Positions 1 through 64,000 of a stretch of DNA of 64,000 nucleotides are shown here, piece by piece. The translations under genes were made by a program, and so were the position numbers. The DNA is from Bartonella vinsonii subsp. arupensis OK-94-513 (GTDB lineage Bacteria; Pseudomonadota; Alphaproteobacteria; Rhizobiales; Rhizobiaceae). The stretch is taken from NCBI RefSeq assembly GCF_000278235.1, contig NZ_JH725037.1, positions 550,487 to 614,486 of the forward strand, read 5' to 3'. Below the pieces are notes generated by a model. It was not told the DNA's origin, searched no databases, and saw only the letters and a program-made list of their open reading frames with translations. Each line of letters opens with the position of its first letter. Position 1 is the stretch's first letter.

Positions 1-1
1 A

Positions 2-1003
2 CGTGCGACAGGGCGGGTGGTGTCAATGCGTGTTTCCCCTGGTAGTGTTGTGAAGGAAGGGGATCTCTTGGCAGAAATTGATCCTATAGATCAAGAAAAT
101 GATCTAAAGAGAAAGAAAGCAGCATTATCGCATTATGAGGCGAGTTTGATAGAACAAGAAGCTTATCTTTCTCTTGCACAGAAAAATTTAGAACGTCAGA
201 AAAAAATGATTGAATCACACGCGATTTCACGCGCTAATCTCGATGATGCTGCAACACAAGTGAAAATACGCGAAGCGCAAATTGCACAACTTCGTCAGCA
301 AATTGTACAAGCACAAATTGATGTGGATAGTGCAGAGGTTAATTTGGGTTATACGCGGGTAACTGCTCCTTCAGCGGGAACAGTTTTAGCAACGATTGTA
401 GAAGAAGGGCAGAATGTCAATGCGGTTCAGTCGGCACCGACAATTGTGATTTTAGGTGATTTATCAAAGATGACTGTTAAAGCGCAAATTTCAGAAGCTG
501 ATATTCTTAAAGTTCAAGCTGGACAACCTCTGTATTTTACAGTTTTCGGTAATTCGCAGCGTCGTTATGAGGGAACTTTAGAGAGGGTGGAGCCAGCTCC
601 TGAATCCATTCGTGCGGATGTGAGTATTAATCCTGGCGTCATGGATTCTAGTGCTCTATCATCATCGGCTATTTATTATAATGGGATTGTTCATGTTGAT
701 AATAAAGACAATTTTCTGCGGACTTATATGACTGCGCAAATTCATATTATCTTAGGTCGTGCTCAAAATGTTTTGTTGGTTCCAAGTGATGCTTTACGGG
801 ACGAAACACAAGACCGTAAAGCATGGGTTTCTGTTTTGGAAGGGCGAAACAAAGTAGTTACCAAACAGGTGACGATTGGACTTAATAATAAAGTTGTAGC
901 AGAGGTTGTTGCAGGGCTAAAAGAGGGTGATGTGGTTATCACGGGTGTGCGTGATGGTGTGATGCCAGATGTTCCTGATGTACACAGCAAAGATGAAAGC
1001 TAA
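2..1003 (+). CDS. macA: MacA-type periplasmic adaptor of an ABC efflux system (5' end outside window)
   Basis: The frame is open from the first bases of the window, so the N-terminus and its membrane anchor lie upstream. About 333 residues remain, against roughly 370-400 for a full MacA/HlyD-family adaptor. What is visible is the second part of the first lipoyl half (VKEGDLLAEIDP), a long alpha-helical hairpin rich in Gln, Glu and Lys, the second lipoyl half (APSAGTVLATIVEEGQNV) and beta-barrel and membrane-proximal domains. Family knowledge: such proteins link an inner-membrane MacB-type ATPase to a TolC-type outer-membrane channel. The next gene, macB, starts 3 bases after the stop codon, which supports one transcript and the same complex. 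Substrate is unknown from sequence. Confidence 0.9.
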   Translation, partial: RATGRVVSMRVSPGSVVKEGDLLAEIDPIDQENDLKRKKAALSHYEASLIEQEAYLSLAQKNLERQKKMIESHAISRANLDDAATQVKIREAQIAQLRQQIVQAQIDVDSAEVNLGYTRVTAPSAGTVLATIVEEGQNVNAVQSAPTIVILGDLSKMTVKAQISEADILKVQAGQPLYFTVFGNSQRRYEGTLERVEPAPESIRADVSINPGVMDSSALSSSAIYYNGIVHVDNKDNFLRTYMTAQIHIILGRAQNVLLVPSDALRDETQDRKAWVSVLEGRNKVVTKQVTIGLNNKVVAEVVAGLKEGDVVITGVRDGVMPDVPDVHSKDES

Positions 1004-1006
1004 AGC

Positions 1007-3010
1007 ATGAAAGCAGACAAAGCAGATGCTGTCCTCGTTTTGGAAAATATTGTGCGCAAATTTCCCGCAGGGGAAACATTCGTCACTGTTTTGAAGGGCA
1101 TTAATCTCACGATTAAACGCGGTGAAATGGTAGCGATTGTGGGAGCTTCCGGTTCAGGAAAATCCACATTGATGAATATTCTAGGCTGCCTTGATCGACC
1201 AAGTTCTGGGCGTTACTGGATTTCTGGGAAAGAAACAGCCTCCCTTTCTCCCGATGAATTATCGGCTTTGCGGCGCAATCATTTTGGATTTATTTTCCAG
1301 CGTTATCATTTGTTGAATGAATTGACAGCTTTGGGCAATGTTGAAATTCCAGCTATTTATGCAGGTTGCCCTGTGGCAACAAGAAAAAAACGTGCACAAG
1401 ACCTTTTAACACGCTTAAATATGGGTGATCGGATAAATCATCGTCCAAATCAGCTTTCGGGCGGTCAGCAACAACGGGTTTCTATTGCGCGTGCTCTCAT
1501 GAATAATGCAGAGGTTATTCTTGCCGATGAACCAACGGGTGCATTAGATAAACAAAGTGGCCAAGAAGTGTTGCGTATTTTGGATGAGCTTCATCAAGAA
1601 GGACGCACCATTATTATTGTAACCCATGATATGCAGGTGGCTGAAAGAGCAGATCGTATCATCGAAATCAGTGATGGGGAAATTATTGCTGATCATATGA
1701 CAAAGGATGCAAAAACAAAAGCAGTAGATGCAAAAACAAAAATCGATGAGCAATATGGAGAAACAAATCTCAAAGATAAACAACAGCTAGGTTTTTTTCG
1801 TTCTTTTTTCGAGCGTTTCCGTGAGGCATTTGTCATGGCTTTGTTAGCTATGAATTCCCATAGGATGCGGACTTTTTTAACAATGCTTGGGGTGATTATT
1901 GGTATTGGTGCCATTATTGCAATGGTGGCTTTAGGAAATGGGACACGAGAGAAAATCCTAGAAAATTTTAAAAGTTTAGGGTCTAATACATTAACAATTT
2001 TGCCTGGAAAAAGCTTTTCTGATCCACAAGCAGACAAAATAACAAGCCTTGTGGAAGCGGATGCAGAAGCGCTTTCTGATTTGCCCTATGTTTCTGGTGT
2101 AACACCTCAGGTTTCAACAAGCGCAAAGGTGCGTTTTGGTTCTGTTGAAGTCAATGCTGTCATTATGGGGGTGGGAGAACAATTCTTTCAGACACAGGGG
2201 CTCAAGGCTGTCAAAGGGCAGTTGTTTGATCAGAACAGTGTGCATGAGAGAGCGGTGGATCTCGTGATTGAAAAAGAAGCACTCTCTGTTCTTTTTCCTC
2301 ATAGCCATGAGAATCCACTTGGGAAAGTGGTGCATGTGGGTAAAGTTCCAGCGCGTATTATTGGTGTTGTAGATCCGCAAAATCAAACAAATGGTGGTGT
2401 ATCAAATACGATACAGGTTTATTTGCCCTATACAACTGTACAAACGCGTTTTCTTGGAACAACGCAGGTCCGTGCCATTACAGTTAAGATTGATGATAAT
2501 GTAGATGCACATTTGGCTGAAACCATGGTAAAGCGCTTTCTTACAATGCGGCATGGTGAAGAAGATTTTTTCATTAGAAATTCAGAATTCTTTCGTGAAC
2601 GCATCATGGAGAGTACACATATTTTAACTTTGTTAGTCTCTTCCATTGCAGCTATTTCACTGATTGTGGGGGGAATTGGGGTGATGAATATTATGCTGGT
2701 CACAGTTTCTGAGCGGATTAATGAAATTGGTGTGCGTATGGCGGTTGGGGCACGTCAGAGTGATATTTTGCAGCAATTTCTCATTGAAGCGATTTTGGTT
2801 TGTGTCATTGGTGGTGGTTTAGGAATCCTGTTTGGATTCTCCATCGGTGGTTTGTTTTTGCTCTTTAAGGCGCCTATTCACCTGATTTATACGGTTGATT
2901 CCATCATCCTCTCTCTTACTTTTTCGACTCTCATTGGGATATGTTTTGGTTTTTCACCAGCTAGACAAGCTTCACGGCTTGATCCTGTTGTTGCTCTCTC
3001 ACGCGATTAG
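1007..3010 (+). CDS. macB: MacB-type ABC transporter, fused ATPase and permease
   Basis: The 667-residue product has the full MacB architecture. An N-terminal ATPase carries Walker A GASGSGKS (about residues 46-53), signature LSGGQQQR (about 150) and Walker B with VILADEPTG (about 170). A Lys-rich linker follows, then a first membrane helix near 285-305, a periplasmic MacB core domain, and three membrane helices in an FtsX-like domain at the C-terminus. The family works as a mechanotransmission ATPase with MacA and an outer-membrane channel, exporting macrolides, peptides or lipoproteins; which applies here cannot be read from the sequence. It is translationally close to macA (3-base gap). 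Length is normal for the family (about 640-670). Confidence 0.93.
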   Translation: MKADKADAVLVLENIVRKFPAGETFVTVLKGINLTIKRGEMVAIVGASGSGKSTLMNILGCLDRPSSGRYWISGKETASLSPDELSALRRNHFGFIFQRYHLLNELTALGNVEIPAIYAGCPVATRKKRAQDLLTRLNMGDRINHRPNQLSGGQQQRVSIARALMNNAEVILADEPTGALDKQSGQEVLRILDELHQEGRTIIIVTHDMQVAERADRIIEISDGEIIADHMTKDAKTKAVDAKTKIDEQYGETNLKDKQQLGFFRSFFERFREAFVMALLAMNSHRMRTFLTMLGVIIGIGAIIAMVALGNGTREKILENFKSLGSNTLTILPGKSFSDPQADKITSLVEADAEALSDLPYVSGVTPQVSTSAKVRFGSVEVNAVIMGVGEQFFQTQGLKAVKGQLFDQNSVHERAVDLVIEKEALSVLFPHSHENPLGKVVHVGKVPARIIGVVDPQNQTNGGVSNTIQVYLPYTTVQTRFLGTTQVRAITVKIDDNVDAHLAETMVKRFLTMRHGEEDFFIRNSEFFRERIMESTHILTLLVSSIAAISLIVGGIGVMNIMLVTVSERINEIGVRMAVGARQSDILQQFLIEAILVCVIGGGLGILFGFSIGGLFLLFKAPIHLIYTVDSIILSLTFSTLIGICFGFSPARQASRLDPVVALSRD

Positions 3011-3119
3011 GCATCAACCATTGCAGTGAACATGTTTTCTTTCGTGTGTTTATACTGGATAAATATGTCTTACGGTGTAAGGAGCCTTGAAAGATTTTAA
3101 GAAAATCAACGTGAAAAGC

Positions 3120-3794
3120 TTAGAATACGGTTCTTATGTATACTTGGATTGTTTTGATGTATTGGAATAAAAGAATGCGTATTTGATTGATCTGTTGTAT
3201 CGTGCTTTCATTGCTGTTCTTTTTAACAGGATAAGCAATAAAATTGACCTCAGGCATTAAGTATTTAAGCTCACGTAAAGAGCGCCACATGTGGTAATCA
3301 TGGGTAACGATATAAAGTGTTTGATAGTGGTGTTTTTTAATCCAAGCTGCGCTTTCTTTGGCATTTCCTTTTGTGTTTGTCGCTTTATGTCCGAGGTCAA
3401 CGCAACAGGTAAAGAGCTGTGGAGTAATATGCGTGTTGTGCATCAAACTCTTCAGATTGGTTGTTGTGTGTACGCCACTGATCAAAAGTCGTGAACCAAG
3501 TCCTTTTTGGAGGAGGCTCAGCCCTGTCTCTATTCGGTTTTCTCCCCCTGTCAGAACGATAATTGCATCTGCTTTTGGCAAAGGAGTTGGGGGTTGAAGC
3601 CGTTCGGTTTTTTCAGCAAAAAGAATGAAACCAATACAAAAGAGGAGAGTGATTATTAAAAGAGAAAGTGCTGTGGGTGGAAAATAGCGAAACAAGCAGC
3701 GTAGAGTCCATAGATTGCCTCTGATATGCTTTTGATCAGAATGCTCTGGATTGCATTCTATGAGTGATTTGGAATCGTATAGGTTTTTGGTCAT
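3120..3794 (-). CDS. YdcF/SanA-like DUF218 membrane protein
   Basis: A 224-residue protein with a single N-terminal membrane helix (about residues 37-56, rich in Leu and Ile) followed by a DUF218 (YdcF/SanA/ElyC) domain. The domain is recognised by ADAIIVLTGGENRIETG, a following LLISGVH segment and the later VTHDYHMWRS motif, all typical of the family. Members are envelope-associated proteins of poorly defined chemistry, some linked to peptidoglycan or envelope integrity. The start lies 3 bases after the ftsX stop codon, so it is the third gene of an ftsE-ftsX operon, which suggests a cell-envelope or division-linked role. That link is inference from position. Confidence 0.8.
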   Translation of the reverse strand: MTKNLYDSKSLIECNPEHSDQKHIRGNLWTLRCLFRYFPPTALSLLIITLLFCIGFILFAEKTERLQPPTPLPKADAIIVLTGGENRIETGLSLLQKGLGSRLLISGVHTTTNLKSLMHNTHITPQLFTCCVDLGHKATNTKGNAKESAAWIKKHHYQTLYIVTHDYHMWRSLRELKYLMPEVNFIAYPVKKNSNESTIQQINQIRILLFQYIKTIQVYIRTVF

Positions 3795-3797
3795 AAA

Positions 3798-4751
3798 TTA
3801 AAATAAGCCGTTTTCACATTGATCAATTTTTTTAAGTTGTGCTAAAATAGTCATACGGTTTGTAAGCATGGTAAGAAGAGAAACAAAAAAAATAAGACCA
3901 ATGATTTTTCCATAAGGAATGGAACTTATGGAAAGATGTCCAAACATAGCGGTGATTTGGCTGGTTGCTATTCTCCCTAGGTTATAGTTTGTCCAAAGGA
4001 TAAAAGCAGCAAATAGAAGTATGCTTGTGATACCACCGTATAATGCACCACGCAGTGCAGTTTTAAAAAAATGCCAGTCGAATTGTCGTGCAATAAAAAG
4101 TGTTTCAGTTCCAAGAAAGTATAAGACATTGATAATATGCGCATTCTCTGCCAATGCATTGCGTGTGGAAAAAATAACCGTGAGTATCAGTGAACTGAGA
4201 ACCAACATTAAAATTGAAAAACCAATGAAAACAGTTGTATGTGCCATTGTTGTAAAACGGTCTATCCAAACGCGATGATCATCAAACTGGCCTCCTGGAA
4301 TTTGTGTTTTGATGGCGTTATTAATGGCCTGAAAGTTGATGGCTTCTTTCTCGTTTAGTGTGACGATGATAAGGCGGGGAAGGGGCAATTCATTAAGACT
4401 TAAACCCGTACCTAGCCACGGTTCGAGTAATTTTTCAGTTGCTGTTTGGTCAACAATTTTGGCATCTTGTACACCATGAAATGTTTTAACCAATTTCACG
4501 GCGTCATAAAGAGCTTTTTCGATATCAACGTTTTCTATAGGGCGTATTTGAATCGTTGCTTCATAGCTAATTTGATTACTCCAACCTTTAGCGGCACGCT
4601 GTACAAGATCAACCCCGATCAAAGTAAGGCTTGAGAGAAAAGTCATAATAGCAATCACTGCAACCAGTGCTCGGCCAGAAATATTGCCGCTTGGAATAAT
4701 CGGAGTTGTATATTTTTGATTGCTTGTAAAAATTGGGAAAGACTTATTCAT
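3798..4751 (-). CDS. ftsX: Cell division protein FtsX (ABC-like permease)
   Basis: The 317-residue product has the FtsX layout: a cytoplasmic N-terminal segment, one membrane helix near residues 30-50, a periplasmic domain of roughly 110 residues, then three hydrophobic helices to the C-terminus. FtsX with FtsE regulates peptidoglycan hydrolases at the division site, by family knowledge. Its first bases overlap the end of ftsE by 8 bases, which is the usual translational coupling for this pair. The sequence is divergent, as FtsX commonly is, so the call rests on topology and the ftsE partner as well as on sequence. Confidence 0.88.
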   Translation of the reverse strand: MNKSFPIFTSNQKYTTPIIPSGNISGRALVAVIAIMTFLSSLTLIGVDLVQRAAKGWSNQISYEATIQIRPIENVDIEKALYDAVKLVKTFHGVQDAKIVDQTATEKLLEPWLGTGLSLNELPLPRLIIVTLNEKEAINFQAINNAIKTQIPGGQFDDHRVWIDRFTTMAHTTVFIGFSILMLVLSSLILTVIFSTRNALAENAHIINVLYFLGTETLFIARQFDWHFFKTALRGALYGGITSILLFAAFILWTNYNLGRIATSQITAMFGHLSISSIPYGKIIGLIFFVSLLTMLTNRMTILAQLKKIDQCENGLF

Positions 4752-5403
4752 GAATTGTCATCCGTCCATTATGGAGAAGCATACGCCGTGCTGCGACCTG
4801 TTCCATCAGTGCGACATCATGGGTGGCAATGATGACAGCTGTTCCAAAACGGTTTAATTCAATAAACAAACGGAGCAAGCGTTTTGCCAAAGGTGGATCA
4901 ACATTTCCTGTAGGTTCATCAGCAAGTAGAATTTCAGGTTGGTCAATCAGTGCACGGGCAATTGCTACTCTTTGTTTTTCTCCTCCGGAAAGAACGGGAG
5001 GTAAAACATGAATATGATCTCCAAGGCCTACCCAACAGAGAAGATCTTCCACTTCACTGCGATAAGTTGCTTCTTCTTGTCCCTTAATGCGTAAAGGTAA
5101 AGAGACATTTTCATAAGTGGTCATGTGATCAAGCAGACGAAAGTCTTGAAAAACGACACCTATACGCTGTCGTAGTGCAGGAAGCTCTTGTCGTTTGAGC
5201 AATGCGGTATCGTTTCCAAAGAGATCAATATGACCGCGGGTTGGTTTGAGTGCCAAAAACATTAGACGCATCAACGACGTCTTCCCCGCTCCAGAGGCGC
5301 CAGTGAGAAATTGAAATGATCCGGCAGGAATATGAAAGCTAATATCACGAAGGACCTCAGGGCCCATTCCGTAGCGCAGACCAACGTTTTCAAAATGAAT
5401 CAC
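4744..5403 (-). CDS. ftsE: Cell division ATP-binding protein FtsE
   Basis: A 219-residue ABC ATPase of the compact FtsE size. It has Walker A GASGAGKT (about residues 35-42), Q-loop VVFQDFRLLDH, signature LSGGEKQRVAIARAL (about 140) and Walker B ILLADEPTGNVDP (about 160). FtsE drives conformational change in FtsX to control cell-wall hydrolases during division. The overlap with ftsX and absence of its own membrane domain support the assignment over a generic lipoprotein-export (LolD-like) ATPase. It is the first gene of the minus-strand operon; its promoter must lie in the 5404-5600 region, where I see no clear sigma-70 boxes. Confidence 0.93.
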   Translation of the reverse strand: MIHFENVGLRYGMGPEVLRDISFHIPAGSFQFLTGASGAGKTSLMRLMFLALKPTRGHIDLFGNDTALLKRQELPALRQRIGVVFQDFRLLDHMTTYENVSLPLRIKGQEEATYRSEVEDLLCWVGLGDHIHVLPPVLSGGEKQRVAIARALIDQPEILLADEPTGNVDPPLAKRLLRLFIELNRFGTAVIIATHDVALMEQVAARRMLLHNGRMTIHE

Positions 5404-5891
5404 TTTTTGTTACCACTTCTGCTTTTATAGTGCATCATTCTAAGGACTTTTGCTCTCATTGCTTTAAGCTTTTGGTTGAATTCACATTCTACAGTTCTCT
5501 CTTTTTTCACTGTTTTCAGCTTGTGCTTGAGAAAGGATATCTGTGATAATATAACCAATGATTGCTTTTCCTTATTTTACCTTTATTTGTGATTTTAGCA
5601 GGAATTCCAAAGTGTTTCTAGCAGAAACATAAAAGCCAATACGCCTGTTTTTTGACAAGAGATTTTCGTATTTTGCGGTTGAAAAAGGTTATTTTGCCTT
5701 TACTTCTCCTATTTTTTGTTAAAGGTCATACTTCTTGGAGTGTTTTTTTTAATCTTTCCTTGTTGGCATTGAGAAAGAATATCTGTTTTTAGAAAGATTA
5801 AGTAACTCCATAGCCATTTTCCTTCACCGGTGACTTGAACAAAGAGTGTTCATTTTAGCAGGGAAGTCCAAGTCACCGTTTTTGTTTTATA
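5404..5891. other. Intergenic region between ftsE and acs, with degenerate repeats
   Basis: About 490 bases with no credible gene. Two blocks resemble each other in the same order: 5526-5614 and 5768-5878 both contain a GAGAAAG-ATATCTGT stretch and, further on, TTTTAGCAGG followed by a TCCAA stretch. The second block also contains the inverted repeat listed separately. The blocks look like a decayed local duplication. Confidence 0.4.
5828..5886 (+). terminator. Long-loop inverted repeat with a T tract
   Basis: CGGTGACTTG at 5828-5837 is a perfect 10-base inverted match to CAAGTCACCG at 5869-5878, and TTTTTGTTTT follows on the plus strand. The 31-base loop contains a second small inverted repeat (GAACA/TGTTC). 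The T tract fits a plus-strand terminator, but no plus-strand gene precedes it. On the minus strand it lies just after the acs stop codon but lacks a T tract, so it might serve as a 3' stabilising hairpin for acs. Confidence 0.4.
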
Positions 5892-7850
5892 TTACGTTGT
5901 GGGCTCTATATTTTGGCGGTTAGCAATGAGATCTTCAACGACTTGTGGTTCGGCTAGAGTTGAAATATCTCCCAAATTATCAAGATTATTTTCGGCGATT
6001 TTTCGCAAAATACGTCTCATAATTTTCCCCGACCGTGTTTTGGGCAATTGAGGGGCAAATTGAACTTTATCCAAAATAGCAATGGAGCCTATTTCCTTTC
6101 TGACATGTTGAATAAGGTCTTTTTGCAACTCTTCACTTGGGGTTTTGCCTTCCATTAAGGTGATAAAACTATAAATGCCTTGTCCTTTAATGGAATGAGG
6201 ATAGCCAACAATCGCAGCTTCTGAAACAGCAGGGTGAGAAACAAGTGCTGATTCAATTTCGGCTGTACCTAGCCTGTGTCCAGAGACATTGAGAATGTCA
6301 TCAACACGTCCTGTAATCCAATAGTAACCATCGCTATCGCGTTTACAGCCATCTCCTGTGAAATATTTTCCTTTATATGTCGAAAAATAGGTTTCAATAA
6401 AGCGTTCATGGTCATTGTAGAGGGTACGCATTTGACCTGGCCATGAGTCAATAATACAGAGGTTTCCTTCTGCTTCACCTTCCAAGATATCGCCTTGTGC
6501 ATCTACGATTTTAGGTTGAACACCGAAAAATGGACGTGTAGCAGAACCCGCTTTAAGTTGTGTTGCACCGGGTAAGGGGGTGATCATATGTCCTCCCGTT
6601 TCCGTCTGCCACCATGTATCGAGAATGGGACAGCGGTCATCTCCAACCGTATGGTAAAACCATTCCCATGCTTCTGGATTGATCGGTTCACCTACCGTGC
6701 CTAAAAGACGCAAAGATGTTCTTTTCGAGTGTTCAACAAAGGAATTTCCTGCCCCCATTAACGCACGAATAGCTGTTGGTGCTGTGTAGAGTGTGTTTAC
6801 TTTATGTTTATCGACAATTTCCCAAAATCTGCCTTTGTCTGGAAAGGTGGGTGTTCCTTCAAACATTAAAGTCGTAGCACCGTTGCACAAAGGACCATAA
6901 ATCAAATAAGAATGTCCAGTAATCCAGCCAATATCGGCAGTACTCCAGTAAATTTCTCCAGGATGATAATCAAAAACATATTGATGTGTCATCGATACAT
7001 AAACAAGATAGCCTGCTGTTGTATGCAAAACACCTTTTGGTTTGCCTGTTGAGCCAGAGGTGTACAGAATAAAAAGTGGGTCTTCAGCGTTCATGTGTTC
7101 GGCTGGACAGCTTGTTTTGGCATGGGAGACTTCTTCATGGTACCAGAAATCACGCCCCTCTACCCAATGAATGGGTTTACTGGTGCGCCGTATGACCATG
7201 ACTTGATCCACATGCACATGTTGGCGTGCTGCAATCTCAATAGCATGATCAACATTGTCTTTTAAGTTAATCTGTTTTCCTCCACGCAAGCCTTGATCAG
7301 CGGTAATGATGAAAGTTGATTCACAGTCAACAAGGCGTCCTGCTATTGCCTCAGCAGAAAAACCAGCAAAAATAACCGAATGAATAGCACCAATGCGGGC
7401 GCAAGCAAGCATGGCATAGGCTGCTTCAGGAATCATCGGTAAGTAAATGGTCACCTTGTCGCCTTTTTTAACACCATGATCCTTCAAAATATTCGCAAAG
7501 CGACAGACATGTTCATAGAGTGCGTTATAGGTTATTTTTTTATCATGATAAGGGTTATCCCCTTCCCAAATCAGCGCGATTTTCTCACCATGGCTTTTTA
7601 AATGGCGGTCAATGCAATTATAGGCAACATTTGTTATTCCATCCTCGTACCAGCGAATGGAGACATCATCATTAAAAGAAGTGTTTTTTACTTTTGTATA
7701 AGGTTTAAACCATTCAATACGTTGACCATGTTTTGCCCAGAAGCTTTCTGGATCATTGATACTCTCTCGATACCATTGTTGATAGGTTTCTTCATCAATC
7801 AGAGCATTTTTTTTAATATTCTCTTGTATTGGATAAATTTTTTCAGTCAT
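5892..7850 (-). CDS. acs: Acetyl-coenzyme A synthetase (AMP-forming)
   Basis: The 652-residue product matches the usual Acs length. It converts acetate, ATP and CoA to acetyl-CoA, AMP and pyrophosphate in two steps in the cytoplasm. The AMP-binding signature [15 protein letters not shown] sits near residue 262, the [10 protein letters not shown] motif near 415, the hinge and [16 protein letters not shown] motif near 520, and the C-terminal [11 protein letters not shown] motif, whose lysine is the acetylation-controlled catalytic residue in the family, near 610. The gene stands alone, between ftsE and a long non-coding stretch. It gives access to acetate as carbon source feeding the TCA cycle. 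Confidence 0.97.
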
Positions 7851-7865
7851 AAGTCCCCTCTTTAA

Positions 7866-8729
7866 TCATTTTTTGTTTGGAAAAATAAGCTATTGTCTTT
7901 TTGCTTTTTAGCAGAATTTTCCCAAAAGTTTTTTCTTATACGAAAATTTTCATTTTGAGATTAGACTAAATGACAAAGATTTGCATTGTCAATTTTTAAA
8001 ATCTGGCGCAATTGTTTTAAAAGGGGTCTCGTGCAGTCTTTTGATATCTAAAAGCAGAAAAGTTACTCATAATAAAATGATGTAAATTATATAAAAACAT
8101 AAGAACTTCTTGTTGGGGATCATTTTTTATAAGCTCATCAAGAAATTAAAGTTTAAAAAACTTCGTATAAAAAGATAGAGGGGAAGAGGGCGATTTATAG
8201 ATTATCGGCATCATTCGTAAAGTTATCTACCAAGTGCGAATGAAGCGCGAAGATTGCGATGGTATAGGTTTGTTGCTTCCGTAAAAGGTAAAAAGTGTGG
8301 TACGCAGTGCGTTGCATTATACTTTTTAAGGAATAATACGAGGGGATGATGCTAGGAGAGAGAAATGGGAGCAAGGAGAAATGTTTCTTAAAAAATACAT
8401 AAGCTAGGAATGAATTGAAAAGCTAAAATGAATTTTTTGCTTGTTTTTTAGAAAAAGGAAGACAAGCAAGTGAGCTATCAGATTATGAGCACACTCAAAA
8501 CATCCTCTTTTTGTCCATCTTACGCCATTAGCAATGGGGTGATCCGTTTGTGCGGATTGGAGAGGTTGATGCAATCTGTGGTTTACAAGAATCTTCGCAA
8601 TGACTGTGCGCACGGTTTTTTGCGATCATTTGATTTCGCAGTTCTTTTTTCCCTACGTGTGCAATGCACTGTTATCATCTTCTTATGACAAAAGGATTCT
8701 TTTTTGCAGCATTGTTATTAGTAAGGCAG
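7866..8729. other. Long intergenic region, no supported gene
   Basis: About 860 bases between acs and the YggS-type gene. Short open frames exist around 8404-8688 on both strands, but they lack convincing ribosome sites and match no family I recognise. GC rises somewhat at 8470-8650, so a decayed gene is possible. I see no tRNA, repeat or clear terminator here. Confidence 0.4.
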
Positions 8730-9410
8730 TTAGGTTGGGCGGTTTCCAAACAAAGCAGAGCCAATACGAAGGATATTAGAGCCAAATTGAAGCGCTGTTT
8801 TAAAGTCATTGGACATGCCCATTGAAAGCTTTGGAAGACCGGCTTTTTTTGCTAGTTTTGCTAATAGTACAAAATAGGGACCGGGGTTTTCTTGTACTGG
8901 TGGAATGGCCATAAGACCGATAATATCAAGTCCGTAGTGATTTTTGCAATGAGCAACAAAAGGAACCACTTCTTGCGGTGCAAGTCCACTTTTTTGCGGT
9001 TCTAAGCCAATATTGACCTGAACATAGCAGGGGAGGTGTTTATTTTGTTTTTGCATTTCTTCAGCTAAGCTCTTGGCTATTTTTTCACGGTCAATCGTTT
9101 GAATGACATCAAAAATTTTAACAGCTTCTGCTGTTTTGTTTGACTGTAAAGGGCCGATAAGGTGGAGTTCAATTTTTTCAAATTGTTGACGCAGGTGGGG
9201 CCATTTTTCGGCAGCTTCTTGCACGCGGTTTTCTGCGAAAAGACGCTGTCCTGCTTGCAAAAGGGGGGATATGTTGTCTGCTGGGACAGTTTTTGAAACA
9301 GCGATAAGTTGGACGTCTTCTATGGAGCGGTTATAGTCTTCACATGTTTGCGCAATGTCTTTTTGAAGACTTTTCCACGCTTCAATGGAGGGGTGCTGTT
9401 CTGTGTTCAT
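8730..9410 (-). CDS. YggS/PROSC-type pyridoxal-phosphate homeostasis protein
   Basis: A 226-residue member of the YggS/YBL036C/PROSC family. The PLP-binding lysine is in the LIAVSKTVPADNI motif about 35 residues from the start, and the barrel continues with ENRVQEAAEKWPHLR, HLIGPLQSNKT and a C-terminal LSMGMSNDFKTAL motif that binds phosphate. Family members bind PLP, have no demonstrated enzymatic turnover, and affect vitamin B6 and amino-acid homeostasis. The open frame extends 21 codons further upstream, but I chose the ATG at 9410 because AGAAAGAAAG lies just ahead of it and the protein then has normal length. The gene is monocistronic and divergent from leuS. Confidence 0.92.
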   Translation of the reverse strand: MNTEQHPSIEAWKSLQKDIAQTCEDYNRSIEDVQLIAVSKTVPADNISPLLQAGQRLFAENRVQEAAEKWPHLRQQFEKIELHLIGPLQSNKTAEAVKIFDVIQTIDREKIAKSLAEEMQKQNKHLPCYVQVNIGLEPQKSGLAPQEVVPFVAHCKNHYGLDIIGLMAIPPVQENPGPYFVLLAKLAKKAGLPKLSMGMSNDFKTALQFGSNILRIGSALFGNRPT

Positions 9411-9581
9411 AAATTTCTTTCTTTCTGTTCTTATTGAGAAACGAGATAGTTGTTTATAGTAATTGCTTATCAAAGTTTTGTAAGATACTTAATAAAATAT
9501 TGGTTGAAAATATTGACGATGGAGTTAATCCATGGTGAAGCATAAAAACAAGTTTTTTAGTTCAATTTTATAAAGAGTATA

Positions 9582-12230
9582 ATGACAATGACAATTGAAC
9601 GTTCTCATTTAAGCGAACGCTATAATCCACGTGCCCGCGAACAAAAATGGCAAGCGATTTGGGATGAAAAAAAGATTTTTCAAACCGCTCAAGAAGACTG
9701 CCGTGAAAAATATTATGTTTTAGAGATGTTCCCTTATCCTTCTGGGCGCATTCACATGGGGCATGTGCGTAATTATGCCATGGGAGATGTTGTTGCGCGC
9801 TATAAACGTGCAAAGGGGTTTAATGTGCTTCATCCTATGGGATGGGATGCTTTTGGTATGCCGGCGGAAAATGCCGCACTGCAAAATAAAATTCATCCCA
9901 AAGCTTGGACTTATCAAAATATTGCGGTAATGCGTGGGCAATTACAAAAATTAGGGCTTTCATTGGATTGGTCGCGCGAGTTTGCTACTTGTGATGTGGA
10001 TTATTACCACCGCCAGCAAATGTTGTTTCTTGATTTCTATCAAAAGGGATTGGTGACGCGTAAAGTGGCCAAGATCAATTGGGATCCCGTTGATCAGACT
10101 GTGTTGGCAAATGAACAGGTTGTTGATGGGCGGGGATGGCGTTCTGGCGCGTTGGTTGAACAGCGTGAATTGACGCAGTGGTTTTTTAAAATTAGTGATT
10201 TTAGTGAAGACCTTTTGGCTGGACTTGAAAAGCTTGATCAATGGCCGGAAAAAGTCCGCACTATGCAAAAAAATTGGATTGGGAAGTCACAAGGTTTACT
10301 CATTCGTTGGGCTTTGAAATCAACAGAGCCTGCCCATGAGGCTTGTGAGACTTTGAAGGAAGTTGTCTGTTATTCAACACGCCCTGATACGCTTTTTGGT
10401 GCTTCTTTTTTGGCGCTCTCTGTTGATCATCCCATTGCGCAAGCTTTAGCGCAAAAGGATAAAGCGCTTAGCGCTTTTATTGAAGAGTGTCGGTGTGGTG
10501 GGACGACAACTGCAGCACTTGAAACAGCGGAAAAACAAGGTTTCCTGACACCTCTTTTGGCTGTTCATCCCTTTGACTCAACGGTGCATATTCCTGTTTA
10601 TATCGCCAATTTTGTGCTTATGGATTATGGGACAGGAGCTGTTTTTGGGTGTCCTGCTCATGATCAGAGAGATTTGGATTTTGCTCGTAAATATCATCTC
10701 CCTGTGCAGCCGGTGGTTTTGCCAAAGGGGATAAGTCCAGAAGATTTTGTGGTTGAAGAAACGGCTTATACGGGCGATGGTGTGATGATCAATTCAGACT
10801 TTTTGAATGGTTTGACACCACAGCAAGCTTTTGAAGCCGCAGCGAAAAGGCTTGAGGGGCAAATGCTTCATGGTCAACCGCAAGGGCAAAAAACGGTGCA
10901 ATTTCGATTGCGTGATTGGGGAATTTCGCGGCAGCGTTATTGGGGATGTCCGATTCCGATAATTCATTGTGACGCTTGTGGGGTTGTTCCAGTGCCTCGC
11001 GCTGATTTGCCTGTTGTGTTGCCTGAGGATGTGACTTTTGATCAGCCAGGTAATCCTCTTGATCGCCATAAAACATGGCAAGCCGTTGCCTGTCCTGTCT
11101 GTGGGCAACAGGCTAGACGTGAAACCGATACTATGGATACATTTGTCGATTCTTCTTGGTATTATGCACGTTTTACCGCGCCTTTTGCGCAAGAACCAGT
11201 CGACAAAAATGCGACAACTGAATGGTTGCCTGTGCAGCAATATATTGGCGGAATTGAACATGCAATTTTACACCTTCTTTATGCACGCTTTTTTATGCGT
11301 GCTATGAAAATGGTGGGGTATGTGACGGTGGATGAGCCATTTAAGGGGCTTTTTACTCAAGGGATGGTGGTTCATGAAACCTATCGGGATGATCAGGGTT
11401 GGGTTTCACCAGAAGAAATTTCCATTGTTGAAAAAGATGGAAAACGTCAAGCTTACAAATTGTCTGATCAAAGTGAAGTGACAATTGGTTTGATTGAAAA
11501 AATGTCAAAATCAAAAAAGAATGTCGTTGATCCTGATGATATTATCGCTTCCTATGGCGCTGATACTGTACGCTGGTTTGTGTTGTCGGATTCTCCTCCT
11601 GAACGGGATGTTATCTGGACAGAATCTGGTGTTGAAGGGGCGCATCGCTTTGTGCAACGTGTTTGGCGCTGTGTGGCTTTAAGTGCTCCAGTGTTAAGAG
11701 AAATTGCACCATGTGCAGGGCATCAGGGAGCAGCTTTGGAGCTCTCAAAAATTGCACATCGCACCCTTTGTGCTGTGGAGGATGATTTGGAAAAATTTGC
11801 CTTTAATCGCGCCATTGCACGCCTTTATGAATTCTTGAATATTATGGCTCCGTTATTAAATAAAGTGGAAAGTGTTGAAGATGAGATGAAGGCAGCTTTG
11901 CGTCAAGCGATGGATTTTTTTCTTGCATTGATTGCACCTATCATGCCTCATTTAGCAGAGGAGTGTCATGCTGTTTTAGGAGGGAAAGCTTTGATTTCTG
12001 AGCTTCCGTGGCCTGTTTATGACCCCGCATTAACTGTTGAAGAATGCTATAGTTTGCCGGTACAGATTAATGGTAAAAAACGTGGTGAGGTGACTGTAGC
12101 AGCAACAGCAAGTGAAGAGATGATTAAAGAAGCTGTGTTAGCTCTTGATTTTGTCCAAGCGCATTTGGTGGAAAAATCAGTCAAAAAAATGATTATTGTT
12201 CCCAAAAGGATTGTAAATGTCGTTGTTTAG
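9582..12230 (+). CDS. leuS: Leucyl-tRNA synthetase
   Basis: The 882-residue class Ia synthetase charges tRNA-Leu. The HIGH-type motif appears as [19 protein letters not shown] near residue 52, the connective editing domain contains [15 protein letters not shown] near 265 and the C-terminal part of the editing site, and the KMSKS motif appears as [15 protein letters not shown] near 640. A zinc-type insert with paired cysteines (CDACG and CPVCGQQ) lies before the catalytic core closes. Length is normal for bacterial LeuRS. Its last 14 bases overlap lptE, an arrangement common in alphaproteobacteria. Two in-frame ATG codons sit at the start (9582 and 9588); either could be used. Confidence 0.97.
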
Positions 12231-12807
12231 AAAATTTGTTTTTGTGGGTTTAGCTGGTTTGCTTACGCTTTTGTGCGGGTGCATAGTGGAGCCGCTTTAT
12301 CATGAGGAAACACAGATTTCGACGACAATACGTTCTGTGGATTCCGTTTTTGAGGATTCGTATGTAAAACCAAAAGCTTTGAGTCTTTCCCAAAAACTTG
12401 CTTCCATTGTTGTTGCAGAACCGTCAGATCGTTTTGGTCAAATGGTGCGCAATCATTTGTTGTTCCTTCTTTATGGAAATGGGCGGAAACCTTCTGCTCC
12501 GGCTTATCAATTAGCGTTGCAAACATCCACATTTACACGAAATTCTGTACAAATAGAGATGGATCGCGCTAGGAAAAGAGAGGGACGCCCTTCTGTTGGA
12601 ACCGTGATGGGAAAAGTTTCCTATATCTTGCAAGATATGAAAAATGTTGTGATTGCCGAAAGTACGGTAAGCATGAGTGCATCTTTTGAACGGCTTCGCC
12701 AAGAATATGCAACCTTGCAAGCAGAGGAAGATGCGCAAAAACGTGTGGCTGAAGAATTAGCTGAAGAGATTCTCCTGCTGCTTTCAAAAGATCTTTCACA
12801 TCATTAA
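12217..12807 (+). CDS. lptE: LPS-assembly lipoprotein LptE
   Basis: A 196-residue protein beginning with a basic N-region, a hydrophobic stretch and the lipobox-like LLCGC, so the mature lipoprotein starts at about Cys22. The rest is the weakly conserved LptE fold. LptE is the outer-membrane lipoprotein that plugs and assembles the LptD translocon for lipopolysaccharide. Position after leuS with overlapping frames is the standard alphaproteobacterial location and is a large part of the evidence. In many relatives holA follows; here the next gene is on the opposite strand and its stop codon overlaps this one, so the leuS operon ends here. Confidence 0.82.
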
Positions 12808-13457
12808 GCGATATTTTGTCCGGTTTTTTGCCAATCTTCTAGAAAGATTTGCAAACCTTTGTCGGTTAAGGGGTGTTTGACTAGTGCTTTTAAGATTTTG
12901 GGTGGGACGGTTGCAACATCCGCACCACTCAAGGCTGCTTCTTTGACATGATTCACGGTGCGGATTGAGGCTGCTAAAATTTGTGTTGCAAAACCGTAGT
13001 TATTATAAATTGTACGAATTTCATGAAGCAGTTTAATGCCATCCATTCCGCAATCGTCGATTCTGCCGATAAAAGGTGAGACAAATGTTGCGCCTGCTTT
13101 TGCGGCTAAGAGAGCTTGATTGGCGGAAAAACAAAGTGTGAGATTTGTTTTTAATCCCTGTGCTGTAAGGGCTTTACAGGCTTTTAATCCATCGAGCGTT
13201 AAGGGAAGTTTGATGCAAATATTATCAGCAATTTTTGCTAAAACAGCTGCTTCTTCCATCATGCTTTCAAATTGAGTTGCTGCAACTTCGGCCGAAACGG
13301 GCCCATCAACGAGAGTACAAATTTCTTTTGTAACTTCAAGAATATTGCGTCCCGATTTGAGTATAAGAGAGGGATTGGTGGTAACACCATCAACAAGGCT
13401 TAAATTTTGTAATTCTCGAATCTCTTCAATATCAGCACTATCCACAAAAAATTTCAT
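12804..13457 (-). CDS. Transaldolase / fructose-6-phosphate aldolase-like protein
   Basis: A 217-residue small transaldolase of the TalC/FSA subfamily. It starts [17 protein letters not shown], followed by the [11 protein letters not shown] motif, the Schiff-base lysine in [15 protein letters not shown] near residue 85, [19 protein letters not shown] near 110, and SPFIGRIDD near 130. The barrel fold forms a lysine imine with sugar phosphates. Sequence alone does not separate transaldolase (pentose phosphate pathway) from fructose-6-phosphate aldolase; because the genome carries transketolase in this window, a transaldolase role in the non-oxidative pentose phosphate pathway is the more likely one. 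Its stop overlaps that of convergent lptE by 4 bases. Confidence 0.9.
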
Positions 13458-13912
13458 ATTCAGCCTCCTTGTTTTTAAGCTTTGTACTTCAAAGCCTCTG
13501 ATGTTTTTCCTGCGTCTGTTATGCGCTTTTGTTTATCGCAAAAGCAAGAGGGAGGATGTATGTTATCCTATGATAAGTTGGATTATAAAGAGGGCAAAAA
13601 TGGGGGATCAGGAAAGCACACAATGTGTGAAGCATTTTGTTTCAATGTTAGTACTTATGGTGTTCTTATGAAATGCTTATAATGTATGAAGCTTATAATG
13701 ATAGAGTTCCATTTGTTATGGAGGAGAAGGCACTCTTTTTTGTGTTTGAGGGGTATGATGAAGGACTTCTTATTTGCTAGCTGTTGTTGAAGGGCATGCA
13801 ATGATAAGGCATGCAAAGGCTTTTTCATAACGCTGTTAAAATAAATTGTAGAGGCGTGGTTTGGATATAGGGGCTATCGTTGATACAAAACTAGTTGGTA
13901 GAAAAGATAAAG
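13458..13912. other. Intergenic region upstream of the transaldolase gene and priA
   Basis: About 455 bases of divergent promoter region. It contains a short direct repeat of GGCATGCAA near 13793-13820 and no credible gene. A ribosome-binding GGAGG-like site for the transaldolase gene lies just above 13457. Confidence 0.4.
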
Positions 13913-16135
13913 ATGGGATCAAAGGTGACAGAGGACGTGACAGAGAAAAAGATTGTTTCCGTTTTGGTACCTCTCCCCGTTTCTCAGGCTTATAGTTATA
14001 AAGTTCCCTCTTCATTGGAGTGTGAAATTGGCAGTTTTGTTCGTGTTCCAGTGATGGGGCGCCAAGTTTGTGGTTTTGTGGTGGATGTTGAAGAGCAGAT
14101 CACACAAGATGGGGGAAAAGCTACAGCTGTGGCGTGTAAAAAACTACGCTCTGTTCTTCATGTTTTTGATTGTCCGCCCTTAAAGGCAGAGATGATGACA
14201 TTTTTGCGTTTTGTAAGCCGCTATACGATGACGCCTTTTGGTCTTGTTGCCCGATTGGTTTTATGTGTGCCGGCTGCTTTAGAACCCGAAGCACAAATGC
14301 TGGGCTTGCGGTATTGTGGAGGAGATGTGGAGCGTCTCACACCAGCGCGGTCACGGATTTTGGAGTTGGTGCGCGATGGTGGAATTTGGACCCGTTCTGG
14401 TTTGGCGCATGCGGCAGGAACTTCTGTTTCTGTTGTTGAGGGGTTGAAAGCGCTTGGAGTGTTTGAAGATGTTATGGTGCCGGCTCCTGCTCTTGTGGCG
14501 TTGCCCAATCCTGATTTTTGTCCCCCTCAGTTGGAAGGAGAGCAGAGTGAAGCAGCACGACTTTTGCGGGAGGGGGTTTTGTCTTCTCAGTTTCAAGTTT
14601 TTTTGCTTGAGGGTGTTACTGGGTCAGGAAAGACAGAAGTTTATTTTGAGGCGGTTGCTCAGGCACTCACAAGTGGCAAGCAGGTTTTGATTTTGTTGCC
14701 AGAAATTGCTTTAACACAACAATTTTTAGATCGGTTTCATGCACGTTTTGGGGCATCCGCAGCAGAGTGGCATTCAGATTTGGCACCACGGCGTCGGGAA
14801 CGTGTGTGGCGGCAAGTTGCAGAAGGACGGGTGCGGGTTGTGGCTGGAGCGCGTTCGGCGCTTTTCCTCCCCTTTCCAGAGCTTGGCTTAATTGTTGTGG
14901 ATGAAGAACATGATAGTGCTTATAAACAAGAAGAGCGCGTTTTTTATCATGCACGTGATATGGCGGTTGCACGGGGCTCTTTCGAGAATTTTCCTGTTAT
15001 TTTATCTTCAGCAACACCATCGATTGAAAGCCAAGCAAATGTTTTGTGGGGACGTTATCAACGGGTCCATTTACCGTCGCGTTTTAACGCGGCGGCACTT
15101 CCGCAGTTGCGGGTGGTTGATATGCGTAAAGGAGGAGTGCAAAAGGGACGTTTTATTTCCTCTGCTCTTGAAGGAGCTCTGACAAAAACGCTCGAGAAGG
15201 GTGAACAGGCGCTGCTTTTTCTCAATCGACGTGGTTATGCACCTTTAACTTTGTGTCGGATTTGTGGACATCGTTTTCAGTGTACAGATTGTTCTAGTTG
15301 GTTGGTTGAACATCGTTTACAAGGGCAGCTTAAGTGTCATCATTGTGGGTATCATCAGCCAATTCCAGAGGCGTGTCCTGAATGTGGGACTTTAGATCAT
15401 CTCGTGGCTTGTGGACCAGGGGTGGAAAGAATTGCTGAGGAAACACAAAAACTTTTTCCACAGGCGCGGTTGTTGATTCTTTCAACCGATCTCAAAGGTG
15501 GAATTGGTCAGTTGCGGCGTGAATTGCAATCGATTGCCAATGGTGAGGTGGACATTATTATTGGTACGCAGCTTGTCGCTAAGGGACACCATTTTCCTGG
15601 GTTATCTCTGGTGGGAGTGATTGATGCTGATCTTGGTCTTGCCAATGGTGATTTACGGGCCGCGGAGCGCACCTTTCAACTCTTGTCTCAGGTTACAGGA
15701 AGAGCAGGGCGTATGGGATTAGAAAGTGTAGGATTATTGCAAACCTATCAACCTGATCATCCAGTGATACAAGCTTTGCTTTCTCAACAATGTGAGGATT
15801 TTTACACGCATGAAATTGCTATGCGGCAACATTATCATTTGCCACCTTATGGGCGGCTTGCTTCTTTGATTGTGTCTTCGGAAAAACGCCAAGCCGCGGA
15901 ACATTATGCACGTGCGTTGCGCCAAGTGGCTCCACGGGAGAAAAATATCTCGGTCATGGGACCAGCAGAAGCACCGTTAGCTCTGATTCGAGGACGTTAT
16001 CGTTTTCGGCTTTTGTTACAGGGACAGCGTTCTTTTGATGTACAAGGATATATTCGTACAATGCTTACAAGTGCCCCTAAAATGCCTTCTTCCGTTCGAG
16101 TTCAGATTGATATTGATCCGCAAAGTTTTCTCTGA
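13913..16135 (+). CDS. priA: Primosomal protein N' (replication restart helicase PriA)
   Basis: A 740-residue superfamily 2 helicase that reloads the replisome at stalled forks. Visible parts are the N-terminal 3' DNA-binding domain (PVSQAYSYKVPSS), Walker A GVTGSGKTEVYFE near residue 240, the DEEH box in VVDEEHD near 330, the paired zinc-binding cysteines (CRICG, CTDC, CHHCG, CPECG) between about 445 and 490, and the C-terminal helicase motifs with QVTGRAGR. An open frame begins at a TTG six codons earlier, but the ATG at 13913 is the better start. Length is normal. The gene is monocistronic. Confidence 0.96.
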   Translation: MGSKVTEDVTEKKIVSVLVPLPVSQAYSYKVPSSLECEIGSFVRVPVMGRQVCGFVVDVEEQITQDGGKATAVACKKLRSVLHVFDCPPLKAEMMTFLRFVSRYTMTPFGLVARLVLCVPAALEPEAQMLGLRYCGGDVERLTPARSRILELVRDGGIWTRSGLAHAAGTSVSVVEGLKALGVFEDVMVPAPALVALPNPDFCPPQLEGEQSEAARLLREGVLSSQFQVFLLEGVTGSGKTEVYFEAVAQALTSGKQVLILLPEIALTQQFLDRFHARFGASAAEWHSDLAPRRRERVWRQVAEGRVRVVAGARSALFLPFPELGLIVVDEEHDSAYKQEERVFYHARDMAVARGSFENFPVILSSATPSIESQANVLWGRYQRVHLPSRFNAAALPQLRVVDMRKGGVQKGRFISSALEGALTKTLEKGEQALLFLNRRGYAPLTLCRICGHRFQCTDCSSWLVEHRLQGQLKCHHCGYHQPIPEACPECGTLDHLVACGPGVERIAEETQKLFPQARLLILSTDLKGGIGQLRRELQSIANGEVDIIIGTQLVAKGHHFPGLSLVGVIDADLGLANGDLRAAERTFQLLSQVTGRAGRMGLESVGLLQTYQPDHPVIQALLSQQCEDFYTHEIAMRQHYHLPPYGRLASLIVSSEKRQAAEHYARALRQVAPREKNISVMGPAEAPLALIRGRYRFRLLLQGQRSFDVQGYIRTMLTSAPKMPSSVRVQIDIDPQSFL

Positions 16136-16266
16136 AAACACTGCAAATGTAATAAGACAATAAAATAATGGGGAGGTTTATTTGCAAGATGCTTGAAGGA
16201 GAGAGAATGAAAAAGTCAATTTCCTGCTTTTTTAAGGGGAACAGAGGTTAATTATTACTCGCTTAT

Positions 16267-16368
16267 ATGTTTGAATTAATACATTTTTTTGTGGCGACAG
16301 CTCTTTTGGTGACGAGCGTTTTGCTTTTATTATCAGTCCGTTTGGGAAATAAAGATAAAGAGACTTGA
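16267..16368 (+). CDS. Possible 33-residue single-helix membrane peptide upstream of the atp operon
   Basis: An ATG-started frame of 33 codons encodes a hydrophobic core (LIHFFVATALLVTSVLLLLS) flanked by a polar tail ending in lysines. The pattern of one membrane helix with a charged C-terminus is what small membrane proteins look like. There is no strong ribosome site, only AT-rich sequence, so it may be chance. It lies between priA and atpH, about 275 bases before the atpH start, and does not correspond to AtpI, which is much longer. Confidence 0.25.
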   Translation: MFELIHFFVATALLVTSVLLLLSVRLGNKDKET

Positions 16369-16642
16369 AAAATCTATCAGGAAATGTCAAAAGAAAATAC
16401 AAGAGAAACTGTGGTTTTGACCTGCATATCTAAGAAACTGTTTTTAAAAATATTTTGAATATTTTATAAGAAATTTTCAGAAAGCATCGATTTGGAGTGT
16501 TGCGAGTCGATTGTGTCTATGCTAGAAACCAAAAAGTTTTTTGTTCCGCGTTTTAAGGAGAAGATTCTTAAAGTTCGGAGTGTCTGATTTATTTCATCTG
16601 ATAATTATCAGAGAGTCGCTCAAGGGAAAGAGGCGGTATTTC

Positions 16643-17227
16643 GTGTCGGATTCATTTTCTCTTATACCGCTGCCATTGGTAGATCAACGCTATGCGCAAG
16701 CACTTTTTGATTTCGTTCAAGAAGCGGGAATCGTTGAAAAGGTTGAAAAGGCAGTGGCATCTTTTTTACTTGTCTTGGATCAAAATGAAGACTTAAAGCG
16801 CTTTGTGCAAAGTCCATTCTTTTCGGTAAAAGAGCAGGTTGAAGTGATGCGTTCTGTTTTTGAGTGCATGAAATTTGATGATAAGGGTGCTGGTCAGATT
16901 TTTGGTGATTTTTTGCGCGTTGTCGTAGTAAACCGTCGGCTTGGTGCTTTGTCTGGTATTTTACATGCTTTTCAACGTCATGTTGCTCTCTCTCGTAAAG
17001 AGAATTCAGCGCAGATTGTTTCTGCTCGTCCATTGAGTTCTCAACAAGAACAAGAATTGCGCGTGGCTTTGGAAGGTGTCGTTGGGGGAAAAGTTTTGCT
17101 ACACACCCTTGTGGATCCAACAATTCTCGGTGGATTGATCATTCGTGTGGGGTCGTCTCAGATTGATACGTCTCTTGCAACAAAATTATCTTCACTTAAG
17201 CTTGCATTGAAAAAAGAGGTCAGTTGA
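16643..17227 (+). CDS. atpH: ATP synthase F1 delta subunit
   Basis: The product is 194 residues from the GTG at 16643, close to the usual 175-190. The frame is open for 34 codons upstream, but those residues do not look like AtpH, and AGGGAAAGAGGCGG stands directly before the GTG. The N-terminal helix bundle begins [11 protein letters not shown] and the C-terminal part carries the [18 protein letters not shown] motif that defines the family. The delta subunit sits on top of the F1 hexamer and ties it to the b-subunit stator. It is the first gene of atpHAGDC; its stop codon shares one base with the atpA start. Confidence 0.95.
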
Positions 17228-18762
17228 TGGATATTAGACCATCTGAAATTTCAAAAATTCTCAAAGAGCAAATCAGAAACTTTGACCAAAAGGCTGAAGT
17301 TTCAGAAATTGGTTGGGTTTTGTCTGTGGGAGATGGTATCGCCCGCGTTTACGGTTTGGATAATGTCCAAGCAGGAGAAATGGTTTCCTTTTCAAATGGT
17401 GTGCGCGGGATGGCGCTGAATTTGGAAATCGATAATGTCGGTGTGGTTATTTTCGGATCAGATCGTGATATTCGTGAAGGGGATACCGTTAAACGGTTAG
17501 GTACTATTGTTGATGTTCCTGTTGGTCCTGCACTCCTTGGCCGTGTTGTTGATGCATTGGGAAATCCTATAGATGGTAAGGGCCCCATTAAAGCAACAGA
17601 GCGTCGTCGTGTGGATGTTAAAGCACCAGGAATTATTCCACGTCAGTCAGTGCATGAGCCAATGTCTACCGGATTGAAAGCTATTGATGCACTTATTCCT
17701 ATTGGACGGGGACAGCGTGAATTGGTGATCGGAGATCGACAAACGGGAAAAACAGCGATTTTGCTCGATACATTTTTAAATCAAAAGCCATTCCACGAAA
17801 AAGGTGCTGGAAAAGACCAAGATAAAGTCTATTGTATCTATGTTGCCATTGGGCAAAAACGTTCAACAGTGGCACAGTTCGTTAAGGTTTTGGAGGAACG
17901 TGGAGCTCTTGAATATTCCATTATTGTAGCAGCTACCGCTTCTGATCCTGCTCCACTACAGTTTATCGCTCCTCTTGCTGGTTGTGCAATGGGTGAGTAT
18001 TTCCGTGATAATGGTCAACATGCTTTGATTGGATATGATGATCTTTCAAAACAGGCAGTTGCTTATCGCCAAATGTCTCTTTTGCTCCGTCGTCCGCCTG
18101 GTCGTGAAGCTTATCCTGGTGATGTCTTTTATCTCCATTCGCGCCTTTTGGAACGGGCTGCAAAGCTCAATGCTGAAAATGGTTCCGGGTCTTTGACAGC
18201 GTTACCCGTTATTGAAACACAAGCAAATGACGTTTCTGCTTATATTCCTACCAATGTGATTTCAATCACCGATGGGCAAATTTTTCTGGAAACCAATTTA
18301 TTCTATCAGGGAATTCGTCCTGCTGTAAATGTTGGTCTTTCTGTCTCGCGTGTTGGTTCTGCTGCACAGATTAAGGCGATGAAGCAGGTTGCTGGTTCAA
18401 TCAAAGGGGAATTGGCACAATATCGCGAAATGGCAGCTTTTGCGCAATTTGGTTCCGATTTGGATGCCTCAACGCAGCGTCTTTTAAATCGTGGGGCGCG
18501 TTTGACAGAGTTGTTGAAGCAGCCGCAATTTTCTCCGCTCAAAACGGAGGAACAGGTTGTTGTTATTTTTGCCGGTGTGAATGGTTATCTTGATTCCTTG
18601 GCAGTTTCTGATGTTTCTCGATTTGAGCAGGGGCTGTTGACTCTCTTCCGGAGTGATCACCAAGATCTTTTGAAAGCAATAGCAGATCAAAAGCAGATAA
18701 CCGATGAGCTTAAGGAGAAGTTAAACACTGTCCTTAAGAGTTATGCGAAGAATTTTTCGTAA
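17227..18762 (+). CDS. atpA: ATP synthase F1 alpha subunit
   Basis: The 511-residue non-catalytic nucleotide-binding subunit, of the usual length. It starts [16 protein letters not shown], has the P-loop GDRQTGKTA near residue 170, the conserved [10 protein letters not shown] loop near 200 and the alpha/beta signature [14 protein letters not shown] near 365. Three alpha subunits alternate with three beta subunits in F1, using the proton gradient to make ATP. I chose the ATG at 17227, which overlaps the atpH stop as TGATG, over a TTG one codon earlier; AGAGGTC precedes it. It lies second in the operon. Confidence 0.97.
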
Positions 18763-18782
18763 TGAATTGATGGAATGCTTGA

Positions 18783-19694
18783 ATGGCGTCGTTGAAGGAT
18801 CTGAGAGACCGTATCGCCTCGGTTAAGGCAACCCAGAAGATTACAAAAGCTATGCAAATGGTTGCAGCAGCGAGGTTGCACCGTGCGCAAGAAGCAGCCG
18901 AATCTGCACGCCCTTATGCTACGCGGATGGCTGCTATTTTAGCCAATGTTGCTGCTGATGTTGATGGAATCGATGCTCCCCCTCTCATGTGTGGGACTGG
19001 TCGTGATGATGTGCATCTTTTGGTGGTCTGTACGGCTGAGCGCGGATTGTGTGGTGCTTTTAATGTGCAAATTGCCCGTTGTGCTCGCGAAAAAATTAAG
19101 GCACTCCTTGCTGCCGGTAAAATCGTCAAAATTTTGACCGTGGGTAAAAAGGGAGCAGATATTTTATCACGCGATTACAAAACGTTGATGATTGATCACA
19201 TTGATTTGCATTCTGTAAAGCGCATTGGTTTTACAGAAGCAGCGATGATTAGCCAGCGGGTTATTGATTTGTTCAATGAGGGTGCATTCGATGTTTGTAC
19301 GCTCTTTTATTCTGAATTTGTTTCGGTGATCAATCAACGTCCAACTGCTTTTGGTTTGATCCCTATGATTTCTTCCAAAGAGTCTCTTGAAACAAAAGAG
19401 ACTGTTGAGAAAAATGATAAAAACGCAGATTTACAATCGATTGTTTATGAATATGAGCCCGATGCAGCTTCTCTTTTAGAGACACTCGTACCGCGCAATC
19501 TTTCAGTACAAATCTTTCGGGCTTTGCTTGAAAATGTCGCGGGTGAGATGGGTGCAAAGATGACAGCTATGGATAATGCATCTCGTAATGCGGGTGAAAT
19601 GATTAATAAATTGACGGTGGCTTATAATCGTCAGCGTCAGGCACAAATCACAACAGAGTTGATCGAAATTATTGCGGGCGCAGAAGCGCTTTAA
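18783..19694 (+). CDS. atpG: ATP synthase F1 gamma subunit
   Basis: A 303-residue central-stalk subunit. The N-terminal helix [27 protein letters not shown] and the C-terminal helix with [15 protein letters not shown] form the rotor coiled coil, and the middle is a Rossmann-like domain. The family motif [15 protein letters not shown] closes the protein. An insertion rich in Lys, Glu and Thr near residues 200-215 is a variable region in alphaproteobacteria. The gamma subunit rotates within the alpha-beta hexamer and couples proton flow to catalysis. It lies 20 bases after atpA and 19 bases before atpD. Confidence 0.97.
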
Positions 19695-19707
19695 ACGGAA
19701 AAGGTAA

Positions 19708-21330
<1,623 letters not shown>

Positions 21331-21402
21331 GAAGAAATCTGTAACGAATGCTTGTTGTAGAAAGGACAAGAGGTCTTTGTATCGAGCTTCGTGGAGGTTA
21401 CT

Positions 21403-21816
21403 GTGGAAAACAATAGAGTAGAGTGTTTTTTATTTGAGCTTGTGGCGCCTGAAAAACTTGTGTTTTCAGAACAAGTGGTATCTGTTGTTCTTCCTTCTGC
21501 ATCAGGGGCTCTAACAGTTATGGCGCATCATGCGCCCTTGGTGACAAGCATTGTTTTGGGGAGTGTTCGTGTTCTCACTTCTTCAGGGGAAAAGCTGTTT
21601 GCTGTTTGTGGGGGCGTTGCAAATATTACCTTTTCGGGCTGCTCGCTTTTAGTAGAGAAAGTGGTGGCGGTTGAGCATCTTTCTTTTGATACTTTGGAAC
21701 AGCAGATTTTGCAGGTTCGAGCAATATTAGAAGGCATTTCAAGTGATGAGGCAAATCGTAAGGTAGAAGAGTTTTTCCATCAACTAGCAGCTGGCGCTGG
21801 AGTGACAGAGGCGTAA
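21403..21816 (+). CDS. atpC: ATP synthase F1 epsilon subunit
   Basis: A 137-residue subunit with the N-terminal beta-sandwich (FELVAPEKLVFSEQV, then VVLPSASGALTVMAHHAPLVT) typical of epsilon and a short C-terminal helical hairpin. Epsilon belongs to the rotor and can inhibit ATP hydrolysis. I chose the GTG at 21403 because GGAGG stands five bases before it; an in-frame GTG at 21391 would place the start inside that ribosome site. It is the last gene of the operon; the exporter gene that follows starts 23 bases after its stop, so some read-through is possible. Confidence 0.93.
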   Translation: MENNRVECFLFELVAPEKLVFSEQVVSVVLPSASGALTVMAHHAPLVTSIVLGSVRVLTSSGEKLFAVCGGVANITFSGCSLLVEKVVAVEHLSFDTLEQQILQVRAILEGISSDEANRKVEEFFHQLAAGAGVTEA

Positions 21817-21839
21817 AGGATTATACAGGAAAAGGCGAC

Positions 21840-23468
21840 ATGAGCGGAAAAAAAAGTACGGTTGTGTCTGCTAAAAAAGGAGGGAAGCCTTTCCCTCATC
21901 CAGGTCGTGTTTTTGCGGGGCCTTTACCAAAATGTTTTGTTTATATTTTTGCTTCTCTTATTCTGCAATGGGCTTATGGTTTAGGGGCTAATGTTGTTCA
22001 GTCTAACATTGTCCATCTTACTGGCGATTTTCACGCAACTCTGACTGAGACCACATGGTTGGTTGCTGCCTATATGGCACCAAATGTGAGTGTTGCGATC
22101 ATGTTGATCAAAATCCGCTACCAATTTGGCCTTCGTGCTTTTGCCGAATTATCAATCCTTGGCTTCGTTTTGGTTTGTGTTTTACAGCTCTTTGTGACGG
22201 ATTTGCGTTCTGCGCTGATTATTCGCTTTTTTGCTGGTATTGCTGCCGCCCCTTTGGCTTCGCTTGCACTTCTTTATATGATGGAAGCTTTTGCACCAGC
22301 AAAAAAGTTTACTGTTGCTCTGAGTTTGAATTATATGAATGCGGCTTTAGCTGTTCCTCTCTCGCGTTTGATTTCACCTGATTTACTGGAAAATGGTGGG
22401 TTTTCTAGTCTTTCGGCACTCGAAATGGGATTGGTTCTTATCAGTTTGGGCTGTATTTTTTCTCTTCCACTTACCCCTGTTGTTCGTAATAAGGTCATTC
22501 AGAAATTAGATTGGCTAAGCTACAGCTTGATTGCATTTGGCTTGGGGCTTAATGCAGTGATTATGTCTGTTGGTATATTATATTGGTGGTATGAAGCACC
22601 ATGGATTGGTTGGGGATTTGCGCTTGCTATTTCCTCTTTGGTGATTGCGATTATTATTGAACTGAATAGAGAAAAACCGTTGATTGATTTACGTTGGCTA
22701 TTCAGTAAAGAAATGCTACAATCTGTACTCATTTTATTTGTTTTTCACGTGTTCTTATTAGAGCGATCAAATTTACCAGCAAGTTTTTTTAGCCTTTTTG
22801 GTTTGTTAAATCGTGAGATGGCACCCATGTATCTTGCGGTTATAGGTGGCGTCCTGTTAGGGGGAGCTGTTTGTGTCTTTTTTTTACGCGAGGGACGTGA
22901 GGATTATTTTTATCTGTTATCTTTGGGGTGTCTGGCGCTCGGCGCTTATTTAGATAGTTTTGTCAATCATTTAACGCGTCCGCAAGATATGATGTTTAGT
23001 CAAGGGTTGGTGAGTTTTAGTTATGCGCTCTTTTTACCTCCTGCTCTGTCGAAGGGGTTTGTGATAGCTGGTGCGCGAGGACCGCGTTACGTTTTGAGTT
23101 TTATTACTGTTTTTCTGCTGACACAAGTGACAGGCGGGTTGATGGGGTCAGCTTTTTTTGGCAGTCTGCAGTTTTTTTTCGCTCATAAGAACTTTGAGTC
23201 TTTAACACAAAATATTGTTATTACGGATCCGCTTATTTCAAGGGAGGTTAATACCTTATTTTCGCCCTCTTATGGTGTTTCCCTTCCCAATATTTTAGCG
23301 GATGGGCAAGGAGCAAATAAACTCATTGAAAAGTTTAAGTTAACAGCAAATATTTTCGCTTATGGTGATGTTTTTCGACTTTATTTTTATATTGCAATGG
23401 GTGTATTTGCTGTTTTCCTTGTCAAAATATTTGTCAAGTCATGCTCTTTGCCTAGATGCAAAAAATAG
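21840..23468 (+). CDS. MFS drug-efflux permease, EmrB-like (DHA2 family)
   Basis: A 542-residue integral membrane protein with about 14 hydrophobic helices, matching the DHA2 (14-helix) group of the major facilitator superfamily. The first helix pair contains the ETTWLVAAYMAPN region typical of EmrB-type permeases, and LIIRFFAGIAAAPLASL resembles their motif C region. The following gene codes for an EmrA/HlyD-type adaptor, so the two likely form a proton-driven exporter that spans the periplasm with an outer-membrane channel. The substrate is unknown. The order permease-then-adaptor is the reverse of E. coli emrAB. Confidence 0.85.
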   Translation: MSGKKSTVVSAKKGGKPFPHPGRVFAGPLPKCFVYIFASLILQWAYGLGANVVQSNIVHLTGDFHATLTETTWLVAAYMAPNVSVAIMLIKIRYQFGLRAFAELSILGFVLVCVLQLFVTDLRSALIIRFFAGIAAAPLASLALLYMMEAFAPAKKFTVALSLNYMNAALAVPLSRLISPDLLENGGFSSLSALEMGLVLISLGCIFSLPLTPVVRNKVIQKLDWLSYSLIAFGLGLNAVIMSVGILYWWYEAPWIGWGFALAISSLVIAIIIELNREKPLIDLRWLFSKEMLQSVLILFVFHVFLLERSNLPASFFSLFGLLNREMAPMYLAVIGGVLLGGAVCVFFLREGREDYFYLLSLGCLALGAYLDSFVNHLTRPQDMMFSQGLVSFSYALFLPPALSKGFVIAGARGPRYVLSFITVFLLTQVTGGLMGSAFFGSLQFFFAHKNFESLTQNIVITDPLISREVNTLFSPSYGVSLPNILADGQGANKLIEKFKLTANIFAYGDVFRLYFYIAMGVFAVFLVKIFVKSCSLPRCKK

Positions 23469-23515
23469 GGTAATGCCATAGTTGGGTAATACCATAAAAA
23501 AGAGGGTTGCAAAAA

Positions 23516-24520
23516 ATGATAAAATTACTACGGTCAAAAGCGACGCTTATTGCATTCTTCTCTGGGGTTACTGGTGTTTTGTTGATTTTATGGGCTTGGA
23601 AACTTCCTCCTTTTGTCAGTACCATTCAAATGACCGATAATGCTTCCATTAAGGGTAATGTGATCTTGGTGAGTTCTCGGACTTCCGGAGTGATTTCACG
23701 CATTTATGTGCAAGATTATCAACGCGTTGAAAAGGGAATGCTTCTCTTTGAACTCGATGATTCTCTCTTTCGTCAACAGCTTGCAAGAGCACAGGCTGTT
23801 CTGGATGCAAAAAATGCAAAACTTGAAAGCATTGTCTTTCAGGATAAGCTTTTGCAGGGAGAAATTAATACAGCAGAAGCAGAATTGGCACGCTCACGTG
23901 CATTCTCCAATGTTCTTTCTGAAAATAAGAAGTTAGGTTTTGGTGATGCTGGCAATGCCGTTTCTCGTCCTCTTTCCCAATTATTGGCAGCACTTGAAAC
24001 AAAACGTCAATTGCAAAAACAATTGGATCTTGAACGGAAAAACTTGGAGTCGGAGGTTGCAGAAGCAAAGGTTGGTGTTGAATTGGCTAAGCTCAGTTTG
24101 GAGCATACGAAGATTTTATCTCCTAGAACAGGAACTGTTGGATTGGTTGGTGCACGGGTAGGACAATATGTTTTGCCTGGTACGCAATTGGTGTCGGTTA
24201 TTTCTAATGATGTTTGGGTGATTGCCAATTATAAGGAAACACAGCTTTCTCAGATGCGTGTGGGACAACCGGTTATTTTCTCTGTTGATGCATTGGACAA
24301 TAAGAAATTAACAGGGCGTGTGGTTCGTTTCGCACCCGCAACAGGTTCAGAATTTTCGCTCTTAAAAACAGATACAACAATTGGAAATTTCATTAAAATT
24401 GCGCAACGTATTTCGGTGCGTATTGCTTTAGATCCTGGACAAGAGGGGGTTGAAAAACTCATTCCTGGAATGTCCGTCGTTACCTATGTGGATACTTCAC
24501 AACGCGCTTCTGGAGGTTAA
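23516..24520 (+). CDS. EmrA/HlyD-family membrane fusion protein
   Basis: A 334-residue adaptor from the ATG at 23516. It has one N-terminal membrane helix (LIAFFSGVTGVLLILWAW), a first lipoyl half around ISRIYVQDYQRVEKGMLLFELDD, a coiled-coil hairpin of about 120 residues, and the second half with LSPRTGTVGLVGARVGQYVLPG. The C-terminal barrel includes VWVIANYKETQLSQMRVGQPV, a hallmark of the EmrA/AaeA group. It would connect the preceding permease to an outer-membrane channel. A TTG three codons upstream is possible but less likely. Confidence 0.9.
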   Translation: MIKLLRSKATLIAFFSGVTGVLLILWAWKLPPFVSTIQMTDNASIKGNVILVSSRTSGVISRIYVQDYQRVEKGMLLFELDDSLFRQQLARAQAVLDAKNAKLESIVFQDKLLQGEINTAEAELARSRAFSNVLSENKKLGFGDAGNAVSRPLSQLLAALETKRQLQKQLDLERKNLESEVAEAKVGVELAKLSLEHTKILSPRTGTVGLVGARVGQYVLPGTQLVSVISNDVWVIANYKETQLSQMRVGQPVIFSVDALDNKKLTGRVVRFAPATGSEFSLLKTDTTIGNFIKIAQRISVRIALDPGQEGVEKLIPGMSVVTYVDTSQRASGG

Positions 24521-24524
24521 GATT

Positions 24525-24644
24525 TTGGGCTTTTTGACTTTGATTTTTATCCCTTTTAATTATAGTAAATGGGCATTTACTTTAGAAGATTTTGTTTGGT
24601 ATGTCATGATTCATCTCTTTAAATTCTTATCTGCTGTGCTGTAA
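24525..24644 (+). CDS. Possible 39-residue hydrophobic small protein after the adaptor gene
   Basis: A TTG-started frame begins 5 bases after the adaptor stop, and GGAGG of the adaptor's last codons lies 8 bases ahead of it. The product is aromatic and hydrophobic, ending WYVMIHLFKFLSAVL, with a predicted membrane helix and a re-entrant one. Small membrane proteins that associate with exporters are known, but nothing here proves that. It could equally be the tail of a lost gene or chance. Confidence 0.25.
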   Translation: MGFLTLIFIPFNYSKWAFTLEDFVWYVMIHLFKFLSAVL

Positions 24645-24666
24645 AATATTGTCCTTTAGGGCCTTT

Positions 24667-24704
24667 AGGCACATTCATGCATATTAGAGACAGTGCCTTT
24701 TTTA
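24667..24704 (+). terminator. Weak terminator downstream of the EmrBA-like pair
   Basis: AGGCAC at 24667-24672 pairs with GTGCCT at 24693-24698, followed by six T residues on the plus strand. The stem is short and the loop is 20 bases, so confidence is modest; position after the exporter genes supports it. Confidence 0.4.
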
Positions 24705-24945
24705 TTTCATGTCAGTTTTATATTAACTCTGTGCAGAACTGTACAGTTGTAGAGAAGATGTCAGGGCTGGGTTTGCCTTATAAATCTGTGAAGTGAATTT
24801 ACTTAGTGGTGTGTGGAATCTACAAGGAAAAACCAATTTGTCATAAGATTGGTGTTAAAATATTCTCGTCTTTATAGAACGGGAAGGAGATTTATTTCAG
24901 ACAAAATGAGGATGGTGTTTTGTCACGTTGTGTTAAAGCTATAAA

Positions 24946-24969
24946 AATGCCCGACTCAAAGCGGGCATT
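24946..24969 (-). terminator. Rho-independent terminator of the 94-residue protein gene
   Basis: AATGCCCG and CGGGCATT form a perfect 8-base stem around an 8-base loop. Read on the minus strand it is followed by TTTTTAT, and it lies about 45 bases after the stop codon of the small membrane protein gene. Confidence 0.75.
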
Positions 24970-25012
24970 AAAAGGCTTAGCGGCATTAAAGAACTGGTTG
25001 TTGGGTGTATTG

Positions 25013-25297
25013 TTAATTTTTGCGTATTAGCAAGAAACTTGCTAAAATTATCCCTGCGGTTAATGCAATGGTTTTTTTAGGATTTTCTTTGGCTTTTTTC
25101 TTCAATTGTGTAGCATGTTCATTAAGGTGGTAAAGTGCATGCTGGCCTTTTTGTTTCCATGTATCAAGCATATCAGAAATGTTCTCAAAGCCGTTGTTGT
25201 TGGAATGCCATGGGCTCGTGGAGCTGAGTTCATTTTTTAATTGTGCAATACGTTTTTTAATTTTAGCATTTTTGGCATGGGTCGAAAATAGACACAT
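25013..25297 (-). CDS. Small DUF883-like membrane-anchored protein, function unknown
   Basis: A 94-residue protein with a charged, mostly helical N-terminal part, a Lys-rich stretch and a C-terminal membrane helix (TIALTAGIILASFLLIRKN). The arrangement of a helical soluble part, KENPKKT and a final glycine-containing helix with basic end resembles the DUF883/ElaB/YqjD proteins, some of which tether ribosomes to the membrane in E. coli. The similarity is in layout and I cannot confirm homology. It has its own terminator downstream. An upstream TTGACTCC-rich leader at about 25300 reads AAGGAG on the minus strand, a good ribosome site. Confidence 0.65.
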   Translation of the reverse strand: MCLFSTHAKNAKIKKRIAQLKNELSSTSPWHSNNNGFENISDMLDTWKQKGQHALYHLNEHATQLKKKAKENPKKTIALTAGIILASFLLIRKN

Positions 25298-25539
25298 CTG
25301 TTGACTCCTTCATATTTTATAGTGTTGTACGACAGTTGAAATTATGTTTGGGGTTTTTGTATAACGGCTTGATGATGGAAAGGTTGCATTGATTGCATTG
25401 CTTGTTAGCATGTGAGAGCAGGCAAAATTTTTGGCACGATGTAGCAATTTTCTTTTATTCCTTTTTAAAATTGTACTATGGCGGGCGTTGCCGTAATAAT
25501 GATGATCAAGAGCGCTGTTTTTGAAAATTTGAGGATTTG

Positions 25540-26781
25540 ATGAGCACAACCTATTCTTTCTCTAAACCTCTTGAGCGTCGCCGGTCTGTTGCGGTTGCGG
25601 TTGGCGATGTGGTTGTTGGTGGTTCGAGCCCAATCGTTGTGCAGTCGATGACCAATACGGATACTGCTGATGTTGATGCAACGGTTGCTCAAGTTGCTGC
25701 TCTTTGGCAAGCAGGTTCACAATTGGTTCGGATTACCGTTGATCGTGATGAAGCTGCTGCTGCTGTGCCAAAAATACGAGAACGATTGGAGCGGTTGGGC
25801 TTTTTTGTACCATTGGTGGGGGACTTTCATTATATTGGTCATAAGCTCTTATCAGATCATCCTTCTTGCGCTGAGGCGCTTGCAAAATATCGTATTAATC
25901 CTGGAAATGTTGGTTTTGGTGCGAAAAAGGATCGGCAATTTGCGGAAATTATCGAAATTGCCTGTCGGTATCAAAAACCTATTCGCATTGGTGTAAATTG
26001 GGGATCTCTTGATAATGCCCTGTTGACACGCCTTATGGATGAAAATGCACGGCAGGAAAATCCCTTATCTGTTGTTGAGGTTATGCGGGAAACAGTTGTT
26101 CAGTCGGCTTTGCTTTCGGCTGCTTTCGCTGAGGAGTTGGGTTTGGGACGTGATCACATTATTCTTTCTGCTAAAGTGAGTGATGTTCAAGATCTCATTG
26201 CTGTTTACTGCTCTTTAGCAGAGCGTTGTGATTATGCGCTCCATTTAGGATTGACAGAAGCAGGGATGGGAACAAAGGGGGTGGTTGCTTCTTCTGTGGC
26301 TTTGGGGATTTTGTTACAGCAAGGAATTGGGGATACAATTCGTATTTCATTAACACCTGAACCCGGTGGAGATCGGACACGAGAAGTGAGGGTGGGGCAA
26401 GAACTTTTACAAGTGATGGGGTTTCGACAATTTTTGCCTGTTGTGGCAGCTTGTCCTGGATGCGGTCGTACAACCTCTACAGTGTTTCAGCAATTAGCAC
26501 AAAAGATTGAAGCGGATTTATACAAAAACATGCCCCTCTGGCGTGAAAAATATCCTGGGGTTGAAAATTTAAAGGTTGCAGTGATGGGATGTATCGTCAA
26601 TGGACCGGGAGAATCAAAACATGCCGATATTGGAATTTCACTGCCTGGAATGGGGGAAAGTCCAGCGGCGCCTGTTTTTATTGAAGGCCAAAAGGTAAAG
26701 ACTTTGCGTGGTAATCATATTGCTGAGGAATTTGAATCTCTTTTAAGTGATTATATTCATAAACGCTTTGGGCAAGAGTGA
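25540..26781 (+). CDS. ispG: 4-hydroxy-3-methylbut-2-enyl diphosphate synthase (flavodoxin/ferredoxin)
   Basis: A 413-residue IspG (GcpE), the penultimate enzyme of the MEP isoprenoid pathway; it reductively opens the cyclic diphosphate with a 4Fe-4S cluster. The N-terminal TIM-barrel begins at [12 protein letters not shown], the cluster cysteines are in [10 protein letters not shown] near residue 310 and [11 protein letters not shown] near 350. Length is normal for alphaproteobacteria. The ATG at 25540 follows GAGGATTT; a TTG one codon before is unlikely. Isoprenoid precursor made here would feed ispA, found 0.5 kb downstream on the other strand. Confidence 0.96.
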
Positions 26782-27253
26782 AATAAACCGCTGCTTATCA
26801 TTGGCAACAAATTGATCTATCATGGTCATTCCTCGTTTTTTAACTTCAATAATAACGCCGAAGAGACGAAGATTCTCTTAATCTTAAAGCCTCTTATCTG
26901 GAATCACTGAAAATCATTTCCTTGCATGTTATAAGCGGGGTTCATGGGGGTAAAATACTGAAAAAGAAGTAAAATGTTTCTCATGAAGGCTCATGAAAGG
27001 GATGCTGTAACATTGAGAGCTAGCAAATAAAATAATGGAGACCAGTTTGTTTCTTCACAAAGGGAAAGATGGTGGTGCTCAATGACGGTTATACTCTTCA
27101 TAGATTCTATGGTGAGATGGGCTTTGGGGCCTTAAGAAAGGTCTCTTAAAAATAAGAAATGTTTTTTAAAAAGTATGTGAATTGACACAGAAAAAGGCTC
27201 TTGTTTTGCAAATCCTTCTGCTGGTGTTTTGCTATTGGTGGAGCAGGGCACTT
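26782..27253. other. Intergenic region between convergent ispG and ispA
   Basis: About 470 bases between two gene ends. No credible gene, strong terminator or repeat was recognised. Confidence 0.4.
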
Positions 27254-28156
27254 TTAATTTTTGCGTGTTACACTAAAATGGGCTGCTTGTTGGAGTGGTT
27301 TTGCTTTTTCACCAAAAGAGTGTAGAAGTGATTCTGCTTTAGCAATCAGTTCGTCCCGTTTTTTTTGCGTTTCTTTAATGCCATAAAGACGAACAAATGT
27401 GGCTTTTTGGGCCGTTTCATCTTTACCTGCAGTTTTGCCTAAGTCTTCACTGCTGGCAGTCACATCCAGAAGATCATCCGTCAGTTGAAAGGCTAAACCA
27501 AGATAGGTTCCAAAAGCAGCAAGTTTTTCTGTTAATTCTTGAGAGGCATTGCTGATGATTGCTCCTGCTTGGCATGCAAAGCTTATAAGGGCGGCTGTTT
27601 TCATGCGTTGGAGAGTCATAATGTTGGTGCTCTCTTGCGGTGTTTTTTCTGCTTCAATGTCAAGCATTTGACCGCCTATCATACCACCAAGTCCTGCGGA
27701 TTGTGCAAGAGCTGTAATCAGTTTTATTCTCGTTTCAAAAGAGAGAGCAAAAGCTTTATGAGCAATGATTTCAAAGGCAAATGTCAAAAGAGCATTGCCC
27801 GCTAGAATTGCTGTTGCTTCATCAAATGCTTTGTGGACGGTGGGTTGTCCACGTCGAAGTGTGTCATTATCCATGGCTGGGAGATCATCATGAATGAGCG
27901 AGTAACAGTGTACACATTCTAATGCACATGCAACATCAAGAGAGTGTTCAGGAGGGATATCAAAAAGTGCTCCACTTTGAATGACCAAAAAAGGACGCAA
28001 GCGTTTTCCACCATTCAAGACACCATAGCGCATGGCTTTGAGGAGAATTTCAGGACGGGCAATTTCACCATTTTCTATTTTGTTGTTTAATAATCCATCA
28101 AGGCGCTTTTCAACGCTGCGCCCATGTGTTGCAAGAAGGGTGGTAAATTCGTGCAT
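27254..28156 (-). CDS. ispA: Polyprenyl diphosphate synthase (farnesyl/geranyl type)
   Basis: A 300-residue trans-prenyltransferase. The first aspartate-rich motif is in YSLIHDDLPAMDND (FARM, DDxxxD) near residue 85 and the second in FQLTDDLLD near 225; GGKRLRP near 48 binds the diphosphate. It condenses isopentenyl and allylic diphosphates, most likely giving farnesyl diphosphate for undecaprenyl, quinone and related lipids. The frame extends 11 codons above the chosen ATG at 28156, but AAGGAAGC stands just ahead of that ATG. Chain length specificity cannot be decided by eye. The gene is not next to dxs, as it is in some bacteria. Confidence 0.93.
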   Translation of the reverse strand: MHEFTTLLATHGRSVEKRLDGLLNNKIENGEIARPEILLKAMRYGVLNGGKRLRPFLVIQSGALFDIPPEHSLDVACALECVHCYSLIHDDLPAMDNDTLRRGQPTVHKAFDEATAILAGNALLTFAFEIIAHKAFALSFETRIKLITALAQSAGLGGMIGGQMLDIEAEKTPQESTNIMTLQRMKTAALISFACQAGAIISNASQELTEKLAAFGTYLGLAFQLTDDLLDVTASSEDLGKTAGKDETAQKATFVRLYGIKETQKKRDELIAKAESLLHSFGEKAKPLQQAAHFSVTRKN

Positions 28157-28540
28157 TCTTGCTTCCTTTATTTTTGCAAAATGAGACAAAAAAGAAAAGT
28201 GTCGTTTTTTCTTATTTTAAACAATCTGCCTAGGTTTTTTATTAAAAAGATCAATGTCTTTTTTATCTTTAAGGCATACTGTATGTCCGAGTTGGGTTAA
28301 AGCCAAATAAAAAATGAAGTGAAAGTTTTATTAAAAATTTTTCATCAATGTATAAAATAGTCAATTTTGTTCGTAACTTTATCATTTTTGCATCTTTTTT
28401 CATGAAGGTACGGTCATTTTGACATTGCCTCTTCTTTCTTATCAGTGTATAAGACGGCTAGATTTTCTGATGTTACGGATAAAGGCTGTATCATTTTTGA
28501 TACTGCCTGTTCTTTTTTAGTGGATTTGGAGTGTCTCTTT

Positions 28541-28720
28541 ATGGCTGTACCTAAACGAAAAACCTCTCCATCAAAGCGAGGTATGCGCCGTTCGGCTGAT
28601 GCCCTTAAGGCGCCGACTTATATCGAGGATAAAAATTCTGGTGAATTGCGTCGTCCCCATCATATCGATTTGAAGACTGGGATGTATCGTGGGCGCCCAG
28701 TTTTACCTGCTAAAGATTGA
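28541..28720 (+). CDS. rpmF: 50S ribosomal protein L32
   Basis: A 59-residue protein beginning [18 protein letters not shown], the invariant start of L32, and ending in a lysine-rich tail. The longer open frame that begins about 96 bases earlier is not credible because L32 always starts at this motif. It is a component of the large ribosomal subunit. This is the alphaproteobacterial form without a four-cysteine zinc ribbon. The gene stands alone and is divergent from ispA; the 28157-28540 region between them is AT-rich and should hold both promoters. Confidence 0.97.
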
Positions 28721-29240
28721 AATTCTTCTCTCTGGCAGTGGTAAGGTTTGTTTGATTCCACAAATAAGTTATATGCATAAATAAAGCATGCTGTTTGATA
28801 ATTCATCTTCGATGAGGATTTAAAGAGTGGCGTTGTTTGGTCACACAGTGATCTTTCTTATGGCTTTTTTGTTTTCTTAAGTGATAATTTGAATTGTTGT
28901 GCACGCGTTTTTCTTTAGACCGTATGCTGGGGAATACTGGGAGCTTTCTCTTCGAGTTTGTTAAGAGAGCCCGTTTTTATCATCTGATAAATGACTCGAA
29001 GGATTCTTGTGCACTATGGCATGTACTGGGAGAGAGTGGTGAAGCCTCTCTCTCGAGGGGATAATCTTAGCGGGTATTTTTTTCAATCACGCATATACAT
29101 TGAGAGTTCCAAAAAGATAGTCGCAATACCGATTTATCACGAGAAAATTATGATACCACTTATTTCACCAATATATTGTTGGATGGGAAAATAGGGGGGG
29201 CGGTATAAATTTTTTTTGTTACTGCACATGTATACAGCAC
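28721..29240. other. Intergenic region between convergent rpmF and carD
   Basis: About 520 bases. Short open frames occur but none has a recognisable product or ribosome site. A run of seven G residues lies near 29192-29200. Nothing else was identified before the carD terminator. Confidence 0.35.
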
Positions 29241-29245
29241 AAAAT

Positions 29246-29268
29246 AAAACCAGCATAGTGCTGGTTTT
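29246..29268 (-). terminator. Terminator of carD
   Basis: AAAACCAGCA, a 3-base loop and TGCTGGTTTT form a perfect 10-base stem. Read on the minus strand it ends in TTTTATTTTG, about 30 bases after the carD stop codon. The T/A symmetry means it could work in both directions. Confidence 0.85.
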
Positions 29269-29299
29269 ACTTTGTATTCAAAATATCTTGGCTTTTTTA

Positions 29300-29881
29300 T
29301 TATGCAGCGTAAACATTACCGTTTGCATTTGTTTCATCTCTCTCAGCTTTAAATTCACGTTTTGGCTTGTTCGAGAGATGCATCTCTATAAGATTGATGG
29401 CTTCTGTTTCAGAAAGATTATTAATAACAGCAATTTCACGCGCCATCCGTTCAAGTGCAGCGGTATAAAGTTGACGCTCAGAATAAGATTGTTCAGGCTG
29501 CACGTCCGAGCGAAAAAGATCACGCACCACTTCAGCGATACAAATAAGATCTCCCGAATTGATTTTAGCATCATATTCTTGTGCACGGCGTGACCACATG
29601 GTTCGTTTAACGCGTGCTTTTCCGTGTAAGATTTTTAAGGCACGTTCGACGGAATCACCAGCGGACAATTTACGCATTCCAACGGAAATGGCTTTAGCAA
29701 TTGGTACTTTGACATCCATTTTATCTTTTGCAAAATGAATGACAAAGAGTTTTAATTTATGTCCTGCAACTTCTTGATCTTCAATCGCGATAATTTGCCC
29801 TACTCCATGGCTAGGGTAGACGATGTATTCAGAGGTTGCAAATCCTTTAGCATTGGAGGACGTTCCGTGCTGGGATGCCAT
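29300..29881 (-). CDS. CarD/CdnL-family transcription regulator
   Basis: A 193-residue protein with an N-terminal CarD_TRCF RNA-polymerase-interaction domain (SEYIVYPSHGVGQIIAIEDQEV from about residue 17) followed by an all-helical C-terminal domain (AKINSGDLICIAEVVRDLF). CarD/CdnL proteins bind the RNA polymerase beta subunit and stabilise open complexes at rRNA and other promoters. In rhizobia and Brucella this gene sits next to fdxA, as here. Its promoter lies in the 305-base AT-rich gap up to fdxA. Confidence 0.93.
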   Translation of the reverse strand: MASQHGTSSNAKGFATSEYIVYPSHGVGQIIAIEDQEVAGHKLKLFVIHFAKDKMDVKVPIAKAISVGMRKLSAGDSVERALKILHGKARVKRTMWSRRAQEYDAKINSGDLICIAEVVRDLFRSDVQPEQSYSERQLYTAALERMAREIAVINNLSETEAINLIEMHLSNKPKREFKAERDETNANGNVYAA

Positions 29882-30186
29882 ATCTTAGTTTACTCCCTTT
29901 ATGACCAATAAATGTACCGGAAAACAGGCTATAAACCTGAGGGTTAAGCGCTCTTTAACCAAGTATATTATACTAATTGAATGAGCATAAAAGCTGAGTA
30001 CTTTTAAATCCAACAAAAATACATTGCTTTATAACAATAAAGCAAAAAACAATACTTAGAAAGATGATCACGTTAAAATAACATTAACATCAAACTTTAA
30101 AAGAATCAATCATTTCGCTTAAGAATTTTTCTTTTTAAAAAAGAATGTTTTCAACTTTTTGAAGGAACATGAAAGGGTTTATAGGG
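29882..30186. other. Leader region upstream of carD
   Basis: About 305 very AT-rich bases between fdxA and carD, expected to contain the carD promoter and fdxA end. No feature can be assigned with confidence. Confidence 0.35.
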
Positions 30187-30531
30187 TTATTCGCCACTTC
30201 CTGGATTTTCTGAAAAATACTGTTCTAATTTGTTTGCAACGCCATCCATTTCTTTTGCTTGAGGAAGCGGATCTTTTCGGGTGGTTAAGTTAGGCCATTT
30301 GTTCGCATAATGAAGATTAAGCTCTAACCATTTTTCTAGGCCTGGTTCTGTATCAGGTTTAATAGCTTCCGCTGGGCATTCTGGCTCGCAGACACCACAA
30401 TCGATACATTCATCGGGATGAATGACAAGCATATTTTCACCTTCATAAAAACAATCAACGGGGCAAACTTCAACGCAATCCGTATATTTGCAATGAATGC
30501 AGTTATCCGTTACTACATAAGCCAAAATCAA
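30187..30531 (-). CDS. fdxA: Seven-iron ferredoxin FdxA
   Basis: A 114-residue ferredoxin with the Azotobacter-type cysteine pattern: C-x2-C-x4-C-x3-CP ([20 protein letters not shown]) for the 3Fe-4S side and [12 protein letters not shown] for the 4Fe-4S cluster, within the first 55 residues. The rest is the conserved helical tail [19 protein letters not shown]. It carries electrons in the cytoplasm; the partner here is not known. It begins 12 bases after the stop codon of the helicase remnant, so they share a transcript. In related genera an S4-domain RNA-binding gene sits between those two genes and is absent here. Confidence 0.95.
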
Positions 30532-30543
30532 ACTCCATCTTTT

Positions 30544-32106
30544 TTAGTGCTCTTTGGAAGAAAGTGTATGGGTGTCTTTATCCTTTGTGAGTTGATCGCG
30601 TAGCGCAGCTAATTTTGCAAAAGGGGAATCAGGATTAGGGCGTTTCTCTTTTTGAAAGGATTTATTATTGGTACGTTTGGTATGAGATCGGTGAGACTTA
30701 TAAGAAGGTTTTGCGTTTGATACGGTTGTTTGGGGGGTGTTTTCATTCGTGTTTACCCCTTTTTTGAAAGCCTTTTTCTGTTTGTTTTGTCCTTTGTACC
30801 CAGATTTATCACGATTTTTGTATGCATGGTGATGAAACTGAGGTTGATAACGCCACAGTAAAACAACTTTCTCTTCTGCTGTAGTGCGTTTTTGTTTGGC
30901 AAAATCACCAACAGGTTCAGCCGCCGGTAAGCAATTTGTGTTCCCTTGCTGTGTTTTAACACAAGGAGATAAAGTTTTTTCCTCTTCTGCTGTTTTGGAG
31001 GCTTTCATTGTTTGCCATTGATCGCCAACACATTCTGCCGCTGGAATATCTTGTTCACTCATATTTGTATGAGAAGAGCTTTGCTCTGCAAGAAGATGTT
31101 GTTCAAGAACAGTACTGCTTATGGGTTGAGATTGATAGCCAAGCCCTTTAAGAATTTCTTCCATATCGGTTCCATTGGCTCCAAGAATGGACATCATTGC
31201 GGATGTAACAAAAAAACTTTTGCCATCATAGGCGCCATCAGGCTTTGGCTCACTCCCTTGTTTCCAATGAAGCGTGGGGCGGATCAGGTTGGAAAGGCGT
31301 TCTAAAATATCAATGCGTACAGCACGTTGCCCTAAGATTCGATAACCGGCTAGTTGATAAAATTGGCGATTATAGGTAGGAACAACAGCCAAGGAGGTTC
31401 GTCCAGCAGCCAACGCGGAAAAAACTTCACCCATACCCGTTTGATCATGCCCCTCATTTTGAAGGCTCCACAACAGTGTAATTGCTTGGACCGGTGCTGG
31501 TTTAAGCATTGCTGCAACATAGATGTGAAAAGCGCCAAAACGAACACCAAGTTGCCGCAGAACTGCACGCGATTCTTGGTCAAGATTTTTAACAATGGTG
31601 GCAACTTCTCGACGCGGTAATATTCCTAAAGCGTTGACAAGTTTTAAGGAAAGATTGCTTGTTGAATCCGTCAAGCTATCACTATTGCGCAAATCAAATA
31701 GTGGCTTTAAAGCTGTTTCAAAATGAAAAGTAACAAAACGCTCTAACCGTTTTATCACATTATCTCGAGCTTCTCCCATTAATTGCGTATCTGCTAAAAC
31801 AATAAGTTTGGGTTTTAAAAAATCTTCCGTTGCAACAAGTTGTCCTACAGGTTGGCCAATCCAGCGCACAATTCCATCAGAACTGAGTGTAAAATCTCCA
31901 TTAGCACAAGCACAAAAACGCGCTGCACGTTTGGAAAAAGCAAGAACCAAATCTTCATTATCAGCTAAGTTTTGTCTCTCCGTAGTTTGATCTATCTTGT
32001 TTTTATTGGCATAAAAACGAAAACCTTCAAACTTACCATTTCCATGTTTTTCAATAAGAATATCATCTTGAAGAATATCATTCTGTGGAACAATCTTGCT
32101 ATCCAT
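30544..32106 (-). CDS. C-terminal remnant of a Suv3/MgpS-like helicase, motor domain missing
   Basis: A 520-residue protein with no Walker A, DEAD/DEAH box or other helicase motif. Its sequence instead matches, from memory, the C-terminal half of the large alphaproteobacterial Suv3-like helicases (often named MgpS-like): GNGKFEGFRF near residue 25, FTLSSDGIVRWIGQPVGQL, the long region RREVATIVKNLDQESRAVLRQLGVRFGAFH, and a basic tail ending SPFAKLAALRDQL. Full relatives are about 1000 residues. The ATG at 32106 follows GAGAAAG; a TTG two codons earlier is possible. The open frame is intact over 1.5 kb, so the truncated protein seems still selected. What the C-terminal part does alone is unknown. 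Confidence 0.8.
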   Translation of the reverse strand: MDSKIVPQNDILQDDILIEKHGNGKFEGFRFYANKNKIDQTTERQNLADNEDLVLAFSKRAARFCACANGDFTLSSDGIVRWIGQPVGQLVATEDFLKPKLIVLADTQLMGEARDNVIKRLERFVTFHFETALKPLFDLRNSDSLTDSTSNLSLKLVNALGILPRREVATIVKNLDQESRAVLRQLGVRFGAFHIYVAAMLKPAPVQAITLLWSLQNEGHDQTGMGEVFSALAAGRTSLAVVPTYNRQFYQLAGYRILGQRAVRIDILERLSNLIRPTLHWKQGSEPKPDGAYDGKSFFVTSAMMSILGANGTDMEEILKGLGYQSQPISSTVLEQHLLAEQSSSHTNMSEQDIPAAECVGDQWQTMKASKTAEEEKTLSPCVKTQQGNTNCLPAAEPVGDFAKQKRTTAEEKVVLLWRYQPQFHHHAYKNRDKSGYKGQNKQKKAFKKGVNTNENTPQTTVSNAKPSYKSHRSHTKRTNNKSFQKEKRPNPDSPFAKLAALRDQLTKDKDTHTLSSKEH

Positions 32107-32702
32107 GATCAATTTCTTTCTCAGTGCAACACACTGGTAAAAAGCTTATCCTCTACAATCCTATCATTGTGTTGCTCCTTTAACACGTTTGTTACGTTTG
32201 CTTCAATCATTCTTGTTGTTTTTTGATACTTTAATTTGAGCTATTTCCTTTTTTATTCATGTTTTATTCATTCGGTATGCTTTATACGCACTACACTTAT
32301 TGGTTGTATTGCGTTGCTGGAAGCGTAAAATGACTTCTTCATGAAAAAGGCAAGATGAGTCGAAATTTAAACAAAACAGTATTTGGTTTGGCGGATCCTT
32401 TTATTTTGTGCTGTTCTGTCATCAAAATGTAAGGAACGACATTTCTCTTATATTTGCGCATTTCTTACCGGTTTTTGCCAGTTTTTTGCCGGTGAGGAGG
32501 CATATAGCAAAGCGTCTTTTGTTAATGAATCTGTGTCTTTTAACAAGAAGTTTTACAATTGCCATAAAAAAACAATTGCGATTATAAAATTACACGCTAA
32601 AGTAGTGGTAATGCAAGCAAACAACTTTTGCGTTCTTTTTAAGAAAGAATAATGATGTCGTTGCCAAATCAATTTTGATATTTTTAATCGCAAGGGGTTA
32701 TT
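32107..32702. other. Divergent promoter region between the helicase remnant and rpoH
   Basis: About 595 AT-rich bases. I looked for leftovers of the missing helicase motor domain here and saw none. A plus-strand open frame at 32383-32652 has no recognisable product. The rpoH ribosome site AAGGGG lies at about 32691. Confidence 0.4.
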
Positions 32703-33614
32703 ATGGGTAATCTTTCAAATGCTGTTTATAAAAGCAGCAAAAATTATAGCGACGCAGACAAAAGCTTGGGACGTAATATGATGCGTTCCGCTATGCAAGC
32801 GCCTTATCTTGAACGAGAAAAAGAACATGATTTGGCTCTGCGATGGAAAGACAAACGTGATGATGAAGCTATGCATCAAATTGCAGCAGCGCATATGCGT
32901 TTGGTCATTGCGATTGCTAACCGTTTTAAACGTTTCAAAATGCCATTGGGGGATCTGGTGCAAGAAGGGTATGTGGGCCTTTTAGAAGCTGCTGCGCGTT
33001 TCGAGCCTGATCGGGAGGTGCGTTTTTCGACTTATGCAACATGGTGGATACGCGCTTCTATTCAAGATTATATTTTACGAAATTGGTCTATTGTTCGAGG
33101 AGGAACCAGTTCTTCACAAAAAGCACTTTTCTTTAATCTTCGGCGTTTGCGGGCGAAATTGGTGCAGGATGATAGTGCTCTTTCAAAACAAGATATCTTT
33201 CGCACAATCGCTGAAAAACTCGGTGTTTCCGTGCGTGATGTTGAAACTATGGATTTTCGTTTTTCTAGTGCTGATAATTCTTTAAGTGTTTCCGTTTCTG
33301 AGAACAGCGATAATCCTGTTGCTAAAATGGATGCTCTTGTGGATGATAGTCCTCTTCCTGATGCGTTAATTGAGCAAGTGATTGATGGTCAACGGCGCAC
33401 ACAATGGCTTTATGATGCATTGCAAATTCTCAATGAACGCGAACTTGAAATTATTCGTTTCCGTCGCCTGAATGAAGAGGGAGCTACCTTAGAAGTTTTG
33501 GGTGAAAAGTTAGGAATCTCAAAAGAGCGGGTGCGCCAAATTGAAGCACGGGCTTTGCAAAAGTTACGCTCCGCCTTGCTTACAGTCAATCCAGCAGATG
33601 CTTATGATGTGTAA
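32703..33614 (+). CDS. rpoH: RNA polymerase sigma-32 factor RpoH (RpoH2 type)
   Basis: A 303-residue group 3 sigma factor. Region 2 contains PLGDLVQEGYVGLLEAAARFEPDR and the promoter-melting FSTYATWWIRASIQDYILRNWS, region 3 starts with the RpoH box variant SSSQKALFFNLRRLR, and region 4 ends with LGISKERVRQIEARALQKLR. The GTSSSQKALFFNLRR form is characteristic of rhizobial RpoH2 rather than RpoH1, which has the QRKLFFNLRK form. Family knowledge: RpoH directs heat and oxidative stress promoters. It is a single-gene unit. No RNA thermometer can be proved, though the leader is AT-rich. Confidence 0.94.
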   Translation: MGNLSNAVYKSSKNYSDADKSLGRNMMRSAMQAPYLEREKEHDLALRWKDKRDDEAMHQIAAAHMRLVIAIANRFKRFKMPLGDLVQEGYVGLLEAAARFEPDREVRFSTYATWWIRASIQDYILRNWSIVRGGTSSSQKALFFNLRRLRAKLVQDDSALSKQDIFRTIAEKLGVSVRDVETMDFRFSSADNSLSVSVSENSDNPVAKMDALVDDSPLPDALIEQVIDGQRRTQWLYDALQILNERELEIIRFRRLNEEGATLEVLGEKLGISKERVRQIEARALQKLRSALLTVNPADAYDV

Positions 33615-33795
33615 ACATTTGAGAGTTTCTCAAGAAAATCTGGATTGGGTATGGAACATTAGGGGAAGAGAAGTGCACGAGTAAAGCTGGTTTTAAAGGT
33701 TAAGCAAATTTCTGTAGAAGATGTCTCACCGAGCCAAGGGATAAGGGGGGGGAGGAGGGAAACAAGAATGCAGAAAATCATGAAGAAGGCTAAAG

Positions 33796-35235
33796 CTATT
33801 CTGTGACAATTTTAACGTTTGCCCCTACCCGTAAAGTTTGGGTGGGGGAAAGAGCATTGAGAATGCGAAAGAATTTTTCTTTATCGGGTGTATTTTGCAT
33901 TTGATTTGCAAGGTTTGCAACAGTTTCTCCCTGTTTAACGCGTACAATACGGATCTTTAAGGGTTTCAGTTTTTTTAACTGTGATGAGGAAAGAAAATGA
34001 AAACTTTGTACGGTTTTTTCAGCAACCTCTTTAAAGTTTTGAGAATCATGCGGAGCAGCTGTCAAAAAACGAAACACGTGATTGTTAAGCAGAATAACAG
34101 TTACATCAAATTGCCATTGCTCATTGGCTGCGCGGGCATGAGCTCCAGAGAGTCCTTGAATGGTGATTGGCTGAACAGACGATTCATCTAGTCCTGCAAT
34201 CCATCCACTTTTCAAATAATCATGCGCAGACATTTCATTGGGGCGCGGGAGGGCATCAAAACGAATGGCAATTTTATCTGGTCCACTTGCCCAAGCTGTG
34301 TGCGCTGAATTTTCTATTGTAAAATTGTTTGGAACGGAAAAAGTTATGCGCAGTTGCGGGTGAATAAATCGATTTCCTTGCACAAAGCCCGTATGAAAAC
34401 TGCCCCCAAAAATCATACCATCAATGCTTTTCAGAAAAGAATCACGATCAGTGGTTTCCATGGGAGTTGTACTGATTTTACGTGCTTTTTTTGTTGCGAG
34501 GCGAATCCGTTGCGGGGTGCTTGGATGGGTTGCTAGAAAGTCTAAGGAGGCGTTTGAAGTGCCTGCGGTATTACGAAAAACTCTATATGCTTCCATTGTT
34601 TGGAGAAAACGCGGGGAAGCAAAGGGATCATATCCTGCTTGTTTAAGCATATCGAGTGCAAGTGAATCGGCTTGTAATTCTTGATTGCGTGAAAATTGCG
34701 CAATTTGTTGCTTGTTTTTAATGGGGGATTTTGTTTCTGCGTGAGAGAAAAGCCGCGGTGACGTATGATTTGCTCTTTTCAATTCGGCTTCTTTTTGCAA
34801 ACGTAAAATACCGTGTTTTGCGATAATATGGGCTATTTCATGGGCTAAAATGGCTGCAACTTCTGAAGAATCATTGGCTAATGCCAGCATACCACGCGTG
34901 ATATAAATAAAACCTCCTGGGAGCGCAAAGGCATTGACACTTTCGGAGTTTAAAATTGTTACAGAATAGTCTTGCTGAGAATTGTGTGACACAGCAGTAA
35001 GTTTCCGCACAATTTTTGCTAATAAGCGATCAAGTTTTGCATCATAATATGCGCCGCCATAGAGTTGCAAAATACGCGGGTGTTGTATCGTGCTTAATGT
35101 GACATAAATATCGTTTTTGTTGGTACGTTTGATCGTTTCAGAAGAATCTAAAGAAGAAAGCGTATCGTTTTTGGAAAGATTCGTATGACAAGCAGAAAGG
35201 AGGAGCATAAAGCTTATGAGAGTTGCTTTATACAT
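33796..35235 (-). CDS. M48-family metalloprotease lipoprotein with C-terminal LysM-like segment
   Basis: A 479-residue protein from the ATG at 35235, where MYKATLISFMLLLSACH gives a lipoprotein signal with lipobox LSAC. The zinc site HEIAH lies in AAILAHEIAHIIAKHG near residue 130 and the third ligand is in QELQADSLALDMLKQAGYDP near 190. The protein is therefore a BepA/YfgC-like periplasmic or membrane-anchored protease implicated in outer-membrane quality control. The C-terminal RVKQGETVANLANQM region resembles a LysM/GETV peptidoglycan-binding motif. The 35 extra codons above the chosen start would hide the signal sequence and are rejected. Confidence 0.9.
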   Translation of the reverse strand: MYKATLISFMLLLSACHTNLSKNDTLSSLDSSETIKRTNKNDIYVTLSTIQHPRILQLYGGAYYDAKLDRLLAKIVRKLTAVSHNSQQDYSVTILNSESVNAFALPGGFIYITRGMLALANDSSEVAAILAHEIAHIIAKHGILRLQKEAELKRANHTSPRLFSHAETKSPIKNKQQIAQFSRNQELQADSLALDMLKQAGYDPFASPRFLQTMEAYRVFRNTAGTSNASLDFLATHPSTPQRIRLATKKARKISTTPMETTDRDSFLKSIDGMIFGGSFHTGFVQGNRFIHPQLRITFSVPNNFTIENSAHTAWASGPDKIAIRFDALPRPNEMSAHDYLKSGWIAGLDESSVQPITIQGLSGAHARAANEQWQFDVTVILLNNHVFRFLTAAPHDSQNFKEVAEKTVQSFHFLSSSQLKKLKPLKIRIVRVKQGETVANLANQMQNTPDKEKFFRILNALSPTQTLRVGANVKIVTE

Positions 35236-35474
35236 TTTGCTGTGAAAAGAAAAATCGCGTTGAAGAATGGAGTACCGAAAGATCTGGTGTCTTTGACTAT
35301 TTTTCCCCTTATTTTCTGCGTGTATTTTGGCGACGTTCATTGGTGTCTTTGTATGTGTTATTTTACAATAAAGAAGCTTTTGAAAAGGATTCTTTTGCCT
35401 ATATCACGGTTATTGTCTATAAAAAACGGCTATTTTTATAATAAAGGGAAACAGTACGAAAGGCAGAGTATGGC

Positions 35475-36110
35475 ATGACAACATTTACAATATTGTTAAA
35501 TGGAGATCTTTGTGTCACTGATCGTTTGCGCAATCAAATTCGCAACAGTCGCGTGATTGCTGCTGATGGTGGAATGCGTCATGCCGTAGCGCTGAATGTG
35601 ATGCCTGAGTTGTGGTTGGGGGATTTTGATTCCTCTGACCAAGCTTTGAGAGACAAATATTGTCATGTTCCCCGTGAGGTTTTTCCCTCTGATAAAGATA
35701 TGACCGATTGTGCTTTGGCATGTGAGAGAGCACTGCAAAATGGTGCTCAAAAGCTTATTTTGTGTGGAGCTTTGGGAGGGGAAAGAAGTGATCATAGCCT
35801 TTCACATATGACACAAGCTGTGATGATGGCAGAAAAAGGTATCTCAGTGTTATTAACCAGTGGTCTTGAAGAAGGATGGCCGCTTTTGCCAAAGCCTTTT
35901 TCATGTGATTTTCCTGAAGGATGCTTGTTTAGTATTATCGGTTTTTCTGATTTACAAGAATTAACGCTCACAGGGGTGAAATGGCCACTTTGTGATGAGA
36001 ATGTGTCTTTTGGGTCATCTTTAACACTTTCTAATCGTATTTGTGGAACCTTTTCTTGCCATTTAGGTTCTGGAAAAGCTATATTGTTGGCGTCTGTACC
36101 TATTCCATGA
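35475..36110 (+). CDS. Thiamine pyrophosphokinase
   Basis: A 211-residue TPK (ThiN-type). The catalytic N-terminal half has AADGGMRHA near residue 33, WLGDFDSSD near 50, PSDKDMTDCALA near 75 and GALGGERSDHSLSH near 100, which are the diagnostic TPK motifs; the C-terminal half is the thiamine-binding beta-sandwich. The enzyme transfers pyrophosphate from ATP to thiamine, giving the cofactor for transketolase and other enzymes in this genome. Presence of TPK suggests that thiamine is salvaged. The gene is alone and divergent from the M48 protease gene. Confidence 0.93.
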   Translation: MTTFTILLNGDLCVTDRLRNQIRNSRVIAADGGMRHAVALNVMPELWLGDFDSSDQALRDKYCHVPREVFPSDKDMTDCALACERALQNGAQKLILCGALGGERSDHSLSHMTQAVMMAEKGISVLLTSGLEEGWPLLPKPFSCDFPEGCLFSIIGFSDLQELTLTGVKWPLCDENVSFGSSLTLSNRICGTFSCHLGSGKAILLASVPIP

Positions 36111-36211
36111 AGCTCTTCCGGTATATTTGAATAAGGCAGAGGGGGGCATAGTGAGGAAGTGCCGGCATAAAATATATTTATGTATTGATCTTGAGAAGGA
36201 AAGGTTTTCAT

Positions 36212-36631
36212 ATGTTGAAATCAATTTTGAAAATAGCAGTTGTTTCTGCCATTGGTTTAAGTACGGTGGCATGTACTACAACTGATGAAAGAGTTGCGCA
36301 GTATGGTGTTGGGGGAGCAGCAATAGGCGCTTTGGCAGGAACAGCAATTGCTGGAAGCTCACCGGAAGCAGCTTTGACCGGTGCAGCATTTGGTGCACTT
36401 GCAGGAACAGTAACAGGTGCTGCTGTAAATCAGAGAAAACAGCAAAAACAGATGGCTATTCAGCAGTCAACACTGTGCGCATATCGTGATTATAGAGGTC
36501 AAGTTTACCAAGCACCTTGTCCTCAAAGAGTCCGCACGCCACATAAAACACATGCACCGCGTTTGTGTGCCTATCGTGATGGAAGAGGTGTGATGTATAA
36601 GGCGCCTTGTCGTCATCGTTATGGGCGTTAA
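36212..36631 (+). CDS. Glycine-zipper lipoprotein with duplicated C-terminal cysteine motif
   Basis: A 139-residue lipoprotein from the ATG at 36212, preceded by GAGAAGGAAAGG. The signal sequence ends in LSTVAC, so Cys21 is lipidated. Next comes a glycine-zipper helix pair (GVGGAAIGALAGTAIAG, GAAFGALAGTVTGAAV) like that of outer-membrane lipoproteins SlyB/OmpA-linked families. The C-terminal 60 residues hold two copies of LCAYRDxRGxxYxAPC, the first ending CPQR and the second CRHRYGR, separated by a basic spacer. The paired cysteines suggest disulphides in the periplasm. The gene overlaps uup by one base (TAATG). Function unknown. Confidence 0.85.
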   Translation: MLKSILKIAVVSAIGLSTVACTTTDERVAQYGVGGAAIGALAGTAIAGSSPEAALTGAAFGALAGTVTGAAVNQRKQQKQMAIQQSTLCAYRDYRGQVYQAPCPQRVRTPHKTHAPRLCAYRDGRGVMYKAPCRHRYGR

Positions 36632-38490
36632 TGGTGGTGCCGCTGCTGCGGCTTGACCGCATTTTCCTAACCTTTGGAACAACTCCTTTGCTCAACCAAG
36701 CTTGCTTATCGGTTGAGCAAGGGGCGCGTATCGCGCTGGTGGGCCGGAATGGTTGTGGGAAGTCAACGCTGTTAAAAATTGCCGCGGGAATAAGAGAACC
36801 GAATGTTGGCGAAATTTTTCGCCACCCTCGGGTTACTGTGCGTTATGTTTCGCAAAATCCTGATTGTTCAGGTTTTGAAAATGTTCACTCCTTTGTGGAA
36901 GCTGGTCTGGACAATATACCTGATGTACAGTGGGTAAATACCCTTCGCACAAATCTTGGTTTTTCAGGAACAGAAAAGTTAGCAACACTTTCTGGTGGGG
37001 AAAAGCGACGCGTTTCTTTGTTACGCGCTCTTGCGGCCAAACCAGATATTCTTCTCTTAGATGAACCAACCAATCATCTTGATTTACCAACTATTGAATG
37101 GCTTGAAGGCGCTTTAGGTGCTTTGCGCTCAGCTATTGTGGTGATTTCTCATGATAGACGCTTTTTAGAAAATGTCACACGTTCAACGCTCTGGCTTGAT
37201 CGCGGTGTAACAAAAAGATTGGAAATGCGGTTTTCGCAGTTTGAGAATTGGCGTGATAAGGCCCTTGAAGAAGAAGCGCAAGAACAACATAAATTGGGAC
37301 GCCAGATTGTGCGTGAGGAACAATGGTTGCGTTATGGGGTGAGTGCACGGCGTAAGCGGAATATGCGCCGTTTGGGAGAGTTAAAAGAACTGAGACAGAT
37401 TCACCAAACCTATAGAGGGCAACCGGGAAGTGCACTTTTCACAGCTGCTAAAAGCCATCATTCTGGTCAATTGGTGATTGACGCAAAGCGTATTTCAAAA
37501 TCTTATGGTGATCGCGTTATTGTGAAAGATTTCTCTTTGCGTGTTCAGCGTGGAGATAGAATCGGTTTGGTTGGTCCCAATGGGATTGGAAAGACAACAT
37601 TGCTTTCTACTCTGATTGGTAAGGAAGCGGTCGATAGTGGAACGGTGAAGCATGGATATAACCTTTCCATGGCGCTGCTTGATCAACAGCGTATTTTAAA
37701 TGAAGAAGAAACATTAGCGCAGTATCTCACCGGTGGAAGGGGCGATACTCTTTTGATCAATGGGCAAGAACGCCATGTTGTTTCTTATATGAAGGACTTT
37801 TTGTTTTTACCTGAACAAGCGCGCACACCTCTCAAAGAATTTTCAGGTGGAGAAAGAGCCCGCCTCATGCTTGCTCGACTTCTTTCACGGCCAGCAAATT
37901 TTTTGATTCTTGATGAACCGACCAATGATTTGGATATGGAAACATTGGATTTGTTACAAGAATTTATCGCTGATTTTGCTGGAACGGTGTTGTTGGTGAG
38001 CCATGATAGGGATTTCTTAGATCGAACTGTAACCCATATGTTGGCGCCTCAAGGGGATGGTCATTGGGTTTTATATGCTGGTGGTTATAGTGATATGATC
38101 GCACAAAACAAGCAAGCTGCATTGGTGCAACGAAAAGATAAAGAATTACAGCACAAAGCGTTATCAAATCCTCGTGCGCGGGGGCAGGGAAAACAGGTTT
38201 CAACCACAAATCATGGCTTTGGAGAGCGGGGGAAAACAACACCGCGTAAATTGTCTTATAAGCAGGTTTATGCACTGGAAAAATTGCCGGAACAAATCGC
38301 TGTTTTGCAAAATGAAATAAAAAAAATTGAACAAGAGCTCTCTGATCCAGAACTCTATAGCAGCGATAAAGAGCGTTTCGAGCGTTTGTCAACAGCGCTG
38401 GACGAAAAGAAAAATGCTTGCGCGCAAAAAGAAGAAGAATGGTTGGAACTTGAAATTTTACGCGAAGATATAGAATGCGTGAAGTCATAA
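36631..38490 (+). CDS. uup: ABC-F ATPase, Uup-like
   Basis: A 619-residue soluble protein with two ATPase domains and no membrane segments. Domain 1 has GRNGCGKS, LSGGEKRR and ILLLDEPTNHLDLPT; domain 2 has GPNGIGKT, FSGGERARLMLARLL and LILDEPTNDLDMET. A linker with charged helices joins them and a C-terminal coiled coil (from about residue 545 to the end) is the Uup-type DNA-binding tail. ABC-F proteins act on ribosomes; Uup is associated with transposon excision and replication intermediates. The start codon overlaps the lipoprotein stop. A decayed copy of its 3' end lies about 150 bases downstream. Confidence 0.93.
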   Translation: MVVPLLRLDRIFLTFGTTPLLNQACLSVEQGARIALVGRNGCGKSTLLKIAAGIREPNVGEIFRHPRVTVRYVSQNPDCSGFENVHSFVEAGLDNIPDVQWVNTLRTNLGFSGTEKLATLSGGEKRRVSLLRALAAKPDILLLDEPTNHLDLPTIEWLEGALGALRSAIVVISHDRRFLENVTRSTLWLDRGVTKRLEMRFSQFENWRDKALEEEAQEQHKLGRQIVREEQWLRYGVSARRKRNMRRLGELKELRQIHQTYRGQPGSALFTAAKSHHSGQLVIDAKRISKSYGDRVIVKDFSLRVQRGDRIGLVGPNGIGKTTLLSTLIGKEAVDSGTVKHGYNLSMALLDQQRILNEEETLAQYLTGGRGDTLLINGQERHVVSYMKDFLFLPEQARTPLKEFSGGERARLMLARLLSRPANFLILDEPTNDLDMETLDLLQEFIADFAGTVLLVSHDRDFLDRTVTHMLAPQGDGHWVLYAGGYSDMIAQNKQAALVQRKDKELQHKALSNPRARGQGKQVSTTNHGFGERGKTTPRKLSYKQVYALEKLPEQIAVLQNEIKKIEQELSDPELYSSDKERFERLSTALDEKKNACAQKEEEWLELEILREDIECVKS

Positions 38491-38604
38491 AATGCTATAG
38501 CGTTAATTCCTCTCAAGAAGATTTTTATAGTTTTTGGTGAGTGTTTTTCTTTCACTTTCATATTTGTTTTTTGCAGCATTCTTTATGAGATGTGTGCGTA
38601 TATA

Positions 38605-38704
38605 GTGGAAGAAAAAGATTTATGCGTAAAGGCCAAGAAGAATATTGGAAGAAGAAGAATATTTGGAGTTTGAATTTTTGCGCGAGGGCAGTGAACGACA
38701 CTGA
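38605..38704 (+). pseudogene. Degenerate partial copy of the uup 3' end
   Basis: From about 38650 to 38704 the sequence reads in frame EEEYLEFEFLREGSERH then a stop, compared with EEEWLELEILREDIECVKS and a stop at the end of uup (38434-38490). The similarity extends less clearly about 40 bases upstream. It is non-functional on its own. Confidence 0.7.
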
Positions 38705-38789
38705 ATGTGCAAAGACAGTGAATTTTTTGAGTTTCCATAAAATGAGGGTATTACATTTTAATATCCGGTAAAAAATGCCTTAGGACGCT

Positions 38790-39398
38790 TTATTCTGGTT
38801 GTTGGGCGGATTCATATGAATGGTGAATTTTAGAGGTGAGAATATGGTCCCTCCATTTGCCGGCAATCATCAGATAATCTTTGGCATATCCTTCTTTTTC
38901 AAAACCAAGGCGCTCCAATAAAACGCCACTTTTGATATTTTCGGGCATATAGTTTGCCATCACTCTATGCAGGTGAGTCACATGAAAGATATGGGGTATC
39001 AGAGCAGATAAAATCTCGAACATTAAGCCTTTGCCTTGTTGCTTTTCATCCAGAGAAAAACCAAGATGACAGGCTTGAAAAACACCACGCACGACATTTG
39101 TAAAATGAACGATGGCGATGATTGTGCTCTCATTTGTCAGTCGTACGGCATATCGGTATGCTTGATCTTGTCTGTTCTCATGAGCAAATACATTTGCGCG
39201 GGTTTTCCAAGCTGTTAGGGTGTTATAATCGTCAGATTTTACTGGTTCTAAAGGACGAAGAAAGTCTGCATTGCGTAGCGAATAGGAAGACAGTTCTTCA
39301 GCATCTTCGACACTGATCAAGGTGGAAATTGTTCGTTTTGTTTTGATTCCCGTAGTTCCTTCTACATATCTTGTTGATTTTTTAATGAAGAGGTTCAT
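38790..39398 (-). CDS. GNAT acetyltransferase, RimJ/RimL-like
   Basis: A 202-residue protein of the RimJ/RimL group. The acetyl-CoA loop appears as LDEKQQGKGLMFEIL near residue 120, and HRVMANYMPENIKSGVLLERLGFEKEGYAKDY is the RimJ-type C-terminal motif in which the substrate N-terminus binds. The closest functional match would be ribosomal-protein-alanine acetyltransferase acting on protein N-termini, but the exact substrate is not set by the sequence. It converges on uup; no terminator was seen between them apart from AT-rich DNA. Confidence 0.85.
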   Translation of the reverse strand: MNLFIKKSTRYVEGTTGIKTKRTISTLISVEDAEELSSYSLRNADFLRPLEPVKSDDYNTLTAWKTRANVFAHENRQDQAYRYAVRLTNESTIIAIVHFTNVVRGVFQACHLGFSLDEKQQGKGLMFEILSALIPHIFHVTHLHRVMANYMPENIKSGVLLERLGFEKEGYAKDYLMIAGKWRDHILTSKIHHSYESAQQPE

Positions 39399-39858
39399 TC
39401 TATGTGTGTCAAGATCTTCTTTTTACTGTAGGCTTTCTTTATGCTCGTTTTGTCGTTAACCACAATGTTAAGGGTATGATTTCACTGTTGCCTATGCACG
39501 TAAATTGAGAATGTTCAATATATTGGTGCCTTGATCAGCATTTGAATTTATGCAAATATCGCATGGTAAATGTATTTACACCCATCTGTTGTTCTCTTCT
39601 CATCTCTCGACAATTGCTTCTCTCAACAATTGGTTGAAATATCAGAACACTTCTGGGTGTAAGAGATATTATGCTCTCTCAAGGGGGCATTCCCAAATTG
39701 TGCAATGTTTTCAAATTGGCTCATGTCTTGCAGATATTTTCATCACAAGACAAGTTGCATGAACCGCTAACATTTTTGGCAGAAATGCATGGGGATTCTT
39801 TATTTTTTGCATTTTCTATTCTCTCTACATTTTGAGAAAATATTCAATGTCAAAGCTA
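39399..39858. other. Intergenic region between rimJ-like gene and gapR
   Basis: About 460 bases with no supported gene. It contains a short direct repeat of CTCTC-ACAATTG near 39604-39630 and otherwise ordinary AT-rich sequence. Confidence 0.35.
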
Positions 39859-40119
39859 TTAACTCATACCAAGCGCATTTTTATAAAGCTGGATGACTGC
39901 TTCTTCTTCCATTCGTTCATGTTCTTCTTTTTTACGTAGTCTTATAATGCTCCGAACAGCTTTACTATCAAAACCAGAGCCTTTAAGTTCGGTATAGACA
40001 TCTTTAATATCATCAGAAATGGTTTTTTTCTCTTCTTCTAGCCGTTCAATACGTTCGATAAAAGCACGTAATTGGTTGACGGATATAGCGTGTGTTTGAT
40101 CAGTCACTGTATTATTCAT
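39859..40119 (-). CDS. gapR: DUF2312 protein, GapR family nucleoid-associated protein
   Basis: An 86-residue helical protein of the DUF2312 family, recognised by [36 protein letters not shown] and [11 protein letters not shown]. In Caulobacter the family member GapR binds overtwisted AT-rich DNA ahead of forks and RNA polymerase and is essential. I chose the ATG at 40119, which has GGAG 9 bases upstream; an ATG five codons earlier is also in frame. The usual length is 80-100 residues. Confidence 0.93.
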
Positions 40120-40350
40120 TGCATTTTTCTCCATACTTTATTTAAACTGTTTTTCGACGATAAATTTGGTTGGGAAAGCTTGAAAAACAAAAAGTGACTC
40201 AAGCTGTATACTTTTTTTACAAATTGACTTTAAATATTTTGTAAAAGTTTAAAATAGGGTCATTAATAAAAAAGCTATAAGAAGCAGAAAAAATAAAAAT
40301 ATATCTCTACACACTTGAAAGGTTCTTGAAAAAGAGAAAAAAAGGAATGT

Positions 40351-40884
40351 ATGTTTTGTTTTAAGGGCTTACGTTATATGGATGGTTTTGTGGTTTCTCA
40401 AAAACAGCAAGGGATGTTTTGCAAAGGACTGAGGGTTTTTCTTTTGAGCATTCTGCTCTTGTTTTCATTGGTTGTTTTTGCAAAAGCTGACTTTAGGGTT
40501 TGTAATACGACTCAACAATCTGTTGGTGTTGCGCTTGGTTATCGTACGCTTTCAGGCTGGGTGAGCGAAGGATGGTGGACGGTTCCGGTAACAGAGTGTA
40601 AAACCTTAATCGAGGGACCTCTTGCTTCACGCTTCTATTATTTTTATGCGGAAGGAGCGCAGAAAAAAGGCAATTGGGCGGGCTCTATCACTATGTGTGT
40701 ACAAGATAGTCAATTTACTATTCAAGGCGTTCATGATTGCTTTCCCCGAGGCTATCAAAAGGCTGCGTTTAAGGAAATTGATACAGGCAATCAAACCAGT
40801 TGGATGGTGCAGTTGACCGAAGAGTCTTTGTTCAATGATTCGGCTGCCAATTCTCCTCTTCTTTCAGGAGATCCTTCACCGTGA
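40351..40884 (+). CDS. DUF1036 secreted protein
   Basis: A 177-residue protein whose conserved part begins after a hydrophobic segment (LLSILLLFSLVVFAKA, a signal peptide ending AKA before residue 46). The rest shows DUF1036 features: DFRVCNTTQQSVGVALGYR, GWVSEGWWTVP, and cysteines in TECKTL, TMCVQD and HDCFPRG that could form disulphides. Function is unknown; the family is typical of alphaproteobacteria and often lies next to pyk, as here, with the stop codon overlapping the pyk start. The true start may be the ATG at 40378 or 40411; 40351 has AAGGA a few bases ahead. Confidence 0.82.
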   Translation: MFCFKGLRYMDGFVVSQKQQGMFCKGLRVFLLSILLLFSLVVFAKADFRVCNTTQQSVGVALGYRTLSGWVSEGWWTVPVTECKTLIEGPLASRFYYFYAEGAQKKGNWAGSITMCVQDSQFTIQGVHDCFPRGYQKAAFKEIDTGNQTSWMVQLTEESLFNDSAANSPLLSGDPSP

Positions 40885-42317
40885 AGCGTGCCCGTAAAGT
40901 AAAAATTATTGCTACTCTTGGACCTGCTTCTTTTTCATCTTCGATGATTGAAAAGCTTTTTATGGCGGGAGCAGATGTTTTTCGTCTTAATATGAGCCAT
41001 ACTGACCGTGAAACAATGGCTGATTTGGTGAAGCGTATACGAGAAGTTGAACAAATTGTTCGTCGCCCCATTGGTATTTTAGTAGATCTCCAAGGACCTA
41101 AATTGCGTATTGGCTGTTTTGCTAATGGGCAAGAGGATTTGCGTGTGGGGCAAAGCTTTACATTAGATAATCGTGATGTCCTTGGTGATGCACAACGTGT
41201 TTTTTTTCCGCATGAGGAAGTGTTTGCGGCTGTTAAACCAGGGGATCGGTTATTGATTGATGATGGAAAGCTGGAACTGCTTGCTGAAGTGTGTGATACG
41301 CATTTTATTCAGTGTCGTGTGGTTTCTGGAACCCATATTTCTGACCGAAAGGGGGTTAGTTTTCCCGATACAATTTTGCCCTTTGGTTCAATGACACCAA
41401 AGGATAAGGCTGATCTGCAGGCTCTTTTGGAACAACCTGTTGATTGGGTTGCTCTTTCATTTATTCAACGTCCAGAAGATATTATGGCGGTGCGCCGGTT
41501 GACAAAAAGCAAAGTGTCTTTGATGGCTAAAATCGAAAAACCTCAAGCTTTGGAGCACATAGAAAAAATTATTGATATTGCTGATGGTATTATGATTGCA
41601 CGGGGAGATCTCGGTGTGGAAATGCCCTTAGAAAGAGTTCCTGCTCTTCAAATGGAGTTGATTAAAGCTTGTCGTTTAGCGGGAAAACCTGTTGTAGTGG
41701 CAACACAAATGCTCGAATCAATGATCACATCGCCTGTTCCAACGCGCGCAGAAGTGTCTGATGTTGCTACAGCGGTTTATGCGGGAAGCGATGCTGTGAT
41801 GTTGTCTGCTGAATCGGCTTCTGGTCGTTATCCTGAAGAATCAGTGCTTATGATGGACCGAATTGCGCGGCAGATCGAACAAGATCGCACTTACGCTGCT
41901 ATGGTTGAGGTACAGCATCCGGCACCACAATCAACGGGGACAGATGCGATTTCTCTTGCTGCACGGCAAATTGCTGAAACACTTCAATTAGCAGTGATTG
42001 TTGCTTACACGGCTTCAGGCACAACGGGTGTGCGTGCATCACGGGAGCGTCCAAATAGACCCATTATTGCTTTATCTCCTATTGTGGAAACAGCACGGCG
42101 CTTGGCTTTGGTTTGGGGGCTGCATTGTGTGGTCGCGCAAGATGCACGAGATTTAGAGGATATGGTTGATCGTGCGGCGGCAATTGCTTTTCAAGAAGGC
42201 TTTTGCCAAGGAGGGGACAGTTTCCTTGTGACAGCAGGTGTTCCTCTTGGTACGCCTGGTGCTACGAACTTGTTGCGAATTGCTACTGTCTCTCAAGATG
42301 GAACACAGGCGGTTTAA
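40881..42317 (+). CDS. pyk: Pyruvate kinase
   Basis: A 478-residue pyruvate kinase, converting phosphoenolpyruvate and ADP to pyruvate and ATP in the last step of glycolysis. It starts at GTG with MKRARKVKIIATLGPAS, has the metal/substrate motif LMAKIEKPQALEHIEKII near residue 215, the signature MIARGDLGVEMPLERVP near 240 and the conserved PTRAEVSDVATAVYAGSDAVMLS near 285. The GTG overlaps the DUF1036 stop (GTGA) with AGGAG upstream, so the two are translationally linked. It supports the central-carbon genes that follow at 44.5-50.4 kb. A fragment of the same gene lies about 110 bases beyond its stop. Confidence 0.97.
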   Translation: MKRARKVKIIATLGPASFSSSMIEKLFMAGADVFRLNMSHTDRETMADLVKRIREVEQIVRRPIGILVDLQGPKLRIGCFANGQEDLRVGQSFTLDNRDVLGDAQRVFFPHEEVFAAVKPGDRLLIDDGKLELLAEVCDTHFIQCRVVSGTHISDRKGVSFPDTILPFGSMTPKDKADLQALLEQPVDWVALSFIQRPEDIMAVRRLTKSKVSLMAKIEKPQALEHIEKIIDIADGIMIARGDLGVEMPLERVPALQMELIKACRLAGKPVVVATQMLESMITSPVPTRAEVSDVATAVYAGSDAVMLSAESASGRYPEESVLMMDRIARQIEQDRTYAAMVEVQHPAPQSTGTDAISLAARQIAETLQLAVIVAYTASGTTGVRASRERPNRPIIALSPIVETARRLALVWGLHCVVAQDARDLEDMVDRAAAIAFQEGFCQGGDSFLVTAGVPLGTPGATNLLRIATVSQDGTQAV

Positions 42318-42426
42318 TGTTTGTGCACAAAGCGCTCTTCTTCTGTTCTTCTCTGGCAAGAGTGTTTTTGGGCAAAGTGTTGAGTGTTCTTTAACAGTTT
42401 AGACTGAGAGCAATATGTGGTGAGAG

Positions 42427-42500
42427 AGCAATGCTGTAATATTCTCTGCTAAATCTGTATCCGCATCTGGTCTTTATCCTGAAGAAGCTGTGTCTTTTAA
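42427..42500 (+). pseudogene. Degenerate internal fragment of pyruvate kinase
   Basis: The stretch reads in one frame as SNAVIFSAKSVSASGLYPEEAVSF and then a stop, similar to pyk residues around SDAVMLSAESASGRYPEESV, encoded at 41786-41850. It starts and stops abruptly and lies between the real pyk and the first Brt RNA copy. Confidence 0.65.
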
Positions 42501-42525
42501 AAAACGCTGTGTTTTTCAGAAAAAC

Positions 42526-42617
42526 TGTAAATTACAGAAACTTTTTTAATTTTATTGCAAACCCCTGAAATTCCTTTATTATTTAAAAAATGTTTTGGTT
42601 GTATACGCAACGATCAA
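42526..42617 (+). promoter_or_regulatory. Conserved upstream block of Brt/Trp copy A
   Basis: About 90 bases shared in order with copies B (58439-58532) and D (63079-63175): AAATTACAGAAAC, then CCTGAAATTCCTTTAT, then a TGTATACGCAACGATCAATAG end. In copies A and D the last part contains GTATACG. Conservation of this non-coding block in intact copies, and its absence from the orphan copy, suggests promoter and operator. I cannot fix -10 and -35 boxes with certainty. Confidence 0.6.
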
Positions 42618-42819
42618 TAGGGACCTTGAAAACCCGAAAACTTAAACATTAAAAACTTAAACATTAAATGAACCCGCTTTGCGGGTATCATAGGGGTCTG
42701 GGAGATTTTGCACTGTCCAAGTGCGATAAGCACTAAAAGCAAAATGCTGAGTTAGGTTCAGTGTTTTCAAGCTCTCGGAATCCCAGTGCGAGGGCGCTCG
42801 CAACCGGCGGGGGCATGAA
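42618..42819 (+). ncRNA. Brt-family structured leader RNA, copy A
   Basis: About 200 bases between the conserved upstream block and the ATG of an XRE-type gene. Visible helices: P1 CTTGAAAAC (42625-42633) with GTTTTCAAG (42763-42771), P2 ACCCGC/GCGGGT around a TTT loop (42672-42686), and a GTGC/GCAC hairpin (42721-42733). A GCGAG/CTCGC hairpin sits just before the ribosome site. Copy A also has a 14-base AAAACTTAAACATT direct repeat inside. Size and position match the published Bartonella henselae Brt RNAs, which precede trp genes; that identification is from memory. Confidence 0.7.
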
Positions 42820-43179
42820 ATGCAAACCAAAAACCTTTTTCACGACATTTTTATAGGTAAAAAAAATCGCTTTAAGCGAAAAATGCTGAAAATGTCTCAG
42901 AAAGAATTAGGAAACCATTTGAGAGTAAGCGCACAACAAATTCAAAAATATGAAACAGGATTAAATCGCGTAAGCGCTGGGCGTTTTAAGGAAATTGCCG
43001 ATATTCTTAATGTACCACTTTCCTTTTTTTACGCGGAGATTTTTACAAAACAACAACCTCCATACCAACATGATGAAATCATCTCTAGCAGAGAAGAATA
43101 TCTGCTTTTAAAAAGCTTTAGAGTTCTGAATTCTGTAAAACAAAAAGCAATTTTACAGTTAATCTCTGATCAGAGTTAA
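42820..43179 (+). CDS. Trp-family XRE-type DNA-binding protein, copy A
   Basis: A 119-residue regulator with a helix-turn-helix of the XRE/Cro type at about residues 14-68: KMSQKELGNHLRVSAQQIQKYETGLN is the turn and recognition helix region. The C-terminal 40 residues (EEYLLLKSFRVLNSVKQKAILQL) form predicted helices resembling those of alphaproteobacterial phage-repressor-like and ArcR/SinR-like proteins. Two near-identical homologues lie at 57882 and 62529. In B. henselae the family is called Trp and one member regulates the adhesin gene badA; whether this copy does so is unknown. GGCGGGGGC precedes the start. Confidence 0.85.
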   Translation: MQTKNLFHDIFIGKKNRFKRKMLKMSQKELGNHLRVSAQQIQKYETGLNRVSAGRFKEIADILNVPLSFFYAEIFTKQQPPYQHDEIISSREEYLLLKSFRVLNSVKQKAILQLISDQS

Positions 43180-43520
43180 AAGTTTTTTGTCACAAGAAGG
43201 CTTGAGGTATGAAGGAAAACAGTTTGAGAAATATGTTAGCTTGTCTCTCATAATTGCCTCAATGCAAAAGCGGTTGTAAGATTGTGTCCCAGAATAAGAG
43301 AATGACAGTGCTGTTTCTGCATGCATAAAGAGATGGCTATATCCAATGGACTTTTATCCATTCATGGGGAAAATGCGATAGAGTAACAGCAGTTTGTGAG
43401 GAATAGGAGCAGGGCTTTTTCTTGAAAGATACTTTTTGCTTATTGTTGTTGTACTTTACACAATTCTTTTAAAATGATGACGCTGGGATGTCGCTATTTG
43501 GTTTAAGAACTGATGTGCCT
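43180..43520. other. Region between Trp copy A and zapA
   Basis: About 340 bases without a gene. The zapA neighbourhood is where 6S RNA (ssrS) often lies, but I could not draw its long closed structure here. A small perfect hairpin AATGGA-6-TCCATT occurs near 43348-43365. Confidence 0.35.
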
Positions 43521-43898
43521 TTATGAATTTTCCTGTTCCGAAACACCAAGGCTGTTTTGGTCATCTTTAAGCAATTGATTGGTAAGTTTTTCAATGCGTT
43601 CTGTTGTGTCTCGCAGTATCTTTCCCATGGCGCGCTCCCTTTCATTGTGGATTCGTAAAAGAGCTTCATAATCTTCTTGTAGTTTTTTATTTTCTCTTTT
43701 TATTTCTTCCATTTCATCAAGAATCATAATACCGGCCATAACCGATAAACGGTGATCACCCATTTCACCAAAATTGTTTTTGAGGTGTGTGATATATTGG
43801 TCTAATTGAGCGGCAAGCGCAATAAGATGGTCTTCTTGTCCTTTATCGCAAGCCATGCGATAAACTTTACCATCGATGGTGACGGAAACAGTTTCCAT
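43521..43898 (-). CDS. zapA: Cell division protein ZapA
   Basis: A 125-residue protein with the ZapA N-terminal domain (VSVTIDGKVYRMACDKGQEDHLIALAAQLDQYI) and a coiled-coil C-terminal half rich in Glu, Lys and Arg. ZapA tetramers crosslink FtsZ filaments at the septum. It starts 12 bases after the stop codon of the coiled-coil gene upstream, so they form a two-gene unit as in other rhizobia. The length is slightly longer than E. coli ZapA (109), typical for alphaproteobacteria. Confidence 0.92.
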   Translation of the reverse strand: METVSVTIDGKVYRMACDKGQEDHLIALAAQLDQYITHLKNNFGEMGDHRLSVMAGIMILDEMEEIKRENKKLQEDYEALLRIHNERERAMGKILRDTTERIEKLTNQLLKDDQNSLGVSEQENS

Positions 43899-43910
43899 AC
43901 ATTCAAACCT

Positions 43911-44186
43911 TTATCTATCAATTACGACACGAATTGTTTCCATTGCTTTAATTAAACGTTTAGAAACTTCTTTGTTTACCGCCTCTAGCCGCTCAACTTG
44001 GGCTTCGGCTTTGTCAAGTGCTTGGGCAAGATGACTACGATCAGCGTTCATTCTTTGAATTTCTTCTTCCCATTCGTTGTTTTTATCAATAACGGCATTG
44101 CGGTTTATAATAGTAACCTCTAGAGTTCTTAGTGCTTTTTCCAACCGCTCTAAAGCCTGTGGTAGAACCGTATTTTCTTGGTTCAT
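43911..44186 (-). CDS. DUF4164 coiled-coil protein
   Basis: A 91-residue almost entirely helical protein of the DUF4164 type, with heptad-like segments (LPQALERLEKALRTLEVTI, HLAQALDKAEAQVERLEAV). It precedes zapA in many Rhizobiales. By position a role with ZapA at the division site is plausible (a ZapB-like partner), but that is inference. It is the promoter-proximal gene of the pair and is divergent from tkt. Confidence 0.8.
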   Translation of the reverse strand: MNQENTVLPQALERLEKALRTLEVTIINRNAVIDKNNEWEEEIQRMNADRSHLAQALDKAEAQVERLEAVNKEVSKRLIKAMETIRVVIDR

Positions 44187-44516
44187 GATGCTTTATCCTT
44201 TGGCTCGTTGTATCCCTTATCAGTTTTTTATGCAAAAACGAATCACTTATTTTCTTTTCTTGCGCGAATTTTATTTTTCAATATGTAGGACATTTTAGCA
44301 AGCAAAGCAGGGGAGGTATGTGAATTAAAGGCTAGATTTTTTAAGAGTATTGGCATAAATGATTATGATATAAAGAAAGTGTGAGGGGAATGTTGTTTAC
44401 ACAATAACAAGAAATTTCACGCTGATGGTTTAAAAATTGAAAAGTATTTCTCAAAAAATGAAGAGAATACAGAAAAAGCAACCAACGAACGTGTTTAACG
44501 AAATGGTTTATCATTC
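44187..44516. other. Divergent promoter region between the zapA operon and tkt
   Basis: About 330 AT-rich bases with no gene. It should hold the promoters of both units; no operator repeat was recognised. Confidence 0.35.
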
Positions 44517-46523
44517 ATGACAAATACTGAACAACAAAATCAGATGGCCAATGCTATCCGTTTTCTTGCTGTTGATGCAATTGAAAAAGCAAATTCTGGT
44601 CATCCTGGCTTGCCAATGGGGGCGGCTGATATTGCCACCGTTCTCTATACAAAGTTTCTTGCCCATGATCCTAAAAATCCTCGTTGGCCCAATCGTGATC
44701 GTTTCGTGTTGTCGGCTGGGCATGGCTCTATGTTGCTTTATGCTTTATTGTATCTCTCTGGTTATGAAGATATTTCCCTTGAGGATCTCAAAAATTTCCG
44801 ACAACTAGGCTCAAAGCTTGCTGGGCATCCAGAATATGGGCACGCTGCCGGAATTGAAACAACCACGGGGCCTCTCGGACAGGGGTTGGCAAATGCTGTG
44901 GGAATGGCACTTGGGGAGCGCTTACAAAATGCTCGTTTTGGCGATCTCATTAATCATTACACTTACGCGCTGGTGGGGGATGGGTGCCTTATGGAAGGAA
45001 TTTCCCAAGAAGCGCTTTCTCTTGCTGGTCATTTAAAACTTAAAAAGCTTATCGTGCTGTGGGATGATAATAATATTTCTATCGATGGAAAGATTTCTCT
45101 TGCTGACAGTACAGATCAGATAGCGCGTTTTAAAGCTTCTGGTTGGAATACACACAAAGTCGATGGACATGATCAAGCCGCAATTGCACATGCCATTGAA
45201 GCAGCACAAAATTCCGATAAACCAACTTTAATTGCGTGTAAAACAACCATTGGCTTTGGAGCGCCAAATAAAGCCGGAACCAATAAAGTTCATGGAGCAC
45301 CTTTGGGGGCACGAGAAATTGCTGAAACCCGTATCGCTTTGGGGTGGGAAGCGGAGCCTTTTGTTATTCCAGCTGATATTCTCGATAATTGGCGTTTGGC
45401 TGGTTTGAATGCCGCTAAAAAACGACAAAAATGGGAAACAAAATTGGAAAATCTGCCTGTGTCAGAACGGCTGGAGTTTGAAAGGTTGATGCGGGGTGAT
45501 CTGTTGGGTGGATTTGATGGCGCTATTGATACTTATAAACAGCAGCTTATTGAAGAGCGCCCTTGCGTTGCTACGCGTAAAGCTTCAGAAATGGCTCTTG
45601 AAGTTATCAATGAGGTTGTTCTTGAGACTATTGGTGGTTCGGCTGATTTAACGGGATCTAATAATACAAAAAGCAGTCAGATGAAAAGTATTTCTGCTGA
45701 AGATTTTTCAGGGCGCTATCTGCATTATGGAATTCGCGAACATGCCATGGGTGCTGTGATGAATGGTCTTGCCCTTTATGGAGGCTTTATTCCTTATGGC
45801 GGAACCTTTTTATGCTTTTCTGACTATATGCGTCCTGCAATGCGTTTGTCTTCTCTCATGGGATTGCGTGTCATCTATGTTATGACGCATGATTCCATTG
45901 GTCTTGGTGAGGATGGTCCAACCCATCAGCCCGTAGAGCATTTGGCTTCTTTGCGTGCAATGCCCAATCATTTTGTTTTCCGCCCCGCGGATGCTGTTGA
46001 AACTGTCGAGTGCTGGCAATTGGCTTTAAAAGCACGCAATACACCTTCCACTTTGGCTTTGAGCCGACAAAATTTACCTCTTTTGCGTCAGGAGCATGAA
46101 GAGGAAAATCTTTGTATGCTGGGTGCTTATGAGTTATTGACCGCAAGTGATGATGCGAAAGTGACGCTGTTTGCTTCTGGTTCAGAATTACAAATTGCCG
46201 TAAAAGCACATGCTCTCTTAGAAGAAAAGTCTATTCCAACGCGTGTGGTTTCTGTTCCTTGTTTTGAACTCTTTGCACAGCAATCTCTCTCCTATCAGCG
46301 TGCTCTTATTGGGGATGCGCCCATTAAAATTGCTATTGAGGCTGCCATTCGGCAAGGATGGGATCGCTTTATTGGTTGTGATGGACTGTTTATTGGCATG
46401 GAGGGATTTGGGGCAAGCGGGACAATGGATGCGCTTTATGCGCATTTTAACATCACTTGTGAGAATGTCGTTGCGACTGTTGAAAAAGAGCTTGAAAAGA
46501 TCAATAAGGAAAATGTGAAATGA
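44517..46523 (+). CDS. tkt: Transketolase
   Basis: A 668-residue thiamine-diphosphate enzyme that moves two-carbon units between sugar phosphates. It begins [37 protein letters not shown], with the conserved substrate-binding His-Pro-Gly. The ThDP motif [13 protein letters not shown] (GDG...) is near residue 155, the catalytic glutamate lies in [23 protein letters not shown] near 405, and [17 protein letters not shown] is near 460. It needs the cofactor made by the thiamine pyrophosphokinase in this window. It heads the tkt-gap-pgk-fba cluster and its 3' end is part of a partial tandem duplication with the gap start. Confidence 0.97.
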
Positions 46524-46672
46524 ATTTTCGCATTGCAATGAACAGGTTTTATTGTATTGGGTATACTATTTGCGCACCATTGTGGAAAGTCATTGATCAA
46601 GATAGTGAAGGTTGTCGGAGTTCATGATTTGGGATTGGTGAAAACAAAAGTCCATTTGTTGCGCTCTCAAAG
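46498..46672 (+). pseudogene. Degenerate partial tandem copy of the gap 5' region
   Basis: The last 23 bases of tkt plus the next 150 resemble 46671-46845, which is the ribosome site and first 50 codons of gap, with a period of 173 bases. Matching landmarks are AAGGAAAATGTGAAATGA versus AAGGAAAATATAAAATGG, TTCGCATTGCAAT versus TTCGCGTTGCAAT, and GTCCATTTGTTGCGCT versus GCCCATTTGTTGCGCT. Frameshifts and stops prevent coding. Confidence 0.8.
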
Positions 46673-46692
46673 ATCGATAAGGAAAATATAAA

Positions 46693-47700
46693 ATGGCTGT
46701 TCGCGTTGCAATTAATGGGTTTGGTCGTATTGGGCGCAATATCTTGCGTGCCATTGTAGAAAGTGGGCGAAAAGATATTGAAGTTGTCGCTCTTAATGAT
46801 TTGGGATCAGTGGAAACAAATGCCCATTTGTTGCGCTACGATTCAGTTCATGGGCGTTTTCCTGGGGCCGTTAAGGTTGTGGGGGATGCACTTGATGTTG
46901 GGTGTGGTTTGATAAAGGTGTTGGCAGAGCGCGATCCAGCACAATTGCCTTGGAAAGCTTTGGATATCGATATTGCTTTGGAATGTACGGGCATTTTTAC
47001 TGCGTGTGACAAAGCAAGTGTTCACTTGGAGGCTGGGGCAAAGCGTGTGCTTGTTTCTGCACCTTCTGAAGGCGCTGATCTTACCGTGGTTTATGGGGTT
47101 AATCATCAGTCTTTGAACAAAGAACATCGGGTTGTTTCAAATGCTTCTTGTACAACCAATTGCTTGGCGCCTGTTGCGCAAGTTTTGCACAACACCGTTG
47201 GCATTGAAAAGGGTTTTATGACCACAATTCATTCTTATACGGGTGATCAACCTGTGTTGGATACAATGCATCGGGATCTTTATCGTGCACGGGCGGCGGC
47301 TCTTTCTATGATCCCTACATCAACAGGAGCAGCGAAAGCTGTGGGACTGGTTTTGCCAGAATTAAAGGGCTTGCTCGACGGTGTGTCGATTCGCGTTCCA
47401 ACCCCTAATGTTTCCGTTGTTGATCTGACATTTACGGCTAAGCGTTCGACAACAGTTGAAGAAATTAATACAGCTCTCTGCACCGCTGCTCGGGGACCGC
47501 TTAAAGGGATTTTAGACGTGACAGAGGAAAAGCTTGTCAGTTGTGATTTTAATCATAATCCACATTCCGCTATTTTTCACAATGATCAAACTAAAGTGAT
47601 TGATGGTCAGCTCTGTCGTGTTTTGGTTTGGTATGATAATGAGTGGGGTTTTTCAAACCGTATGAGTGATACAGCTGTCGCTTTTGCCAAGACAATATAA
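46693..47700 (+). CDS. gap: Glyceraldehyde-3-phosphate dehydrogenase
   Basis: A 335-residue NAD(P)-dependent GAPDH. The Rossmann start is [20 protein letters not shown], the catalytic cysteine lies in [14 protein letters not shown] near residue 155, the base histidine in HSYTGDQ near 180, and the C-terminal [12 protein letters not shown] is typical. It oxidises glyceraldehyde 3-phosphate with phosphate to 1,3-bisphosphoglycerate. The coenzyme preference cannot be read reliably by eye. It sits between tkt and pgk on one strand with its own terminator. Confidence 0.97.
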
Positions 47701-47724
47701 GAGGGCCTTTGGGTCCTCTTTTTT
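47699..47724 (+). terminator. Terminator of gap
   Basis: Starting in the gap stop codon, AAGAGGGCC pairs with GGTCCTCTT (one G-T wobble) around a short loop, followed directly by TTTT. The hairpin overlaps the stop codon, leaving almost no 3' untranslated region. Confidence 0.8.
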
Positions 47725-48047
47725 GATAAAAAGACAAATTTTGTAAGAGTGTTAGGGCATATTCTTTTTGAAAAAAACTAGGAGAGATTGTTCCTCGTTG
47801 AAGATTGTTCTTTGTGCGCTAGAAAAAGAGATTGTCTCAAGGGATGAGGGTGTATTCTGTTTTGGTATGGATGGTTTTTTCTCAATGCGTGAGCGAAAAA
47901 AATTTGCAAGAGTAACACCTGAATGAGACAAAGCTTGGTGCAAAATAGAAGATGTGGGTTTCTTTGCTTTTATGCCAAAGAGGTGAATGGAGCAAAAGTT
48001 GAGGTAGTGCAATTTTGTTTTAAACAACGGAAAGTGAAGAGGGAGCA
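47725..48047. other. Intergenic region between gap and pgk
   Basis: About 320 bases. A minus-strand open frame of 104 codons crosses it, overlapping pgk, with no recognisable product, so I take it as chance. The pgk ribosome site AGAGGGAGC lies at its end. Confidence 0.4.
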
Positions 48048-49244
48048 ATGATGGGTTTTCGGACACTTGATGATGTTGATGTTACGGGAAAACGTGTTCT
48101 TGTGCGGGTCGATTTTAATGTTCCAATGGCGCAGGGTAAGGTTTGTGATGAGACGCGACTTGAACGGCATAAAGAAACATTGCTTGAATTGCAAAAGCGC
48201 GGTGCTAAACTTATTCTTCTTTCTCATTGTGGGCGTCCAAAGGGACAGGTTGTGCCAGAATTCTCACTGCGCCCCGTTGTGACAGTGCTGGAAAAAATAA
48301 TCAATCAACCCGTGGCTTTTGCTTCAGATTGTATTGGTGTAGAAGCGCAGAAAGCGGTTGAGGCATTGCAAAATGGTGGTGTTTTGCTACTTGAAAATGT
48401 GCGTTTTCATTCAGGGGAAGAAAAGAATGATTATTCTTTTGCTGAAGCTTTAGCCCATCATGGTGATCTCTATGTTAATGATGCTTTTTCAGTTTCTCAT
48501 CGTGCGCATGCTTCTGTGGAGGGAATAACACATTTGTTGCCCTCTTATGCGGGGCGTTCTCTGCAATGTGAATTGCAGGCATTAGAAAAGGGGCTTGGCA
48601 ATCCAACGCATCCAGTGGTCGCAATTGTTGGTGGGGCAAAGGTTTCTAGTAAGCTTTTTGTGCTCAACCATTTGGTTGAAAAAGTTGATCATTTGGTCAT
48701 TGGTGGGGGCATGGCTAATAGTTTTTTAGCAGCGCAAGGTGTTCATATTGGAAAGTCTCTTTGTGAAGATGCGCTCATGGAAACGGTAAAAAAAGTGATT
48801 AAAAAAGCGCAAGAGTGCCAATGTACAATTCTGCTCCCTGTAGATGCAATCGTTGGATTTCGCTTTGAAAAAAATACCCCGCATCGTCTCTATGATATTG
48901 GAGATATTCCCGAAGAGGGTATGATTTTGGATATTGGAACACGTTCTATTGCCCATATCAATGCCGTGATTGATAAGGCTGCTACTCTTATTTGGAATGG
49001 TCCCCTTGGTGTTTTTGAGATGTCTCCCTTTGATCAAGGAACAATTGCTGTTGCACGCTATGCAGCAGCACGCAGTTTGACAGGGCGATTGGTTTCCATT
49101 GCTGGAGGAGGAGATACGGTTTTTGCACTCAACCATGCTGGTGTTGCCAATGATTTTACGTATCTTTCGACAGCGGGAGGTGCTTTTTTAGAATGGATGG
49201 AAGGCAAAGTACTGCCTGGTATTCTCGCTCTTATGCCAGCTTAA
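48048..49244 (+). CDS. pgk: Phosphoglycerate kinase
   Basis: A 398-residue monomeric kinase making ATP from 1,3-bisphosphoglycerate. The substrate site is in VDFNVPM near residue 22 and RLERHKETLLEL, GRPKG near 62, and the nucleotide-binding C-terminal domain has VAIVGGAKVSSKL near 195, WNGPLGVFE near 325 and SIAGGGDTVFAL near 360. Two adjacent ATG codons (48048, 48051) are possible starts. It is followed by a class I aldolase gene 97 bases later, so the cluster covers the middle of glycolysis. Confidence 0.97.
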   Translation: MMGFRTLDDVDVTGKRVLVRVDFNVPMAQGKVCDETRLERHKETLLELQKRGAKLILLSHCGRPKGQVVPEFSLRPVVTVLEKIINQPVAFASDCIGVEAQKAVEALQNGGVLLLENVRFHSGEEKNDYSFAEALAHHGDLYVNDAFSVSHRAHASVEGITHLLPSYAGRSLQCELQALEKGLGNPTHPVVAIVGGAKVSSKLFVLNHLVEKVDHLVIGGGMANSFLAAQGVHIGKSLCEDALMETVKKVIKKAQECQCTILLPVDAIVGFRFEKNTPHRLYDIGDIPEEGMILDIGTRSIAHINAVIDKAATLIWNGPLGVFEMSPFDQGTIAVARYAAARSLTGRLVSIAGGGDTVFALNHAGVANDFTYLSTAGGAFLEWMEGKVLPGILALMPA

Positions 49245-49341
49245 AGGCTTATGTGGAGGGAAAATTTATATTCATTTGGTGAGTGTGCTGGTCATGCTGC
49301 TCACTTTTGGAAGTTAAGACAGAATTAAAGAGGAATTTTTT

Positions 49342-50373
49342 ATGAATGCACGTCTTGAAGATATAGCACTTGCGCTGGTTTGTGCAGGTAAAGGTATTTT
49401 AGCAGCAGATGAAAGTACTGCAACGATTGGAAAGCGTTTTGAAAGCATTGGTGTTGAATGCAACGAGGATAATCGTCGCGCTTATCGTGAAATGCTTTTT
49501 AGTGCAAAAGAAGCCATGGAAAGTGCCATCTCTGGTGTCATCTTATTTGATGAAACCATTCGTCAAAAAGCATCATCTGGGAAAATGTTGACAGATCTGA
49601 TTTGTGATGCAGGTGCTTTGCCTGGTATTAAAGTCGATAGCGGTGCTAAACCCTTGGCAGCTTTCTCTCAGGAAATGATTACAGAAGGATTGGATGGTCT
49701 TCGTGAGCGTTTAAAAGACTATTATGCCTTAGGAGCCCGTTTTGCCAAGTGGCGTGCGGTGATTGCAATTGATGGACATACTTTACCAACAAGAGGGGCA
49801 CTAAGGCAAAATGCACAAGCTCTCGCGCGTTATGCTGCTTTGTGTCAAGAAGCTGGACTTGTGCCGATTGTTGAACCAGAAGTGCTTATGGATGGGGTTT
49901 CGCGTCAGCATTCCATTGCGCGCTGCTTTGAGGTGACACAAGCTGTCTTAAACACCGTGTTTAAAGAATTGTTTGAGGCACGTGTTGTTTTTGAAGGCAT
50001 GATTTTAAAGCCCAATATGGTGATTGATGGAAAAGATGCCCGAAACGCTTCTGTTGAAGAAGTGGCTGAAAAAACACTTCAGGTTCTTAAACAAACTGTT
50101 CCTGCGGCTGTTCCAGGAATTGCTTTTCTCTCTGGGGGACAGTCTGATCAGGAAGCAACGGCACACTTGTCTGCTATGAATGCTTTGGGAAAAAATCCTT
50201 GGAAATTGACCTTTTCTTATGGACGGGCATTGCAAGCAGCTGCTTTAAAGGTATGGGGTGGAAAAGCAGAAAATATCGCTGCTGCACAAAAAGCTTTTTA
50301 TCATCGTGCACGGATGAATCATCTTGCTGCTTTGGGACAATGGACAAAAGATCACGAAAAAACTTGTGCTTGA
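49342..50373 (+). CDS. Class I fructose-bisphosphate aldolase
   Basis: A 343-residue aldolase of the class I type, like the animal and plant enzymes. Features: KGILAADESTATIGKRF near residue 17, VPIVEPEVLMDG near 180, the Schiff-base lysine in VVFEGMILKPNMVIDG near 225, and GIAFLSGGQSDQEATAHLSAMN near 260. It splits fructose 1,6-bisphosphate without a metal ion. Class I enzymes are usual in Rhizobiales, where the gene follows pgk as here. Length is normal (about 340). Confidence 0.95.
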   Translation: MNARLEDIALALVCAGKGILAADESTATIGKRFESIGVECNEDNRRAYREMLFSAKEAMESAISGVILFDETIRQKASSGKMLTDLICDAGALPGIKVDSGAKPLAAFSQEMITEGLDGLRERLKDYYALGARFAKWRAVIAIDGHTLPTRGALRQNAQALARYAALCQEAGLVPIVEPEVLMDGVSRQHSIARCFEVTQAVLNTVFKELFEARVVFEGMILKPNMVIDGKDARNASVEEVAEKTLQVLKQTVPAAVPGIAFLSGGQSDQEATAHLSAMNALGKNPWKLTFSYGRALQAAALKVWGGKAENIAAAQKAFYHRARMNHLAALGQWTKDHEKTCA

Positions 50374-50432
50374 AGGATAAGCTCTGTGCTTGAACGCGGA
50401 TAAATTTTGTCTGTTTCTGCTTGATTTTTGAT

Positions 50433-50470
50433 GCCCTCATCATGATAAAAATGGTGGGGGCGTTTTGGTT
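50433..50470 (+). terminator. Terminator of the aldolase gene
   Basis: GCCCTCATCAT pairs with ATGGTGGGGGC (G-T wobbles included) across a 7-base loop, followed by GTTTTGGTTTT. It is 60 bases after the stop codon. Confidence 0.75.
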
Positions 50471-50473
50471 TTG

Positions 50474-51080
50474 AAAGTTTACTCAGAGACTTTTTTTGTT
50501 TGGGCATTTTTAAAATCTTTATGGGTGCCATTGAGCGGTGTGTTTGGGAAGGGGAGATGTTGCTTTAAAGGAAATTTGTAAATGAGTAGCACCATGGGGT
50601 GTTGTTGTTCATGAGGCGGAGGCGGGCATTTGCTTTTTCAGTGAAAATTATAAAGTTATTGCCATATTGAAGAGTTTGATATTATGATATTTTTTTTCAT
50701 GACACCATTGCTTGTCATCAGACCAAAATCGTGACATCAAATCCACGTTAAACGAAGTGGCTAGCTTTGCTTTCTTGACGATTAAGGAAATTCTTACAGC
50801 GCGCCTAACGGCGTTCTTGACCTAAGAAGAAAAACGGTTTGTTTTATCTTTCTTACACGGTTTCGAAATTATAATATAAGAGTATCGCTTCTCATGGTGC
50901 CTAAATAGCATTTTATACTAAGCTAAAGAGAAAAATATCTGATTTTCTACAATGAATAAAATTTCATTATATCTTGTAGTGGCACACAAAACGCCCGTTT
51001 AAAGCAGGGTACTGAATTATATTTGAGAGAGCTTTCTATAAAAGCTTTAACTCTACAAAGTACATTTTTTTCGAGGGTTA
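50474..51080. other. Intergenic region downstream of the aldolase gene
   Basis: About 600 bases with no credible open frame. A weak inverted pair resembling a decayed terminator lies near 50985-51015 (ACGCCCGTTT with AAGCAGGGT). Nothing else can be supported. Confidence 0.35.
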
Positions 51081-51088
51081 TAGTAAAC

Positions 51089-51147
51089 TCACCTCTCGAA
51101 CGACTCCTCACTCTACAAGAGTTTTTGAGTCGTTCACAATCAGAGGA
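51089..51147 (-). ncRNA. Compound hairpin downstream of rpmE
   Basis: On the minus strand three helices nest: CCTCT/AGAGG outside, GAACGACTC/GAGTCGTTC in the middle and ACTC/GAGT around a 5-base TTGTA loop. The plus-strand arms are CGAACGACTC at 51098-51107 and GAGTCGTTC near 51128-51136. No T tract follows on the minus strand, so it may be a processing or stability element, or a small RNA, and not a simple terminator. Confidence 0.45.
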
Positions 51148-51152
51148 GGTTT

Positions 51153-51374
51153 TTATAGTCCCAGATTCCCAAAACGATTTTTGAATTTAGAAACACGACC
51201 ACCACGATCTACCAATGTTTGGGAGCCACCTGTCCAAGCTGGATGGGTTGTTGGATCAATATCTAGATTCAGAATGTCTCCTTCTTTTCCCCAAGTGGAG
51301 CGCGTTGTATATTGGGTGCCATCCGTCATAACAACGGTAATCCTGTGATAGTCGGGGTGAATATTCGTTTTCAT
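51153..51374 (-). CDS. rpmE: 50S ribosomal protein L31
   Basis: A 73-residue L31. It starts [19 protein letters not shown] at the ATG at 51374, the normal start for the family, with AAAGGTTT upstream; the longer frame above it is rejected. The C-terminal [21 protein letters not shown] is diagnostic. It lacks the CxxC zinc motif, so it is the cysteine-free form. It belongs to the large ribosomal subunit. It is divergent from the ABC exporter gene. Confidence 0.96.
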
Positions 51375-51561
51375 GTGGCAAACCTTTTGCATCTCTAAAA
51401 TGAAATAGCACTTTTTCACTTTTTTAAGTGCGTTTCTGTTGTCTTTTTGATAAATTGGTTAAAGTACCATTCCTATAACTGAGCACGCATCAAAAAACAA
51501 GTGTTCAAGATGCATCATTGCATCAACGGTTATAGACAACCTCATAAGTGAGCAAAATCCT

Positions 51562-53352
51562 ATGAATTTTTTCAATCATTCAGAAAAAACTGTAAAACCC
51601 TCCAATACGAAGCCTTCATTGTCTTCTCTTTCAACTTTTGTTCCTTATTTTGTGCGCTATCGTTGGTTGTTTATTTTTGCTTTTCTTGCTTTGACTGTTG
51701 CCGCTGCCGTTACGCTGGCTTTGCCTGTTGCTATTCGCCAAATGTTTGATCATGGTTTTTCTACTTCAAGCCATGGACATATCAATTTTTATTTTTTTAT
51801 TTTGTTTGTCTTAGCTTTGCTTCTCGCACTTGCTTCCGCTTGCCGTTATTATTGTGTTATCACCTTGGGAGAACGCATTGTTGCTGATTTACGACGCGAT
51901 GTTTTTATCCATATTACGCAACTTTCTCCTGATTTTTTTGACCGTTCCCATTCTGGTGAACTTGTTTCGCGGTTGTTGACAGATACAACGCAAATAAAAT
52001 TGGCTGTTGGTTCAACTGCTTCTATCGCTTTGCGTCATATAATCGTGGTGATTGGAGCGGTGTTCATGATGGTGATCACCAATGCCAAACTCTCCTCATT
52101 GGTTTTGCTCGCTATCCCTTTTGTTGCTATTCCATTGGTTGTTTTTGGGCGAAAAGTTCGCACACGCACACGCGCTGCGCAAGATCGGCTCGCAGATGCC
52201 AACGCTTTGGCAAGCGAACAGGTTGGGGCTATTCGCACTGTCCAAGCTTTTACCGCTGAAAAACTTATTTCTGCGCGTTTTTCACAGTTGATTGAACGTG
52301 CTTTTCAAACAGCGCGTGCTTCGGTCATTTTGCGTTCCTTTTTTACCGGTTTTGCGATTTTTTTGGTTTTTAGCAGTGTGGTTGCTGTTTTATGGATTGG
52401 ATCGCGCGATGTTTTGGATGGCACTATGACGGGGGGGACATTGGGGCAATTTGTCCTTTATGCCATTTTTGGAGCTACAACCTTTGCGCAATTGTCTGAA
52501 GTTGGTGCAGAACTCATGCAAGCGGCAGGGGCCGCTGAACGGCTTGCCGAATTGTTGCAAGAACAGCCTACAATTGTAGCACCCAAAGCTCCTGCACCAT
52601 TGGCACAACCTGTGCAAGGAGCCATTGTTTTTGATCAAGTTGATTTTAGTTATCCTTCTAGACCAGAGGAAAAGATTTTGCGCTCTGTTTCCTTTTCTGT
52701 CAAAGCAGGAGAAACAGTTGCTTTTGTTGGTGCTTCGGGGGCTGGAAAAAGCACACTTTTTTCTTTGATTCTCCGTTTTTATGATCCAATAAGCGGTAAA
52801 ATCCGATTTGATGGCGTGGAAGTTAACCGCCTTTCTCTTCAAGATTTACGTGGCTCAATTTCTTATGTTCCGCAGGAGGTTGCTATTTTTGATGGCACAT
52901 TGCGTGATAATATTGCTTTTGGGAGCGAAAATGTTCATGAAGAGCAAATTATTGCTGCCGCTCAAACTGCCAATGCGCTCGAGTTTATTGAAGCTTTACC
53001 AAACGGCTTTGATACGCAAGTGGGGGAGCGTGGTACTATGCTTTCTGGTGGGCAAAAACAACGCATTGGAATTGCACGGGCGATTTTGAAAAATGCGCCC
53101 TTGTTGCTGCTTGATGAAGCAACATCAGCCTTAGATGCACATAGTGAAAAATTGGTGCAAGAAGCTTTAGAAGGGTTGATGCAAAACCGCACAACATTGG
53201 TGATTGCACACCGCTTAGCAACGATTTTGAAAGCAGATCGCATTCTTGTTATGGATAAAGGAGCTCTTGTTGAAGAAGGAACACATACACAACTTGTGGC
53301 CCAAAATGGGGTTTATGCGCACCTAGCCAAACTACAATTTGCACATGAATAA
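51562..53352 (+). CDS. ABC exporter with fused membrane and ATPase domains (MsbA/LmrA-like)
   Basis: A 596-residue half-transporter. The N-terminal six-helix membrane domain (about residues 25-320) begins with FVPYFVRYRWLFIFAFLAL; the ATPase domain has Walker A GASGAGKS near 393, signature LSGGQKQRIGIARAIL near 495, Walker B LLLLDEATSALD near 515 and the switch IAHRL near 550. It forms a homodimer that exports lipids or drugs. It belongs to the ABCB/MsbA group found near rpmE in Brucella and Rhizobium. The substrate cannot be specified. Confidence 0.93.
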   Translation: MNFFNHSEKTVKPSNTKPSLSSLSTFVPYFVRYRWLFIFAFLALTVAAAVTLALPVAIRQMFDHGFSTSSHGHINFYFFILFVLALLLALASACRYYCVITLGERIVADLRRDVFIHITQLSPDFFDRSHSGELVSRLLTDTTQIKLAVGSTASIALRHIIVVIGAVFMMVITNAKLSSLVLLAIPFVAIPLVVFGRKVRTRTRAAQDRLADANALASEQVGAIRTVQAFTAEKLISARFSQLIERAFQTARASVILRSFFTGFAIFLVFSSVVAVLWIGSRDVLDGTMTGGTLGQFVLYAIFGATTFAQLSEVGAELMQAAGAAERLAELLQEQPTIVAPKAPAPLAQPVQGAIVFDQVDFSYPSRPEEKILRSVSFSVKAGETVAFVGASGAGKSTLFSLILRFYDPISGKIRFDGVEVNRLSLQDLRGSISYVPQEVAIFDGTLRDNIAFGSENVHEEQIIAAAQTANALEFIEALPNGFDTQVGERGTMLSGGQKQRIGIARAILKNAPLLLLDEATSALDAHSEKLVQEALEGLMQNRTTLVIAHRLATILKADRILVMDKGALVEEGTHTQLVAQNGVYAHLAKLQFAHE

Positions 53353-53361
53353 GCTCTCTCA

Positions 53362-53967
53362 ATAAAGATTAGTATTTTTATTGTTTTACTATCAATTGCA
53401 CGTCCCCTTTCGGCTTTTTATGGGGGGCTGTTGTTGGTAAAAACACATATGTCGATGATAAAGATACGTACAGTCAGTGCTATAGAAGGAATAAGTGGCA
53501 GCATGGGTGTCGGAATGAGTGGTGGGGGATTTATAATGAATGCAAGTCGTGGCGTTGGTAGTAATATGAGGGGTATGGTAGGAGCGAACAGAAGCATTTA
53601 TGCTTCTTAAATGACAGAGAATTCTTTTAGAGACAGTAGTGGTAGCTCTCAATTGAGTGAAAATCTATGTGTAGTTGGAGGGAAAAGTCGTTCAGTTGGA
53701 ACTAATCAATCAAATTCTCAATCTATTGCTCCAAAAATGAGAGATATTGCCAATATAGGAGTAAAAGCTATGGGAACTATGGCTTCTATTTGTATCCCCA
53801 GAATGGAAGGAGCAGAAACTCTTAGCTTAAACACTCCACCTGTACCACCAAAAAATAATGATATTCAGTTTTCTAATGATCATAATCCTCAATCTAATGA
53901 AGTTGAGACAAATAATATTATTGCGAATACGATTTCTGGATCATCATTTGGAATAAACAAAAACTAA
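53362..53967 (+). pseudogene. Gly/Ser/Met-rich secreted protein gene split by an in-frame stop and lacking a normal start
   Basis: One reading frame runs from 53353 to 53967, broken only by TAA at 53608-53610. From 53362 it encodes a signal-peptide-like start (IKISIFIVLLSIARPLSA) but at an ATA where ATG is expected. Then follow a Gly/Met/Ser-rich part (SMGVGMSGGGF, GVGSNMRGMVG), the stop, and directly an ATG continuing 118 residues rich in Ser and Asn (GKSRSVGTNQSNSQS). The parts have matching composition and same frame, so a broken secreted protein is more likely than two genes; separate short products from 53449 and 53611 remain possible. I do not recognise the family. Confidence 0.5.
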
Positions 53968-54000
53968 AGAAGCGACGGTTCAATAAATAGTAGCTTCTTT
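53966..54000 (+). terminator. Terminator of the Gly/Ser-rich gene
   Basis: AAAGAAGC at 53966-53973 and GCTTCTTT at 53993-54000 form an 8-base stem around a 19-base loop, starting in the stop codon of the preceding frame. The T run is inside the stem end. Confidence 0.5.
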
Positions 54001-54121
54001 AATTAGTAAGTTATATATTCACATTTATTTATTGTTGAGTAGTGTGTTTCAAAATGCATGTCCCTCATCTGTAGAAGACAGTTTTTAATTAGTGTTGTTA
54101 GTGGTAGAGTGCAAGAAAAAT

Positions 54122-54376
54122 TCAAGACAGATACCGTAAGAGTTTGTCATAAAATATCATTAGAAGGAAGGAACAAAAACTGAAAAAAAACGAAAAGATC
54201 ATAAGATGTACTAAGGATTTTGTCCAATCCATTTCAAATATAGACAATGAAATAGGAATTGCTATGAGCGCTAGAAATCCTATAATCATTACAATACTGA
54301 GTATTACCCTGAATGGACCACGAAGCCATAAAAGAAAAAGGACCAATGCTTTTTTGCTTATTTGTATTTTGCTCAC
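54122..54376 (-). CDS. Small membrane protein of unknown function
   Basis: An 84-residue hydrophobic protein with two predicted membrane helices: FRVILSIVMIIGFLALIAIP near residue 22 and LVHLMIFSFFFSFCSFLLMIF near 55, with a basic N-terminus and a final KLLRYLS. It starts at a GTG preceded by GGGGGGAAACA, a strong ribosome site. I do not recognise the family. It sits alone between the broken Gly/Ser-rich gene and the suhB fragment in a low-GC accessory stretch. Confidence 0.6.
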   Translation of the reverse strand: MSKIQISKKALVLFLLWLRGPFRVILSIVMIIGFLALIAIPISLSIFEMDWTKSLVHLMIFSFFFSFCSFLLMIFYDKLLRYLS

Positions 54377-54718
54377 TGTTTCCCCCCTTTAATTTTTTAC
54401 ACTTTATTATTTTAAAATATACAAAAAATGAAAAACGACACAAGTCATTTTTCGTAAAATTTTTGAGATTTGTTTGATATTTATCAGATGGAATGTTCAG
54501 TTTAGGAGAGGATTGTTTTATTTGATATTTTTTATGAAAGCTCTTTTATTTTCCTTTAAGAATAGAATAGGCTTAAGCTAATATTGATTAGGTAATTTCG
54601 GTTTTAAAATTCTTTTTTATATGAGTTCTTTTAGATCTGGTGTGCCAGACTGTTTGGATTAAAATGGGGAAAATAGCATTATGGACAGTATAGGATAGGG
54701 GGCTCGAATATCTGAGAG
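54377..54718. other. Intergenic AT-rich region
   Basis: About 340 very AT-rich bases upstream of the small membrane protein gene. No feature could be supported. Confidence 0.35.
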
Positions 54719-54857
54719 ATAAATGCCTTGTTGAGGTGTTTTTCCCGTTTCATGGGAATATGTTTATTATTTGCGATGATATTTCTTTTTGCGAAAGATA
54801 GCGTTTTTTCCTTCTTTATCCGTGTGAAAATTACCAGCTTTGCGAACCAACAACATG
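54719..54857 (-). pseudogene. Degenerate copy of the suhB 3' end
   Basis: The stretch matches 54925-55063, the last 45 codons of suhB, at an offset of about 206 bases. Shared landmarks are AAATGCCTT at the stop codon, GCGATGATATTTCTTTTTGC against GCGATGATATTTTTTTTGC, GAAAGATAGCG, CTTTATC and TTTGCGAACCA against TTCGCGAACCA. Changes destroy the frame. Confidence 0.75.
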
Positions 54858-54923
54858 TTGGTTTAGAAAGTGGAGAGTGATGCTCTCAAATCTTGGTCTT
54901 TAGGGAGACTCTTCTTTTGAGGT

Positions 54924-55715
54924 TTAAATGCCTTTTTTGAGGGCTTCTTCCAATTTGAGGCGAATGCGTTCATTGCCCGCGATGATATTTTTTTTGCGAA
55001 AGATAGCGTCGCCTCCGTCTTTATCGGTAACAAAACCACCGGCTTCGCGAACCATCAAAATTCCAGCAGCCATATCCCAAATTTGCAAATTGTCTTCCCA
55101 AAATCCATCGGTTCGGCCAGCTGCAACATACGCCAAATCAAGAGCAGCAGCGCCAAAACGGCGAAGCCCAGAAACTTCCGCCATTACATTGCGCAATTCG
55201 ATAAGATATGCTCCATGATTTGGGCGTCCAAAATGGGGCATGCCCGTTGCAATAACACAATCTTCTAATCGGCGTCGTGCGGAAACGCGACAGCGCCGGT
55301 CATTAAAAAAAGCACCACCACCGCGTTCAGCAGTAAATAACTCATCACTTACGGGATTATAAATGACAGCAGCAACAATTTTCCCCTGACTTTCCAAGGC
55401 AATGGAAACAGCAAAAAAAGGAATACCATGGAGAAAATTTGTTGTGCCATCTAATGGGTCAACAATAAAACGATGTTGTGAATCCTCTCCAATAATTTCT
55501 TCAGATTCTTCCATCAGAAAACCAAATTTAGGCCGTGCTTTGCTTAATTCATTGAAGATAATTTTTTCAGCTTTGCGATCTGCTTGGCTTACATAATCTG
55601 CTGGTCCTTTCAAAGACACTTGCAAATTTTGTACTTCACCGTAATCACGCACCAGAGAGCGTCCAGCTTTCATTGCGGCTTGCACCATGACATTCATGAT
55701 TGCAGAATGGGCCAT
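54924..55715 (-). CDS. suhB: Inositol-1-monophosphatase family protein SuhB
   Basis: A 263-residue Mg-dependent phosphatase. The metal-binding motifs are EESEEI near residue 69, IVDPLDGTTNFLHGIP near 85 (DPLDGT, the family signature) and WDMAAGILMVREAGG near 215. In E. coli the family member SuhB also joins the rRNA antitermination complex. It lies 15 bases after efp and on the same strand, an arrangement conserved in Rhizobiales. A decayed copy of its 3' end lies just downstream. Confidence 0.94.
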   Translation of the reverse strand: MAHSAIMNVMVQAAMKAGRSLVRDYGEVQNLQVSLKGPADYVSQADRKAEKIIFNELSKARPKFGFLMEESEEIIGEDSQHRFIVDPLDGTTNFLHGIPFFAVSIALESQGKIVAAVIYNPVSDELFTAERGGGAFFNDRRCRVSARRRLEDCVIATGMPHFGRPNHGAYLIELRNVMAEVSGLRRFGAAALDLAYVAAGRTDGFWEDNLQIWDMAAGILMVREAGGFVTDKDGGDAIFRKKNIIAGNERIRLKLEEALKKGI

Positions 55716-55730
55716 CTGTTCTTCCTTTAT

Positions 55731-56303
55731 TTATCCTTTTTCATTCGCACGACGCAAATAAATCAATTCGTTGGTGTCGACAATGATACGTTCACCGGCA
55801 TTAATAAAAGGTGGTACAAGAATCCGCATACCATTTTCAAGAATGGCAGGCTTATAAGAAGATGTGACCGTTTGCCCTTTGATAGCAGGATCCGCTTCTG
55901 CAATCGTTACAGTGACTTGATCTGGAAGCGATATGCCAATAGGTTTTTCTTGATAAAGTTCAACGGTAACAGTCATCCCATCTTGGAGAAAAGCAGCGCG
56001 CTCACCAACAAAGTCTTTCTGCAATTCAAGTTGTTCATAAGATTGCGAATCCATAAAAACCAAAGCATCCCCTTGTTCATAAAGAAAAGTAAAATCCTTT
56101 TGTTCAAGGCGCACGCGTTCAACCGTTTCAGCAGCACGAAAGCGTTCGTTGAGTTTTGTACCATCAATCAAATTCTTCATTTCAACTTGATTAAAGGCAC
56201 CACCTTTTCCTGGTTTTACAGCATTGCATTTCACAGCAACCCATAAGCTTCCTTGGTGCTCAATTACATTACCAGGACGAATTTCATTGCCATTAATTTT
56301 CAT
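55731..56303 (-). CDS. efp: Translation elongation factor P
   Basis: A 190-residue EF-P, starting [18 protein letters not shown] at the ATG at 56303; the nine extra upstream codons are rejected. Domain I carries KPGKGGAF with Lys33 at the loop tip, the position that is lysylated by EpmA in many bacteria. Domains II and III follow with the C-terminal signature region around [19 protein letters not shown] relieves ribosome stalling at polyproline. EpmA/EpmB genes are not in this window. It heads the efp-suhB pair. Confidence 0.96.
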
Positions 56304-56345
56304 CGTTTCTATCCAATTCCATTCTTGCAAAACGAACTCTCTATC

Positions 56346-56480
56346 CTTACGGCAATCCCCCTCGTTGTCTTGCGGCGAGCTCTTTTGCTGTTTTTGTGGT
56401 AAGCCCCTTTGTTATCCTTGCGGTAGGCTCTCTCACGGTTTTTATGGAGCGCTTTTCATTATCCCTGCGCTGGGCGTTCT
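56346..56480. repeat. Degenerate tandem repeat of about 24 bases, six units
   Basis: Units start at about 56346, 56369, 56393, 56417, 56441 and 56464, each opening with a variant of CTTGCGG (CTTACGG, CTTGCGG, TTTGTGG, CTTGCGG, TTTATGG, CCTGCGC) and continuing with a GC-TC-TTT-type stretch. Read on the minus strand the unit length of 8 codons would give repeated TxxA-type segments in an 86-codon open frame, but that frame has no ribosome site. It sits upstream of efp and may carry its promoter. Confidence 0.6.
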
Positions 56481-56688
56481 CATGCTCTTTACAGAGAAAA
56501 AAGCTTTGACCAAGTGCTCCAAAAAAGAACCTCTTTGTGTTCTTACTTTTCAACTCTTTGCAAGACCATAAAAAATGCGAAGACGCAAGCTTTTTAAAAA
56601 ATTGCACAAAGCTTTTCTCTGTTTTTTTTAGGGATTTTGGGGATTTTATCTCTTTGAAGGTAAAAACAGCATTGCTCTTGAAGCATTC

Positions 56689-57741
56689 TTAAAAAATAGG
56701 TAGGAGTTTTATTGCCTCTTTTTTTGCTTTTTCCAATTGTGTATTGTTCATCCCTTGGAGCATCATTTCAAGGTCAGGCGCTTCCATTTTCGCTTGTTTG
56801 GCAAGTATATACCATGCTGCAGCCGTTATGATATCACCTTTTGTGCCTATTCCATCCCGATAAAGCCTTGCAAGAGAAATCTGTGCTGGGGGGATCATGT
56901 CGTGTGCATGACCGAGAAGCAAATGAAAAGCACGTTGAAAATCGGTTTCTCCTCCACGCCCTTGTACAAGCCATTGTGCCAAAAGAATTTGGGCTTCAAA
57001 ATGTTTATTTTGCGCAGCAGCTTCCATGAGTTTTCGTGCATTACGATCATCCTTTGGCCGTGTTAATGTGCCGGTGGCAAGTATTCTGGCGGCGGCAAAA
57101 GCAGCGTTAGCATCACCAAGGGCAGCACCTTTTAAGAACCATTTTAATGCTTGTTCTTTTGCTTCACTTTCACGATTTTGTAAGGAAACACCAGGAAGAG
57201 CCTGCTTTTCACGTGAGGCTTTGTAGAGAACCATTTGTCCATAATAAAAATAGGCTTCTTTTACACCAGCCTCTACGGCTTTTTGAATAAACTGTTCACC
57301 AAGTTCTTGATTTTGTGTAATAAAATGACCATCAAACAACATAAGTCCATAGCGCAATTGTGCTTGTGGTTCACCTTGTTTTGCGGCACGTCCATACCAC
57401 AAAGCGGCGCGCGCACCATCAACAGGAACGGCGCATCCTTCCATGTAAATGCGTGCAAGAAGTGTTTGTGCAAAAGGATCATTTTGCTCTGCACGTCTTA
57501 GTGCTTCACGAAAAGCATTTAAATAATAGCCTTGGATGTAATAGTCATAGGCTTGATCATATTGTCCTGCTTGTAAGGGTTGGAATGGTTCTTTTGTCTC
57601 TGAAGATTCTTGAATAGTGTTGAGGGAATTTTCAAGATTTGAGGCTTCTTCGGTGAGGTTAGCAGAGCTTTCAACAGTGGTTGCAAGCCAAATCCCTATC
57701 AGGATGAAAAAGCTTCTTTTTATTATGGCTTTGTTTATCAT
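56689..57741 (-). CDS. Secreted Sel1-repeat protein
   Basis: A 350-residue protein with an N-terminal signal peptide (basic start, then FFILIGIWLATTVESSA) and about five Sel1-like (TPR-related) repeats from residue 60 onward, recognised by motifs such as DPFAQTLLARIYMEGCAVP, ALWYGRAAKQGEPQAQLRYGLM, ALKWFLKGAALGDANAAFAAA and PPAQISLARLYRDGIG. Such proteins act as periplasmic scaffolds; some are secreted effectors or envelope proteins. GGGGAGAAAGC precedes the start. The 3' end of a thiE-like gene fragment stops 16 bases before its start codon, so it was probably once cotranscribed with thiE-like. Confidence 0.88.
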   Translation of the reverse strand: MINKAIIKRSFFILIGIWLATTVESSANLTEEASNLENSLNTIQESSETKEPFQPLQAGQYDQAYDYYIQGYYLNAFREALRRAEQNDPFAQTLLARIYMEGCAVPVDGARAALWYGRAAKQGEPQAQLRYGLMLFDGHFITQNQELGEQFIQKAVEAGVKEAYFYYGQMVLYKASREKQALPGVSLQNRESEAKEQALKWFLKGAALGDANAAFAAARILATGTLTRPKDDRNARKLMEAAAQNKHFEAQILLAQWLVQGRGGETDFQRAFHLLLGHAHDMIPPAQISLARLYRDGIGTKGDIITAAAWYILAKQAKMEAPDLEMMLQGMNNTQLEKAKKEAIKLLPIF

Positions 57742-57757
57742 GGATGCTTTCTCCCCA

Positions 57758-57841
57758 TCACAAGTGGGGATTTTGACACTTTTTCTTCATCATTTCAAGC
57801 TTGATCAAAGGATGGGCAAAAATGATTTTTTCCATTGTCAT
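57758..57841 (-). pseudogene. 3'-terminal fragment of a thiE-like gene
   Basis: The minus strand reads MEKIIFAHPLIKLEMMKKKC then QNPHL and a stop. The end of the intact ThiE-like protein (59773-60495) reads VEEIIFAHDNPLMILEMM, QEKCKKSPL and a stop. Nucleotide similarity is also clear. The fragment lies directly upstream of the Sel1 gene. Confidence 0.85.
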
Positions 57842-57881
57842 GTATGAAGAGGGGAGTGCTTTTCCATGCTTGTTCAAACTT

Positions 57882-58241
57882 TTACTTCTGATCAGAGATT
57901 AACTGTAAAATTGCTTTTTGTTTTACAGAATTCAGAACTCTAAAGCTTTTTAAAAGCAGATATTCTTCTCTGCTAGAGATGATTTCATCATGTTGGTATG
58001 GAAGTTGTTGTTTTGTGAGGATCTCCGCGTAAAAAAAGGAAAGTGGCACGTTGAGAATATCGGCAATTTCTTTTAAGCGCCCAGCGCTTATACGATTTAA
58101 TCCTGTTTCATATTTTTGAATTTGTTGTGCGCTTACTTTCAAGTGGTGTCCTAATTCTTTCTGAGACATTTTCAACATTCTTCGCTTAAAGCGAATTTTT
58201 TTGCCTATCAAAATGTCGTGAAAAAGATTTTTGGTTTGCAT
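57882..58241 (-). CDS. Trp-family XRE-type DNA-binding protein, copy B
   Basis: A 119-residue homologue of the proteins at 42820 and 62529, with the same helix-turn-helix (KMSQKELGHHLKVSAQQIQKYETGLN) and C-terminal helices. It differs from copy A at roughly a dozen positions, for example ILIGKKIRFKRRML, NRISAGRLKE and KQQLPYQHDE. The ATG at 58241 follows GGGGGGAGTAAA; an open frame continues upstream through the leader RNA but is not coding. Its 3' flank, ending near the Sel1/thiE fragment, resembles the 3' flanks of copies C and D. Family role: transcription regulator paired with the leader RNA. Confidence 0.85.
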   Translation of the reverse strand: MQTKNLFHDILIGKKIRFKRRMLKMSQKELGHHLKVSAQQIQKYETGLNRISAGRLKEIADILNVPLSFFYAEILTKQQLPYQHDEIISSREEYLLLKSFRVLNSVKQKAILQLISDQK

Positions 58242-58437
58242 TTTACTCCCCCCGCCGGTTGCGAGCGCCCTCGCATTGGTATTCCGGGAGCTTGAAAATA
58301 CTGAATCCGAGTCAGCCTTTTTGCTTTTAGTGCTTGATAAGCACCTGGACATAGCAAAAACTCCCGGAATCCCGGGATACCCACAGAGTGGGTTCATTTT
58401 TACGCTCGGATTTCAGGGTTTTCAAGGCCCCTATTGA
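58242..58437 (-). ncRNA. Brt-family structured leader RNA, copy B
   Basis: About 195 bases upstream of trp copy B. In transcript order: P1 5' strand (58405-58426), P2 hairpin ACCCAC-AGA-GTGGGT (58379-58393), A2 ATTCCGGGAG (58361-58370), an inner TTTTTGC/GCAAAAA stem (58318-58360) with a GTGCTT/AAGCAC hairpin, P1 3' strand (58291-58311) and A1 CTCCCGGAAT (58281-58290). P1 comprises 8+5+7 base pairs. A1 pairs perfectly with A2, which lies inside P1, so the two helices cross. A GCGAG/CTCGC hairpin precedes the ribosome site. Confidence 0.75.
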
Positions 58438-58438
58438 T

Positions 58439-58532
58439 CGTTGCGTAGACGACCAAAACACCTTTTTAGTCATAAAGGAATTTCAGGGAATTTACAATGA
58501 AAATGAAAAAAGTTTCTGTAATTTATAGTTTT
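58439..58532 (-). promoter_or_regulatory. Conserved upstream block of Brt/Trp copy B
   Basis: Same block as in copies A and D: AAATTACAGAAAC, CCTGAAATTCCTTTAT and a GTCTACGCAACGATCAATAG end. The GTATACG seen in A and D is changed to GTCTACG here. Confidence 0.6.
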
Positions 58533-58663
58533 TACAAGTAGCACTGCGTTTTTAAATGAGAGGCTCTGTGTTGCGCATCAAATCAAAACTGGTGAGAAAA
58601 GTGGTGGCACTTTTTTGGTTGATCTTGCTGTTTAAGTTTTATTTCTGAAGTGATTTTTTTTGC

Positions 58664-58699
58664 CTATAAATGTCGGTTAAGAAGATTTTTAGTTTGCAT
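58664..58699 (-). pseudogene. Deleted trp remnant of copy C
   Basis: The frame reads MQTKNLLNRHL and then TAG, against MQTKNLFHDILIG in the intact copies. The bases after it (58545-58663) match the region downstream of trp copy D (62440-62535), for example GAGAAAAGTGGTGGCACTTT against GAGAAAAGCGGGGGCACTTT, so an internal deletion removed most of the gene. Confidence 0.8.
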
Positions 58700-58907
58700 T
58701 TTATGCCCCCCACCGGTTGCGAGCGCCCTCGCATTGGTATTCCGGGAGTTGAAAGAACTGAAGTCTGAATCAGCCTTTTTGCTTTTAGTGCTTATCGCAC
58801 CTGGACAGAGCAAAATCTCCCGGAATCCCAAATACACGCATAGAATAGGCTCTTTTATAAAGGGCTCTTTTTGCGTTCGAACTTTAGAACCTTCAGTTGT
58901 CCTATAG
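58700..58907 (-). ncRNA. Orphan Brt-family leader RNA, copy C
   Basis: Keeps the GCGAG/CTCGC hairpin, the A1/A2 pair (ATTCCGGGAG at 58738-58747 and CTCCCGGAAT), and a CAACTGAAGG/CTGAAG-type P1 remnant. The conserved upstream promoter block is missing: similarity stops near 58910, just before the TIR gene stop at 58922. It can only be transcribed by read-through from the TIR gene or from a new promoter. Confidence 0.65.
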
Positions 58908-58921
58908 GGCGTTGTTTAAAT

Positions 58922-59725
58922 TTAACTGAATGCATAAGCAATTGCTTTTGGATCAATATTAAAACCAGAGGCTTGTAAATGTTGACAAAGCTCTGGAATT
59001 GCCTCTTTTACGTGCTTATTGAAACCAATGTATTTAATTCCACTAATATCTGAAGGGACTTCAATATCTTGTTTTTTTAGAATAGCAACATTTTTGCGAG
59101 AAAGTGCGGACATTAACATACCCATTTCGAGAATAACATTTTGTCGCGCACGAGGTTTTGCTGCTGTTTCACCGTCAGATTTGGCATAGCCCATGTCATC
59201 GGGAGTAAGCAGAACAATACCAAATTTTATTGAACTTTTTTGCGTATTAATTTCTTTTTCTAAAGCTTCAATGATGGTTGAACCATTGCCACTCGTATTT
59301 TGTAAGATGTAAGGTTCAAGATTAAGTCTGCGAAGAATAAGTTCAAGTTGCTCTAGAGCAGTATGATCATGACCGTGAACGATAAAAACTTTTGGAGAAA
59401 CAGAGGGAGAGACATTGGAAGTATTCGGTAGAGAAGAGGGGCGTGATTTTCCTGTATACTTAGCTACTCTATACTTAGCCAGCTCTTTTTCTAACTTTTT
59501 TTTAACGGTTTTTGCACCGTGACAGTAGACTATTTTTGTGTTTGTAAAAAAAGTAATGTATTTTCCCTTAGAAATTTCAATATTATACGCGCTCCCAGTG
59601 CGCATTCGTGGGGACCCAACGAAAGTTGGTTCGCATGTAATGTCTATAATTTTATATCCAATTTTGCGAACTATCTCTTGAAGCTCTTCAAACGTTCCAT
59701 CGTGTCTTGGGTGATCCTCATCCAT
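58922..59725 (-). CDS. TIR-like (CAP12/Pycsar-type) NADase-related protein
   Basis: A 267-residue protein with two parts. Residues 1 to about 105 form an uncharacterised domain (MDEDHPRHDGTFEELQEIV, GSPRMRTGSAYNIEISKGKY). A Pro/Ser linker follows. The C-terminal 150 residues match the TIR-like PF10137 (CAP12/Pycsar effector TIR) family: PKVFIVHGHDHTALEQLELILRRL, GSTIIEALEKE, FGIVLLTPDDMGY and RARQNVILEMGMLMSALSR, where the last glutamate is the expected catalytic residue. Such domains degrade NAD in antiphage systems. The ATG at 59725 follows AGGGGGACAG; a GTG 17 codons earlier overlaps the thiE-like stop. No cyclase gene is adjacent. Cellular role here is inferred. Confidence 0.8.
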   Translation of the reverse strand: MDEDHPRHDGTFEELQEIVRKIGYKIIDITCEPTFVGSPRMRTGSAYNIEISKGKYITFFTNTKIVYCHGAKTVKKKLEKELAKYRVAKYTGKSRPSSLPNTSNVSPSVSPKVFIVHGHDHTALEQLELILRRLNLEPYILQNTSGNGSTIIEALEKEINTQKSSIKFGIVLLTPDDMGYAKSDGETAAKPRARQNVILEMGMLMSALSRKNVAILKKQDIEVPSDISGIKYIGFNKHVKEAIPELCQHLQASGFNIDPKAIAYAFS

Positions 59726-59772
59726 TTCTGTCCCCCTCAGTATCATCAATCGCCCATGATAGTCTCTGCGTA

Positions 59773-60495
59773 TCACAGGGGGGATTTTTTACATTTTTCT
59801 TGCATCATTTCAAGTATCATCAAGGGATTGTCGTGGGCAAAAATGATCTCTTCAACAGCGATAAATTCACAAGTGGTTTTGAGTACTTCATCAAAACTTG
59901 CAAAATCGCTCCCCGCTTGAACAATGGCAGGGATTTCCATCACTTCTGCCCACCATTGTCCTAACTGCACATTGCGCGGGTGCGCATGTGGTTTTTTATC
60001 AGCACCAAGTTTTCCAAACAGCAGATAGTCCACGCCGGCTTCTCCAGCAAGCATGGCGCTATGGCGATTGCGCAAATTTCCAAAACCTATGATTTTTTGC
60101 TCCCTTTTCTGATTTTCAAGGTTTGCAAGAGTGTTAAGATCACTCTCTACATGCAAGCCATCAGCCTTTACTCGTCCTGCAATGCGGCTGTCACCCGCGA
60201 TGAGAAGGGCGATATCATTTCCTTGAATATCTTCTCCATAGATTTGCGCGCGTTTTTGTAAAAAAGCTTCATCATCTTGGGAATCATAGAGAATGACGCA
60301 TGCAAAAGATTTTGTTTGCAAACTTTGGGTTTTTGTACTTTGGGTTTGCGAAGTTGGGGTGTGCAAGAGTTGGCGCAAAAGCTCAGGCTCTAAAGACCGT
60401 CGAACATCTAATGTCAAAACCAATTGAGGATAGGATTCCGTTTGAGAATGCGATTCAAGATGCGATTCGGGCGGTTTATTTTTCTGTTTTGTCAT
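59773..60495 (-). CDS. ThiE-like thiamine-phosphate synthase family protein
   Basis: A 240-residue TIM-barrel protein of the ThiE/TenI group: LVLTLDVRRSLEPELL, ALLIAGDSRIAGRVKADGLHV, IIGFGNLRNRHSAMLAGEAGVDYLLFGKLG and IPAIVQAGSDFASF. The ADGLHV and GVDYLLFG motifs correspond to the pyrophosphate-binding loops of ThiE. An N-terminal Gln/Ser-rich tail of about 60 residues is unusual. Whether it is a true thiamine-phosphate synthase is open, because no other thiamine biosynthesis gene is next to it. AAGGACT precedes the ATG. Its original downstream neighbour was probably the Sel1 gene. Confidence 0.8.
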   Translation of the reverse strand: MTKQKNKPPESHLESHSQTESYPQLVLTLDVRRSLEPELLRQLLHTPTSQTQSTKTQSLQTKSFACVILYDSQDDEAFLQKRAQIYGEDIQGNDIALLIAGDSRIAGRVKADGLHVESDLNTLANLENQKREQKIIGFGNLRNRHSAMLAGEAGVDYLLFGKLGADKKPHAHPRNVQLGQWWAEVMEIPAIVQAGSDFASFDEVLKTTCEFIAVEEIIFAHDNPLMILEMMQEKCKKSPL

Positions 60496-60607
60496 GCAAA
60501 GTCCTTGATTTTAAAAATAAACTTGACTTTTAAAAATAAAATTTCATCATATAAGCGCGCTTTGCTAAAAGCGAATGATCTCTTTTGTTGCGTATGGAGG
60601 TCCGTTT

Positions 60608-61753
60608 ATGAGTACCCAAACCGGTGTTAAGTATAAAACACATCCTTCTTATCGTGATACACGCATTGATGTTTTTCGTTCTTTAGCCTTATTGACGATT
60701 TTCATCAACCATATTCCTGGAACCTTATACGAACATATCACACATAAAAACTTTGGTTTTTCCGATTCAGCAGAAATCTTTGTTTTGCTTTCAGGTGTTT
60801 CGCTTGGATTAAGTTTTCATGCGTATTTATCTCGAGAGTCTTTTGTTTTTATTGTTCGCAAACTTTGGCAGAGGGCTTTGCAACTTTATGGAGCCTATCT
60901 TTTTACAACTTTTGTAACGCTCAGCCTTTTTTTAGGAGCCTTCTTATTATGGCGTACAGAGCAACTTTTAACGATGAATAATGTGGGTCTCTTTTATACC
61001 CAACCTTTTGTCGCATTTTTTAGCATCTTAAGCTTGGGGCATCAATTGGGATATAACAACATTCTTCCCCTTTATATGACTCTGATGTTTTTTGCACCTT
61101 TTTTCCTTTATTGCAGTTGTAAGCACAAAGGACTGCTGCTTTTGGGTTCATTCATACTCTACCTCATTTGCGGATTTTATGAGATTGCTCCACCTTCTTA
61201 CCCTTTAGAGGGAAAATGGTTTTTTAATCCTTTATCTTGGCAATTCTTGTTTGTCATAGGATTAATAAGCACTTTGTCTCTTAAACAAGGAAAAACAATC
61301 GCCTTTCAGCCTTTTTGGATTATTCTTGCTGCTAGCTATCTTTTGCTTTCGTTGTTGTGGGTTCGCTTGAATTGGTGGGGTGTTGTAGAGTGGCTTGGAT
61401 GGTCTTCTTCCCCTTTGATGAATTTTAATAAAACTTTTTTAAGCTTGCCTCGTCTATTCCATGTTATTGCGTTATCAACATTGATCCTTTGCTTGCCACG
61501 CTTGAGCCAGTGGTTTTATGTCTCACCACAACATCCCTTAGCTATCTTAGGAAAACACAGTTTACCTGTCTTTGTAACAGGAACGGTGTTTGCCATGTTT
61601 GGACAAGTTTTAAAAACAGTGATGACAGGAACGTTTTTTTCCGATACTCTCCTTATTATAAGTGGTATTATAGCGCAATTTGCTGTTGCCTATTATTATG
61701 AAAAACGTCAGTCTTTGCGGTGGTTTTCTGCAAAAAAAACTGTTAGTTTGTAA
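60608..61753 (+). CDS. OpgC-like membrane acyltransferase
   Basis: A 381-residue polytopic protein with about 10 predicted membrane helices. It starts with a soluble segment, then RDTRIDVFRSLALLTIFINHIPGT, which is the OpgC motif (R-D-x-R-I-D-x-x-R), with FSDSAEIFVLLSGVSLGL following. OpgC family members succinylate periplasmic glucans; related acyltransferase-3 proteins modify sugars. The substrate in this organism is unknown. The ATG at 60608 follows ATGGAGGTCC; an ATG 11 codons earlier is rejected because GGAGGT marks this one. It is divergent from the thiE-like gene. Confidence 0.85.
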   Translation: MSTQTGVKYKTHPSYRDTRIDVFRSLALLTIFINHIPGTLYEHITHKNFGFSDSAEIFVLLSGVSLGLSFHAYLSRESFVFIVRKLWQRALQLYGAYLFTTFVTLSLFLGAFLLWRTEQLLTMNNVGLFYTQPFVAFFSILSLGHQLGYNNILPLYMTLMFFAPFFLYCSCKHKGLLLLGSFILYLICGFYEIAPPSYPLEGKWFFNPLSWQFLFVIGLISTLSLKQGKTIAFQPFWIILAASYLLLSLLWVRLNWWGVVEWLGWSSSPLMNFNKTFLSLPRLFHVIALSTLILCLPRLSQWFYVSPQHPLAILGKHSLPVFVTGTVFAMFGQVLKTVMTGTFFSDTLLIISGIIAQFAVAYYYEKRQSLRWFSAKKTVSL

Positions 61754-61919
61754 TGCTGTTCTTAGACGCGTTAACCTTAGCTTAAGAAGCGCATTGCGCA
61801 AGCGTTTTAAAAGAGGTACTCAATTAAAAAAATTATTCACTACAAGAAAATAAAGAAACTTTTTAGTTCTCACTTCGTTGAGTATCGTAGTCTTTGTGAG
61901 GATATTTGGAGTATAAAGC

Positions 61920-62438
61920 GTGAGTGCACCTAAACATTCCGATGATGAGCCCATCATCATGATTGAACATAGTGCGTTTGAAAATGCCTTTAATCGCCTC
62001 TATGAAGAGACGATGACATTGATTGAAGAAACTGCAACCTATATCGACACCGAAGGAAAATTGGCTGCACGGACTCTTTCAGCAGAAATTTCTGCACTTT
62101 ATGCAAAAGAAGCTATGTTTCTCAGTACAAGGCTGATGCAAATTGCTTCTCAACTCCTCCTCCTTCGTGCCGAGCGTGAAGGAGAAATGACACCAGAACA
62201 AATACAAAAAGAAATAGCAAAAGTATCACTTCATACACCAACACTGGAATTAGAAAGTGCACATTGGCAAGAATTACCAGAAGTCTTCCGCAATTTTGTT
62301 GCACGTTCCCTTCGTCTCGAAGCGCGTATGCACTATATGCGCACCGATAAAGAAGACGGATCTCCTCATATCCTAGAAGAGGAAAATCCAGTAGGAAAAC
62401 AAATCGAATTCCTGAAAACAGCATTTCGGCGTTCCTAG
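61920..62438 (+). CDS. rcdA: DUF1465 protein, RcdA family
   Basis: A 172-residue helical protein of the DUF1465 family, seen in FENAFNRLYEETMTLIEETATYI, LSAEISALYAKEAMFLSTRLMQIASQLLLLRA and the C-terminal LRLEARMHYM. In Caulobacter RcdA is an adaptor that delivers the cell-cycle regulator CtrA and other substrates to ClpXP. It starts at GTG with GGAG nine bases before. Monocistronic and followed by the 3' end of Brt/Trp copy D on the opposite strand. Confidence 0.85.
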   Translation: MSAPKHSDDEPIIMIEHSAFENAFNRLYEETMTLIEETATYIDTEGKLAARTLSAEISALYAKEAMFLSTRLMQIASQLLLLRAEREGEMTPEQIQKEIAKVSLHTPTLELESAHWQELPEVFRNFVARSLRLEARMHYMRTDKEDGSPHILEEENPVGKQIEFLKTAFRRS

Positions 62439-62528
62439 AGAATTCTGTAGCGCGTTTTTTGTATCCGCATCACATTAAAACTTATGAGAAAAGCGGGGGC
62501 ACTTTTGTGCATCGATCTTGCTTAGGTT

Positions 62529-62888
62529 TTACTTCTGATTGGAGATTAACTGTAAAATTGCTTTTTGTTTTACAGAATTCAGAACTCTAAAGCTTTTTAA
62601 AAGCAGATATTCTTCTCTGCTCGAGATGATTTCATCATGAGAGTATGGAGGTTGTTGTTTTGTGAGGATATCAGTGTAAAAAAAGGAAAGTGGTACGTTG
62701 AGAATATTGGCAATTTCCTTCAAACGCCCAGCGCTTACGCGATTTAATCCTGTTTCATATTTTTGAATTTGTTGCGCGCTTACTCTCAAGTGGTTCCCTA
62801 ATTCTTTCTGAGACATTTTCAGCATTTTTCGCTTAAAGCGAATTTTTTTGCCTATCAAAATGTCGTGAAAAAGATTTTTGGCTTGCAT
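62529..62888 (-). CDS. Trp-family XRE-type DNA-binding protein, copy D
   Basis: A 119-residue homologue of copies A and B. It differs by MQAKNLF, KEIANILN, FYTDIL and PYSHDE, but the helix-turn-helix (KMSQKELGNHLRVSAQQIQKYETGLN) is the same as in copy A. The ATG at 62888 follows GGGGGGCATAAA. It is preceded by its own leader RNA and promoter block, so this is an intact unit. The 3' end faces rcdA and shares flanking sequence with the deleted copy C. Confidence 0.85.
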   Translation of the reverse strand: MQAKNLFHDILIGKKIRFKRKMLKMSQKELGNHLRVSAQQIQKYETGLNRVSAGRLKEIANILNVPLSFFYTDILTKQQPPYSHDEIISSREEYLLLKSFRVLNSVKQKAILQLISNQK

Positions 62889-63078
62889 TTTATGCCCCCC
62901 ACCGGTTGCGAGCGCCCTCGCGTTGGTATTCCGGGAGGTTGGAAGCACTGAACTCAAATCAGCCTTTTGCTTTTAGTGCTTATCACACTTGGACATAACA
63001 AAAGCTCCCGGAATCCCGGGACACCCGCAAAGCGGGATCAATTTTTATGTTTGAGTCTTAGAGCTTCCAACACTCTAT
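62889..63078 (-). ncRNA. Brt-family structured leader RNA, copy D
   Basis: About 190 bases. P1 is different in sequence from copy B but still pairs: GTTGGAAGC (62938-62946) with GCTTCCAAC (63063-63071), and ACTCAAA (62952-62958) with TTTGAGT (63050-63056). P2 is CCCGC-AAA-GCGGG (63024-63036). A1 ATTCCGGGAG (62928-62937) pairs with CTCCCGGAAT (63005-63014). The GCGAG/CTCGC hairpin precedes the ribosome site. All helices of copy B are present, with compensating base changes. Confidence 0.75.
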
Positions 63079-63175
63079 TGATCGTTGCGTATACGACCAA
63101 AACCACCTTTTTAGTCATAAAGGAATTTCAGGGGATTTACAATAAAAATGCAAAAAGTTTCTGTAATTTGTAGTT
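63079..63175 (-). promoter_or_regulatory. Conserved upstream block of Brt/Trp copy D
   Basis: Same block as copies A and B, with the palindromic CGTATACG followed by CAACGATCAATAG at the RNA start side and AAATTACAGAAAC at the far end. Confidence 0.6.
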
Positions 63176-63495
63176 TTTCATGAAAGGCTCTGTCTTCAGC
63201 TCTCTGCCGGCTCTCTCGAACGTATTTCAATCCATTTCTTCTTTTCCCTCTGTGTTATTGGTATGTTCCTTTGTTTACTTTGCTTCCTGAATGCTGTCCA
63301 CGTGTGGAGAAGGTATAAAGACTTTGAGCTTATGACAGACAATTCCTCTTGAGGTCTGATCCTCTTGAAGTCTGGTTCCTTTCTCCATTGAGACATGTCT
63401 ATGGGGTTTATGCGCATTGCTAAAGAAGGTGTATTTTCTCTTTGTTTGTAAGCGCATCTGTTCAAACACTGCAAAAATGTATAGAGTTCGAATTT
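63176..63495. other. Intergenic region upstream of ruvC
   Basis: About 320 bases between Brt copy D and ruvC. Open frames on the minus strand here have no recognisable product. In many bacteria a yebC-type gene precedes ruvC; none is visible. Confidence 0.4.
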
Positions 63496-64000
63496 ATGGC
63501 AGAGACGATTCGTATTATAGGCATTGATCCCGGACTACGGCATACAGGATGGGGTGTTATCGATCTTTTAGGAAATCGTCTTCAATTCATTGCAGCAGGG
63601 ACAGTTTCTTCTCATGTGAAGTGTGACCTTGCTTCCAGACTTTGCCAGCTCTATAGGGGACTTTCAGAGATTGTGCATCAATTTATGCCTCATGAAGCGG
63701 CTGTGGAACACGTGTTTGTTAATAAAGATGCTACGGCTACTTTAAAACTTGGACAAGCGCGCGCTGTTGCTCTGCTTGTTCCTGCGCAAGCAAATCTTCC
63801 CGTTTTTGAATATGCTCCAAATAAAGTAAAAAAATCGGTTATTGGTGTTGGTCATGGTGCTAAAGAACAAATTCATATGATGGTAAAAGTTTTGCTCCCT
63901 CGTGCTGAATTTGACAGCAATGATGCGGCTGATGCACTTGCTCTTGCTCTTTGTCATAGCATGCACCGCAGCAGCATTTCTCATCGTTCAAGGATTATGG
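63496..64000 (+). CDS. ruvC: Holliday junction resolvase RuvC (3' end outside window)
   Basis: The frame starts at the ATG at 63496 and is open to the last base, so the C-terminus lies beyond the window. About 168 of the usual 165-185 residues are seen. The first catalytic aspartate is in [15 protein letters not shown] near residue 10, the catalytic glutamate in [13 protein letters not shown] near 70, the DNA-binding [21 protein letters not shown] near 112-132, and the last aspartates in [15 protein letters not shown] near 140. RuvC cleaves Holliday junctions with RuvAB. ruvA and ruvB would be expected just downstream. Confidence 0.95.

Follow-up and report, generated by a model that had tools for sequence, protein, structure and literature searches.

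We begin with the genes at the locus. The window, by which we mean the whole stretch of 64,000 nucleotides that was analysed from the 1.79 Mb genome of Bartonella vinsonii subsp. arupensis OK-94-513, contains an open frame of 520 codons on the minus strand (30544..32106), running from an ATG at 32106 to its end at 30544. At the gene's own base composition a run of 520 open codons has a chance of about 4e-15, and the frame is indeed intact, as an earlier reading made from the letters alone (the sequence-only reading) had described it. An alternative start, TTG at 32112, would give a protein of 522 amino acids, and the GAGAAAG that stands 5' of the ATG is a plausible candidate for the ribosome site. 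Beyond a gap of 12 bases (30532..30543) the same strand carries the ferredoxin gene fdxA (30187..30531) and a gene for a carD-type transcription factor (29300..29881). The genes on either side lie on the plus strand. The one at 32703..33614 has a domain match to RNA polymerase sigma factors and is presumably rpoH2-like (rpoH2 below), and the one at 28541..28720, placed by gene order, we take to be rpmF, for ribosomal protein L32.

The 520-codon gene corresponds to the C-terminal module of a Suv3-type (MgpS) helicase, here standing on its own. Pfam and NCBIfam, which recognise the neighbours fdxA and carD, give no family for its protein up to E 1; neither the DEXQc_Suv3 motor domain nor the second motor lobe, Helicase_C, is found in it by Pfam, and a PDB sequence search returns no match. 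The named loci with matches to the protein in the contig collection are all from Bartonella (34/34), the nearest being in B. vinsonii at 89%. A relative of 980 amino acids (L065:2387-5329) has DEXQc_Suv3 and Helicase_C inside residues 11-271, with Helicase_C at 170-271, and matches the window protein through its residues 484-980 only, at 51% identity. Searched against the window's genome, this longer protein has a single match up to E 10, which is the window frame. A profile of the module finds the window protein at 8.6e-140, the window protein itself being a row of that profile. The homology is thus to the region that follows the motor in alphaproteobacterial MgpS helicases, including the SPFAxLxxL motif at the C-terminus, and the description of a Suv3-like helicase cut down to its C-terminal half stands.

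The motor-bearing Bartonella L065-L069 (5/5) have the collinear order mtgA-rpmF-motor-module-S4-fdxA-carD-rpoH2 on a single strand. Relative to this order, module-fdxA-carD is inverted beside rpoH2 in the window and in L031-L064 (35/35), with rpmF beyond carD as a whole match in 34 loci and, in L042, as a partial match in which the contig ends. The truncated loci L001-L029 (n=29) have the identical order of rpoH2, module, fdxA and carD. The sequence-only reading had pointed to the helicase-fdxA-carD neighbourhood of rhizobia; the genes do adjoin, but the block is also inverted relative to rpmF and rpoH2, a rearrangement that had escaped that reading. In the inverted block fdxA and carD follow the module, and the S4 gene is lost. 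By gene order, one breakpoint is placed in the spacer that separates the divergent module and rpoH2 genes (32216..32702) and the other in the spacer between rpmF and carD (28721..29299), which is also where the motor half would be expected; no motor remnant was found in this second spacer. Because one of the two breakpoints falls inside the helicase gene, the derived Bartonella have a module without a motor.

The ATG of the window gene aligns with an internal methionine of L065-L069. Just 5' of it (32107..32215), in the expected frame and place, is a faint match to profile positions of about 455-488, seen in the window and its three nearest relatives at 1.2-2.4 bits (E 0.32-0.7) and not significant alone. 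It is likely a decayed remnant of the ancestral coding sequence, a weak signal that we take as suggestive only. The simplest account of these loci would be a single inversion of module-S4-fdxA-carD in a common ancestor, after which S4 and the motor half disappeared. The inversion itself is shown by the gene order, while the sequence of the steps is what we infer. In the lineage ancestral to the derived (blood-borne) Bartonella, an in-place inversion with breakpoints inside mgpS and between carD and rpoH2 would have cut the helicase and left the motor half beside rpmF. The motor half and the S4 gene would then have been lost, and the C-terminal half, restarted at the internal methionine, would have become the first gene of the block module-fdxA-carD and been kept since by purifying selection.

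The surroundings of the inverted block vary in other ways. In derived Bartonella the spacer between rpmF and carD (28721-29299 in the window; also L045, L051, L044, L052) is anywhere from 339 bases to 3.8 kb long, and in several derived species it holds extra rpmF fragments, some in tandem. Among the 35 derived loci mtgA is matched between rpmF and ispA only in L059, L060 and L062, and it seems lost elsewhere. A second, partial fdxA match lies directly downstream of fdxA in L038, L049 and L064, and the M48 peptidase gene adjoining rpoH2 is matched as two pieces in L031, L052 and L063.

How far does the loss extend across the genus? Homologues of the window gene are found in 59 of 61 genomes (the window's genome and 60 relatives). 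Of 37 genomes of its own genus, 36 have a match: 29 are truncated, with frames of about 520-650 aa (the loci L001-L029), and seven are of the full-length kind, six with frames of 972-986 aa and one (G011) split across two contigs. The motor and the S4 gene were surveyed in a wider draw of 61 genus genomes. The DEXQc_Suv3 profile scores above its cut-off in 13 of them, and the window's genome has no match to it up to E 1. A motor query of 484 aa finds the same 13 genomes at E <= 2e-273; outside these the best match in any genome has an E value of 0.006. S4 orthologs are present in 12 of the 61, all within the 13 motor-bearing genomes; in G006, the motor-bearing genome with no S4 match, the motor sits at a contig end. 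L065 has an S4-type gene of 124 aa between the helicase and fdxA, at the site where the window has its 12-base junction. Used as a query against the window's genome, the L065 S4 protein finds no ortholog, its best match having an E value of 0.047. Six S4-domain matches in that genome turn out to be other proteins, with frames of 249-489 aa, and the weak match just given is the only one of the six that the query finds. The sequence-only reading had held the motor domain and the intervening S4 gene to be gone; with no separate motor gene, full-length ortholog or S4 ortholog found in the window's genome, both losses are confirmed.

Two candidates were discarded in the survey. A DEXQc_Suv3 match in G015 (E 8.8e-4, three stops) looked like a motor remnant and is antisense to a gene that we assume to encode a trimeric autotransporter. 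A frame of 487 aa in G047 was dropped as a motorless case since it runs off the contig end.

We turn our attention to the selection acting on the retained half. The module frame is open in 33 of the 34 loci L031-L064 and in all 29 truncated loci L001-L029. The broken one is L063, from Bartonella sp. WD12.1, where the gene is split over two frames (query residues 2-381 and 395-522, near 7100-7190), by a frameshift or an assembly error; it was left out of the alignments and of the omega estimates, which use 34 derived sequences. Over these sequences the omega of the module domain is 0.135, and a neutral omega of 1 is rejected for it with a 2 delta lnL of 2058. Close pairs, with dS of 0.09-0.2, give 0.10-0.20. 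The C-terminal half is under purifying selection and therefore encodes a working protein, which these likelihoods show statistically. In 11 motor-bearing Bartonella loci the omega is 0.028 for the module domain and 0.020 for the motor lobes. From motor-bearing to derived loci the neighbours go from 0.020 to 0.074 (carD), from 0.020 to 0.039 (fdxA) and from 0.040 to 0.032 (rpoH2). Constraint on the module is thus weaker after the truncation, yet clear, and its change exceeds that of the neighbours. The relaxed omega and the broken L063 are what one would cite in favor of a slowly decaying pseudogene, a reading that we consider extremely improbable given the open frames in the other loci and the rejection of omega 1.

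The constraint is unevenly spread along the protein. In the derived Bartonella the omega is 0.254 for the N-terminal segment (residues 1-65, 31912..32106), 0.116 for a conserved core (residues 66-325, 31132..31911) and 0.433 for a variable linker that is polar and basic (residues 326-490, 30637..31131). The C-terminal tail motif PDSPFAKLAALRDQL (residues 491-506, 30589..30636) has 0.056, estimated from 30 distinct sequences for the 16 codons of the motif alone, against 0.259 for a wider tail segment of 30 codons. Such a pattern bears on the idea that the frame is kept mainly as a leader of fdxA and carD, through transcription or translational coupling, and not for its protein. The gap of 12 bases to fdxA and the position of the module gene at the head of the inverted block would suit this role, but the low omega of core and tail beside that of the linker indicates selection on the protein, and the motorless module of the Micavibrio family has different neighbours. 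We therefore give the leader role very little weight.

The Micavibrio family (f128) is the second place where the module occurs without a motor, a finding new in this analysis. The module profile was run over 241 genomes of the class and found the module in 171. Among the matches listed, all frames have at least 810 aa except those of the window and of two f128 genomes, and a recheck by name of 25 genomes added a third f128 genome with a short frame. A motor test in 24 genomes put 21 above the cut-off, the three misses being these same three. In the 61 genomes of f128, 37 have the module only, 20 have motor and module, and four have neither. For G335, G351 and G370, whose module-only genes begin no more than about 120 bases from a contig end, this status means that no motor is found elsewhere in the assembly. 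G169 was rejected as a motorless case: module and motor lie in two frames (675 and 193 aa) about 1.1 kb apart on one contig, and we take it as a broken full-length gene. One Micavibrio genome of the full-length kind (G374, locus L228) is grouped here in the window's class, while NCBI taxonomy lists Micavibrio under Bdellovibrionota.

At least one of two flanking genes stands beside 32 of the 37 module-only genes and 17 of the 20 full-length genes of f128, and whole neighbourhoods agree between pairs of one genus. For G326 a search out to 11.5 kb brought up none of the flanking genes, and it does not count as a case of same-locus loss. Flanking proteins, up to four per locus, gave a tree for 41 of the 57 f128 loci (30 module-only, 11 full-length), the other 16 having fewer than two of the four flanking genes in reach. 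On this tree 8 switches between module-only and full-length are needed, at least 5 of them forced by well-supported branches, and the clustering of the labels is loose (42 of 500 shuffles are as low for module-only, 63 for full-length). The module's own tree, of the 57 sequences and 18 reference rows, requires 9-10 changes, at least 4 of them forced. The full-length G353 and the module-only G379 are sisters in both trees (with support of 100/100 from the flanking genes and 100 from the module); their modules are 68% identical and the two share their neighbouring genes on either side. In this family the module-only pairs with a measurable dS have a pairwise omega of 0.063 (G352/G378, dS 0.89) and 0.173 (G326/G363, dS 2.0), the mixed pair G353/G379 has 0.082 at a dS of 3.0, and three further pairs are saturated.

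These trees give no direction. Full-length genes being the general rule among the matches listed for the class, repeated loss of the motor would be the simpler reading. The alternative is that the motor was lost once, long ago, and that full-length genes were regained repeatedly by transfer. It would account for the 8 undirected switches as well, but it fits poorly with that rule and with the sister position of G353 and G379 in one neighbourhood, and we think it improbable.

The two motorless groups agree at the C-terminus. The tail motif is invariant in the 34 aligned derived Bartonella sequences, in line with the conserved final motif that the sequence-only reading had described. The pattern [SN]PF[ASD].L..L ends every protein of the derived Bartonella (34/34) and of f128, both module-only (37/37) and full-length (20/20); the narrower SPFA.L is found in 41 of the 57 f128 proteins, against 57/57 for the wider form. 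Full-length rows carry the pattern in 13 of 15 cases, L074 and L080 deviating. At 33 positions, residues are at least 80% identical in the derived Bartonella, the module-only f128 proteins, the full-length f128 proteins and 16 reference rows. The 60 residues that precede the tail carry a net positive charge, +6 to +13 in each of seven Bartonella proteins examined (of 34) and +3 to +16 in all 37 module-only f128 proteins.

The N-terminal segment behaves differently. The part that corresponds to Bartonella residues 1-65 is wholly absent from the module-only f128 proteins, and in the derived Bartonella this segment holds 6 of the 13 changed positions that are conserved in the motor-bearing relatives. 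Both motorless groups give the segment up, and it may serve to couple the module to the motor.

The idea that the tail motif is a docking site common to other proteins finds no support in the window's genome, where it has 13 matches against 12 for a reversed control and where, among long frames, the module gene alone ends in it. Structure prediction of the window protein, one of the checks that the sequence-only reading had in mind, was carried out and gave poor models with no recognised fold: AlphaFold with Bartonella-only alignments of 34 and 20 rows reached a mean pLDDT of 43 and 57, and Foldseek with the second model returned no match at E <= 0.001. The module profile finds no relative among solved structures (best E 0.23), and no module relatives were found in viral contigs.

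Helicase tails are commonly viewed as helpers of the motor. Bartonella keeps the module without one, the Micavibrio family does so repeatedly, and the module therefore seems to have a function of its own; we infer that it works independently of the motor in both families. That the accessory domain alone has a retained function was the central suggestion of the sequence-only reading, and the rejection of omega 1 and the motorless versions in a second family support it. Literature searches brought up no paper on the window protein in Bartonella, and no biochemical or genetic datum. The work of the module is most likely binding, as an adaptor for RNA or for a partner. In the mechanism we propose, RNA or a ribonucleoprotein would be held by the core (residues 66-325) together with the basic linker, and the invariant SPFAxLxxL at the C-terminus would form a helix that docks on a partner. 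In the full-length protein, core, linker and tail helix would aim the motor; without it they would still bind, protect or deliver RNA. To this explanation as a whole, from an inversion that cut the helicase to a C-terminal half kept as an RNA- or partner-binding adaptor, we give an even chance.

Two other functions have to be weighed against such an adaptor. The module could be an obligate subunit that acts in trans with a replacement enzyme, for instance a DEAD-box helicase or an exoribonuclease. A docking surface would fit the strict conservation of the tail motif and the conserved core, and mitochondrial Suv3 acts in complex with a ribonuclease, according to the portion of the source available to us (PMC5818665); the search of the window's genome for a Suv3-type motor, on the other hand, is negative. 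We hold the subunit role to be somewhat unlikely, though the stronger of the two. The module could also be an enzyme or an RNA-modifying domain of an unrecognised fold, for which binding is just a part of the work. The core, some 260 residues long, has R, D and K among its invariant positions and no recognised fold, which leaves room for this, but no catalytic motif is recognised, Pfam and NCBIfam are silent, and many of the invariant residues are G, L and R, to which binding is equally suited. An enzymatic role is accordingly one that we rate as improbable, well behind the adaptor.

Comparison with known systems places the adaptor reading in context. In the full-length relatives the module comes after a Suv3-type motor, the architecture of MgpS in rhizobia and Brucella (SMc03877 and BMEI0275), whereas the window protein is without any motor; by annotation and neighbourhood, mgpS is the putative ortholog of these relatives. 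In the accessible part of one report, mgpS is an RNA helicase gene raised in acid-stressed Sinorhizobium meliloti (PMC4941405). It is listed as BMEI0275 among the genes of attenuated Brucella mutants in excerpts of three further reports, in which its number is close to that of mgtA, BMEI0271 (PMC4070974, PMC12613988, PMC3743847). The acid induction in Sinorhizobium and the listing in Brucella, as far as those excerpts go, give the full-length gene a wider relevance. Mitochondrial Suv3 (6f4a, 3rc3) matches the motor of the full-length relative at residues 13-304 (E 5e-39 and 1e-28), but the match ends before the module. The module-only proteins of the Micavibrio family are alike in keeping core, basic linker and tail motif with no motor; they differ in a shorter N terminus and another gene neighbourhood, and their motor was probably lost in place, whereas that of Bartonella was lost via an inversion.

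A broader proposal, which we advance tentatively and at somewhat less than an even chance, is that what endures in the alphaproteobacterial Suv3/MgpS family is the function of the module and not that of the motor: the module would bind RNA or dock on partners as an autonomous protein, and the motor would be a dispensable addition. If so, lineages of at least two families would have dropped the motor independently, those of the Micavibrio family several times, and the kept core, basic linker and tail motif would define a new class, that of former helicase tails which stand alone. In Bartonella, and on repeated occasions in the Micavibrio family, nature has in effect deleted the motor, and the tail that was left is under selection. 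The whole Bartonella radiation thereby gains a conserved gene whose origin is clear, together with a short set of candidate residues, and related pairs with and without the motor, such as G353 and G379, provide a ready comparison of the roles of motor and tail.
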